From NCBI GenBank assembly GCA_017453305.1, contig JAFTKJ010000045.1:1-38274 (forward strand): a DNA stretch of 38,274 bases. Reading direction: 5' to 3'. Below are positions 1 through 38,274 of the stretch, piece by piece. The stretch is from Clostridia bacterium (lineage in GTDB: Bacteria; Bacillota; Clostridia; Oscillospirales; CAG-272). Under the pieces are notes generated by a model, which did no database searches, was not told the DNA's origin, and worked only from the letters and a program-made list of their open reading frames with translations. Both the position numbers and the translations under genes were made by a program. Positions within the stretch are counted from its first letter, which is position 1. Every line of letters starts with the position of its first letter.

Positions 1-647
1 ATGCGCTGGAGCATCTTGTTGTTCTGGTCACCCTTCCAATACGCGCCCGTGCATTGCGTCAGCTTGAACGCCTTGACGGCACCCGTGCTAAAGAGGTGAG
101 GACCTGCGCAAAGGTCGGTGAACTCGCCCTGCTTGTAAAAGCTGATGACGGCATCCTCGGGGAGCTCCTCGATCAGTTGAACCTTGTAGGGCTCTTCCTT
201 TTCGGTCATCAGCGCGATCGCCTCGGCTCTGGGAAGCTCAAAGCGTTCGATCTTGAGGTTCTCCTTGACGATCTTCTTCATTTCTGCCTCGATTGCCTTG
301 AGTGCATCCGCACCGAAGGAGACGTCGGAATCGATATCATAATAGTAGCCGTTATCGATGGCGGGGCCGATGGTCAATTTTGCCGCGGGATAGAGGCGCT
401 TGACCGCCTGCGCCAGAATGTGAGACGCGGTGTGGCGGAACAGATGCTTACCTGCCGCATCGGCAAAGGTCAACAGCTTGACCTCCTTGTCTCCCTCCTG
501 CAAAGCATAGGAAAGCGCTACGGTCTTTCCGTCAACCTGCGCACCGATCACCTCACGGGTGATCAGACCCAACTCCTTTGCGTTGTCATAAATCGTTGTC
601 CCTACAGCCGTTTCCAGAATGTGGTTTTCCTGCATTTTTACTTGCAT
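1..647 (-). CDS. thrS: Threonine--tRNA ligase, N-terminal part (runs off the window)
   Basis: Charges tRNA-Thr with threonine in the cytoplasm. Translating the minus strand from ATG at 647 gives about 215 residues with no stop before the window edge, so only the N-terminal third is present. An N-terminal TGS-like region (about 1-65) is followed by the editing domain with HTASHILAQAVKRLYP (the HxxxH zinc/editing motif), the IGPAIDNGYYYDID stretch and the CAGPHL motif, all typical of bacterial ThrRS. AAGGAG sits just upstream of the ATG. The catalytic class II core and anticodon domain lie to the left of the window. A T-box-type leader precedes the gene, as expected for a Firmicute aminoacyl-tRNA synthetase. 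Identification is firm; the full length is unknown. Confidence 0.95.
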   Translation of the reverse strand, partial: MQVKMQENHILETAVGTTIYDNAKELGLITREVIGAQVDGKTVALSYALQEGDKEVKLLTFADAAGKHLFRHTASHILAQAVKRLYPAAKLTIGPAIDNGYYYDIDSDVSFGADALKAIEAEMKKIVKENLKIERFELPRAEAIALMTEKEEPYKVQLIEELPEDAVISFYKQGEFTDLCAGPHLFSTGAVKAFKLTQCTGAYWKGDQNNKMLQR

Positions 648-685
648 GATTTTTCTCCTTTATGTTAAGATAAATGATAGATAAG

Positions 686-733
686 ATAAAACAAACACAC
701 CCCGACAGACAGCACATGCCTGTTCGGGGTGTG
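686..733 (-). terminator. Regulated terminator of the thrS T-box
   Basis: The minus strand has CACACCCCGA pairing with TCGGGGTGTG (724-733 with 697-706), followed by a T-rich run. It overlaps the segment that would pair with the T-box core in the antiterminator, as expected for transcription attenuation. Confidence 0.85.
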
Positions 734-890
734 GATATTTCCGCACGGTTCCACCCGGACGTTTTACTCAATTTTGAATATTCAAATTTCGGTCAAGTGG
801 TACCCTACGCGTTTTGCCGAGACCTTTCAGCGGATCCCTTGGGAAGCGGTCTGTTCTCTGTGGGCGAAAAGGAACGCAGGACGTGTCTTT
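686..890 (-). promoter_or_regulatory. T-box riboswitch leader of thrS
   Basis: Between mgsA and thrS the minus strand carries the T-box core GGGTGGAACCGTGCGG (741-756, read on minus). About 10 bases later comes a terminator stem with 10-bp arms (697-706 with 724-733) and then a T-rich tail (TTTGTTTTATC). Upstream, GCTGAAAGGTCT resembles the stem I distal region. ACC followed by A at 801-798 (minus) is a candidate threonine specifier codon. Known T-boxes read uncharged tRNA through the specifier and the T-box bulge and switch between terminator and antiterminator. The specifier-to-T-box distance is short, so the specifier assignment is tentative; the T-box core and terminator are clear. Confidence 0.88.
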
Positions 891-903
891 TCCGTTTGCC
901 GCA

Positions 904-1359
904 TCAATCCTCAAAGCTTTGGAATGCGGGCGTTTTTTTGTTTTTGCGATTGTATGCAGAGCGCGGGTTCATGATCTCGCGCCAATCAAGATCTCCTCTG
1001 TCAAGCGCGGTGATGATGACCTCGGCGGTTGCGATGTTGGTTGCCACCGGCACGTTGTAAACGTCGCACAAGCGCAACAGCTCCATTTCAACGTCGTCGT
1101 GCTTGGTTTCGGGGCGTGTATCTCTGAAATACAAGAGGACGTCAATTTCGTTGCAGGAGATGCGCGACGCGATCTGCTGTTTTCCGCCCTGCACACCTGC
1201 CATGAGGCGCTCGATCTCAAGTCCGGTTGCCTCGGCGATATACTTTGCGGTAATGCTGGTGCCGCACAAATTGTGCTTGCTCAAAATTCCGCAATACGCG
1301 ATACAAAACTGTGTCATCAACTCTTTTTTCAAGTCGTGTGCAATAATTGCTATCTCCAT
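904..1359 (-). CDS. mgsA: Methylglyoxal synthase
   Basis: Converts dihydroxyacetone phosphate to methylglyoxal and phosphate, a bypass of lower glycolysis when phosphate is limiting. The 151-residue protein matches the family length. It begins MEIAIIAHDLKK, where the AHD segment aligns with the family's phosphate-binding N-terminus. MAGVQGGKQQIASRIS, NEIDVLLYFRDTRPETKHDD and VPVATNIATAEVII follow, the second containing the catalytic Asp and His region. The start at 1359 was preferred over an in-frame ATG 69 bases upstream because it begins the conserved core. AAAGGGG lies about 12 bases before it. The gene has its own consensus promoter (1443-1472) and is followed by the thrS leader, so it is probably monocistronic. 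Confidence 0.93.
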   Translation of the reverse strand: MEIAIIAHDLKKELMTQFCIAYCGILSKHNLCGTSITAKYIAEATGLEIERLMAGVQGGKQQIASRISCNEIDVLLYFRDTRPETKHDDVEMELLRLCDVYNVPVATNIATAEVIITALDRGDLDWREIMNPRSAYNRKNKKTPAFQSFED

Positions 1360-1442
1360 TGGCTTGGGTCGCCCCTTTCTATATAGTGATTGGTACCTGT
1401 TCTCCGTAAAAGGATGCGGCGATTTCAAAACGATTATACGAT

Positions 1443-1472
1443 ATTATACCACAAAACACAGTGAATTGTCAA
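1443..1472 (-). promoter_or_regulatory. Sigma-A promoter for mgsA
   Basis: On the minus strand TTGACA (1472-1467) and TATAAT (1448-1443) are separated by 18 bases, with TGG just before the -10. A second TATAAT lies 10 bases downstream (1438-1433). The leader to the mgsA ATG is about 80 bases. Confidence 0.8.
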
Positions 1473-1526
1473 TAGATATTGGGATATTTTTTGAAATTCG
1501 GCAAAAAAGCACCGAAAAAGGAGTCC

Positions 1527-2075
1527 TCAGCGCTCGTCGGTCTCGTATCTTGCGCGAATACCGCCGATAAATTTTGGGCGCGTTCTTGCCGCCAAAAGGA
1601 TGGCGTTGCCGATATGATCGACAGACAGACGCACGGGAACGGCGACGCGGCGCAGGTGCATACCGATCAGCGTGCCGCCGATATCCAGTCCTGCATGCGC
1701 ACGGATCTCCTCGGTTGCAACGGGAGCGGAAAAACGCTTCCACGCTGTGGTGGCAAAGGAGCCGCCCGCCTTGGGCTGAGGAACCACGCACACCTCTTCC
1801 CATCCGTATTTTTGTGCGCATTCGCGCTCGACGATCAGGGCTCGGTTGAGGTGCTCACAGCATTGTGCCGCAAGATAGATGCCCTTCTCTTTGACGATGG
1901 GATAAATGGCGTCAAACACTGCCTCGGCGGTCTCCAGGCTGGAGCCGTGCCCGATGGTCTCCCCAACGATCTCGGAGGAGGAGCAACCGATCACAAGCAC
2001 CTCGCCTGCCTGCAGATTTGCCGCTTGTATCAATTCTTCCACGGCTTTTGCCGCTTGTTGTTTGATCAATTCCAT
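1527..2075 (-). CDS. ywlG: YwlG / UPF0340 (TIGR01440) family protein
   Basis: A conserved Firmicute protein of unresolved function, 182 residues, the usual length for the family (Bacillus YwlG). Recognisable segments are the N-terminal helix followed by GEVLVIGCSSSEIVGETIGH, then AAQCCEHLNRALIVERE, VVPQPKAGGSFATTAW, AHAGLDIGGTLIGMHL and the C-terminal region ending near RPKFIGGIRARY. The family is soluble and often annotated near glycolytic or serine-metabolism genes, but no reaction can be assigned from the sequence. It lies 16 bases downstream of the DUF1385 gene on the same strand and is probably cotranscribed with it. Family assignment is strong; function is unknown. Confidence 0.9.
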   Translation of the reverse strand: MELIKQQAAKAVEELIQAANLQAGEVLVIGCSSSEIVGETIGHGSSLETAEAVFDAIYPIVKEKGIYLAAQCCEHLNRALIVERECAQKYGWEEVCVVPQPKAGGSFATTAWKRFSAPVATEEIRAHAGLDIGGTLIGMHLRRVAVPVRLSVDHIGNAILLAARTRPKFIGGIRARYETDER

Positions 2076-2091
2076 ATTTGAAAACCTCGTA

Positions 2092-3165
2092 TTACCAATT
2101 GTCGCTGCCGTCCTCGGGGATGACGCGCTTGACCGCCGTAATGGCGCATTCGATCATATCGTCGTCCGGCTCAAGCACCGTCAAGTGCTGCAGCCATACG
2201 CCGGGGAGCGAAATGATACGGGTCAGTGCGTTGTCGTGTCTGCCGGCAAACTTGATCAGCTCGTAGCCAAGACCTACGATGATGGGAAGGAGTGCCAGCT
2301 TGACCAGCACGCGAAGTCCCAGGGGCAGGACTGCCCCACTGATGGCGACCGAGATGGGGTCGATAAAGAAGGAGATGAAAATACTGACAAGAAGCATTAA
2401 AATGAGGAAAGAGGTTCCGCATCTGGGATGGAAGCGGCGCTGTGCGCGCACGTTCTCCACCGTCAGCTCCAAGCCCGATTCATAGCAAAAGATGGTCTTG
2501 TGCTCGGCACCGTGGAACATGTAGGTGCGGCGAATATCCTTCATCAGGGAGATAGCCGCCATGTAGCCGATGAGAAGCAGGATTTTGAGAACGCCCTCAA
2601 AGCCCGATTTGAAGAAGGAGTTGAGAATGATGTTCTCTCCCTCAATAACGGGTGCCAGGAAGCCGTAGAGGAAAGACGGCAAAAACAGGAACAAGCCGAA
2701 CGCCAACAGCACGCCCAGCACCACGCTCAGCACCGACATCAGCGTCATGACCCATGCGGGCACCTTGTCTTCTTCCTTTTTCTCTTCGGGTTTCTCTTCG
2801 TGTTTTTCTTCTGCTGCAGGTGCTTCGGCGGTTTTTGCGTCAGCCTCTGCATGCTTCTTGCTCTTTTTCGGGTCCTCCTCGACCAGATCCTCCAGTCCCG
2901 AGATCTCAGCCGAGCGCATCAGATATTTGTATCCGAGTGTGATGGAATCCACGTAACCGAGAATTCCGCGAATGATGGGCCAGCGGCAAAACGCCGGGCG
3001 CTTGGAGATAGGCGTTTCGGATTCCTCCACCACGATCTCTCCCTTGGTATTGCGCACCGCCATTGCAGTCTTTTTGGGGCCGCGCATCATAATTCCTTCA
3101 ATCAAAGCCTGACCGCCGATGGATGTTTTTCGACGGCAAGCGATTACTTCCTTTTGTTCCTTCAA
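2092..3165 (-). CDS. DUF1385 membrane protein (YqhQ family)
   Basis: An integral membrane protein of unknown role. Near the N-terminus SIGGQALIEGIMMRGP (about 15-30) is the family signature. Several hydrophobic segments follow (about 138-170, 190-215, 250-300), and HGAEHKTIFCYE with RRFHPRCGTSF is typical of the family. The start is a TTG at 3165 with AAAGGA about 7 bases upstream; no better ATG precedes the signature. Residues about 95-136 form a highly charged Lys/Glu/Ala-rich insertion just before the first long membrane segment, probably a disordered cytoplasmic linker. It precedes ywlG by 16 bases and follows ispE by about 100. Function cannot be given. Confidence 0.88.
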   Translation of the reverse strand: MKEQKEVIACRRKTSIGGQALIEGIMMRGPKKTAMAVRNTKGEIVVEESETPISKRPAFCRWPIIRGILGYVDSITLGYKYLMRSAEISGLEDLVEEDPKKSKKHAEADAKTAEAPAAEEKHEEKPEEKKEEDKVPAWVMTLMSVLSVVLGVLLAFGLFLFLPSFLYGFLAPVIEGENIILNSFFKSGFEGVLKILLLIGYMAAISLMKDIRRTYMFHGAEHKTIFCYESGLELTVENVRAQRRFHPRCGTSFLILMLLVSIFISFFIDPISVAISGAVLPLGLRVLVKLALLPIIVGLGYELIKFAGRHDNALTRIISLPGVWLQHLTVLEPDDDMIECAITAVKRVIPEDGSDNW

Positions 3166-3269
3166 CGTATGTTCCTTTCTGAGACTAAAAGTCCTTTTAT
3201 AACAAATTTACACTGTATTTTACACCCATAATGTGAACTACATATGAATAAACGGCGTTTTTTTGCCGA

Positions 3270-4157
3270 TCATTCGTATTTCTCGCACGGATGGCAGACA
3301 AAAGCCGCAGCACCTGCCTCGCGCAAGCGCGCGCAAGCCTCAAAAGCCGCATCTTGCCCCTCAAAAACGCCGAACACCGACGGACCGCTTCCGCTCATCA
3401 TAGCTTGCACCGCGCCGCCGTCTCGCATGATCTGCTTCAATGTCTCCACGTGCCCATGAACTGTGGGGACGACCTCTTCAAACACGTTGTAAAAGTGTGC
3501 GCAGGAGGTCAAAAGCGACTGATTTTTCCATTCCTCGGTGATGTGCTTTACCGTCTCCGTTGCCGTGCTTTGCGAGTAGTGCTTGCCGTATTTTTCATCC
3601 AACGCGCCGTACGCCCAAGGGGTAGAAACGCCCTCGCCACGGCAGGCAACCACAAGATGCCCCTGCGGCATTGCGGGAATTTCGGACAAGCGTTCCCCGA
3701 TGCCCCGGACAAGCGCGCTTCCGCCGCGGATGCAGAACGGAACGTCTGCGCCAAGGGTGACGCCGACCTCGCAAAGCTCCTCAGCAGTCAAAGGACTTCC
3801 GCACAAGCGGTTCAAGGCGCGCAGGACCGCCGCCGCATCGGCACTTCCCCCGGCAAGCCCTGCCGCCATGGGAATATTTTTTTGAATGATGATCTGCACG
3901 CTGCCCGCGCGTTGTACCCGTTGCAGATATTTTTCTGCCGCACGCCAGGCAAGGTTGCGGCAATCGGTTGGCATTTGATCGTTGCCCGAGGCGCTGATGC
4001 GGATAGAGGTGTGCACGCCGGGATGAAAATCGACCGTGACAAGATCGCAAAGGGACACCGTTTGCATAATGCTGACGATGTTGTGGTATCCGTCCTCGCG
4101 AAGTCCTACCACGTCAAGATAAGGATTGATTTTTGCGTTGGCGCGTTCGGTTTTCAT
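3270..4157 (-). CDS. ispE: 4-diphosphocytidyl-2-C-methyl-D-erythritol kinase
   Basis: Phosphorylates CDP-methylerythritol with ATP in the non-mevalonate isoprenoid pathway. The 295-residue protein has the GHMP-kinase layout: an N-terminal NAKINPYLDVVGLREDGYH, the ATP-binding loop PMAAGLAGGSADAA (96-109), GADVPFCIRGG with the catalytic Asp, and the C-terminal MSGSGPSVFGVF motif. The start at 4157 was chosen because AGGAGG lies 7 bases upstream and the conserved N-terminus begins there; an in-frame ATG 66 bases further up has no such support. The promoter at 4192-4220 lies back to back with that of the AI-2E genes. Downstream is the DUF1385/ywlG pair. Confidence 0.95.
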   Translation of the reverse strand: MKTERANAKINPYLDVVGLREDGYHNIVSIMQTVSLCDLVTVDFHPGVHTSIRISASGNDQMPTDCRNLAWRAAEKYLQRVQRAGSVQIIIQKNIPMAAGLAGGSADAAAVLRALNRLCGSPLTAEELCEVGVTLGADVPFCIRGGSALVRGIGERLSEIPAMPQGHLVVACRGEGVSTPWAYGALDEKYGKHYSQSTATETVKHITEEWKNQSLLTSCAHFYNVFEEVVPTVHGHVETLKQIMRDGGAVQAMMSGSGPSVFGVFEGQDAAFEACARLREAGAAAFVCHPCEKYE

Positions 4158-4191
4158 AAGTGCTCCTCCTCTGTCGCGTTCTTTCGGCTCT

Positions 4192-4220
4192 ATTTTACCA
4201 TATTTTTGAAGCAATTGCAA
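4192..4220 (-). promoter_or_regulatory. Sigma-A promoter for ispE
   Basis: On the minus strand TTGCAA (4220-4215), a 17-base spacer and TAAAAT (4197-4192) with an upstream TGG (extended -10). It lies about 35 bases before the ispE ATG. Confidence 0.7.
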
Positions 4221-4248
4221 CATTTCTCCAAAAAATCTTTAAAATCTA

Positions 4249-4277
4249 TTGACGAACGTTAAAAAATAGTATAAAAT
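4249..4277 (+). promoter_or_regulatory. Promoter for the AI-2E/htpG run
   Basis: TTGACG (4249-4254), a 17-base spacer and TAAAAT (4272-4277), about 45 bases before the first ATG. It is divergent from the ispE promoter, so both operons start from one short AT-rich region. Confidence 0.65.
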
Positions 4278-4322
4278 ATTGTATTATATATTATTTCACG
4301 CGTAAAGGAGCTCCGCCCCCAG

Positions 4323-5840
4323 ATGACCTTTGAAAAAAACAGCAAAAAACAGAATTCATTCCTTTCACAGATCCTGATCTTTCTTTCTGTTTTTCTGATC
4401 CTTTTTCTGATTGCCTTTCACAAGGAACTCAATGCATGGATTGCCTCGGTTTATTCGATCTTCCGTCCCGTGATTTTCGGTTTGATCCTTGCATACCTTA
4501 CAAACCCCGTATTTCGCTTTTTTGAAGGAAGAGTGCTGTTCCGTCTGCACCCTTCCGCATTGCGACGCGCGCTCTCCCTGCTCTTTGCATACTTGTTCGG
4601 GTTGATCGCGTGCGCATTGCTCTTCTGGCTGATCCTGCCGCAATTGATCTCCACCGTGGTCACCTTCGTCTCGGAGTATCAGATGCACGTGGACAATCTT
4701 GTCGTCAGCACGAACGGAACGATTGACTATATCAACCACACGATCAATCTCTTCTTCAACGTGGGCAACATCCTGGAGCACATTGACGGCACGAAGTTCT
4801 TTGCCGCCTTGGGTAAGTTCCTCAACGACGCGATCGTTCTGATCGATATCTCCAACATCACGGCAACGGCAAGCAGCCTCTTTTCCATCATTGCCGACCT
4901 GATCTTCGCCCTCTTCATCTCCATCTATCTCCTCTCCTCCAAGGAAAAGAGATACGCGCAGGTGATGAAGCTCCGCCACGCCATCTTCAACGACGTGATC
5001 AACCAGCGCATTACAAAGATCTGTACCTCGGTCAACAAGCTGTTTTCCCGTTTTGTAGAGGGACGCCTTTTGGACGCGTTGTTTGTAGGTGTTCTGACCT
5101 ATGCGGCAACCATGATCTTCGGCATTCCCTACGCGCTCCTGATCGCCACCTTTATCGCGGTGCTCAACATCATTCCCATCATCGGCTTTTTGATCGGTGT
5201 GATCCCCTCGGCACTGATCGTGGTGCTCACCGATTCGGATAAGCTCCTCCCCTTCCTTTTGATCGTCTTTATCATCTATCAGATCGATATCAACATCATC
5301 TCGCCCAGAATCCTCGGTTACAATACCGGTGTCAGTGCCTTGTGCGTCATTATCGCCATCAGTACCATGGGTGCCGTCTTTGGTATTGTGGGAATGATCA
5401 TTGCCGTGCCGCTGTTTGCAACGGTGATCGACCTGCTAGACGCCTTTTTGCACCAGCGCCTGCAGCACAAGCGTCTGCCCGATGACGTGGAGAACTATTA
5501 CGCGCCCGACCCGATCTTAGACCCGCTGCATTCGATGAAGAGCGGAACGGGACGCCTTATCATGATGTTGGAAAAGCGCGTGCTTTATATCAACAGCCAG
5601 ATCAATCGCGGACATGCCGACGAGCTGAGCAAGCGCGACCACTTTATTCTTGCTTTTTACCGATTTGCACGGCGGCTGCGGCTCTTGCCCAATATGCCGA
5701 CCGACGTGCTGGTGCAATTTTCTGCCGAGCATGCCGAAAAGGACATTGCAACTCTGAGCCGCTCCATGCTCAAGCAAAAGCGTGCGGCACTTGAAGCGGC
5801 ACACGCGGCAACCGAAACGGAAGGAGGTGCGGAAGAATGA
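4323..5840 (+). CDS. AI-2E family transporter, first copy
   Basis: A polytopic membrane permease of the AI-2E exporter (PerM/YdiK/TqsA) superfamily, 505 residues. It has paired hydrophobic helices near the N-terminus (about 15-55 and 75-110), a long central soluble stretch, and a C-terminal membrane block with ISIYLLSSKEKRY, ALLIATFIAVLNIIPIIGF, GVIPSALIVVLTD and the loop GYNTGVSALCVIIAISTMGA, all family landmarks. Members have been linked to autoinducer-2, lipid or ion export, so the substrate is open. A charged cytoplasmic tail of about 110 residues follows the last helix. AAAGGAG precedes the ATG. It overlaps the second copy by ATGA, implying translational coupling. Confidence 0.9.
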   Translation: MTFEKNSKKQNSFLSQILIFLSVFLILFLIAFHKELNAWIASVYSIFRPVIFGLILAYLTNPVFRFFEGRVLFRLHPSALRRALSLLFAYLFGLIACALLFWLILPQLISTVVTFVSEYQMHVDNLVVSTNGTIDYINHTINLFFNVGNILEHIDGTKFFAALGKFLNDAIVLIDISNITATASSLFSIIADLIFALFISIYLLSSKEKRYAQVMKLRHAIFNDVINQRITKICTSVNKLFSRFVEGRLLDALFVGVLTYAATMIFGIPYALLIATFIAVLNIIPIIGFLIGVIPSALIVVLTDSDKLLPFLLIVFIIYQIDINIISPRILGYNTGVSALCVIIAISTMGAVFGIVGMIIAVPLFATVIDLLDAFLHQRLQHKRLPDDVENYYAPDPILDPLHSMKSGTGRLIMMLEKRVLYINSQINRGHADELSKRDHFILAFYRFARRLRLLPNMPTDVLVQFSAEHAEKDIATLSRSMLKQKRAALEAAHAATETEGGAEE

Positions 5841-7273
5841 AAACCAAGCAAAACAAAAAACTTCTAATCCTCTCCATCCTGCTTCTGGTGATCCTTGCTC
5901 TGTTCGCGATCCTCAATTGGGGTGAGATCGGAGAATTCATCGCCTTTGTCATGCGCGTTTTGCGCCCCGTGATCATCGGCGTGGTGCTGGCGTATCTCTG
6001 CAACCCGATCTTCCGCGTTTTTGAGCGCAAGCTCTTTTACAAGGTTCGCCCCTACGGCTTCCGCCGCGGACTTTCCCTGCTTTGCACCTACATTGTGTTG
6101 GGACTCATCTTCGTCATTCTTTTGATGCTGATCGTTCCGCAGTTGATCAGCAGTATTCTCGACTTCTTTGCAAACTACAAGGAGTTTGTTGATACCGCAC
6201 TTGCAAACGTCAACGATATCATTACTACTCTCAACCAAAGCTTTGGCACGGAAATTGCGATGCTGGAGTCCGAGGCGATCCAACAAGCGTTGGACGAACT
6301 GATCAAGAACCTGGATATTGAGGCTTTCCTTGGCGAGCTGATCACGCTCTCCACCCTCTCCTCGGTATGGCTATTGATCGAAAACCTCTTTTCCATCATT
6401 ACAGATACCATTCTTGGATTGTTCATCTCCCTTTATATCCTCTCCTCCAAGGAGAAGCAATACGCGCAGATCATGCGCATGCGCAAGGCGCTGTTCAACA
6501 GCCGTATCAATGAGCGCATTACCAACATCTGCACCATTGCGGACAAATCCTTTGGCGGCTTTATCCGCGGTAAGATGCTGGACTCCACCATTGTGGGCGT
6601 GCTGGTCTATATCATCATTTCCATTATGCAGGTGCCTTACTCGCTCCTGATCGCCGTTGTCATCGGCATTACCGACTTCGTCCCCGTTGTTGGTCCCTTT
6701 ATCGGCGTTATTCCCTCGGCAGTCATTATCCTGCTTACCGATCCCATCAAGGTCATTCCCTTCCTGCTTTGCATTCTCATCGTACAGCAGATCGACGGTA
6801 ACATCATCGCGCCCAAGATCTTGGGTGAGAACACCGGTGTCAGTTCCTTGTGCGTCATGATCGCCATTACCGTAATGGGCGCGATCTGGGGGCTTGCGGG
6901 CATGGTGCTTGGCGTGCCGCTGTTTGCCACCGTGCTGGAGATCGGCGGAAATTACCTCAACAAGCGACTGCAAAATAAGGGCATTGCTCCAAATGCGGAG
7001 AATGCTCCGGCAGAGGATGCGGCGGCTTCCAAAAAGGAGCAACGCTACGTCAAAAAGCATCCCACCCTTTCCGACGGTCTTGGAAGCCTGACCGCGGATG
7101 AAGAAAATACCATTCTGGCTTGTCGCCTTGCCAAAAAGCATCTTTTGACGGACGAGGGTGAGCGCGACAACCTTTCTGCCTTTGCCGCAGAATATCTTGC
7201 AAATAAAAATATCGATACACGCACCTCCGAGCAAACGGAGAGTCCTGTTACCGAAACGTTACCGGAGGTTTAA
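5837..7273 (+). CDS. AI-2E family transporter, second copy
   Basis: A paralogue of the preceding gene, 478 residues, with the same layout: FRVFERKLFYKVRPYGFRRG after the first helices, the SLYILSSKEKQYAQIMRMRKALFN segment, SLLIAVVIGITDFVPVVGPFIG, and a loop GENTGVSSLCVMIAITVMG matching the first copy. The pair looks like a tandem duplication that has diverged, mainly in the central soluble part and in the cytoplasmic tail. Its start overlaps the stop of copy one (ATGA), and its end precedes htpG by only 6 bases, with the htpG ribosome binding site inside its last codons. Two coupled paralogues could form a hetero-oligomer, which is inference. The substrate is unknown. Confidence 0.9.
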   Translation: MKTKQNKKLLILSILLLVILALFAILNWGEIGEFIAFVMRVLRPVIIGVVLAYLCNPIFRVFERKLFYKVRPYGFRRGLSLLCTYIVLGLIFVILLMLIVPQLISSILDFFANYKEFVDTALANVNDIITTLNQSFGTEIAMLESEAIQQALDELIKNLDIEAFLGELITLSTLSSVWLLIENLFSIITDTILGLFISLYILSSKEKQYAQIMRMRKALFNSRINERITNICTIADKSFGGFIRGKMLDSTIVGVLVYIIISIMQVPYSLLIAVVIGITDFVPVVGPFIGVIPSAVIILLTDPIKVIPFLLCILIVQQIDGNIIAPKILGENTGVSSLCVMIAITVMGAIWGLAGMVLGVPLFATVLEIGGNYLNKRLQNKGIAPNAENAPAEDAAASKKEQRYVKKHPTLSDGLGSLTADEENTILACRLAKKHLLTDEGERDNLSAFAAEYLANKNIDTRTSEQTESPVTETLPEV

Positions 7274-7279
7274 ACCAAA

Positions 7280-9127
7280 ATGAATTCATCTGTTCCCAAC
7301 AAAAAAGGCGGTATCTCGGTTGAGACCGCACACATCTTTCCCGTAATCAAAAAGTGGCTCTATTCCGAAAAGGACATCTTTTTGCGCGAGATCGTTTCCA
7401 ACGCTTGCGACGCCATTACAAAGCTCAAGCGCCTTGCCTCCCTCGGTCAGTACGACGGCGGCGACGAGACCTATCGCGTGGACGTTGTGCTTGACAAGGA
7501 CGCAAAGACCCTGACCGTTTCCGACAACGGTATTGGCATGACTGCCGACGAATTGGACCGCTACATTTGCCAGATCGCTCTGTCCGGCGCTTTGGAATTC
7601 GTTGAAAAATACGAGGGCGACAACAAGAACAACGGCATCATCGGTCACTTTGGTCTCGGCTTCTACTCCTCCTTTATGGTCAGCGACCGCGTGGAGGTAA
7701 TCACCAAGTCCTATACCGACACGCCTGCCGTATATTGGGACTGCAACACCGACGGCGAATACGAGAGTGCCGCAGGCGAAAGAGACGCACACGGTACCAC
7801 CGTGATCATGCATATTTCCGATGAGGAAGCAGCTTACCTTGAAAAAGCAAAGATCGAGGACATTCTTGACAGATACTGCGCCTTTATGCCCGTAGAGATC
7901 TACTTCTCCGTAGAGGACGACGAAAAAGACCCCAAGGCGGAGGACGGCAAGGAGCCCGAGGTTCCCAAGCCCATCAACGATACCACCCCTCTGTGGCTCA
8001 AGAATCCCTCCGATTGCACCGACGAGGAATACAAGGAATTTTACCGCAAGGTCTTTCACGATTACCGCGAGCCCTTGTTCTGGATCCACGTCAATGCGGA
8101 TTATCCGCTCAACTTCCGCGGCATTCTCTACTTCCCTCGCCTTGCAAACGAATATGAATCGATCGAGGGGCAGGTCAAGCTGTATTACAACCAGGTATTT
8201 GTTGCCGACAACATCAAGGAGGTCATTCCCGAGTATCTTCTGATGCTCAAGGGCGTTTTGGATTGCCCCGAGCTCCCCTTGAACGTATCTCGCAGTTATC
8301 TGCAAAACAACACCTACGTTTCCAAGGTCTCCGCACACATCGTCAAAAAGGTGGCGGACAAGCTCAACAGTCTGTGCAACGTTTCCCGCGAGGAGTACGA
8401 AAAGGTTTGGAACGACATCCGCGCCTTTGTGGAGTACGCCTGCATGCGCGACCGCAAGTTCTACGATCGCGTAAAGGACTCCCTTTTGATGGAGCTGACC
8501 GACGGCACTTATACCACGACTGCCGACTATTTGGAAAAGGCAAAGGAAAAGCACGAAAACACCGTGTACTACACATCCGACAAAGCCGCGCAGGCACAGT
8601 ATATCTCTATGTTTGCGTCGCAGGAGATCTCCATTGCCGTGTACGACAAGCAGTTGGATGCACAGTTCCTTTCTATGCTGGAGTCTTATGATTCCAACGT
8701 CAAATATCTCCGTATTGACGCGGATATTGCCGGTGCTTTGAAGAATGAGGGCGACACCACCGCCAACGAGGAGCTGGAAAAGCTCTTTAAAAAGGTTGCG
8801 GAAAACGAGCAGCTCAAGGTAGAGTTTGCAAGCCTGAAGGACGAGAGCGTCCCCGTGCTTCTGACCATCTCCGAGCAATCGCGTCGTATGGAGGAAATGA
8901 TGCGCATGTACGGTATGAGCGGCATGGGCGCGTATCCCTTGGAGGCGACGCTGACCGTCAACCTTGCCTCCTCGCTGATCCAAAAGCTGGACGGCATGGA
9001 GGACGCAAAAAAGGAGACGACCGCGGCATATTTGTACCGCCTGGCACTCCTTTCTCAAAGAAAACTGAACGCCGAGGAGCTGAAGGCATTCCTGCGTGAC
9101 AGCTACAACGTGCTGGAACTGCTCTGA
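7280..9127 (+). CDS. htpG: HSP90-family molecular chaperone HtpG
   Basis: An ATP-dependent cytosolic chaperone acting as a dimer. At 615 residues it is full length for bacterial HtpG. The N-terminal GHKL ATPase domain is clear: SEKDIFLREIVSNACDAITK, LTVSDNGIGMTADEL, and IIGHFGLGFYSSFMVSD, which holds the ATP lid glycines. The middle domain includes FRGILYFPR and LPLNVSRSYLQNN, and the C-terminal dimerisation region runs from about 500 to the end. GGAGG lies about 10 bases before the ATG, within the end of the AI-2E gene. The stop overlaps the next start (TGATG). Its place directly after two permeases is unusual but may be only operon packing. Confidence 0.97.
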   Translation: MNSSVPNKKGGISVETAHIFPVIKKWLYSEKDIFLREIVSNACDAITKLKRLASLGQYDGGDETYRVDVVLDKDAKTLTVSDNGIGMTADELDRYICQIALSGALEFVEKYEGDNKNNGIIGHFGLGFYSSFMVSDRVEVITKSYTDTPAVYWDCNTDGEYESAAGERDAHGTTVIMHISDEEAAYLEKAKIEDILDRYCAFMPVEIYFSVEDDEKDPKAEDGKEPEVPKPINDTTPLWLKNPSDCTDEEYKEFYRKVFHDYREPLFWIHVNADYPLNFRGILYFPRLANEYESIEGQVKLYYNQVFVADNIKEVIPEYLLMLKGVLDCPELPLNVSRSYLQNNTYVSKVSAHIVKKVADKLNSLCNVSREEYEKVWNDIRAFVEYACMRDRKFYDRVKDSLLMELTDGTYTTTADYLEKAKEKHENTVYYTSDKAAQAQYISMFASQEISIAVYDKQLDAQFLSMLESYDSNVKYLRIDADIAGALKNEGDTTANEELEKLFKKVAENEQLKVEFASLKDESVPVLLTISEQSRRMEEMMRMYGMSGMGAYPLEATLTVNLASSLIQKLDGMEDAKKETTAAYLYRLALLSQRKLNAEELKAFLRDSYNVLELL

Positions 9128-10080
9128 TGGATGATTTTCGCGTATATTCGCCGGAGGATATCATTGCCGCCAATTTGCGTGAGGCAGTTGGACGGTACGA
9201 TCGCTTTTGCGAGCAGGAGACCGCGCACCTACGTGAGCTTGCCATTGAGCTTGTCGGTGAAAACAGCCTGCAGGATCTGCTGACCCTCCTTCCCGATTAC
9301 CGTCCCCCCACGTTTGAAAACGGTAAGGACGTGATCGCCGAGAATGCGGACATTCTCAAGCACTCGCACAAGCTCCTCTACGCGCGACAACGCATTGTTT
9401 TGTGCACGGAGCTTTACCGCGAGCTTTCACGGCGTGCGCCGTTTCCCCCTACGCTCCTCTTTTCGGACTTTGAGGAGGTCTCGCCTTCTGCGTATCACCG
9501 CATCGTTTATCAGCGCAGTATTTATGCCGATGCGGCGTATCTGCGCTTCTCGCCCCTTCTTACCGACGCGCGCGCGGCTTACGCGCACAGCTTTCACGCG
9601 GCGTGCGAGGACGTTTACAACGGGCATTACGAGTTTTGCATTCTGCCGATCGAGAATGCCGTAGAGGGTCAGCTGATCAGCTTTTCGCGCCTGATCGCGC
9701 AGTATGATCTGAAGATCGCGGCATCCTGCGACGTGGTGGGCGCGGACAGCTCACGCAATACGCGTTTTGCGCTGTTGCACCGCAACCTGCTCCCAACGCT
9801 GGAGGCAAAGGATGCCGAGTGTGGTTTTTTCCGTTTTTCAATTCCTCACGACGCATCAACGGAGCTTTCCGACGTATTGATGGCGGCAAGCTTTTGCGGC
9901 TTGCGCCTGCACAGCGTCAACACCTTGCCCCCAAGCGATGGTGAGGCAAGCGTTTCACTCCAGCTCTCCTTTTACACCGACAAGGGACTTTTGCAGCCCT
10001 TCCTGCTCTTCCTTGCCATGGAGGTACCGCACTACACCCCCATTGGCATGTACCCACATCTACCCCAGAAAGGAAACTGA
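9127..10080 (+). CDS. Prephenate-dehydratase-like protein (divergent, function unknown)
   Basis: A 317-residue soluble protein. The middle resembles a prephenate dehydratase: YAHSFHAACEDVYNGHYEFC leads into ILPIENAVEGQL (about 172-183), matching the PIENS-type loop. TRFAL (212-216) matches the TRF motif that carries the catalytic Thr in PheA. The C-terminus (about 233-310) looks like a degraded ACT domain. The N-terminal 110 residues are helical and not clearly chorismate mutase. The N-terminal half of the dehydratase fold looks reduced. No aromatic biosynthesis gene is nearby. It is coupled to htpG by a TGATG overlap and precedes the TSCPD gene by 3 bases. It could be a weak enzyme, an amino acid sensor or a repurposed fold. 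Confidence 0.6.
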   Translation: MDDFRVYSPEDIIAANLREAVGRYDRFCEQETAHLRELAIELVGENSLQDLLTLLPDYRPPTFENGKDVIAENADILKHSHKLLYARQRIVLCTELYRELSRRAPFPPTLLFSDFEEVSPSAYHRIVYQRSIYADAAYLRFSPLLTDARAAYAHSFHAACEDVYNGHYEFCILPIENAVEGQLISFSRLIAQYDLKIAASCDVVGADSSRNTRFALLHRNLLPTLEAKDAECGFFRFSIPHDASTELSDVLMAASFCGLRLHSVNTLPPSDGEASVSLQLSFYTDKGLLQPFLLFLAMEVPHYTPIGMYPHLPQKGN

Positions 10081-10083
10081 ATC

Positions 10084-10338
10084 ATGGCTCAATTTACTTA
10101 CCAGACGCGCGGCGTTTGCTCCCGTTCCATCGATATTTCGGTGGAGGACGGCATCATCCGCGAGGTCGTATATCACGGCGGCTGCTCGGGAAATACCCAG
10201 GGCGTTGCCGCACTTGTCAAGGGTATGCGCGTGGAGGACGCCGTCGAGCGCCTCTCGGGCATTCGTTGCGGCTTTAAAAGCACCTCCTGCCCCGATCAGC
10301 TTGCAACCGCTCTGCGCGAATATCTTGCAAAGAACTGA
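10084..10338 (+). CDS. TSCPD domain protein (TIGR03905 family)
   Basis: A small soluble protein of 84 residues. It matches the TIGR03905 family in length and pattern: an N-terminal YQTRGVCSRSID, the central VYHGGCSGNTQGVAALVKG and the C-terminal IRCGFKSTSCPDQLATAL, which holds the TSCPD motif that names the domain. The same domain occurs at the C-terminus of some ribonucleotide reductases, where its cysteines may bind metal. The conserved Cys residues at about 12, 34, 62 and 69 suggest a metal or redox site here too. It starts 3 bases after the previous stop, with AGAAAGGAAAC inside the upstream gene as ribosome binding site. It is the last gene of the tight plus-strand run. Confidence 0.88.
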   Translation: MAQFTYQTRGVCSRSIDISVEDGIIREVVYHGGCSGNTQGVAALVKGMRVEDAVERLSGIRCGFKSTSCPDQLATALREYLAKN

Positions 10339-10405
10339 CATACCCTAACCTTGGCGGCAGAAACCGCTTCCCTATTCTTAACAAACACTATAACGGAGGA
10401 CGAAC

Positions 10406-12124
10406 ATGAAGCAATATTTGGAAAATTACAAGGCTTGGCTGAATGCCGATGCGCTCACAGAGGGAGAAAAGGAGGAGCTGCGCGCCATTGCAAACGACGA
10501 CGCGGAGATCGCTCTGCGCTTTTCCAACGGTCTTTCCTTTGGAACCGCCGGCTTGCGCGGCACGATGAAGACCGGTTGGAACGCGATGAACACCCACACT
10601 GTGGCTCACGCAACGCAAGGACTTGCAAACCTTATTTTGAAGGAAGGCAGAGCCAACGACGGCGTTGCGGTTGCATACGACTGCCGCATCAATTCCCGTC
10701 TGTTTGCCGAGACCGCCGCGTGCGTGCTTGCCGCTAACGAAATCAAGGTCTACCTCTTTGACGATCTGCGTCCCACGCCCGAGCTTTCCTTTGCTTTGCG
10801 TGAGTTGAACTGCGTAGCCGGCATCAACATCACCGCCTCCCACAACCCCAAGGAATACAACGGCTACAAGGCGTATTGGGAGGACGGCGCACAGCTGCCC
10901 CCCGAGCATGCCGACACCGTCTCCGAGGAGATCAACCGTCTTGATATCTTTGCCGACGTCAAAACTCTGGATTACAATGCCGGACTTGAGAGCGGTATCA
11001 TTACCCTCATCGGTGCCGAGATCGACGAAAAATACCTTGCAGAGGTGCAAAAGCAGGCGGTCAATCCCAACGCCGTAAAAGCGGTTGCAGACGAATTGAA
11101 GATCGTTTATACGCCTCTTCACGGAACGGGACATAAGCTGGTTCCCGAGATCATGAAGCGCGTAGGTCTCAAACACCTGTACACCGTTGAGGAGCAGATG
11201 GTCATTGACGGTCGCTTCCCCACCGTCAAAAAGCCCAACCCCGAATACTCCGAGGTCTTTACGCTCGGTATTGAGATCGCAAACAAGGTTGGCTCCGATC
11301 TTGTGGTAGCTACCGACCCCGATGCCGACCGCGTGGGCGTGATGACGCGTACCCCCGACGGCTCTTTTATGACCATTACCGGCAACCAGATGGGCGCGCT
11401 TTTGGTGGATTATATCATTACCGCTTACCGTGAGACCGGCACAATGCCTCAAAATCCCTACGTAGTCAAGAGCATTGTGACCAGCGAGCTCTCGGCAAAG
11501 ATCTGTGCCGCAAACGGCGTTAAGATGCACAACGTGCTCACCGGCTTTAAGTTTATCGGTGAGGTCATCAAAAACTATGAAAAAACAGGTGACGGCGCAT
11601 TCCTCTTTGGCTTTGAGGAAAGCTACGGTTATCTTAAGGGCACCTACGCAAGAGACAAGGATGCCGTGGTCGCCTCGATGCTCATTTGTGAAATGACGGC
11701 GTTCTACAAGGCAAAGGGTATGACACTCTCCGACGCCTTGAACGCACTTTGGGATAAATACGGCTTCTGCTACGAGGCAAACGTAGAGATCTACATGGAG
11801 GGCTTGGACGGCGTCGCTCGGATGGCAGCCCTGATGAACTCTTTGCGCGAAAATCCCCCTGCGGAGTTTGGCGGCGTAAAGGTTGCGCTCATCGGCGACT
11901 ACAAGGCAGGCACCTTTACCGAAAACGGCGAGGTACGCCCCACGGGACTCCCCTGCTCCAACGTACTTTACTATCGCCTTTGCAACGGTGACGTCATCGT
12001 TGCGCGTCCCTCCGGCACCGAGCCCAAGATCAAATATTACTATATGCTGGAAGCGTCCGATCGCACAAGTGCCGAGCAAAAGCTGAAAAGCTATCAAACG
12101 ACCCTTGACAGTCTTGCAAAATAA
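10406..12124 (+). CDS. Phospho-sugar mutase (phosphoglucomutase type)
   Basis: Interconverts hexose 1- and 6-phosphates through a phosphoserine enzyme, linking glycolysis with nucleotide-sugar and polysaccharide synthesis. All four family landmarks of the alpha-D-phosphohexomutases are visible: catalytic Ser in TASHNPKEYNGYK (Ser145), the metal-binding ATDPDADRVGV loop (around 300), the sugar-binding GFEESYGY, and the C-terminal phosphate-binding RPSGTEPKIKYY. The length of 572 residues fits the PgcA-like phosphoglucomutase/phosphomannomutase group of Firmicutes. CGGAGG precedes the ATG. It stands 67 bases after the TSCPD gene and may share its transcript. Whether glucose or mannose phosphate is preferred cannot be decided here. 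Confidence 0.94.
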   Translation: MKQYLENYKAWLNADALTEGEKEELRAIANDDAEIALRFSNGLSFGTAGLRGTMKTGWNAMNTHTVAHATQGLANLILKEGRANDGVAVAYDCRINSRLFAETAACVLAANEIKVYLFDDLRPTPELSFALRELNCVAGINITASHNPKEYNGYKAYWEDGAQLPPEHADTVSEEINRLDIFADVKTLDYNAGLESGIITLIGAEIDEKYLAEVQKQAVNPNAVKAVADELKIVYTPLHGTGHKLVPEIMKRVGLKHLYTVEEQMVIDGRFPTVKKPNPEYSEVFTLGIEIANKVGSDLVVATDPDADRVGVMTRTPDGSFMTITGNQMGALLVDYIITAYRETGTMPQNPYVVKSIVTSELSAKICAANGVKMHNVLTGFKFIGEVIKNYEKTGDGAFLFGFEESYGYLKGTYARDKDAVVASMLICEMTAFYKAKGMTLSDALNALWDKYGFCYEANVEIYMEGLDGVARMAALMNSLRENPPAEFGGVKVALIGDYKAGTFTENGEVRPTGLPCSNVLYYRLCNGDVIVARPSGTEPKIKYYYMLEASDRTSAEQKLKSYQTTLDSLAK

Positions 12125-12134
12125 TTTTTCTTCT

Positions 12135-12163
12135 CGGGTGGGTATTTTCAAAGTGCCCACCCG
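12135..12163 (+). terminator. Hairpin between the phosphohexomutase and mgtE
   Basis: CGGGTGGG (12135-12142) pairs with CCCACCCG (12156-12163) around a 13-base loop. No T-run follows, so it may be a weak terminator, a transcript-stabilising stem or a pausing site. The 66-base gap is far too short for an M-box or ykkC-type leader. Confidence 0.45.
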
Positions 12164-12190
12164 TAAACTACCTAAAAAGGAGGTCATTCT

Positions 12191-13588
12191 ATGTCTGAAA
12201 ATCTGAATTTGATCATCGACACGCTCACCGAGCTCTTGGAAAATAAAAAATACGCAGAATTCATGCAAGAGATCGACAAGCTCAACCCCATCGATGCGGC
12301 GGATTTCTTATCCCTGCTTCCCGAAAACAAAATCTCCCTTGCGTTTCGATTACTGAAAAAAGATATCGCCGCCGAGATCTTTGCGGAATTGGACTCCGAC
12401 CTCCAGGAAATGATCATTACGCGCCTCTCCGACAAGGAGATCAAAGACATGCTGGAAGAGCTTTACATTGACGACGCCGTGGACATGCTGGAAGAGATGC
12501 CTGCAAACGCGGTCAAGCGCGTCATGCGCAACGCCACCCCCGAGACGCGCGAGGAGATCAACCGCTTCCTCTCTTACCCCGAAAAGAGCGCGGGAAGCGT
12601 TATGACCAGCGAGTACATTGATTTGCATAAGTCCATGACTTGTGAGCAAGCAGTGGCGCGTATTCGACGCATCGGCTTGGATAAGGAAACGGTGTACGTG
12701 GCTTACGTCACCGATGAAAAGCGCATTCTGCAGGGTGTTGTAGCGTTGAAGCAATTGCTGTTTGCAAAGCCCGAGGACCTCATTGGCGACATTATGGACA
12801 CCAACGTGGTCTACGCACATACGCATGACGACCGTGAAACGGTTGCAAATATGATCTCACGTTACGACATGATCGCGCTCCCCATTGTGGACAAGGAGGA
12901 GCGATTGGTCGGTCTTGTAACGGTTGACGATGCTTTGGACGTTTTGGAAACCGAGGCAACAGAGGACATTGAAAAAATGGCGGCAATGCTGCCGAGTGAA
13001 AAGCCATACCTCAAAACCAGCGTATGGGAGGTATGGAAGCAACGTGTACCGTGGCTGATCCTTTTGATGATCACCGCCACCTTTACCGGTGCCATCATCA
13101 CGCATTACGAAGCGGCAATCGGCACGTACGCGATCCTGACGGCATTCCTTCCTATGCTGATGAACACGGGCGGAAATGCGGGCGGACAGACCTCCGTCAC
13201 CGTCATCCGCGGACTTTCCCTGGACGAAATTGCAATGGGCGACGTGCTCCGCGTGCTTTGGAAGGAGCTTCGCGTGGGCGTGCTTTGCGGTGTGACCCTT
13301 TCTGCCGCAACCTTTTTAAAGGTCATGGCGTTGGATTTCCGTTTTCAGGCAACCACCGTTTTGGAAAACGGCACGGTACAAAACAATCTGCTCATTGCCG
13401 CGGTCATTTGCGCTACGGTGTTCGGAGCGATCATTTTTGCAAAGCTGGTGGGAACGCTGTTGCCCATTGGTGCCAAACGAATCGGTCTTGACCCTGCCGT
13501 AATGGCAAGCCCCTTTATCACAACCATTGTTGACGCCGTTACGCTGATCATCTATTTCGCAGTCGCTTCCACGCTGTTGGGGATATAA
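12191..13588 (+). CDS. mgtE: Magnesium transporter MgtE
   Basis: A Mg2+-gated channel of the inner membrane. At 465 residues it has the standard layout. The N-terminal superhelical MgtE_N domain (about 15-130) is rich in repeats such as DAADFLSLLPE and DAVDMLEEMPA. Two CBS domains (about 135-262) include GLVTVDDALDVLETE. Five membrane helices follow (about 285-465), with the pore signature LPMLMNTGGNAGGQTSVTVIRG around helix 2. In characterised members the N and CBS domains sense cytosolic Mg2+ and close the pore. AAAAAGGAGG precedes the ATG. A 19-bp hairpin follows the stop, so the gene ends its transcription unit. Confidence 0.96.
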   Translation: MSENLNLIIDTLTELLENKKYAEFMQEIDKLNPIDAADFLSLLPENKISLAFRLLKKDIAAEIFAELDSDLQEMIITRLSDKEIKDMLEELYIDDAVDMLEEMPANAVKRVMRNATPETREEINRFLSYPEKSAGSVMTSEYIDLHKSMTCEQAVARIRRIGLDKETVYVAYVTDEKRILQGVVALKQLLFAKPEDLIGDIMDTNVVYAHTHDDRETVANMISRYDMIALPIVDKEERLVGLVTVDDALDVLETEATEDIEKMAAMLPSEKPYLKTSVWEVWKQRVPWLILLMITATFTGAIITHYEAAIGTYAILTAFLPMLMNTGGNAGGQTSVTVIRGLSLDEIAMGDVLRVLWKELRVGVLCGVTLSAATFLKVMALDFRFQATTVLENGTVQNNLLIAAVICATVFGAIIFAKLVGTLLPIGAKRIGLDPAVMASPFITTIVDAVTLIIYFAVASTLLGI

Positions 13589-13590
13589 TC

Positions 13591-13640
13591 AAAGAAGCAC
13601 TTGTAACAGTAAGATCCGCTGTTACAAGTGCTTCTTTGTT
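13591..13640. terminator. Bidirectional terminator between mgtE and the serine hydrolase
   Basis: A perfect 19-bp stem (13591-13609 with 13619-13637) and a 9-base loop lie between two convergent genes. A-rich and T-rich stem ends serve both directions. The stop codon of the minus gene falls at the right edge. Confidence 0.9.
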
Positions 13641-15111
13641 ATTCGGCTTTGGCGTTCAAAAGCCCGGTATATTCCCCTAAAAAATCCTCGGCGCATTTTT
13701 CCATGCGGACGGAGGCATGCTCCCCATCGCGGAAGCCGATGAGAATAGCAAGATTGCCAAAGTATTTATCGATGATCTGTACGCGAATGCGCAGCTTTTG
13801 CTCCTCGGGCCAATCGGCACTCACAGCACAATCGTACCTGTGTCCGGGCGCTTCCTTTGCTCCCACCATGTCCGAATATCCCGTTTGCGGGAACTTTTGG
13901 AACTCGTTGTAGCCCATGCCAAAGCGCAAAGCCTTGACACCTTGGGCGTTCTCGTAGTGGAACGTACCTGCGCCCTCCTCCAATTCCAAACGGAACCACT
14001 TGATGCCCATGGGATTGTGCTCGGCGTGCCAGGTCTTGCCCGTGATCTGTTGTGCAAATGCGGAATGGGTAGGACCGCGGAGGGCAAACAGCTTGCGCGA
14101 GGCGGTATAATCGCAAAGGCGTTTGTAAGCGTCTGCATCCTCGGGCAGAGGGTGCTCCCCGATGCGGTCGTAAATATAATCAAAGAAGGAGTAAATGATG
14201 GGGGCGTAGCGCATTTCGTTGCCTTGATTGTCGGAATTGATCACGAACACAAGGTCGTGTGTGGGATCACACACGGCTAACTGAATCCCCATGCCAAACA
14301 TGGCAAAGCAACCGTGCGGCAAGCCCCAGAATTGGTAGCCGTAGCCATAGCCGCTCGGATTTTCAAAGCCGTAATGGTTATTGCAGATCTTAGTGTCGGT
14401 CGCCTCGAGGATATACGCCTCGTTCAGGTAGCGCTTACCGTTCCAAGTACCGCCGTTGAGAACAAAGCGTGCAAACAGCATCAGATCCCGTGCGGTGCAC
14501 ATCACACCGGAATCTCCCCACGAATACTTTCCGGGCGCCATCAGGCAATAGGAATCCTCCGAAAAACCGATGTCACGCAAGACCTTATCCTTTAAATATT
14601 CCAAAAACGGCTTTCCCGTTACCTTTTCAACGATCGCGCCCAGCATATAAGAGCCAAAGCTATCGTAATCAAAGAGTGTATTGGGATATTTTTCGGTTTT
14701 CAGATCAAGATACACAGCACAACGGTCATCCTTGACCGCATCAAACCAATAGCACCCCTCAAAGCGTCCCGTTTCCATGCGCAGCATTTCGCGGATGGTG
14801 ACGCTTGACGCCTTTTCTGCAACACCGGGCGTGATGTATTCGCCAAAGTACTTTTCAAAGGGATCCTCCAAGGAGAGCAGCCCATCCTGCTCGCAAAATC
14901 CGATGGCTATGGAAACAAAGCTTTTAGACACCGAATACATACGATGCAAAAAATCCTTGTGGAAGGGCGCGTAGTAGGTTTCCGTAAAGACGTCGTCGCC
15001 GCGCGCGATGATCACGTCGTGCGTGGAGAGGCATCGCTCGTCCAATCTTTGATAAAACTTCAATACGTCGGCAGAAGAGATTCCAACCGATTCGGGTGTG
15101 CAAATATGCAT
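13639..15111 (-). CDS. Serine hydrolase of the beta-lactamase / penicillin-binding superfamily
   Basis: A 490-residue class C-like serine hydrolase. The nucleophile motif SVSK (Ser60, Lys63) follows HRMY. The second motif is in FDYDSFGSYMLG (Tyr149), and PHGCFAMFGMGIQ (about 265) matches the HxG-type third motif. The C-terminal ~130 residues form an extra domain of beta character. There is no signal peptide, so the protein appears cytoplasmic, which favours an esterase or peptidase over a cell-wall enzyme. The start at 15111 was chosen because AAAGGAGC precedes it and the conserved TPESVGIS follows; an upstream ATG lacks a site. It has its own consensus promoter. The substrate is unknown. Confidence 0.87.
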   Translation of the reverse strand: MHICTPESVGISSADVLKFYQRLDERCLSTHDVIIARGDDVFTETYYAPFHKDFLHRMYSVSKSFVSIAIGFCEQDGLLSLEDPFEKYFGEYITPGVAEKASSVTIREMLRMETGRFEGCYWFDAVKDDRCAVYLDLKTEKYPNTLFDYDSFGSYMLGAIVEKVTGKPFLEYLKDKVLRDIGFSEDSYCLMAPGKYSWGDSGVMCTARDLMLFARFVLNGGTWNGKRYLNEAYILEATDTKICNNHYGFENPSGYGYGYQFWGLPHGCFAMFGMGIQLAVCDPTHDLVFVINSDNQGNEMRYAPIIYSFFDYIYDRIGEHPLPEDADAYKRLCDYTASRKLFALRGPTHSAFAQQITGKTWHAEHNPMGIKWFRLELEEGAGTFHYENAQGVKALRFGMGYNEFQKFPQTGYSDMVGAKEAPGHRYDCAVSADWPEEQKLRIRVQIIDKYFGNLAILIGFRDGEHASVRMEKCAEDFLGEYTGLLNAKAE

Positions 15112-15139
15112 GGCAAAGCTCCTTTCATGGATTGAGGTC

Positions 15140-15168
15140 ATTATACCATGTTCCGCTTTGGTTGTCAA
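15140..15168 (-). promoter_or_regulatory. Consensus promoter for the serine hydrolase
   Basis: On the minus strand TTGACA (15168-15163), a 17-base spacer and TATAAT (15145-15140), both hexamers perfect, with TGG before the -10. Confidence 0.85.
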
Positions 15169-15205
15169 GTCAAATTTGGGCTTTCATTCTGTGATTTCTC
15201 AAAAT

Positions 15206-15237
15206 AAGCAATCGGCGAGCAGATCATCTGCTCGCCG
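15206..15237 (-). terminator. Terminator after the putP-like gene
   Basis: An 11-bp GC-rich stem, CGGCGAGCAGA (15213-15223) with its complement (15227-15237), and a 3-base loop, followed on the minus strand by TTGCTTATTTT. Confidence 0.8.
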
Positions 15238-15275
15238 AAGCGTATTTGGATTAAACTTTTATCTTTGGTAGCAAA

Positions 15276-16808
15276 TCAGTTGCCACTCTTTACTGCCTCA
15301 AACTCGTCCAGAATCTCCTGCTCAGGTGCAGGGGTCAGGAGGCTGACAACAATGATGGTGACAAGTCCCAGGATGAATGCGGGGAGAAGCTCATAGATTG
15401 CAAATGCGCCGCCCAAGGGAGCAATGAGGAACTTCCACACAAAGACCATGGCACCGCCAACGACCATACCGGAAATAGAAGCGGCTAGCGTGGTTCTCTT
15501 CCAAAACAGTGCGCAAATAATAACGGGACCAAACGCCGCGCCAAAGCCTGCCCATGCGAAGGAAACGATACCAAAGATAGAGCTATCGGGATTTTGCGCC
15601 AAAATTACGCCAAGAACCGCAATAACGACAACAGTCAATCTTGCAACCAGCATACTGATCTTATCGGAGATCTTGAGGTGGAACACCTCCTGTAAGAGGT
15701 TTTGAGATACACTGGAGGATGCCGCCAGGAGCTGGGAGTCTGCCGTGGACATGGTGCTGGCAAGAATACCTGCAATCACCAAGCCCGCAAGCATTGCAGG
15801 GAAAAAGCCGTTGCTTGCCAGCAGGCCGGAAATCTTAACGATAACGGTTTCGCTGGCGTTACCTTCAAGAGTATCGATCAAGCCGTTGGCACTCAATGCA
15901 TTGCCCATAACGCCGATCAAAACGGCGATACCCATTGCGACAAAAACCCAAACGGATGCAACGCGGCGGGAAATCTTGAGCTTGTTTTCGTTCTCAATTG
16001 CCATAAAGCGAAGGAGAATGTGCGGCATACCAAAGTAGCCAAGTCCCCATGCAAGGGTGGAAACGATCTTCAAAAAGCCGTAAGGCTCAGCCGTTCCCGT
16101 TGTGGGAGAGTACGTAGCGGTAAGGGAAAGGAAGCCGGGCAAAGCCTGCGCGTTCTCCATCACGGCGCCAAAGCCGCCTGCCATAACCGTACCGTAGATC
16201 AAGACGCCGACAATGGCAATGGTCATAACGATGCTTTGAATAAAATCGGTAAAGGAAGCCGCCAAAAATCCACCTGCTGCAGTGTAGCCGACGATGATAA
16301 CTGCGGAAATGATCATAGCAAGCATATAATCCATGCCGAAAAGCGAGTTGAAGAGCTTGCCGCAAGCAGCAAAGCCGGAGGCGGTGTACGGAACGAAGAA
16401 GACGATGATCATGACGGAGGCAATTGCCGTAAGAATGTTTTTCTTATCATGAAAACGGTTGGAGAAAAATTGCGGCAGAGTAAAGGAATTGGTAATTTGC
16501 GTGTAACGACGCAGGCGGCGAGCGGTAAAGAGCCAGTTGAGATAGGTTCCAACGCCAAGACCGATAACTGTCCATCCCACGTCTGCCATACCGGACAAAT
16601 ATGCCAAGCCGGGCAACCCCATGAGCAGATAGCTGGACATATCGGATGCTTCGGCACTCATTGCCGTTACCAACGGACCAAGCTTACGTCCTCCAAGATA
16701 GAAGTCGGAAGCCGATTCGTTTTTTCTTGCAAGGAAAAATCCGATTACCAACACGATACCGAGATAGATAACGATGGTAAGAAGGATTCCCCACGTTTCT
16801 TGATTCAT
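15276..16808 (-). CDS. putP: Sodium/proline symporter (SSS family)
   Basis: A Na+-coupled uptake carrier of the solute:sodium symporter family, 510 residues with about 13 hydrophobic helices. The N-terminal MNQETWGILLTIVIYLGIVL is followed by SASDFYLGGRKLGPLVTAMS and AEASDMSSYLLMGLPG, typical of the PutP branch. GWTVIGLGVGTYLNWLF and ILASTMSTADSQLLAASS (helix 8 Na+ site) are also present. The proline assignment rests on these PutP-like features; pantothenate or other substrates of the family are less likely. The start at 16808 has AAAGGAG upstream. No proline catabolic gene is in view. It has its own promoter and terminator, so it is probably a single-gene unit. Confidence 0.9.
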   Translation of the reverse strand: MNQETWGILLTIVIYLGIVLVIGFFLARKNESASDFYLGGRKLGPLVTAMSAEASDMSSYLLMGLPGLAYLSGMADVGWTVIGLGVGTYLNWLFTARRLRRYTQITNSFTLPQFFSNRFHDKKNILTAIASVMIIVFFVPYTASGFAACGKLFNSLFGMDYMLAMIISAVIIVGYTAAGGFLAASFTDFIQSIVMTIAIVGVLIYGTVMAGGFGAVMENAQALPGFLSLTATYSPTTGTAEPYGFLKIVSTLAWGLGYFGMPHILLRFMAIENENKLKISRRVASVWVFVAMGIAVLIGVMGNALSANGLIDTLEGNASETVIVKISGLLASNGFFPAMLAGLVIAGILASTMSTADSQLLAASSSVSQNLLQEVFHLKISDKISMLVARLTVVVIAVLGVILAQNPDSSIFGIVSFAWAGFGAAFGPVIICALFWKRTTLAASISGMVVGGAMVFVWKFLIAPLGGAFAIYELLPAFILGLVTIIVVSLLTPAPEQEILDEFEAVKSGN

Positions 16809-16858
16809 AATATATCTCCTTTCACAACGCTTCAAAAAAGCGAAGCTTCAATAAAGAG

Positions 16859-16887
16859 ATTATAACATATTTTTTTCAGAAATGCAA
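16859..16887 (-). promoter_or_regulatory. Promoter for the putP-like gene
   Basis: On the minus strand TTGCAT (16887-16882), a 17-base spacer and TATAAT (16864-16859) with an extended -10 TGT. A small hairpin (GCTTC / GAAGC, 16829-16846) lies in the leader. Confidence 0.8.
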
Positions 16888-16905
16888 TATCTAAATTTCC
16901 ATCTT

Positions 16906-18030
16906 TCATAAAAAAAAGCATTTATTTGCAAGTGATTCATAAATTTCCGTCATTTTTTCGCTCATTTTTGCGGCTGTATAGCAGCTTTCGTAGCGCTTGC
17001 GTGCCGCGCGGCGCAATGATCCCTCCAAAGTGGGATCTGTGGCAATACGCAACAGCGCCTCCGAAAGAGCTTTGGCATCCCCTTGCGGAAAGAGGATCCC
17101 TGCGCTTCCCTTTCCAAGCATGGCAGGGTTTCCGCCGTAGTCGCTTGCCACGGTGGGAAGCCCTGCGCTCATCCCCTCCGAAAGAGCAAGGCAGGAGGTC
17201 TCGGTTCCCACAGAACAATTGACATTGACGCGCAAAAGGCGATAGATGGGCGCCATGTCTTTCACAAAACCCGTAAAGCGCACGACCTCGCAAAGCCCCG
17301 TTTGCCGCACACGTTCCTCCAGCTCTGCGCGCCGACTCCCCTCCCCAACGATCAAAAAGCGGAACGGGAGCTCGGCGTGCCGCTCGTGCAACAGTCTTGC
17401 CGCCTCCAAAAAGGTGTCGTGTCCCTTGCACGCCTCCAGGCGTGCACAAATACCGACGCAAAAATCCTCCCGCCGCAAGCCATGGCGCATTCTTGCAAGC
17501 TCCAATTCCTGATCCTTCACCGCACGGACCGGGTGTGAGCCGTTGATAACGACGCGGATCTTATTTTGCGGAATGCCCAGCATGCGCAAATTCTCCCCTG
17601 CGGCGTCTGCCGTGGCAATGGCGCAATCCGACAGCCAGCGGTTGGAAAGTCCCACAACCAATCGGACGGGGGGCAGACGCAGCATTCCCTGCATGGGATA
17701 GCAGCAATGGCGTGTGTGAACGACCGGAATGCGACACAGCCTGCCTGCCAGGCGCGCAGAAAGCGCCGCATTGGCGTGCAAAAGCTCTGCACCGCTTTCC
17801 TTGATCAAATGCGCCATTTCCATTACGGCAGGGGCTGACATGCGGTCGACCCGATGGCGGTAGGTCAGGACGGGAACGTCCAGATCCAAAAGCCGCGGAA
17901 TGAGTGCGGAATTGTATGGGAGTGCCACGGTGCTTTGTATCCGTTCCCGGTCAAAGCAGGAAAGCAGATTGGTCAATAGAATACCTGCACCGCCGATATT
18001 TTTATCGCTGATGACGTGTAAAATCCTCAT
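16906..18030 (-). CDS. Glycosyltransferase, GT4 type
   Basis: A retaining glycosyltransferase with the GT-B fold, 374 residues. The N-terminal Rossmann half starts MRILHVISDKNIGGAGILLTNLL. The C-terminal half has VGICARLEACKGHDTFLEAARLL, a FLIVGEGSRRAELEE segment, VRFTGFVKDM and the nucleotide-sugar binding stretch ETSCLALSEGMSAGLPTVASDYGG with the expected Glu. It probably transfers a sugar to a lipid-linked or surface glycan in the cytoplasm; donor and acceptor are unknown. The start at 18030 is preferred because the fold begins there and AAAGGA lies about 10 bases upstream. It is divergent from the SNF transporter and is not part of the polysaccharide cluster at 29780-33696. Confidence 0.88.
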   Translation of the reverse strand: MRILHVISDKNIGGAGILLTNLLSCFDRERIQSTVALPYNSALIPRLLDLDVPVLTYRHRVDRMSAPAVMEMAHLIKESGAELLHANAALSARLAGRLCRIPVVHTRHCCYPMQGMLRLPPVRLVVGLSNRWLSDCAIATADAAGENLRMLGIPQNKIRVVINGSHPVRAVKDQELELARMRHGLRREDFCVGICARLEACKGHDTFLEAARLLHERHAELPFRFLIVGEGSRRAELEERVRQTGLCEVVRFTGFVKDMAPIYRLLRVNVNCSVGTETSCLALSEGMSAGLPTVASDYGGNPAMLGKGSAGILFPQGDAKALSEALLRIATDPTLEGSLRRAARKRYESCYTAAKMSEKMTEIYESLANKCFFL

Positions 18031-18088
18031 TTTTTTCCATTTCCTTTCAAAATAACAAAACAATTTACAAATATCCTTCTTAGTATCT

Positions 18089-18116
18089 TGCATTTTTGAT
18101 CTTTTTATGGTATAAT
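18089..18116 (+). promoter_or_regulatory. Promoter for the SNF-family transporter
   Basis: TTGCAT (18089-18094), a 16-base spacer and TATAAT (18111-18116) with TGG immediately before the -10, about 57 bases ahead of the ATG. Confidence 0.8.
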
Positions 18117-18172
18117 ACTAACATTGATCTGTAATCAATCTATGGTAATTTTTCTCTTGGAAAGGAACTTTT

Positions 18173-19591
18173 ATGGAACAAACAAAGCGCGGCAGCTTTA
18201 CGGGCAGTTTAGGCTTTATCCTTGCCACCGCAGGCTCTGCCATTGGACTTGGAAATCTTTGGAGATTTCCATACCTTGCCGCAAAGGACGGCGGCGGACT
18301 CTTCATTCTGATCTACGTGATTCTGATCCTCACCTTTGGATACACGCTGATGACCGCGGAGATCGCCATTGGACGCAAGACCGGCGTTGGTCCCTTGCAA
18401 GCATACGCAAAAATTGATAAGCGATTCGGCTTTCTTGGTTGGATTGCAACCATTGTACCGGTAATTATTTTTCCCTACTACTGCGTCATTGGCGGTTGGA
18501 TTGTGGAATACGGCTTTACTTATATCAGCGGTGGAGCAAACACGATCTACGAAGGCGGCGCCGGCAACTTCTTCTCTGCCTTTATCTCAAACCCTATCAC
18601 CTCCGTCATCTGCTTCCTCGTCTTTATGGGCTTTGCCACCGTCATCGTGCTCCTTGGCGTGGAAAAAGGCATTGAAAAAGCTTCTAAAATCATGATGCCG
18701 ATCCTCTTTTTGCTGATCATCGGCATTGCCATCTATTCCCTGACCCTTTCGCACACCGACGAAAACGGCGTAACGCGTACCGCGTGGGAGGGCTTGAAGA
18801 TCTACCTCATCCCCAATTTTGAGGGCTTGACGCTTTCCAAATTCTTCTCCATCCTGTTGGATGCGACGGGACAGATGTTCTACTCACTCAGCGTTGCCAT
18901 GGGTATTATGATCACCTACGGCTCTTATACCAAAAAAGAGGACGACCTTTCCTCCTCCATCAACCGTATCGAGCTGTTTGATACGGGCGTTGCGCTTTTG
19001 GCAGGTATGATCGTCATTCCCACCGTGTTCGTTTTCCAAGGCACCGAGGGGCTTGCCAGCTCGGGACCTAGCCTGATGTTCGTCTCCCTTCCCACCGTGT
19101 TTGAGCAAATGGGCATTTGGGGACACGTTGTAGGCGCGCTCTTCTTCCTTTTGGTCTTTTTTGCGGCACTTACCTCTGCCATCTCTTTGATGGAAGCGGT
19201 AACCGCAAGCATCATCGACCGTTTTCAGGTCAAGCGTCCCATTGCAACCGCCGTTTGCTTTGGTTTCTCTATTGTTCTTGGCGTTATCGTATGCTTTGGC
19301 TACAGCTTGCTGTACTGCGAGATCCCCCTCCCCAACGGAACAGTGGGACAGCTCCTTGACGTGCTGGACTACGCCACCAACAGCCTGCTGCTTCCCATTG
19401 TGGCGCTTTTGACCTGCGTAATGGTTGGCTGGGTGTGCAAGCCGAGCTGTGTGCTGGATGAGATCCGCATCGGTCACAAGAGTGCTACACTCCACCGCGA
19501 AAAGCTCTTTGTGGTGATGATCAAATTCGTAGCACCCATGCTGTTGCTGATCATTCTGTTGCAGGCGTTCAATCTCTTCTCCTTTATGTAA
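18173..19591 (+). CDS. Sodium-dependent transporter (neurotransmitter:sodium symporter family)
   Basis: A LeuT-fold Na+-coupled importer, probably of an amino acid or related amine, 472 residues with about 11 hydrophobic helices. Helix 1 carries the family signature GSAIGLGNLWRFPYLAAKDG, which lines the Na+ and substrate sites. EIAIGRKTGVGPLQAY, VIIFPYYCVIGGWIVEY, YSLSVAMGIMITYGSY (helix 6) and FFAALTSAISLMEAV (helix 8) follow. One helix fewer than LeuT is usual for many bacterial members. The substrate cannot be read from the sequence. GGAAAGGAAC precedes the ATG. It has its own promoter and terminator and is divergent from a glycosyltransferase. Confidence 0.93.
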   Translation: MEQTKRGSFTGSLGFILATAGSAIGLGNLWRFPYLAAKDGGGLFILIYVILILTFGYTLMTAEIAIGRKTGVGPLQAYAKIDKRFGFLGWIATIVPVIIFPYYCVIGGWIVEYGFTYISGGANTIYEGGAGNFFSAFISNPITSVICFLVFMGFATVIVLLGVEKGIEKASKIMMPILFLLIIGIAIYSLTLSHTDENGVTRTAWEGLKIYLIPNFEGLTLSKFFSILLDATGQMFYSLSVAMGIMITYGSYTKKEDDLSSSINRIELFDTGVALLAGMIVIPTVFVFQGTEGLASSGPSLMFVSLPTVFEQMGIWGHVVGALFFLLVFFAALTSAISLMEAVTASIIDRFQVKRPIATAVCFGFSIVLGVIVCFGYSLLYCEIPLPNGTVGQLLDVLDYATNSLLLPIVALLTCVMVGWVCKPSCVLDEIRIGHKSATLHREKLFVVMIKFVAPMLLLIILLQAFNLFSFM

Positions 19592-19606
19592 TCAAATACA
19601 AAATTT

Positions 19607-19641
19607 GGCTTTCCCGACCGCAAGTTGGGAAAGCCTTTTTA
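19607..19641 (+). terminator. Terminator of the SNF-family transporter
   Basis: GGCTTTCCC (19607-19615) pairs with GGGAAAGCC (19627-19635) and is followed directly by TTTTT. This is a standard intrinsic terminator. Confidence 0.9.
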
Positions 19642-19645
19642 TAAA

Positions 19646-19675
19646 GAGGAGCGAATGCGCCGGCATTCGCTCCTC
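19646..19675 (-). terminator. Terminator of the feo operon
   Basis: A 13-bp perfect stem, GAGGAGCGAATGC (19646-19658) with its complement (19663-19675), and a 4-base loop. On the minus strand it follows the FeoB-associated gene and is trailed by TTTATAAAAA. It sits back to back with the SNF-transporter terminator. Confidence 0.8.
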
Positions 19676-19682
19676 AAAGCAT

Positions 19683-19910
19683 TTATTCGTTACTGTTCGA
19701 TTGATCCTCGCTCTCGTCCTCTGCGGAGCATCCGCAGCAGCAAGCGCAGCTACCGGAGCATCCACCCGACCCGGAATGGGAGGTGCAGGACCCACCGTCG
19801 GGACAACCGATGCATTTTTTGCCGCTCTTTTTTGCTTTGATGATGTAAGCAGAGGCTCCGCCCACGATCAGCACGATCACGGCGATCAGGATAAAATCAA
19901 TTGGTCCCAT
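19683..19910 (-). CDS. FeoB-associated Cys-rich membrane protein
   Basis: A 75-residue protein with one N-terminal membrane helix (IDFILIAVIVLIVGGASAYII, about 4-24), a basic stop-transfer segment (KAKKSGKK) and a cysteine-rich tail: CIGCPDGGSC, then GGCSGSCACCCGC, and an acidic end. This is the standard layout of the small Cys-rich proteins that follow feoB in Firmicutes. They are thought to help ferrous iron pass through or away from FeoB, possibly through thiolate coordination; that role is inferred for the family. AAGGAG precedes the ATG. It starts 22 bases after the feoB stop and is probably cotranscribed. Confidence 0.9.
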   Translation of the reverse strand: MGPIDFILIAVIVLIVGGASAYIIKAKKSGKKCIGCPDGGSCTSHSGSGGCSGSCACCCGCSAEDESEDQSNSNE

Positions 19911-19932
19911 CAGATCAACTCCTTACGTTTGA

Positions 19933-21981
19933 TTATTTTGCGTTGTTCAATGCGTATTCAGCCTTGAGCTGGTTATTCTTTCTGATAATGAGGATGGTAA
20001 GAATGGCGGCGAAAAGACCTACGATCGCCCAACCGAGAATGGGCATCCAAATCTGACCGAAGCTTCCGCCCGTGAAGAGCGTACCGAAGAAGAACACAAG
20101 GAAGCCGACGCTGTAGCCAACGCCAAACTGCAGACCAATGCCTGCAAAGAGCCACTTCTTGCTCTTGATCTCGGAGTTCATCGCACCGATTGCCGCAAAG
20201 CAAGGAGGTGTGAAGAGGTTGAACATCAGATATGCCAATGCCGCAACCTTGGTGATTGCGAAAATTGCCGCTACCTCGGCACCTGCGCCCTCCATCATGG
20301 CAAGCTCGTCGGTGTCAATCAGGTTTTCAAGTCCTACAAAGCAGACTGCCAGCGTACCTACTACGTTCTCCTTGGCGATAAAGCCGGTGATCGCCGCTGC
20401 CGCCATTTGCCACATTGCCACACCGATGATGGGAGCAAAAAGGTATGCAAAGGGGGTTGCAACCGTTGCGAGAATGGATTGGCTTGCATCGTCAACGGGC
20501 TGGAAGTTCCAACCAAAGGTCTGCATCAGCTGTACGACAAAGTTACATACAAGAATGATGGTTCCTGCCTTGACGATGTAGGACCAGCCGCGCTGGAGCA
20601 TGGAAAGCGAAGCCTTTGCAACGCTGGGTGCCTTGTACTCGGGCAGCTCCATGATGAAGAAGGATTTTCTGTTCTTGTGCCCCGTCAGTTGATTGACCAG
20701 GAGTGCACACAGCAGAATGATAACGATACCTGCAAAGTACATTGCGGTTCCCACCCAAGCGGATTCACCGAAGAATGCACCTGCAAAGAGAGAGATTACA
20801 GGAAGCTTTGCGCCGCAAGGCATAAAGGGTGCGAGCATTGCCGTTGCGCGTCTTTCGCGCTCGTTGCGAATGGTGCGGCACGCCATAACACCGGGAATGG
20901 CACAGCCCGTACCGATGATGAACGGAATGACGGATTTACCGGAAAGGCCTACCTTTTTGAAGATGGGATCCAGCACGACGGTTGCGCGTGCCATGTAGCC
21001 GCAATCCTCAAGGAGTGCGATGAGGAAGTACATGACCATGACCAGGGGCAAAAATCCAACCACGGCACCGACACCGCCGATGATACCGTCGACCACAATG
21101 GCGGAAAGGATGGGGTTTGCCCCCTCCATCAAGCCGCCCACCCATTCACCGAACATTTCGATCAGGGTTACAAGACCGGGAATCGCAAACTCGTTCTCAG
21201 CACCTTCGTTGAACACGTAGCCCTCGGCGATCCACGCGCCGAGCCATGCCTGCGAGATCTGGAACACGAGGAACATGACGACTGCAAAGATCGGAATGCC
21301 GAGCCATTTATTGGTCAGGATATTATCGATCTTATCCTGGATGCCGGTTTCATTGGTACGGATCTTGCGCTCCTCAACCTCTTTGACAATTTGATTCACA
21401 AATGCAAAGCGGTTGCGGTCGGCTTCTTCCACCACCTTTTTATCGGTCAGATCGATGTCTCCCTGCACGTAGGGGGCAGTTTGCCCTTTTCCAATGCATT
21501 CAACCGCCTTGGAAACGACGTTTTCAAGACCCTTGGAGGAGGTGGAGACCGTTTCCACCACGGGACAACCAAGCTTTTGAGAAAGGAGCGCGGCGTCGAT
21601 CTTCGTTTCCTTTTTCTTGTTGACGTCCGCCTTATTCAGAGCGACCACAACGGGGATACCAAGCTCTAAAAGCTGTGTGGTAAAGAACAAGCTACGGCTC
21701 AAGTTGGTTGCGTCAACGATGTTGATGATCGCGTCGGGATTCTCGTTCTTTACGTAGGAGCTGGTAATGCTCTCCTCGGACGTAAAGGGAGACATGGAGT
21801 ACGCGCCGGGAAGGTCAACAGCGATCAACTGTTCCTTTCCTGCATACGCCTTTTTAATGGGATGCTCCTTTTTTTCAACGGTAACGCCCGCCCAGTTGCC
21901 AACCTTTTCGTTAGAGCCGGTCAGCGCGTTATACATGGTGGTCTTACCGCTGTTCGGATTGCCTGTTAAAGCAATTCTCAT
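19933..21981 (-). CDS. feoB: Ferrous iron transport protein B
   Basis: A GTP-driven Fe2+ importer of the inner membrane, 682 residues. The N-terminal G domain shows G1 GNPNSGKTT, G3 DLPGAYSM and G4 NKAD. A helical spacer (about 165-225) follows, then the membrane part with two Gate repeats. The first contains GFLPLVMVMYFLIALLEDCGYMARA and FIIGTGCAIPGVMACRTI, whose Cys and Pro are family landmarks. KENVVGTLAV and the C-terminal helices complete it. AGGAGG precedes the ATG by about 10 bases. Between feoA and feoB lie a terminator and a GTTAG-N6-CTAAC palindrome, so feoB may have separate control. Confidence 0.96.
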   Translation of the reverse strand: MRIALTGNPNSGKTTMYNALTGSNEKVGNWAGVTVEKKEHPIKKAYAGKEQLIAVDLPGAYSMSPFTSEESITSSYVKNENPDAIINIVDATNLSRSLFFTTQLLELGIPVVVALNKADVNKKKETKIDAALLSQKLGCPVVETVSTSSKGLENVVSKAVECIGKGQTAPYVQGDIDLTDKKVVEEADRNRFAFVNQIVKEVEERKIRTNETGIQDKIDNILTNKWLGIPIFAVVMFLVFQISQAWLGAWIAEGYVFNEGAENEFAIPGLVTLIEMFGEWVGGLMEGANPILSAIVVDGIIGGVGAVVGFLPLVMVMYFLIALLEDCGYMARATVVLDPIFKKVGLSGKSVIPFIIGTGCAIPGVMACRTIRNERERRATAMLAPFMPCGAKLPVISLFAGAFFGESAWVGTAMYFAGIVIILLCALLVNQLTGHKNRKSFFIMELPEYKAPSVAKASLSMLQRGWSYIVKAGTIILVCNFVVQLMQTFGWNFQPVDDASQSILATVATPFAYLFAPIIGVAMWQMAAAAITGFIAKENVVGTLAVCFVGLENLIDTDELAMMEGAGAEVAAIFAITKVAALAYLMFNLFTPPCFAAIGAMNSEIKSKKWLFAGIGLQFGVGYSVGFLVFFFGTLFTGGSFGQIWMPILGWAIVGLFAAILTILIIRKNNQLKAEYALNNAK

Positions 21982-22050
21982 GGTTGTTTTTCCTCCTGTT
22001 ACAAACAGATAGATTTATTTTTTCAGCCTTTGCTGTAAAATACAGTTCAT

Positions 22051-22068
22051 AGTTAGTCATGGCTAACT
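22051..22068. promoter_or_regulatory. Putative iron-repressor operator upstream of feoB
   Basis: AGTTAG (22051-22056), 6 bases and CTAACT (22063-22068) form an inverted repeat sharing GTTAG-N6-CTAAC with the site upstream of feoA. A DtxR/IdeR-type metal repressor is the likely reader, by analogy. No clean -35/-10 pair is visible around it. Confidence 0.6.
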
Positions 22069-22078
22069 TGTTGGAAAA

Positions 22079-22098
22079 AAAATAATCACACGATTATT
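22079..22098 (-). terminator. Intercistronic terminator between feoA and feoB
   Basis: On the minus strand AATAATC, GTGT and GATTATT are followed by a run of T. The stem is AT-rich, so readthrough into feoB is likely. It lies just upstream of the second palindrome. Confidence 0.7.
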
Positions 22099-22112
22099 TT
22101 TTTACATTTTGA

Positions 22113-22325
22113 TCAAATGATGATCGCTTCTGCCAGCTGACGGTCAATGCTGTATCTGCCGTCCTTAATGGACACGACGCATCCGCCCTTGCGGTGGGAA
22201 ATGACCGTGATCGGCTCGCCGCTGTAGCAGCCAAGGGAGAACAAAAAGGAATCCAGCTCCTCGTCATCGGTCTCGATGCGCTGAATGATGTATTCTTTTC
22301 CTTCTTCGGCATGCGTCAGGTTCAT
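22113..22325 (-). CDS. feoA: FeoA-family protein
   Basis: A small SH3-like cytosolic protein, 70 residues, that assists FeoB in ferrous iron uptake. It starts MNLTHAEEGKEYIIQRIETDDEELDSFLFSLGC, where the helix ending in LGC and the following YSGEPITVISHRKGGCVVSIKDGRYSID match the FeoA fold, including the final segment that usually reads as an R-hydrophobic-x-hydrophobic pattern. AAGGAG precedes the ATG. It is first in the feo locus and has a perfect consensus promoter with a palindrome at the expected start of transcription. The pairing with feoB supports the role. Confidence 0.92.
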   Translation of the reverse strand: MNLTHAEEGKEYIIQRIETDDEELDSFLFSLGCYSGEPITVISHRKGGCVVSIKDGRYSIDRQLAEAIII

Positions 22326-22355
22326 AGCAGGCTCCTTGGTTTCGGTAATTTCGCT

Positions 22356-22375
22356 CGGTTAGCATACTCTAACCG
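22356..22375. promoter_or_regulatory. Putative iron-repressor operator at the feoA start site
   Basis: CGGTTAG (22356-22362), 6 bases and CTAACCG (22369-22375): 7-bp arms beginning 6 bases downstream of the feoA -10. Repressor bound here would cover the transcription start. It matches the second feo palindrome in its GTTAG-N6-CTAAC core. The arms resemble DtxR/IdeR half-sites, but the spacing differs from the classical box. Confidence 0.7.
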
Positions 22376-22380
22376 TAAAT

Positions 22381-22409
22381 ATTATAAATCAAAAGGCAGG
22401 ATTTGTCAA
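22381..22409 (-). promoter_or_regulatory. Consensus promoter for feoA
   Basis: On the minus strand TTGACA (22409-22404), a 17-base spacer and TATAAT (22386-22381), both perfect. Such a strong promoter fits control by a repressor at the adjacent palindrome. Confidence 0.88.
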
Positions 22410-22553
22410 CTCCTTTTTGATACTTTTTTTATTTTTGGAGATTTTCACATTTTATCCACAAAAAACGCCGTTTCGTTCGTGCAAATTATCCATTTTACTA
22501 CAAAATGCACCGTATAAGAGCGCTTTGCATATGCTGATACCGAGGTGAATTTT

Positions 22554-23357
22554 ATGTCAAACGTTGTCGCAATGGCGCTTTTTGCCACGCTTGGGACCTG
22601 GGCGGTAACGGCACTTGGCGCCTCGACGGTGATCTTCTTCAAAACGCAAAATCAAAAGGTGTTGAACCTGATGCTCGGCTTTGCGGCGGGGGTGATGATC
22701 GCCGCAAGCTTTTGGTCACTCTTACAGCCTGCAATCGAGCGCGCTGAGGAAACGCTCTCCGCTCCCCCGTGGTTGGTTGCCACAAGCGGATTTTTGTGCG
22801 GTGCTTTATTTATGTGGTTGACGGATAAGATCGTCACACGCGCGCGCCGCCGCGCCTACGCCGCTCCCCTGCACTCGCGTGAAAAGCTGAACCGCATCCT
22901 TTTATTGGTGCTCTCCATCACGCTGCACAACCTGCCGGAGGGGCTTGCCGTGGGCGTTGCCTTTGGTGCGCTTTACAATACCGCCATGACACCCGAGGCA
23001 CTGATGGGGGCGGTGACGATCGCAATCGGGATCGCTCTGCAGAACTTTCCCGAGGGGGCGGCGGTTTCCCTGCCCTTACGTCGGGAGGGGTATTCGCGTC
23101 GCAAAAGCTTTTTGATCGGTCAGGCATCCGGTATGGTGGAGCCGATCGCCGGTGTGGTCGGTGCTGTCGCCGTGGTGCACGTCGAAGCGCTTCTACCCTT
23201 TGCCCTCGCCTTTGCCGCAGGAACAATGATCCTTGTTGCAGTGCACGAGCTGATCCCCGAGTGTCAGCAAAACCAGGACGCTCACCCCTATTTTGCTACC
23301 ATGGGCATTCTTTGCGGCTTTGCCCTGATGATGATGCTCGACGTCGCTTTGGGGTGA
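22554..23357 (+). CDS. ZIP family metal transporter
   Basis: A membrane transporter of divalent metals (zinc, iron or manganese) of the ZIP/GufA-ZupT branch, 267 residues with about 8 helices. The two metal-site helices are plain: SITLHNLPEGLAVGVAFG (helix 4) and GIALQNFPEGAAVSLPLR (helix 5), each with the HNxPEG/QNxPEG motif. VAVHELIPE lies near the C-terminus. A basic cytoplasmic loop (about 95-110) separates helices 3 and 4. The start is the ATG at 22554; GAGGTG 7 bases upstream is its ribosome binding site, and the in-frame GTG at 22545 falls inside that site. Divergent from feoA, but no GTTAG palindrome lies close to its start. Confidence 0.93.
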   Translation: MSNVVAMALFATLGTWAVTALGASTVIFFKTQNQKVLNLMLGFAAGVMIAASFWSLLQPAIERAEETLSAPPWLVATSGFLCGALFMWLTDKIVTRARRRAYAAPLHSREKLNRILLLVLSITLHNLPEGLAVGVAFGALYNTAMTPEALMGAVTIAIGIALQNFPEGAAVSLPLRREGYSRRKSFLIGQASGMVEPIAGVVGAVAVVHVEALLPFALAFAAGTMILVAVHELIPECQQNQDAHPYFATMGILCGFALMMMLDVALG

Positions 23358-23365
23358 GAGAGTTT

Positions 23366-23437
23366 TGTGGGAGGATTGTGGGGGAACCTTTTTCATAGAA
23401 AAAGCGTTCCCCCACACCCCTTCCCAAAAGCTTCCAT
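23366..23437 (+). repeat. Dispersed hairpin element, copy 1
   Basis: GTGGGGGAAC (23378-23387) pairs with GTTCCCCCAC (23406-23415), extended inward by CTTTTT/AAAAAG around one bulge. The tail CCCCTTCCCAAAAGCTTCC follows and partly pairs back to GTTTTGTGGGAGG on the left. It resembles copy 2 at 28766-28816 in stem, order and tail. Placed after the ZIP gene, it may also end transcription. Confidence 0.7.
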
Positions 23438-23494
23438 AATAATTATAGAAAAAATGTGGACGTGCTCTGCCCTATTCCAAAAGACGTGCGATAC

Positions 23495-23563
23495 AAAAAG
23501 GAACACCGCATACAGCGTGATACTCCGTTAAAGAGTATCACGCCATTGGATGTTCCTCTTTTT
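23495..23563 (-). terminator. Long terminator hairpin after the AAA ATPase gene
   Basis: An inner perfect stem, CGTGATACTC (23516-23525) with GAGTATCACG (23533-23542), and an outer stem, AGGAACA (23499-23505) with TGTTCCT (23551-23557). On the minus strand it is followed by TTTTTGT and on the plus strand by CTTTTT, so it may act both ways between convergent genes. Confidence 0.85.
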
Positions 23564-23570
23564 ATACGTA

Positions 23571-24470
23571 TCATTTTTGAAATTCCGCTCGGTGTGCCTC
23601 AAAAAAGGACTGATAGAGCTTGACGTTTTCCAGCTCAGTCCACGGGCGCAAGCCTGCGGGATTGGCATCAAGGTCATAGATCCTTGCCCCTTTGAGCGCT
23701 AACAGGAACGGCGAATGCGTGGAAATGACGAATTGACAACGGTAAAAGCGCACGGCTTCCTCGATAAACTGCGCAAGCTTGATCTGCAGATCAGCCGAAA
23801 GGCTGTTTTCCGGCTCGTCCAAAAGGTAGAGTGCGTCCTCACGGATATACTCGGTAAAGTAGGCAAACGCGCTCTCGCCGTTGCTCTTCCCCCCAAGGTT
23901 GGGAGGTAAGCGGCGCTTGGTGTACTTGTTTTTGGTCCTGCTTTTTGCCTCGTTATGGCGTTTGAGCTCCTCGTAGTCGGCAAGGGATTGGAGCTGATAG
24001 GATTTTCCCATGCGATCGTAATAGGTGACAAGCTCGTAATACTCGGCAAACAGCTCCTCCCGGCGGCGGTCGACGCCCTCGTTGACCGAGCGAAGATCCA
24101 AAAGAAAATCAAACACGTCGTCGCTGGTGATGATACGGCTCTCTTTCGGCGCGCGCTCCCCGATCATGAGCTTGGCGTGACACAATGCAAGGTAATCCTC
24201 AAAATACGGGGTTTGGTTAAAGGGCGAGGTGCGGATGAGATCCAGCTTTTGCGCAATGACGTTGAGAAGCGTGGATTTGCCCGATCCGTTTCCGCCGTAA
24301 AAGACGGTGATCGGCTCAAAATCGATGCGTGCAAGCCCCTTTTGGGGAAAGATTTTAAAGGGATAGGGGCTATCCGAATAGCAGGACAGCTGCAATTTAT
24401 TGCGCGAGGAGAGCACGTAGCCATCCTCTGCGTCGGCACTTGCCAGGTCAAACCGCTCCAGATATTGCAT
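23571..24470 (-). CDS. AAA family ATPase (SMC/ABC-like, COG3910 type)
   Basis: A 299-residue soluble ATPase. Walker A is YGGNGSGKST (about 58-67), preceded by IDFEPITVFYG, the usual strand of recombination-type ABC ATPases. Walker B is LYLLDEPENSLS (about 215-226), and ISTHSPFLL carries the H-loop. Between them is a short Glu/Arg/Lys-rich helical region (about 125-185) in place of long coiled coils. It resembles stand-alone predicted ATPases, some of which are toxin or defence partners, but no partner nuclease or topoisomerase-primase is adjacent. It lies 23 bases after the nitrilase-family gene, as last gene of a three-gene operon. Function unknown. Confidence 0.82.
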   Translation of the reverse strand: MQYLERFDLASADAEDGYVLSSRNKLQLSCYSDSPYPFKIFPQKGLARIDFEPITVFYGGNGSGKSTLLNVIAQKLDLIRTSPFNQTPYFEDYLALCHAKLMIGERAPKESRIITSDDVFDFLLDLRSVNEGVDRRREELFAEYYELVTYYDRMGKSYQLQSLADYEELKRHNEAKSRTKNKYTKRRLPPNLGGKSNGESAFAYFTEYIREDALYLLDEPENSLSADLQIKLAQFIEEAVRFYRCQFVISTHSPFLLALKGARIYDLDANPAGLRPWTELENVKLYQSFFEAHRAEFQK

Positions 24471-24493
24471 TCTGCTCTCCTTTCCGTTTCATT

Positions 24494-25402
24494 TTATGAT
24501 TTCTTTTCTTCTTCGTACTTTTCTCGCGTTTGCACCTCGGGAACCTTGCCGTAAAAGATCTCCTCCCACGCCTTTACGGGCGGCATTTCACAAAGCCCTG
24601 CATAGGCATCGGGGCGGTGACAGCGATCGAGATAAGAGCGAATATTTTCGGTGTACTGCGAAATGCCCGTGGTGTGGGTTTTGACCTCGCGGTCCATCTC
24701 CACGTCCACGACCAAGGTGGACGGGAAGGAATCCAACCGGTGAAGCACCGTTCCGTCGGGAGCAACCAATCCGGTGTAAGCAATTCTTGACGAGGAAATC
24801 TGACAGCTCGCCACATACATGCTGTTATCAACAGCACGCGCGCGCATCTTCAGCTCCCACTGCGGAACAAGCGTATCGCCGAAGAGTGGATAGAGCACCA
24901 GCTCCGCCCCACGATTTCCGAGAATGCGTGCACTTTCTGGGAAGTAATTATCAAAGCAGATCATGATTCCAACCTTTCCAAAATCCAGATCGAACACGGG
25001 AAAATCCGTTCCGTGAGAGATGCCCTTTGTCTGTTCGCCGTGCGTCAGATGGACCTTATGGAACCGTCCCACCTCCTCGCCGTTTCGGTCGAGGATATAG
25101 GATGCGTTGTAGAGCGTTCCGTCATCGGTGATCTCGTAATCCCAGGGCACAACGTAGGTGTGATACTGCTTTGCAAGAGCGGCACAGCGTGTTTTCCATT
25201 CCCGATTCAACACTCTGAGCTCCTCGGGACGGTAGATGATGCTCCGATCCGGTTCGTGCTGATACGCCTCCGGAAAAAAGACCAGGTCAGCCCCTTTTTC
25301 AAAGCATTCCTCTGCGGCGTCCAAAAGCTTTTGGGTACGGATGGTGTAAGTTTCATTTGGCAGCATTTTGACCTGGATCAGTCCGATTTTTGCTTTTCTC
25401 AT
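24494..25402 (-). CDS. Carbon-nitrogen hydrolase (nitrilase superfamily)
   Basis: Hydrolyses a non-peptide C-N bond, most likely an amide or N-carbamoyl compound. The 302-residue protein has the Glu-Lys-Cys triad in order: Glu45 in VFFPEAYQHE, Lys116 in GRFHKVHLTHGEQ and Cys149 in VGIMICFDNYFPES. ARILGNRGAELVLYPLFGD and the C-terminal VDVEMDREV match the amidase/carbamoylase branches rather than true nitrilases. The C-terminal ~50 residues form a helical extension. It lies 11 bases downstream of the SGNH hydrolase gene and 23 upstream of the ATPase gene. A shared catabolic function with the SGNH hydrolase is possible but unproven. Confidence 0.88.
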   Translation of the reverse strand: MRKAKIGLIQVKMLPNETYTIRTQKLLDAAEECFEKGADLVFFPEAYQHEPDRSIIYRPEELRVLNREWKTRCAALAKQYHTYVVPWDYEITDDGTLYNASYILDRNGEEVGRFHKVHLTHGEQTKGISHGTDFPVFDLDFGKVGIMICFDNYFPESARILGNRGAELVLYPLFGDTLVPQWELKMRARAVDNSMYVASCQISSSRIAYTGLVAPDGTVLHRLDSFPSTLVVDVEMDREVKTHTTGISQYTENIRSYLDRCHRPDAYAGLCEMPPVKAWEEIFYGKVPEVQTREKYEEEKKS

Positions 25403-25413
25403 TGCAAGCTCCT

Positions 25414-26499
25414 TTACAAGCGGCGGTATTTGCCAAATAAGGCTTCCTTTAATTCATACCCGATGCTATCCGCCATCAAAGCAAAGCCGACGTCGGTGGG
25501 GTGACAGCCGTCCACGGTGCACATGTTGGCATAAGGACCGCGGAACATGCTCTCGCCGTCCACGTAATAAACGTTGCGGTCACCATTCTCTCTTGCGTAG
25601 CGGAAGGTATCCACGATCACGTCACGGCGGCGCTCATCATCGGTAAAATGATTGAAATTGGGGCGCGAGACCATGATGTACGGAATATCGGGGTGGGCGG
25701 CGCGGATCTTTTGATAGAGCTTGCAATGAGTTGCTTGCAAATGCTCGACCGTGGGCGCATTGTGGTCGTAATCGGACACGAACGCCGACATTTGGAGCGT
25801 TGCCATGTAATCCACAATGACGTCCTCCCCTTTTCCGCTGCCCGAAAAGCCGAGATTGATAAAGTCCATATTCATGCGCTGGCTGATGACGTTCTGATAC
25901 GCGTTACCGGGGCGCGAGGAGCATCCGCCCTGGGTGATGGAGGAGCCGTAGTAGACCACGGGGAGGACGTTCTTGTATTTCATACCGCCTCCCAGCGTTG
26001 CATCCTGCTGTAATCCGATATAAAGATTGGTGACGTGGCTGTAGGACGGGAAATTGATGGTGATATAGCGCATGCGGCGATCGGGGAACGTGACCTTTCG
26101 CTCGTATCCGTCATTAAATCCAAAGGAGGGACGGAAGGAGCTGTAAAAAACAGTCTCCTCGCTTTCGGGATCGTCCAGGTAGAGATCAAACGCCGAGCTT
26201 CCCGTCATTGCCATGTGATCCATGTGGCAAACGCTTGGCATTTCGGCGTGGATGGCAACGTAGCGCGAGTCGGTGCAAAAGCGGACGCGTCCGCCTGCCG
26301 TGTTGCGGTAGAGATAATTTACGCCCTCATTGGTCGCTTTTGCGATCTCGTCGGGCAAGCGTTGAAAGTTGGGTTGATTTTGATAGTCGTAAAGTCCGTA
26401 CACCTCAAACGGTGCTTGGCGCACGTCGCAAAAGACAACGTCCGCCTCGTCAATCGAGGTTTCCAGCTTCATGTTTTGGTCAATCTTTGCAATATCCAT
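25414..26499 (-). CDS. SGNH/GDSL-type hydrolase
   Basis: A 361-residue two-domain hydrolase. The N-terminal ~175 residues form a beta-rich domain like those preceding SGNH cores in Clostridia. The SGNH core starts with VVYYGSSITQGG (block I, nucleophile about Ser187). FINLGFSGSGKG (block II Gly), VSRPNFNH (block III-like) and VDGCHPTDVGF (block V Asp/His) follow. Such proteins often deacylate carbohydrates or other esters. No signal peptide is visible, so it acts in the cytoplasm unless exported otherwise. The start at 26499 has AAAAGGAG upstream. It is first in the operon with the nitrilase-family and ATPase genes and has a good promoter. Confidence 0.87.
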   Translation of the reverse strand: MDIAKIDQNMKLETSIDEADVVFCDVRQAPFEVYGLYDYQNQPNFQRLPDEIAKATNEGVNYLYRNTAGGRVRFCTDSRYVAIHAEMPSVCHMDHMAMTGSSAFDLYLDDPESEETVFYSSFRPSFGFNDGYERKVTFPDRRMRYITINFPSYSHVTNLYIGLQQDATLGGGMKYKNVLPVVYYGSSITQGGCSSRPGNAYQNVISQRMNMDFINLGFSGSGKGEDVIVDYMATLQMSAFVSDYDHNAPTVEHLQATHCKLYQKIRAAHPDIPYIMVSRPNFNHFTDDERRRDVIVDTFRYARENGDRNVYYVDGESMFRGPYANMCTVDGCHPTDVGFALMADSIGYELKEALFGKYRRL

Positions 26500-26547
26500 G
26501 GTGCTTCTCCTTTTTTGCAATGCCCCAAGGGAGGGGGACTTGTATTA

Positions 26548-26576
26548 ATTATAGCACATTGTTTTCCTTTTTGCAA
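26548..26576 (-). promoter_or_regulatory. Promoter for the SGNH/nitrilase/ATPase operon
   Basis: On the minus strand TTGCAA (26576-26571), a 17-base spacer and TATAAT (26553-26548) with an extended -10 TGC. Confidence 0.8.
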
Positions 26577-26619
26577 TCGCTTTTTGCCGAAAAACCATCC
26601 AAACAATGGAAATAAATAC

Positions 26620-26648
26620 TTGCAAAAAAGAGGCTTGTATGCTATAAT
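26620..26648 (+). promoter_or_regulatory. Promoter for the Asp-box lipoprotein
   Basis: TTGCAA (26620-26625), a 17-base spacer and TATAAT (26643-26648) with TGC before the -10, about 60 bases ahead of the start codon. Divergent from the SGNH operon promoter. Confidence 0.8.
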
Positions 26649-26706
26649 AAAATTGCAGAGTCAACAATTTCAAATTGACATAAATAACAAAAAACAAAGG
26701 AGAAAA

Positions 26707-27660
26707 ATGCTGATGGAAACAAAGAAAAGAATCCTTTCCCTGCTACTGACCACTGCCCTGCTCGCCGCCCCCTTGACCGCGTGCGACACGACGGATGATG
26801 AGATAGATTCGACCGAGGAAACTACGGAGGGAACTACAGAGGAAACTACCACCGAAGCAGATACTAATAGCACATTTGAAAATGAGTCATCAACAGCACC
26901 CCAAGACGATACCCCCACAAGAAATATCACGTTAAGTGAATTGAGAGAAAAGCTTGGATGTTATGTGACTACCACAAATAAAGAAACCATAAAAAAACTG
27001 ATGAAAAAAGACGCGGACAAGATCCGAGTGGAGCATGAAGGCCGTTCCTCAAATATTTTTCATATAACAACATTTCAAAATGGCACAGAATATAAAACAA
27101 CCATCTCCCTTTCCGAAGGAATTAGAACACCTGACATATATTATGGATTTACCAACGAACAAAATGGATATGTCATTATTTTCCACCTGGAGGATTATGC
27201 GATTAGCCCGATGGATGATATTGAGCTGGCATGTTTGTTAAAAACCACCGATGGCGGAAAAACATGGGAAACAACCGAATATCAAGATTTTCGTGTAACA
27301 AATAGTCGGCAATACATAACAGCTGCCTACTTTTTTACAGAGGAAGTCGGATTTTTTACAGCACGATATCACAGTACAGATCATTTTGAATTGCGCACTC
27401 TTTGGACAGTGGATGGGGGAAAAACATGGTCCCGTATGCCACTACTGCCTAAACCCAATATGATGGCCCCTTTTGGGTTTAAAGGTGATCAGGCTCATTT
27501 TGCAACCGAGGTGGTAGATGCGGAATTGATTGATGGAGTGTATGTACTTACCGTTGAAATCTGCTCCGGGTCTTCCTATGCAATTGACGGCAACAAATAT
27601 TCTCAGATGTACATTCAATTTTCGTCCACCGACTTGGAAAATTGGACGTTGGTGAAATAA
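26707..27660 (+). CDS. Lipoprotein with Asp-box (BNR) repeats
   Basis: A secreted, membrane-anchored protein of 317 residues. It has a basic N-terminus (ETKKR), a hydrophobic segment and the lipobox LTAC with Cys26. A Thr/Glu-rich low-complexity linker (about 30-70) follows. The C-terminal domain has two Asp-box motifs, TTDGGKTW (180-187) and TVDGGKTW (234-241), as found in beta-propeller sialidase-like or photosystem-stability-like proteins. Two repeats are too few for a full propeller, so no enzyme activity is claimed. The start is ATG 26707, with a second ATG two codons on; AAAGGAG precedes. The gene is clearly AT-richer than its neighbours, which suggests recent acquisition or relaxed composition. 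Confidence 0.8.
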   Translation: MLMETKKRILSLLLTTALLAAPLTACDTTDDEIDSTEETTEGTTEETTTEADTNSTFENESSTAPQDDTPTRNITLSELREKLGCYVTTTNKETIKKLMKKDADKIRVEHEGRSSNIFHITTFQNGTEYKTTISLSEGIRTPDIYYGFTNEQNGYVIIFHLEDYAISPMDDIELACLLKTTDGGKTWETTEYQDFRVTNSRQYITAAYFFTEEVGFFTARYHSTDHFELRTLWTVDGGKTWSRMPLLPKPNMMAPFGFKGDQAHFATEVVDAELIDGVYVLTVEICSGSSYAIDGNKYSQMYIQFSSTDLENWTLVK

Positions 27661-27692
27661 CAGCTCTCAAATTGCTATTTTTAAAAAAACTA

Positions 27693-27721
27693 TTGCATTG
27701 AATGAAAAAAAAGAGTATACT
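27693..27721 (+). promoter_or_regulatory. Promoter for the methyltransferase-like gene
   Basis: TTGCAT (27693-27698), a 17-base spacer and TATACT (27716-27721), 28 bases ahead of the chosen ATG. The site overlaps a longer in-frame ORF start at 27698, which supports the downstream ATG as the true start. Confidence 0.7.
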
Positions 27722-27748
27722 GATGGCAGTAATGATCAGGAGGCTGCT

Positions 27749-28747
27749 ATGACCGATCCGCATTTGCACAAAATTGGACAGATTATGGAGGACAACGACA
27801 CGGTTGTGGCGCTTTACAGTGAATATATCAACCATCATCCGCGCTTTTTGGAGCCGCAAATGGTGGAGGAGCTGGCAAACGAATGCCACGTTTCCACCCA
27901 CGAGGCGTTTTGCACGCTGCTTGCCGCCGCCTGCGGACTTGACACCGCCGACAACCGCGCGCACCGCGAGCTGGAAAAGCGTTACCTGATCCCCGGCATC
28001 CGCCGTCTGGAGCCTGCCGATTATCTTAACGACGCCTATGCCAAAACGGTGATCTTTCCCAACGTCAAGCATGGAAAATGGGAGCTTTGCACGCATTCCT
28101 ATGCCCCCTATGAGCCGTTTGTACGCACGCATCCCGTTCTGACGCCCGAATTGCGCGAAATTCCGCAGATCGGGTATTTTGACACCGAATTCCCCTTTCC
28201 TGCCATTTTGGAAAACGGCATTGAGTGGATGACCATTACTCCAAACGAGGTGGAAACGATGCGCGAACCGATTGCAAACGCACACGGCAAGGTTTTGACA
28301 CTTGGCTTGGGACTTGGCTACTTTGCCTTTCACGCCTCGCAAAAAAAAGAGGTCACAAGCGTGACCGTGGTGGAAAAATCAAAGGACGTGATTGAAATCT
28401 TCAACACCTATCTCCTGCCGCAATTTCCAAACAAGGACAAGATCAAAATCATTTGCACCGACGCCTTTGATTTTATGCAAAAGGAGCTTCCGCGCGCAGG
28501 CTTTGACTACGTCTTTTCGGATTTGTGGCACGACGCCTCCGACGGCTTGGAGATGTACCGCAAGCTCAAGCGATTTGAGCCGCTCTCCCCCAACACCGTG
28601 TTCGATTATTGGATCGAGCCATCCCTGCTCTCCCTGTTGCGAACCGTCGTCTGGCGTCACCTCAACGATCCCGACTCGCCCCTGCAGCTGCGCGGCATCG
28701 CTCCCGAACGCATCTTGTCCAATGAATTTTTGAAAACACTGCGGTAA
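27749..28747 (+). CDS. SAM-dependent methyltransferase / spermidine-synthase-like protein
   Basis: A 332-residue soluble protein. The C-terminal half holds a Rossmann SAM-binding domain: VLTLGLGLGYFAFHAS (glycine-rich motif I, 182-197), TVVEKSKDVIEIF with acidic Glu209 (motif II) and IICTDAFDFM (motif III), followed by FDYVFSDLWHDASDG. This order resembles polyamine synthase-like folds. The N-terminal ~130 residues are a separate helical domain with no family I recognise. The start at 27749 has AGGAGG 6 bases upstream and lies just after the promoter. It is transcribed alone, and a dispersed hairpin element follows the stop. Methyl acceptor unknown; an aminopropyl transferase cannot be excluded. 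Confidence 0.72.
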   Translation: MTDPHLHKIGQIMEDNDTVVALYSEYINHHPRFLEPQMVEELANECHVSTHEAFCTLLAAACGLDTADNRAHRELEKRYLIPGIRRLEPADYLNDAYAKTVIFPNVKHGKWELCTHSYAPYEPFVRTHPVLTPELREIPQIGYFDTEFPFPAILENGIEWMTITPNEVETMREPIANAHGKVLTLGLGLGYFAFHASQKKEVTSVTVVEKSKDVIEIFNTYLLPQFPNKDKIKIICTDAFDFMQKELPRAGFDYVFSDLWHDASDGLEMYRKLKRFEPLSPNTVFDYWIEPSLLSLLRTVVWRHLNDPDSPLQLRGIAPERILSNEFLKTLR

Positions 28748-28765
28748 CGTTATTTTAGAATGATT

Positions 28766-28816
28766 GCGGGGAAACTTTTTGAAAAAAGTTTCCCCGCCCC
28801 CCTTCAAAAACTTCCC
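28766..28816 (+). repeat. Dispersed hairpin element, copy 2 (also terminator-like)
   Basis: GCGGGGAAACTTTT (28766-28779) pairs perfectly with AAAAGTTTCCCCGC (28784-28797) around a 4-base loop. The tail CCCCCTTCAAAAACTTCCC follows. Stem, order and tail match copy 1 at 23366-23437 with substitutions that keep pairing. It follows the methyltransferase-like gene. Confidence 0.75.
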
Positions 28817-28899
28817 AAACAAGGACATCTTTTATCAATTATGTTTCTGCCGAAAAAGGAGTGGTTGTTGTGCGCAATATAGAATTTTGTTTCTGTAGC

Positions 28900-28928
28900 T
28901 TGACATACTTTTCACGATATGGTAAAAT
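28900..28928 (+). promoter_or_regulatory. Promoter for the second lipoprotein
   Basis: TTGACA (28900-28905), a 17-base spacer and TAAAAT (28923-28928) preceded by TGG, about 50 bases before the ATG. Confidence 0.8.
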
Positions 28929-28976
28929 ATATATGTAAACTCGATTTACAACTATATTTTGAAAAGGAGCAAGTGT

Positions 28977-29696
28977 ATGAAAAAGTACGTATTATTGATT
29001 TTGGTGTGCGTTTTTGCCCTGCAATTATTTGGATGCAATCATACTCAAACACCGGTAACAAGCTTTCCATGTGAGTTTGATTTTTCCGCATACATAAAAA
29101 CGATACCGCTTCTTCCGGACACAACATCCGAAGACTTTTTGAGCACATACACCTACAACGGCACAAGTATCGCCGACATTGTAAAAGTATTAAATGCGAG
29201 TGGGGTAAACTCTCATCAAACCCAGTATATGGGCACAGTCGACGAAAAGAATTTTGAATTCATAATAGAAGGCTATGAAACATCGGATAGAAAATATAAC
29301 AATCTGCGCAAAACCTTTTTGACAGAGGTTTTGTTAGACGGATTTGAATTGCCGTGCGGAATCACCTTTGGGGAGTCGATTTCCGACGTCCTTCAAAAAT
29401 TAGGGATCCGGTTTGATCCTGAAAAGGATTTCAAAGTCAAAAAGCGCGACAATGGCGCGATGACATTATACCGCAACGATCAATTCTGTATTCAGTTTAT
29501 TGATTGTGAATTGTCCTCTGAAGAATTTTACCCCGGATACGTTCTGCAATACGAGGAATACTCCCCTTCCACGCAAGCCATCACCGGCAAAGAGACCACA
29601 GTAACACGCACGGTGCGCTTGTCGTTTGATGAACAGAGCGAATTGGATCACTTTGAAATATCTGTGAATGAATGCTGGGAAATCAATCAGGATTAA
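28977..29696 (+). CDS. Lipoprotein of unknown function
   Basis: A 239-residue protein with a typical lipoprotein signal: MKKYVLLILVCVFALQLFGC, with the lipobox Cys at 20. The mature part has no motif I recognise. It is a mix of short hydrophobic strands and charged segments, for example TFGESISDVLQKLGIRFDP, which recalls small surface-domain repeats of Clostridia with unassigned function. The start at 28977 has AAAAGGAGC upstream; the TTG at 28959 has no site. The gene is AT-rich like the other lipoprotein but shows no close similarity to it. It has its own strong promoter. The hairpin at 29740-29770 follows and is shared with the convergent polysaccharide operon. Confidence 0.8.
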   Translation: MKKYVLLILVCVFALQLFGCNHTQTPVTSFPCEFDFSAYIKTIPLLPDTTSEDFLSTYTYNGTSIADIVKVLNASGVNSHQTQYMGTVDEKNFEFIIEGYETSDRKYNNLRKTFLTEVLLDGFELPCGITFGESISDVLQKLGIRFDPEKDFKVKKRDNGAMTLYRNDQFCIQFIDCELSSEEFYPGYVLQYEEYSPSTQAITGKETTVTRTVRLSFDEQSELDHFEISVNECWEINQD

Positions 29697-29739
29697 ATAT
29701 CAAGCAAGGGAAATTCAAAAGTGAATACTCTCTAAAAAT

Positions 29740-29770
29740 GGGCTGTCTCAAAACAAGTTTGAGGCAGCCC
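29740..29770. terminator. Bidirectional terminator between lipoprotein and polysaccharide operon
   Basis: GGGCTGTCTCAAA (29740-29752) pairs with TTTGAGGCAGCCC (29758-29770) with one G-T pair and a 5-base loop. On the minus strand it is trailed by ATTTTTAG; on the plus strand it is followed by AAAATC, so minus-strand termination is better supported. Confidence 0.8.
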
Positions 29771-29779
29771 AAAATCATA

Positions 29780-31144
29780 TCAACTTTCAATATCTCTACT
29801 CTTTTCCATAAACAGGATCATAAGGGTATAAAACAGAAGCGGATAGGTGATGAAAAAGATCACGTCCAAAAGGCAGAATGCCATAAGGGTAAAGATGCAC
29901 AAGGCGAGGGTGGATTTATACAAATTCGGCTTGCGGAAGGTCAGGCGAACGGTGGAGACGCGGTGATAGAGGTACGCCGCAATGCCGACCACGCCACAGC
30001 TCCCCAGCATTTGAACAAGGGTGTTATGGTAAAAATAGGGATAGACCTCGATCAACCAATCCTGCACGATGCCCGAATCGTAAAAGCCTGCACCAAAGAT
30101 GGGATGCTTGAAAAATTGGCTGATACCAAGCCGCCACAAATCAAATCTGCCGTTGTCGCCAAGTCCGTTTGCGAACACGTTTTGCAGCATGGGCAACAGC
30201 TTGTTCCATAAAACAAGTACGCCGCAAAGCCCCACGGCGATGATAGATACGGAAATGATGCGATTGATCCTCTTATTCTTTCCAAAAAAGCAGACCAAAG
30301 CCATGCAAAGCACCAGCGTAATGGCTCCAAAGAGCATGGCTCCCCTGCTTTGTGAAAGGAGCACGCCCAAAAACTGCAACAGTCCCATCGCGTAAAAGAG
30401 GTAGCCGCGTGGATGCGTTGCCGCAAAGTAGAAGCATGCGGGCATCAAAAACGCTTGCATGCCGCCCAGCGAGGTCCATACCGCCCAGCCAAGCACCACG
30501 CTCTCCTTGACGATGTCTCCATCTACAAACTGCACCGTGGTGGCATAAGCCAGGAGCAGCTGACACACGATCTGCATACCTGCAAGCACCAGGCAATACA
30601 TAAAATAGTCGAATGCTGCTCGGTCAAAGTGCACGTAGCGCGCAAACAGCCAATACAAGCCTACCAAAATGATGGGAAACGAAAGGGCGAACAACAAATT
30701 TTGCACCGTGTACGCAGGGCTGAGGGCACCGTTGAGGCAAAGCGCCGCCGAGAGGATCGCAAGCCCCAAAAAGCTCCCTTTCAGAGGAACGGGATTGGTA
30801 TTCCTTCGGTTGCGGATGGCAAAAATGACGCCGCCGCATAAAATTGCGCCAAAGCCGATGATAAGAAAGGTCAGAGGCAGGGGCTGAAGATAGTAATCGC
30901 TGTAGGACGGCACATTTGGCGAGTGCTCTGGCGTGACCAAAAAGATGACGCCGAACACGGTTGGGAGCGCAAAACGGAGGTCCTTTTCAATCAGACAACC
31001 GACCACAAAGGTTGCTACCATAATCTCAAAAAAGAGGATGTCCCAGCCCGTGGAATGCCCCACAAACACCAAAAGCGAGACCAGGAGCGGATAATATTTT
31101 CCCTGATAAAAGGGGTGTAACACTTCAGCGAGACGTTGTTTCAT
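29780..31144 (-). CDS. O-antigen ligase / polysaccharide polymerase-like membrane protein (Wzy_C)
   Basis: An inner-membrane protein of 454 residues with about 11 hydrophobic helices. It probably polymerises or ligates lipid-linked glycan repeats on the outer face of the membrane. The Wzy_C landmarks are GVLLSQSRGAMLFGAI in the central part and, in a long extracellular loop, the Arg-containing NGRFDLWRLGISQFFKHPIFGAGF followed by YFYHNTLVQMLGSCGVVG. Placement directly after a GT4 transferase and a priming glycosyltransferase supports a role in an exopolysaccharide or capsule. Its start overlaps the end of the GT4 gene by 20 bases, implying translational coupling. Polymerase versus ligase cannot be separated by sequence alone. 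Confidence 0.85.
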   Translation of the reverse strand: MKQRLAEVLHPFYQGKYYPLLVSLLVFVGHSTGWDILFFEIMVATFVVGCLIEKDLRFALPTVFGVIFLVTPEHSPNVPSYSDYYLQPLPLTFLIIGFGAILCGGVIFAIRNRRNTNPVPLKGSFLGLAILSAALCLNGALSPAYTVQNLLFALSFPIILVGLYWLFARYVHFDRAAFDYFMYCLVLAGMQIVCQLLLAYATTVQFVDGDIVKESVVLGWAVWTSLGGMQAFLMPACFYFAATHPRGYLFYAMGLLQFLGVLLSQSRGAMLFGAITLVLCMALVCFFGKNKRINRIISVSIIAVGLCGVLVLWNKLLPMLQNVFANGLGDNGRFDLWRLGISQFFKHPIFGAGFYDSGIVQDWLIEVYPYFYHNTLVQMLGSCGVVGIAAYLYHRVSTVRLTFRKPNLYKSTLALCIFTLMAFCLLDVIFFITYPLLFYTLMILFMEKSRDIES

Positions 31145-32222
31145 TCGCTCCCTCCAACAAAACCTTCATATTGTCCTCAAAGACCTCGGACAAGCAATAG
31201 GCGCGCAAATTCTCATAGGAACAGCTCCCCACGCCGCGGATACCCGAAGCATGGAGCATACGGATCGCGTCGCAAAATGCGTCCTCATCGTCAAGGGGAT
31301 AGAGGATGGCTGTCGTTTGCTCCAAGAGGTCATTCTGCCCTTTGGTATCGGACGCCACAATGGGAAGTCCGCAGGACATTGCCTCCATCACGTTAAAGGG
31401 CAAGCCCTCGGACGTGCTTGCCGAGACGTAAACGTCGGTAACGGCAAGATAAGGCAAGATCGGCTCGCGGTTGCCTGCCAAGGTGACAAAATCCTTGGCA
31501 TCCAGATTGGAAATTTCCTGCTCCAGCGTCTCGCGCATGCTGCCATCGCCCAGCAAAAGCAGGCGGACGGGCAAGCCCTCGCGGCGCAATTTGGCAAACG
31601 CACGCACCAAAAAGATCTGATTTTTCCGCGCACTCAATTCCCCCACAAAGCTGCACAGCAGCTCCCCTTCGGCGGCATAAGCGGCGCGCAGGGAGGGTTC
31701 GGGCGCAGGAATCGCGTCAAATGACGGAATCCCCATACCAAACAGAAAGGTCATCTTACCGTTGGTAAGTCGGTATTGCTTTGCCAGCTCCAGGTCCTCG
31801 CGGTTCATCACCGCAATGGCGTCGGTCTGCCTCCGCACGAGCTTTTCGCACAGCAAAAGGATCTTCGCGCGCATCCCCTTGACAGGCTTTGAAAAGAGAT
31901 AGCCATGCACCACGTTGAGCACATACGGGCGGTTGCGCATACCGATCATTGCCGCGCGGATCAAAAACGCCGCCAGGGTGGTATGCACGATCACGCGATC
32001 GAAGGTTTCCTGCTTTAAAATTTTGCGGATGTGCAGGATCTCGCGCAGGTTTCCAAGGCTGAAAAAGCTTTTGGCAAAGTGAATGGGAAAGTCGATCCCC
32101 TCCCCCTCGGTTGCCATCAGGCGCACGTCGTGCTTCTGCTTCAATCGTTGGATATACGGCTGATGAAAGCGCCGCAGATGTGACGCGGTGGATGCCGCGT
32201 ACAAAATTTTAAGCTTCTCCAT
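31125..32222 (-). CDS. Glycosyltransferase, GT4 type (polysaccharide operon)
   Basis: A GT-B glycosyltransferase of 365 residues. The N-terminal acceptor half starts MEKLKILYAASTASHLRRFH and has VLNVVHGYLFSK, typical of capsule and EPS transferases acting on undecaprenyl-PP-sugars. The C-terminal half has LCSFVGELSARKNQIFLVRA, LLLLGDGSMRETLEQ and SEGLPFNVMEAMSCGLPIVA, with the Glu of the EX7E-like motif. The start at 32222, inside the end of the priming transferase gene (14-base overlap), has GGAG upstream; longer upstream extension is not supported. The reaction is probably addition of the second sugar to the lipid carrier, inferred from operon order. Sugar identity is unknown. Confidence 0.9.
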   Translation of the reverse strand: MEKLKILYAASTASHLRRFHQPYIQRLKQKHDVRLMATEGEGIDFPIHFAKSFFSLGNLREILHIRKILKQETFDRVIVHTTLAAFLIRAAMIGMRNRPYVLNVVHGYLFSKPVKGMRAKILLLCEKLVRRQTDAIAVMNREDLELAKQYRLTNGKMTFLFGMGIPSFDAIPAPEPSLRAAYAAEGELLCSFVGELSARKNQIFLVRAFAKLRREGLPVRLLLLGDGSMRETLEQEISNLDAKDFVTLAGNREPILPYLAVTDVYVSASTSEGLPFNVMEAMSCGLPIVASDTKGQNDLLEQTTAILYPLDDEDAFCDAIRMLHASGIRGVGSCSYENLRAYCLSEVFEDNMKVLLEGANETTSR

Positions 32223-33696
32223 CGTCGTTCTCCGTCTCGTCGCTCTTACGAGAGACGCCAAAGCCTGCATTCTGCTTTTGCGCCTCGCGCGCCTCGCGCT
32301 TTGCGTATTTTTCATGACGGTTGACCGCACGGAAGGGAGTGAGAAGCAGAATGCGGATATCGTGCCAGAAGGTCCAGTTTTCGATATAGTTGATGTCCTC
32401 CTCAATACGTGCCTGAATGGAGGTATCTCCGCGCAAGCCCTTGATCTGCGCTTGCCCCGTAATACCGGGACGCAGGGTATGCTTCAGCATATACAGAGGG
32501 ATCTCTTTTTTGAACTTTTCCACGTAAAAAGGTACCTCGGGACGCGGACCTACCAGGCTCATGTCTCCCTTGAGGACGTTAAAAAACTGCGGCAGCTCGT
32601 CCAAGGCGAACTTACGGATAAAGGCACCAAAGCGCGTTTTTCTCGGATCCTGCTCGGTCGACCATCCCGTTTGCTGGGTGTCGTTGACGCGCATGGAGCG
32701 GAACTTATACATGGTAAACTCGCGGTTCTGCCGTCCGACACGCGTCTGGCGGAACAAGATCGGTCCGGGTGAGGAGATCTTGACGCCGATGGCAGTAAAG
32801 AGCATCAGAGGCGAGGTGACGATGATCAGGATCAGCGAACCGACAATATCAAGCGTGCGCTTGAGGAAGCGGTTGAGAACGTTATCCAGGGGAGTACTGC
32901 GAATGTCAAGCAGCGGGAGATTTCCCATCATGGAGATCTGGCGCGGCGACTTGAAGTATCCGCAAATGGCAGGCACCACCATGACCTTAACGCAGTTGTT
33001 GTTGCATACGCCAATGTAGCGCGTGATCAGCTTTTTGCGCACGGTATCCAGAGCGATGATGACCTCGTCGGGGTGCTCTTCCTTGATGACGCGGTCAAGG
33101 TCGCCCGTGGTCCCAAGGTGCTCAAGACCGATGACGTTCAGGTTCCCCACGTATCCAATGACCTCATAACCGAACTGAGGGTTATCAAAGATCTCGTCCA
33201 TATACTCGTCCGCCATCTCCTGGCTATCGGTAACCAGCAGGATGCGCTTCATGCTCTTTTGACGCACGCGCATATAGTGCAGGATAGTAAGCATGGTGAT
33301 CTTTTTGGAGGCGAGAGTCAAAAAGCTGAGCACGTTTGCCAACAGCAACCACGAAAAATAGAAATCGCTGACGCGCCCCTTGGTAAGCAGAATGATCAGG
33401 ATGGCAGGCACGACAAACACCTCGACGTTGACCAAAAAGAGGTGGCTGACAAAGAACATGGGCGTTTGCGTACGCATGGGAAGATAAACGTTGTGATAAT
33501 TATAGAGCATGGAGGTAACAAGGCAGAATACGGAGATGATCATCCACATGCGAAAAGGATCGATGGGAGTCCATGCAAATACAAAGCTGATGATGTGATA
33601 ACAAACGTAACTGAGGAGCAGATTCAACATAAAGTCTAAAATGATATCCGTGGTTTTCAGGACGTTGTGGTAATCCTGCGAAATGCGCTGTTTCAT
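32209..33696 (-). CDS. Polyprenyl glycosylphosphotransferase (priming sugar transferase)
   Basis: Starts glycan repeat synthesis by moving a sugar 1-phosphate from UDP-sugar to undecaprenyl phosphate. Length is 495 residues. The N-terminal half has about four membrane helices and a CoA-binding-like cytosolic region (about 145-270). The C-terminal catalytic domain begins KRTLDIVGSLILIIVTSPLM and includes SSPGPILFRQTRVGR, FTMYKFRSM, the DELPQFFNVLKGDMSLVGPRPE catalytic stretch and LRPGITGQAQIKGLRGDTS. This is the WcaJ/CpsE layout. A charged C-terminal tail (about 465-495) extends past the usual end. AAAGGAG precedes the ATG. It heads the operon with the GT4 and Wzy-like genes. Confidence 0.92.
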   Translation of the reverse strand: MKQRISQDYHNVLKTTDIILDFMLNLLLSYVCYHIISFVFAWTPIDPFRMWMIISVFCLVTSMLYNYHNVYLPMRTQTPMFFVSHLFLVNVEVFVVPAILIILLTKGRVSDFYFSWLLLANVLSFLTLASKKITMLTILHYMRVRQKSMKRILLVTDSQEMADEYMDEIFDNPQFGYEVIGYVGNLNVIGLEHLGTTGDLDRVIKEEHPDEVIIALDTVRKKLITRYIGVCNNNCVKVMVVPAICGYFKSPRQISMMGNLPLLDIRSTPLDNVLNRFLKRTLDIVGSLILIIVTSPLMLFTAIGVKISSPGPILFRQTRVGRQNREFTMYKFRSMRVNDTQQTGWSTEQDPRKTRFGAFIRKFALDELPQFFNVLKGDMSLVGPRPEVPFYVEKFKKEIPLYMLKHTLRPGITGQAQIKGLRGDTSIQARIEEDINYIENWTFWHDIRILLLTPFRAVNRHEKYAKREAREAQKQNAGFGVSRKSDETENDDGEA

Positions 33697-33756
33697 TCTG
33701 ATACTCCTTTCCAAAAGCTTTTATCATCATTTTGAGAAAACATACCTATTCATTAT

Positions 33757-33785
33757 ATTGTAACACAAAATTGCCAAAAATGCAA
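33757..33785 (-). promoter_or_regulatory. Promoter for the polysaccharide operon
   Basis: On the minus strand TTGCAT (33785-33780), a 17-base spacer and TACAAT (33762-33757) with an extended -10 TGT. Confidence 0.7.
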
Positions 33786-33828
33786 CCGTTTGCAAAAAGA
33801 ATTTCCCGTTTCCCCATCAAAATATCAC

Positions 33829-33886
33829 AAAAAAGGACGGCATCCCCTCAAAATTCACACACGGTGAACGGATGAGGAGATGCCGT
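33829..33886 (-). terminator. Terminator after the PRPP synthetase gene
   Basis: The outer stem pairs ACGGCATC-CCCTCA (33837-33850) with TGAGG-AGATGCCGT (33873-33886). An inner stem TTCAC/GTGAA lies within. On the minus strand it is followed by CCTTTTTTG. Confidence 0.88.
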
Positions 33887-33904
33887 CGGCGGCTATTTCA
33901 ACAA

Positions 33905-35053
33905 TCAGTCGTCAAATTCCATCTTCATTTGGGATGCAAGATCCTTGCGGTGCTTTTCCATCAAGGACTGAATGCGCTTGACGGGATTGAGCAACGTGCT
34001 GATGGTAGCGTCGTTGTTCAGGGTATCGATCAGATATGCAACGTACTTGCACATGTTGACCTCTACGTACCAGGGCTTGGTTGCAAGCTCGGGGCGGCGG
34101 TAGATGAGGTTGGTGGTAAAGACCTTATCAAACACACCCTCTTTTGCGGCTTGATCGAACTTATCAAAGCCATCGGTAAACAGACCGAAGGTTGCAAAGC
34201 AGAACACGCGGCTTGCGCCCTTTTCCTTGAGCTGCTTGCATACGTCGATCATGGATTCGCCGGAGGAGATCATATCGTCTACCACGACCGCATCCTTGCC
34301 GTGCAGATCCTGGCCGAGGTACTCATGTGCCTCGATGGGGTTTCTGCCGTTGATGACGATGGAGTAGTTTCTTCTCTTGTAGAACATACCGATGTCAAGA
34401 CCCAGCACCGAGCTGTAGTACATGCAACGGGACATTGCGCCCTCATCGGGAGAAATGATGACCATGTGGTCCTTATCGATTTGTACGTCCGGAACGGCGC
34501 GAACCAATGCCTTGATCATTTGGTAAGCGGGACGGACGTTATCAAATCCGGAAAGCGGAATGGCATTGTTGATACGGGAATCGTGTGCGTCAAAGGTCAA
34601 AATGTTGGTAACACCCATGGAAACCAGCTCCTGCAGCATCAGGGCGCAATCCAAGGACTCGCGGCTGGATCTCTTGTGCTGTCTGCCCTCGTAAAGCATG
34701 GGCATAATGACGGTCAGACGTCTTGCCTTGCCCTCAATGGCAGCAATGATGCGCTTCAGATCCTGGAAGTGATCGTCGGGACTCATCGGAACGGTCATAC
34801 CGTACATTTTGTAGGTCACGCCATAGTTGAACGTGTCGCAAATGATGTATACGTCCTTTCCGCGCATAGATTCATGGATGATGCCCTTTGCCTCACCCGA
34901 ACCGAATCTGGGGCAATCTGCGGCAACGAGAAAGGTCTTGTCGTTGTCACCGTGTCTGCGCCAATCCTTGAGGTAATAATCGACCTGCTCGGCAAACGCG
35001 CCGCATCCGTTCATACCAATGACACAAAGCTCTCCAAATTGATTGTCCTTCAT
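33905..35053 (-). CDS. prs: Ribose-phosphate diphosphokinase (long form)
   Basis: Makes PRPP from ribose 5-phosphate and ATP for nucleotide, histidine and tryptophan synthesis. At 382 residues it is about 60 longer than the usual PrsA. Family parts are present: MPMLYEGRQHKRSSRESL (ATP and metal region, RQxx variant), TFDAHDSRI and the PRPP loop AVVVDDMISSGESM. Differences include an unusual N-terminus beginning with a Cys- and Gly-rich GELCVIGMNGCGAFAEQ instead of the standard IFSGNAN type, and a C-terminal extension (about 345-382). This longer type occurs in other Clostridia and may differ in regulation. The start at 35053 has GGAGG upstream. Confidence 0.9.
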   Translation of the reverse strand: MKDNQFGELCVIGMNGCGAFAEQVDYYLKDWRRHGDNDKTFLVAADCPRFGSGEAKGIIHESMRGKDVYIICDTFNYGVTYKMYGMTVPMSPDDHFQDLKRIIAAIEGKARRLTVIMPMLYEGRQHKRSSRESLDCALMLQELVSMGVTNILTFDAHDSRINNAIPLSGFDNVRPAYQMIKALVRAVPDVQIDKDHMVIISPDEGAMSRCMYYSSVLGLDIGMFYKRRNYSIVINGRNPIEAHEYLGQDLHGKDAVVVDDMISSGESMIDVCKQLKEKGASRVFCFATFGLFTDGFDKFDQAAKEGVFDKVFTTNLIYRRPELATKPWYVEVNMCKYVAYLIDTLNNDATISTLLNPVKRIQSLMEKHRKDLASQMKMEFDD

Positions 35054-35199
35054 AATAAAGCCTCCGTTTTTTGTTTTTTACATATATTTCCCCAATTCAC
35101 GACGCCCCGCGCCGCGCTGACAGGTCATTTTTCGTCAGTAAGAGCACAAAATCTTGCAAATGCCTCGTCCCATACGGAGCGATCCGCCACGGGCTCGTA

Positions 35200-36606
35200 T
35201 TATTTGCGTTCAAAGGAAGCGGCAACGATTGCTCTTGCCTGCTTCAGGTCGGCAGCCTCGCCTGCTGCCATCATCTGCATCATCAGGTTTCCGATGGCGG
35301 TTGCCTCCTCGGGTCCTGCGGATACCGGCATGCCGCACGCATCTGCGGTCATTTGCGAGAGGAACCCATCCTTGGTTCCGCCGCCCACAACGTAGATGAC
35401 CTTGGGACGAAGCGCGGTGATCTTTTGGATGGACTCGGCGGTGTAGCGATACTTCAGCGCCAGGCTCTCGTAGATGCAACGCACCACCTCGCCCACGCTC
35501 TCGGGTACGTGCTGACCGGTGCGGCGGCAGTACTCGCGAATGCGCTCGGGGAGGTTGCCGGGGGTTGCAAAGGAGGGATCGTCGGGGTTGACAAAGCACT
35601 GCAGGGGCTTGCATTCTCTTGCCAGAGCTTCCAGCTGTGCAAAGCTGTACTCCTGCCCTTCTCTTCTCCATTGACGGCGGGATTCCTGGATGAGCCACAG
35701 ACCCATGATATTTTTGAGGAAGCGAATGGTTCCGCACGCGCCGCCCTCGTTGGTAAAGTCGTACTCGGCGGTCAGATCGTTGATGGCGGGAGCGTGGAGC
35801 TCGGTGCCCATGAGCGACCAGGTGCCGCTGCTGATAAAGAGGAAGTCATCCTCCTGGGTAGGAACGGCGATAACCGCGCTGGCGGTATCGTGCGACGCCA
35901 CAGCCAGGACGTTTGCATCGGTCTTGCCCGTTTCCTCCTGCACCTGGGGCAAGAGCTTGCCAATGGTGGTGCCGGGCTGGACGATGGTTCCAAAGAGGCG
36001 CTTGGGAATGCCTGCGCGCTCGATCAGATCAAAGGCGTAGTTGCGCTCCACCGCATTGAGAAGTGCACCCGTAGAGAGAATGGTATACTCGTTTGCCATA
36101 TTTCCCGTGAGGAAATAGTTGAGCAGATCCGGGATATTGAGCATTCTTGCGGCACGCTGTACCATTTCGGGGTCGTCGCGCAGATCTGCCGAGAGCTGGA
36201 AGATGGTGTTGAAATTCATGCATTGAATTCCCGTTTGCGCGTACAGCTCCTTTTGCGTAAAAAAGCGATCGACATAGGACACGATCCCGTTGGTACGGGT
36301 ATCCCGATAATGGATGGGATTGGATAGCATTCTGCCCTTCTCATCGAGCAATGCGTAGTCGACACCCCACGTGTCTATACCGATCGAACGGATATGATCG
36401 CCCTCCAGAACCGTTTTGGTAATGGATTGCTTGATTTCATGAAAGATACGCAAAATATCCCAATGCATTCTGCCATTGACGATGACAGGATCATTGGAAA
36501 AGCGATGGTTTTCTTTTAAAGAGAGAATTTCTCCGTTGAAGGAGCCTACGATTCCACGACCGCTGGACGCACCAAGATCGATCGCAAGCATTTTTTGTTC
36601 TGCCAT
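35200..36606 (-). CDS. rhaB: Rhamnulokinase-like sugar kinase (FGGY family)
   Basis: Phosphorylates L-rhamnulose at C1 in rhamnose breakdown, if the family call holds. It is 468 residues. The N-terminal MLAIDLGASSGRGIVGSF is the phosphate 1 loop with the rhamnulokinase-type GASSGR. GIDTWGVDYALLDEKGRML, IHYRDTRTNG and NFNTIFQL match the rhamnulokinase branch. VASHDTASAV, FISSGTWSLMG and the C-terminal VVGGGTKDGFLSQMTADAC (adenosine site) follow. The start at 36606 has CGGAGG upstream. No rhamnose isomerase, aldolase or transporter is adjacent, so the rest of the pathway is outside the window. A -10 TATAAT with upstream TGA lies at 36654-36649, but its -35 is weak. Confidence 0.9.
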   Translation of the reverse strand: MAEQKMLAIDLGASSGRGIVGSFNGEILSLKENHRFSNDPVIVNGRMHWDILRIFHEIKQSITKTVLEGDHIRSIGIDTWGVDYALLDEKGRMLSNPIHYRDTRTNGIVSYVDRFFTQKELYAQTGIQCMNFNTIFQLSADLRDDPEMVQRAARMLNIPDLLNYFLTGNMANEYTILSTGALLNAVERNYAFDLIERAGIPKRLFGTIVQPGTTIGKLLPQVQEETGKTDANVLAVASHDTASAVIAVPTQEDDFLFISSGTWSLMGTELHAPAINDLTAEYDFTNEGGACGTIRFLKNIMGLWLIQESRRQWRREGQEYSFAQLEALARECKPLQCFVNPDDPSFATPGNLPERIREYCRRTGQHVPESVGEVVRCIYESLALKYRYTAESIQKITALRPKVIYVVGGGTKDGFLSQMTADACGMPVSAGPEEATAIGNLMMQMMAAGEAADLKQARAIVAASFERK

Positions 36607-36648
36607 GGTTACCTCCGTTTGGAAAAATAGCATTGATAGATCGTCTTC

Positions 36649-36657
36649 ATTATATCA
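36649..36657 (-). promoter_or_regulatory. Extended -10 element of rhaB
   Basis: On the minus strand TGATATAAT. The nearest TTGACG lies only 12 bases from it, too close for a normal -35, so this is either an extended -10 promoter or one needing an activator. Confidence 0.45.
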
Positions 36658-36790
36658 CAAACACCGCGTCAATGTATGAACTTTTTGTGAAGGAAACCAA
36701 TTTATTCTACACAAAAAATCTTTTTTCGCGTGAGCAAAACCATGCAAAACGGAAAAAGTAATTTTTTGAACAGCTTTTTTCAAAAACCTC

Positions 36791-36819
36791 TTGCTTTTTG
36801 AAAAAAAATATGATATAAT
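36791..36819 (+). promoter_or_regulatory. Promoter for the tRNA-Ser region
   Basis: TTGCTT (36791-36796), a 17-base spacer and TATAAT (36814-36819) with upstream TGA, 37 bases before the degenerate tRNA and about 200 before the intact one. It overlaps an inverted repeat (36775-36786 with 36795-36806). Confidence 0.7.
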
Positions 36820-36855
36820 ATTTGCGTTTGCAACGCAGACGGCAATTGCATATAC

Positions 36856-36925
36856 GGAGAAGTACTCAAGTGGTCGAAGAGGCGTGACTCGAAAGCGGCT
36901 CGATTTCATCACTAAGTGCTCTTCC
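36856..36925 (+). pseudogene. Degenerate tRNA-Ser copy
   Basis: The 5' half reads like tRNA-Ser: GGAGAAG acceptor, CTCAAGTGGTCGAAGAGG D-arm and an anticodon loop CTCGAAA (anticodon CGA). The 3' side of the anticodon stem does not pair, there is no long variable arm, and no TTCGAAT T-loop or CCA. A short CTCTTCC could pair poorly with the acceptor. It shares the preceding TACGGAGA context with the intact tRNA 170 bases downstream. Best read as a truncated or recombined copy. Confidence 0.7.
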
Positions 36926-37024
36926 AAACTCCTTGTAAATCCTCACCTTTTCGGAATTTGAGGTGTAGATTTTCGGGACTACGGTCTACAGTATTCTATC
37001 AAAATTCCAAACAAAATTTAATAC

Positions 37025-37113
37025 GGAGAGATATCGAAGTGGTCATAACGGGGCTGACTCGAAATCAGTTTGTGCGCAAGCACACGAGGGTTCGAATCCC
37101 TCTCTCTCCGCCA
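37025..37113 (+). tRNA. tRNA-Ser (anticodon CGA)
   Basis: A full cloverleaf of 89 bases including an encoded CCA. The acceptor is GGAGAGA (37025-37031) with TCTCTCC (37103-37109). The anticodon stem GCTGA/TCAGT has loop CTCGAAA, so the anticodon is CGA (codon UCG). The long variable arm TGTGC-GCAA-GCACA is typical of serine tRNAs. The T-arm is GAGGG-TTCGAAT-CCCTC. A 15-bp hairpin follows immediately. It lies at the junction between core genome and an AT-rich accessory-looking stretch. Confidence 0.97.
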
Positions 37114-37150
37114 ATAGACCGCAATTCGTGAGAATTGCGGTCTATTAATT
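37113..37150 (+). terminator. Hairpin after tRNA-Ser
   Basis: AATAGACCGCAATTC (37113-37127) pairs perfectly with its complement (37132-37146) around GTGA. It starts at the last base of the CCA. Only a weak T-run (TATTAATT) follows, but position and stem fit a tRNA transcript terminator. Confidence 0.75.
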
Positions 37151-37186
37151 GATCGTCAAAATAAATTTAAAAGGTAGAACGCCAAT

Positions 37187-37742
37187 ATGTTTATAACACA
37201 AATTATAGGCTTTGTTGTTTTTATTATATCTTTATGTTTGGCAATACTTGCTATTATGAGTTGTCTCTTCAAAAATATAGGGGCAACACATTTTGGAATT
37301 TCAACATTGTTTTTTTTATTCAATACTTCCACTTTTTCCATTTTCCTTGGAACAATTTGTTTTCCACTTTTCACCAGATGTTTGGGGAATGGCATACATT
37401 TTCATTGCAATGAATGCCTTTTTCGCAATCATTCCTTATTATTTTTTGATAGGTACACTTTTTTTTGGAAAAAAGTACATTTACAGATTGAATAAATTTC
37501 TCATACCGAAAAGATATTCTTACAAAAATGTAATTCGTTATCGGATGAATTACAGTAGTGGAATAATACATACTCGATATGTTGGTCCCAAAAAAGTAAT
37601 TACATATGACTTCGAAATATACTTTAACGATAAAATGTATAGTGAATTTAGTGTAAATAAGCATAATAACAAAAAAATCACTTATATCAAAAAACTTCTT
37701 GAAGAAAACCATTGCAAGAAAAACGAAAAAATTAAAACATAA
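37187..37742 (+). pseudogene. Small membrane protein gene interrupted by a frameshift
   Basis: Two overlapping reading frames appear to form one gene. The first starts at ATG 37187 with AAAGGTAG upstream and gives a helix (MFITQIIGFVVFIISLCLAI) then more hydrophobic sequence. The second frame, open from about 37293 to 37742, has a hydrophobic helix (AYIFIAMNAFFAIIPYYFLI) then a soluble part of about 90 residues starting GKKYIYRLNKFLIPKRYSY. It has no good start of its own. A run of eight T at 37310-37317 lies in the overlap and could be the slip site. Whether this is a real mutation, an assembly error or programmed slippage is not decided. AT-rich; family not recognised. Confidence 0.6.
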
Positions 37743-37805
37743 GTTAAAAGGACACCTTTTCACTGTTCTTACCTACATTTACACACCTTTTTACTGCTCT
37801 TTCGC

Positions 37806-37851
37806 AACAAAAACAGAACATTTGTCTACCGACAAATGTTCTGTTTTTGTT
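37806..37851. terminator. 21-bp perfect hairpin before the hairpin array
   Basis: Left arm 37806-37826 and right arm 37831-37851 pair perfectly around TACC. The outer ends are A-rich on the left and T-rich on the right, so it can terminate transcription in both directions. It marks the left boundary of the array. Confidence 0.85.
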
Positions 37852-37854
37852 TAT

Positions 37855-38063
37855 CCAAGCCGCAGGCTTGGTATATCATTGACGCACGAAGTGCGGCGTA
37901 TATCATCAAGGGCGGCTCACCGCCCTTGTATCTCATCAGCCCCTTTGGGGCTGGATCTCCCTGCGGCTTGATGAGATACTCGCCCGAAAGCGAGATATAC
38001 TCGTTTTCGGACGGATGATATGCAATTCCTTGCGGAATTGATGATATACAAGGCTATGCCTTG
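37855..38063. repeat. Array of short hairpins with inverted AT-rich linkers
   Basis: At least eight small stems in 209 bases. CCAAGCC-GCA-GGCTTGG (37855-37871); CGCAC-GAA-GTGCG (37883-37895); CAAGGGCGG with CCGCCCTTG (37907-37928); CAGCCCC-TTT-GGGGCTG (37937-37953). Then CTCGC with GCGAG (37979-37994); CGTT-TTCG-GACG (38002-38013); CAATTCC with GGAATTG (38023-38040); CAAGGC-TAT-GCCTTG (38049-38063). Arms differ between stems, yet all pair. Linkers in the left half read TATATCAT or TATCTCAT; most in the right half read ATGAGATA, ATGATATG or ATGATATA, their complements. GTATCTCATCA (37928-37938) pairs with 37969-37979. The whole may fold into one branched structure. No protein-coding frame explains it. 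Confidence 0.85.
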
Positions 38064-38089
38064 ATTTATTTACAAAATTATGGTATAAT
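38061..38089 (+). promoter_or_regulatory. Promoter at the right end of the hairpin array
   Basis: TTGATT (38061-38066), a 17-base spacer and TATAAT (38084-38089) with TGG before the -10. The first three bases of the -35 are the last bases of the final hairpin, so folding of the array as DNA would affect this promoter. Confidence 0.75.
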
Positions 38090-38129
38090 AATTTCAACAA
38101 CATTAAATTTGACAAAGGGGTGCAATTGT

Positions 38130-38274
38130 ATGAAATACATTTCTGTTAATAAACTCTCTGATTTCGAATTTCATGATGCAGAATTTGCACTTGAGATCTT
38201 TGACAACAAATGCTTAAGAGTTAAGGCAATTTACTTAAATATTCATAAAGACGCAGAGCAAAACCAACATGTAA
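38130..38274 (+). CDS. Hypothetical protein, N-terminal 48 residues (runs off the window)
   Basis: An open frame from ATG 38130 to the window edge without a stop, with AAAGGGGTG about 8 bases upstream and a clear promoter at 38061-38089. The visible part starts MKYISVNKLSDFEFHDAEFA and ends near LNIHKDAEQNQHV. The FHDAEF and LNIHKDAEQN segments look like conserved cores of a small uncharacterised family of Bacillota, but I cannot name it. No signal peptide or membrane segment is visible in this part. It lies in the AT-rich accessory region, just after the hairpin array. Confidence 0.7.
   Translation, partial: MKYISVNKLSDFEFHDAEFALEIFDNKCLRVKAIYLNIHKDAEQNQHV

Follow-up and report, generated by a model that had tools for sequence, protein, structure and literature searches.

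Inverted hairpin arrays behind tRNA genes of gut Clostridia look like the front end of a small mobile gene cassette

Anatomy and fold of the array

The DNA analysed here (the window) is contig C12, 38,274 bp, of a Clostridia bacterium assembly of 119 contigs that is 80% complete. Near its right end stands a row of short hairpins with dissimilar arms, joined by a near-constant linker, and the locus raises the question of what an array that keeps its pairing while its sequence varies might be. The first-pass annotation placed it at 37855-38063, counted at least eight hairpins and offered four readings: a structured RNA, a fold-back single-strand DNA substrate, a mobile-element end or a recombination site. 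We found that positions 37806-38066 are one copy of a stereotyped module (Table 1), in which H0 is followed by H1 to H4 with TATATCAT-type linkers, the half-hairpin MID, and H5 to H7 with ATGATATA-type linkers. H0, just outside the interval first drawn, belongs to the module. The hairpins and their pairing arms are real; they number seven, with one half-hairpin and H0, the earlier eight having come about because the halves of H5 can also fold alone. The linkers do invert at the middle, from TATATCAT, TATATCAT and TATCTCAT on the left to ATGAGATA, ATGATATG and ATGATATA on the right, and the order of three left linkers, MID and three right linkers is fixed, not that of an open-ended array. As had been seen, CCTGCGGCTTG at 37960-37970 matches the complement of 37856-37866 letter for letter, and other copies preserve the pairing.

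Two familiar categories were rejected, as they had been at first pass. The array is not coding: only the end of one frame (37699-37971, 90 aa) overlaps the hairpin stretch, and the arms vary freely among copies. Nor is it a CRISPR: its internal direct repeats are linker matches of 9-12 nt and the intervals are palindromes.

Some 690 nt separate the window copy from tRNA-Ser(CGA) on its left, and this interval may hold an older cargo gene. Stretches like the right-end-like repeat before H0 also precede some other H0 hairpins (L152, L193, L194, L196 and L198; by eye), and in other copies H0 comes directly after the CCA end of a tRNA. Upstream of the intact tRNA-Ser(CGA), at 36855-36945, is a decayed tRNA-Ser-like sequence (GGAGAAGTACTCAAGTGGTCGAAGAGG...) that by eye is like the intact tRNA-Ser of L232. 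The window's own downstream gene, which is cut, begins differently from the PF05635 genes described below.

Table 1. Features of the window around the hairpin module
Feature	Position	Strand	Basis
tRNA-Ser(CGA)	37025..37113	+	Rfam tRNA 54.3 bits; ARAGORN (L001 726-814)
Possible first cargo gene, two overlapping frames (37187-37495, 37293-37742), perhaps decayed	37187..37742	+	ORF list; reading inferred
Right-end-like repeat: direct repeats ACACCTTTT..CTGTTCTT, 31 nt apart	37752..37801	+	repeat search
H0, perfect 21-bp hairpin with A-run/T-run, terminator-like	37806..37851	+	inverted-repeat search
H1 hairpin CAAGCC-GCA-GGCTTG	37856..37870	+	hairpin check and other copies
Left linker 1, GTATATCATT	37871..37880	+	sequence
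H2 hairpin	37883..37895	+	hairpin check
Left linker 2, GTATATCATC	37898..37907	+	sequence
H3 hairpin AAGGGCGG-CTCA-CCGCCCTT	37908..37927	+	sequence and hairpin check
Left linker 3, GTATCTCATC; exact complement of right linker 5	37928..37937	+	inverted-repeat search
H4 hairpin AGCCCC-TTT-GGGGCT	37938..37952	+	hairpin check
MID half-hairpin CCTGCGGCTTG, complementary to H1 5' arm and loop	37960..37970	+	inverted-repeat search
Right linker 5, GATGAGATAC	37970..37979	+	sequence
H5 long hairpin, 14-nt arms, 86% complementary, two mismatches, 5-nt loop	37981..38013	+	inverted-repeat search
Right linker 6, GATGATATGC	38014..38023	+	sequence
H6 hairpin CAATTCC-TTGC-GGAATTG	38023..38040	+	hairpin check
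Right linker 7, GATGATATAC	38040..38049	+	sequence
H7 hairpin CAAGGC-TAT-GCCTTG	38049..38063	+	hairpin check
Promoter-like: -35 TTGATT overlapping H7 end, 17-nt spacer, -10 TATAAT (38084-38089)	38061..38089	+	
Downstream gene start, cut by contig end	38130..38274	+	sequence

Folded as RNA, positions 37800-38070 have a computed energy of -133.9 kcal/mol, whereas 200 dinucleotide shuffles average -71.7 (sd 4.4), which gives a z of -14.1; as DNA the z was -15.6, with H0 lying in the folded stretch and contributing to these values; as RNA or as DNA, 0 of 200 shuffles was as stable. In the computed fold the left linkers pair in a nested fashion with the right linkers and the hairpins stand opposed, which yields a ladder of four-way junctions. 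The stem formed by linkers 3 and 5 extends into MID and displaces H4, so that H4 and MID compete, and H1 and the H1/MID pairing are likewise alternatives.

Copies in other genomes and the Gut-1 RNA

The first-pass annotation had suggested looking for the linker with other palindromes across genomes, the contrary outcome being that no other genome carried it. The linker-hairpin-linker pattern, with different palindromes, was present in 27 of 98 genomes (the window's own included) and in 11 of 58 genera, and the reversed pattern in 0 of 98. At least 118 stretches of a named genome collection contain it, 117 of them titled as Clostridia-type MAGs and one as Cloacimonetes. This last match (L085, in MAG UBA6097) is a candidate for either a true array or a mis-binned contig. 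Sixteen viral contigs with the pattern served only as sequences in element scans. A phage or plasmid home was rejected for the window array: neither the 50,697 phage records nor the 72,556 plasmid records searched contained a match to it.

A search of the collected loci gave 105 distinct copies besides that of the window. The count requires an intact H1 and first linker; the window copy falls outside it because its first linker ends in ATT, and copies with an interrupted H1, such as L096 and L196, are outside as well. In these two, which come from different genomes (L196 lies on C71 of the window's own), the H1 loop is broken by the same insert of about 44 nt (TAGGGGTTCCCCGAAGCGAGC...), a hairpin inserted within a hairpin. 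Three left and three right linkers are the commonest layout, found in 51 of the 94 copies with enough linkers on both sides (11 of 105 dropped). A different arrangement was seen at L045 (G044:C34 48,700-49,100), where ATGATATAC linkers and hairpins form an array in direct orientation throughout, without the inverted half; it is partly duplicated and lies immediately upstream of a kinase-like gene.

That the arms vary while their pairing is kept was borne out in the 63 copies that have exactly three linkers on the left and three or more on the right (42 of 105 dropped). Each hairpin slot has 7 to 24 distinct 5' arms, and stems of at least 5 bp form, from H1 to H7, in 57, 48, 41, 56, 60, 57 and 57 of the 63, compared with 0.5-6% for shuffled letters. 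Covariation, proposed at the outset as a check, appeared in one pairing and not in another. MID complements the 5' arm and loop of its own H1 over a mean of 9.99 nt (97 copies; the other 8 of 105 have no right linker in reach and hence no MID), as against 6.00 nt when MIDs were exchanged among copies (500 shuffles, sd 0.31, maximum 7.03, relatedness uncorrected). Within the CAAGCC class (56 copies) the run was still 10.02 against 8.63 (0 of 500 shuffles), which shows covariation of the loop as well. The 32 copies of the CATTGC class differ little from their shuffles, 10.72 against 10.33 (2 of 500). Left linker 3 and right linker 5, on the other hand, showed no covariation within the family (Fisher p = 1; 94 copies), and this pair was discarded. 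On the tRNA-sense strand, left arms have 26 G.T and 4 A.C mismatches and right arms 4 and 7, a mixed result in which the right-arm numbers are small and a few frequent hairpins dominate; the opposite leanings suggest that each half of the array may be read on its own strand.

Gut-1 (RF01706) is a published noncoding RNA candidate (Weinberg et al. 2010, PMC2864571), tabulated as RNA, not cis-regulatory, and 'Human gut only'; the Gut-1 passages of that paper mention neither tRNA ends nor the protein discussed below. At gathering, the only Rfam match in the window was its tRNA, the array lying below the Gut-1 value (50 bits), and at E up to 1 positions 37700-38130 gave six matches, none of them Gut-1; no Rfam family was assigned to the window array. 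Arrays with GTGAAAT and GTGATATT linkers do match Gut-1 above cut-off, including the own-genome sister arrays L195 and L196, the latter on both arms (+ 22-96, - 116-206). Although the window linkers TATATCAT/ATGATATA are unlike the GUGAAAU of Gut-1, both kinds of array join short variable hairpins by a near-constant linker, and Gut-1-type arrays also stand at tRNA 3' ends, an observation made here that lies outside the Rfam definition. From 30 best-hit loci and 20 chosen stretches came 37 such arrays that have a T-run side and 80 nt or more of upstream sequence; 19 of them adjoin a tRNA, of 11 kinds in all, where the base rate is 2.2%. The 77-nt Gut-1 model comprises three hairpins, one arm, whereas the full module is inverted and has H0 and a promoter. 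Gut-1 was matched in 49 of 291 genomes of the class, 33 above cut-off; in 14 control genomes, E. coli gave a match below cut-off. The ATGATATA module is of the same architectural class as Gut-1, though not Gut-1 by score.

These matches of sister arrays to a published RNA candidate (PMC2864571) lend some support to a reading in which the array is transcribed, as a Gut-1-like noncoding RNA or as a leader or insulator between tRNA and cargo, and acts as RNA, its link to tRNA genes being a consequence of location. The acceptance of G.T over A.C by left arms and the switch-like H1/MID pairing would suit such an RNA, whereas right arms have no such wobble bias.

tRNA ends, promoters and cargo genes

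In 57 of the 105 copies ARAGORN placed the end of a tRNA or tmRNA gene 29-42 nt upstream of H1 on the same strand, with only H0 between, and 15 tRNA/tmRNA kinds were involved; by comparison, 0.7% of the strand positions in these loci fall within the 80 nt behind a tRNA. H0 resembles a terminator of tRNA transcription, which speaks against transcription of the array as a structured RNA. Among the 96 copies whose upstream sequence extends for 150 nt or more, 40 do not adjoin a tRNA. Eight of these 40 (L012, L026, L033, L066, L074, L126, L147 and L175) follow a copy of the tail of an upstream tRNA that matches at 17/24 nt or better, a threshold reached for 14 of 121 tRNAs and for 2 of 605 control tails.

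For 14 of 137 tRNAs the 3 kb downstream contain an exact copy of 12 nt or more from the 3' end of that tRNA; among controls, the tails of other tRNA kinds tested at the same places, the number was 0 of 1370. The copies are 12-21 nt long, and ten of the 14 begin 142-172 nt away and bracket small array-free inserts. Most lead straight into a terminator-like hairpin, often the H0 of the next array (by eye). The copy at L168 (12 nt, 705 nt away) brackets an entire array cassette and is the sole such case among the 14; other cassettes terminate in differing sequences (by eye), and for the window copy no duplicated tRNA 3' end was shown at the far end of the insert. The copying of tails fits a putative target-site duplication or site-specific crossover in the tRNA end. 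At L007 (C80 of the window's own genome) there are three tandem copies of the tRNA-Lys 3' end, GACTCTCCGATGGGTCACCA, and a different terminator hairpin comes after each; beyond the third lie an array with ATGGAATC-type linkers and a four-helix-bundle gene that is broken.

Of the 35 genomes of the genus, 33 contain a match, in some cases not an orthologue, to the protein whose gene lies on the left side of the window's tRNA-Ser(CGA). At L232 a complete array, a promoter, a four-helix-bundle gene and a second gene come after this gene and a tRNA-Ser(CGA); at L230 the orthologous gene and tRNA-Ser(CGA) are followed by another hairpin and a short array-free insert. Taken together, the tRNA-tail copies and this presence and absence at one locus suggest insertion, a further point against location alone as the link between a structured RNA and tRNA genes. 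An empty site with both flanks was recovered neither at the own tRNA-Arg locus, where 17 of 35 genomes match, mostly weakly, and offer no good orthologue beyond one partial, nor at tRNA-Trp in the genus of G044, where one contig stops at the tRNA and another carries a different insert. Contigs L231, L235 and L286 stop just behind such a tRNA; stops close to arrays, or only a few nt from the 3' end of a tRNA, are compatible with assembly breaks caused by repeats. Stacked arrays were present in L198, L196 and L052. In the L047 region, upstream of the tRNA-Trp of G044, a separate short repeat occupies 670-738 of the query stretch and has many copies in G044 in both orientations.

On the other side of the array, 73 copies could be tested for a TATAAT-like hexamer (5/6) behind TTGATT/GTGATT. 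In 30 of them the spacing is exactly 17 nt, the next-best spacing accounts for 8, and shuffles gave 114 of 1460 for spacings of 15-19 nt pooled; 42 of the 73 have no -10 at 15-19 nt. The other 32 of the 105 copies were dropped (9 without right linkers, 22 without a TGATT end and 1 too short). Over the window region as a whole, promoter-like sites were not enriched over shuffles (5 found, 5.5 expected). The promoter-like sequence is directed away from the array, which also argues against its being a transcribed structured RNA, a reading that we regard as unlikely, though more probable than the other alternatives below.

The gene behind the array varies. A PF05635-like four-helix-bundle protein (23S-rRNA-IVP/Avd-like) is encoded by 13 of 55 readable first genes, so that the shared flanking protein sought by the first-pass annotation exists for these; nine of the other 42 were scanned and encode UDG, GNAT (two), HAD, RtcB, ADP-ribosylglycohydrolase, TfoX_N, ASCH and polysaccharide deacetylase. 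The L194 protein matched PF05635 with 98.5 bits, and its closest solved chain was 2rld. A second, variable gene often overlaps or abuts the stop of the four-helix-bundle gene (by eye).

Starting from the protein led back to arrays. The window's own genome has six PF05635 matches, five above cut-off. The five genes with an assembled upstream side (C38, C36, C71, C19 and the partial C41) all follow inverted hairpin arrays (by eye), the linkers being, in that order, AATGATG, GTGAAAT, GTGAAAT, a ATGATATA/GTGAAAT hybrid and CGATAT; the sixth, on C8, runs off its contig with its upstream side unassembled. At least four perfect hairpins within at most 450 nt upstream were found for 15 of 26 PF05635 genes and for 34 of 400 random windows from other loci. 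The 26 genes came from the family search with at least 200 nt upstream each, four of them from the own genome, and are what was left of 35 loci after 8 unrecognised by the script and one without upstream sequence. By eye, a tRNA or tRNA tail, H0 and an array precede the four-helix-bundle gene in L207, L211, L212, L214-L217, L220, L223 and L224; L226 has a tRNA and a repeat-rich variant before its PF05635 gene, and L210, L213 and L218 have arrays with no adjacent tRNA. In L201, L202, L204-L206, L208, L219 and L227 the PF05635 genes have short simple repeats, not arrays (by eye), and a substantial minority of PF05635 genes is thus without an array. The simple repeats at those eight loci lie near the start codon and are of GCAGAAT, GCAAATT and AATTAGC types.

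Inverted copies bear on a further explanation, replication slippage, in which template switching at stalled forks would copy hairpins and tRNA tails, the arrays being by-products that need no mobility system of their own. Some small inserts carry the tRNA T-arm in inverted form right behind H0, as in L033, L192, L105 and L147 (4 of 99 at 17/23 or better, against 1 of 990, a weak control because T-arms resemble one another). At L285 (G099:C107), read by eye, tRNA-Trp is followed by a terminator hairpin, a 19-nt inverted copy of the tail, a hairpin-rich body of about 200 nt and a 15-nt direct tail copy, and the inverted copy there could have arisen by slippage too. The common three-plus-three order, the fixed -35 spacing, the H1/MID covariation and the association with one protein family argue instead for a selected module, and we judge slippage as the sole origin improbable.

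A candidate cassette system and the search for its mover

The recurring order is tRNA 3' end, H0, inverted hairpin array, -35 box, -10 box and variable gene or genes. We consider that the array probably serves as left end and promoter module to a small mobile gene cassette, one that is anchored at tRNA 3' ends. Among the four readings offered at first pass, the mobile-element end is the best, and the array may act as RNA or as folded DNA. That annotation contained neither the anchoring at tRNA 3' ends, the terminator-like H0, the -35 box in the last hairpin and the tRNA-tail copies, nor the four-helix-bundle gene, the variable cargo and the sister linker families including Rfam Gut-1.

From this anatomy, a cassette would insert at the junction between the CCA end of a tRNA and its terminator, and its own H0 would replace that terminator; insertion would be harmless because H0 would terminate the tRNA. 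When single-stranded, the array would fold through pairing of left with right linkers into the computed ladder of four-way junctions with opposed hairpins, in which MID could swap onto H1, with which it co-varies. Mobility machinery, the four-helix-bundle protein or both may recognise this fold and not a fixed sequence. To judge from promoter spacing, the -35 box of the last hairpin would drive the cargo, and repeated insertion would stack new cassettes between the tRNA and older ones.

No enzyme that could be the mover was found in the own genome (80% complete) among the families profiled, RVT_1 and Y1_Tnp, and neither a reverse transcriptase nor a Y1 transposase was retained as the driver, though some carriers have them. 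The resemblance of PF05635 to Avd, the accessory protein of diversity-generating retroelements (PMC10053308), would allow a retro-element in which the Avd-like four-helix-bundle protein recruits a reverse transcriptase to the array RNA, which is then copied into tRNA ends. RVT_1 was matched in 28 of 98 genomes, including the carriers G015, G001 and G004, but neither in the own genome nor in the array-rich G044, G030, G082, G008, G079 and G020, assemblies 71-95% complete in which a gene may be missed; we think a retro-element very improbable.

Short hairpins in inverted pairs are the shape of BIMEs, and REP/BIME-like hairpins could be moved on single-stranded DNA by a Y1 (RAYT/IS200-type) transposase. 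Y1_Tnp occurs in 18 of 60 genomes searched (G044 lies outside the 60), among them the carriers G079, G015, G069 and G036; against this, it had no match in the own genome or in the carriers G030, G020, G082, G008, G001, G003 and G004, and movement of this kind seems to us just as doubtful as the retro-element.

The cassette reading can be compared with several known systems. The IVP gene of 23S rRNA intervening sequences and Avd of diversity-generating retroelements belong to the same protein family, PF05635. Unlike the former, the gene here stands behind hairpin arrays, often at tRNA ends, and not inside 23S rRNA (rRNA had no match in the window or in 16 related loci); unlike the latter, it comes without a reverse transcriptase match anywhere in the own genome (80% complete). 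Integron gene cassettes with attC share with the arrays a variable small cargo, tandem stacking and a site in which pairing is kept with free sequence, but attC has one hairpin where the present site has seven, and here the cassettes are anchored at many tRNA ends and carry promoter sequences. Integrative elements in tRNA genes, such as tyrosine-integrase islands, are bracketed by tRNA 3'-end copies of about 20 nt, as are some inserts here, mostly small and array-free; the differences are that one array family uses 15 tRNA/tmRNA kinds and that the inserts are short, with 142-705 nt to the tail copy.

A wider proposal, which we offer tentatively as possible, is that of a previously unrecognised mobile cassette system with many families of small gene cassettes, each having a linker-defined hairpin ladder recognised by shape. 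They would insert at nearly any tRNA or tmRNA 3' end, supplying a promoter as well as a terminator in place of the old one, and would duplicate some 20 nt of the tail and form tandem stacks. An Avd/IVP-like four-helix-bundle protein would handle them. Gut-1 would then correspond to an arm in just one of the families, and many of the orphan PF05635 genes would encode the protein component of the system. Among the papers listed by a limited open-access literature search, none described hairpin-array cassettes at tRNA ends, and as far as that search shows the cassette reading of the whole class would be new.

The module is widespread in gut Clostridia, often right behind tRNA genes, and resembles the front part of a mobile gene cassette about which little is known. 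If this is true, two orphans gain a genomic home, the Gut-1 RNA known from metagenomes and the scattered PF05635 genes, whose role outside 23S rRNA and diversity-generating retroelements has been obscure hitherto and which the cassette reading would place. Cassettes may also explain a practical problem, that of contigs stopping near arrays or tRNA 3' ends, and if the fold is what is recognised, they would be a natural case of selection on shape with the sequence left free. The tRNA 3' ends of uncultured gut Clostridia would, if the reading holds, be docking sites for gene cassettes.
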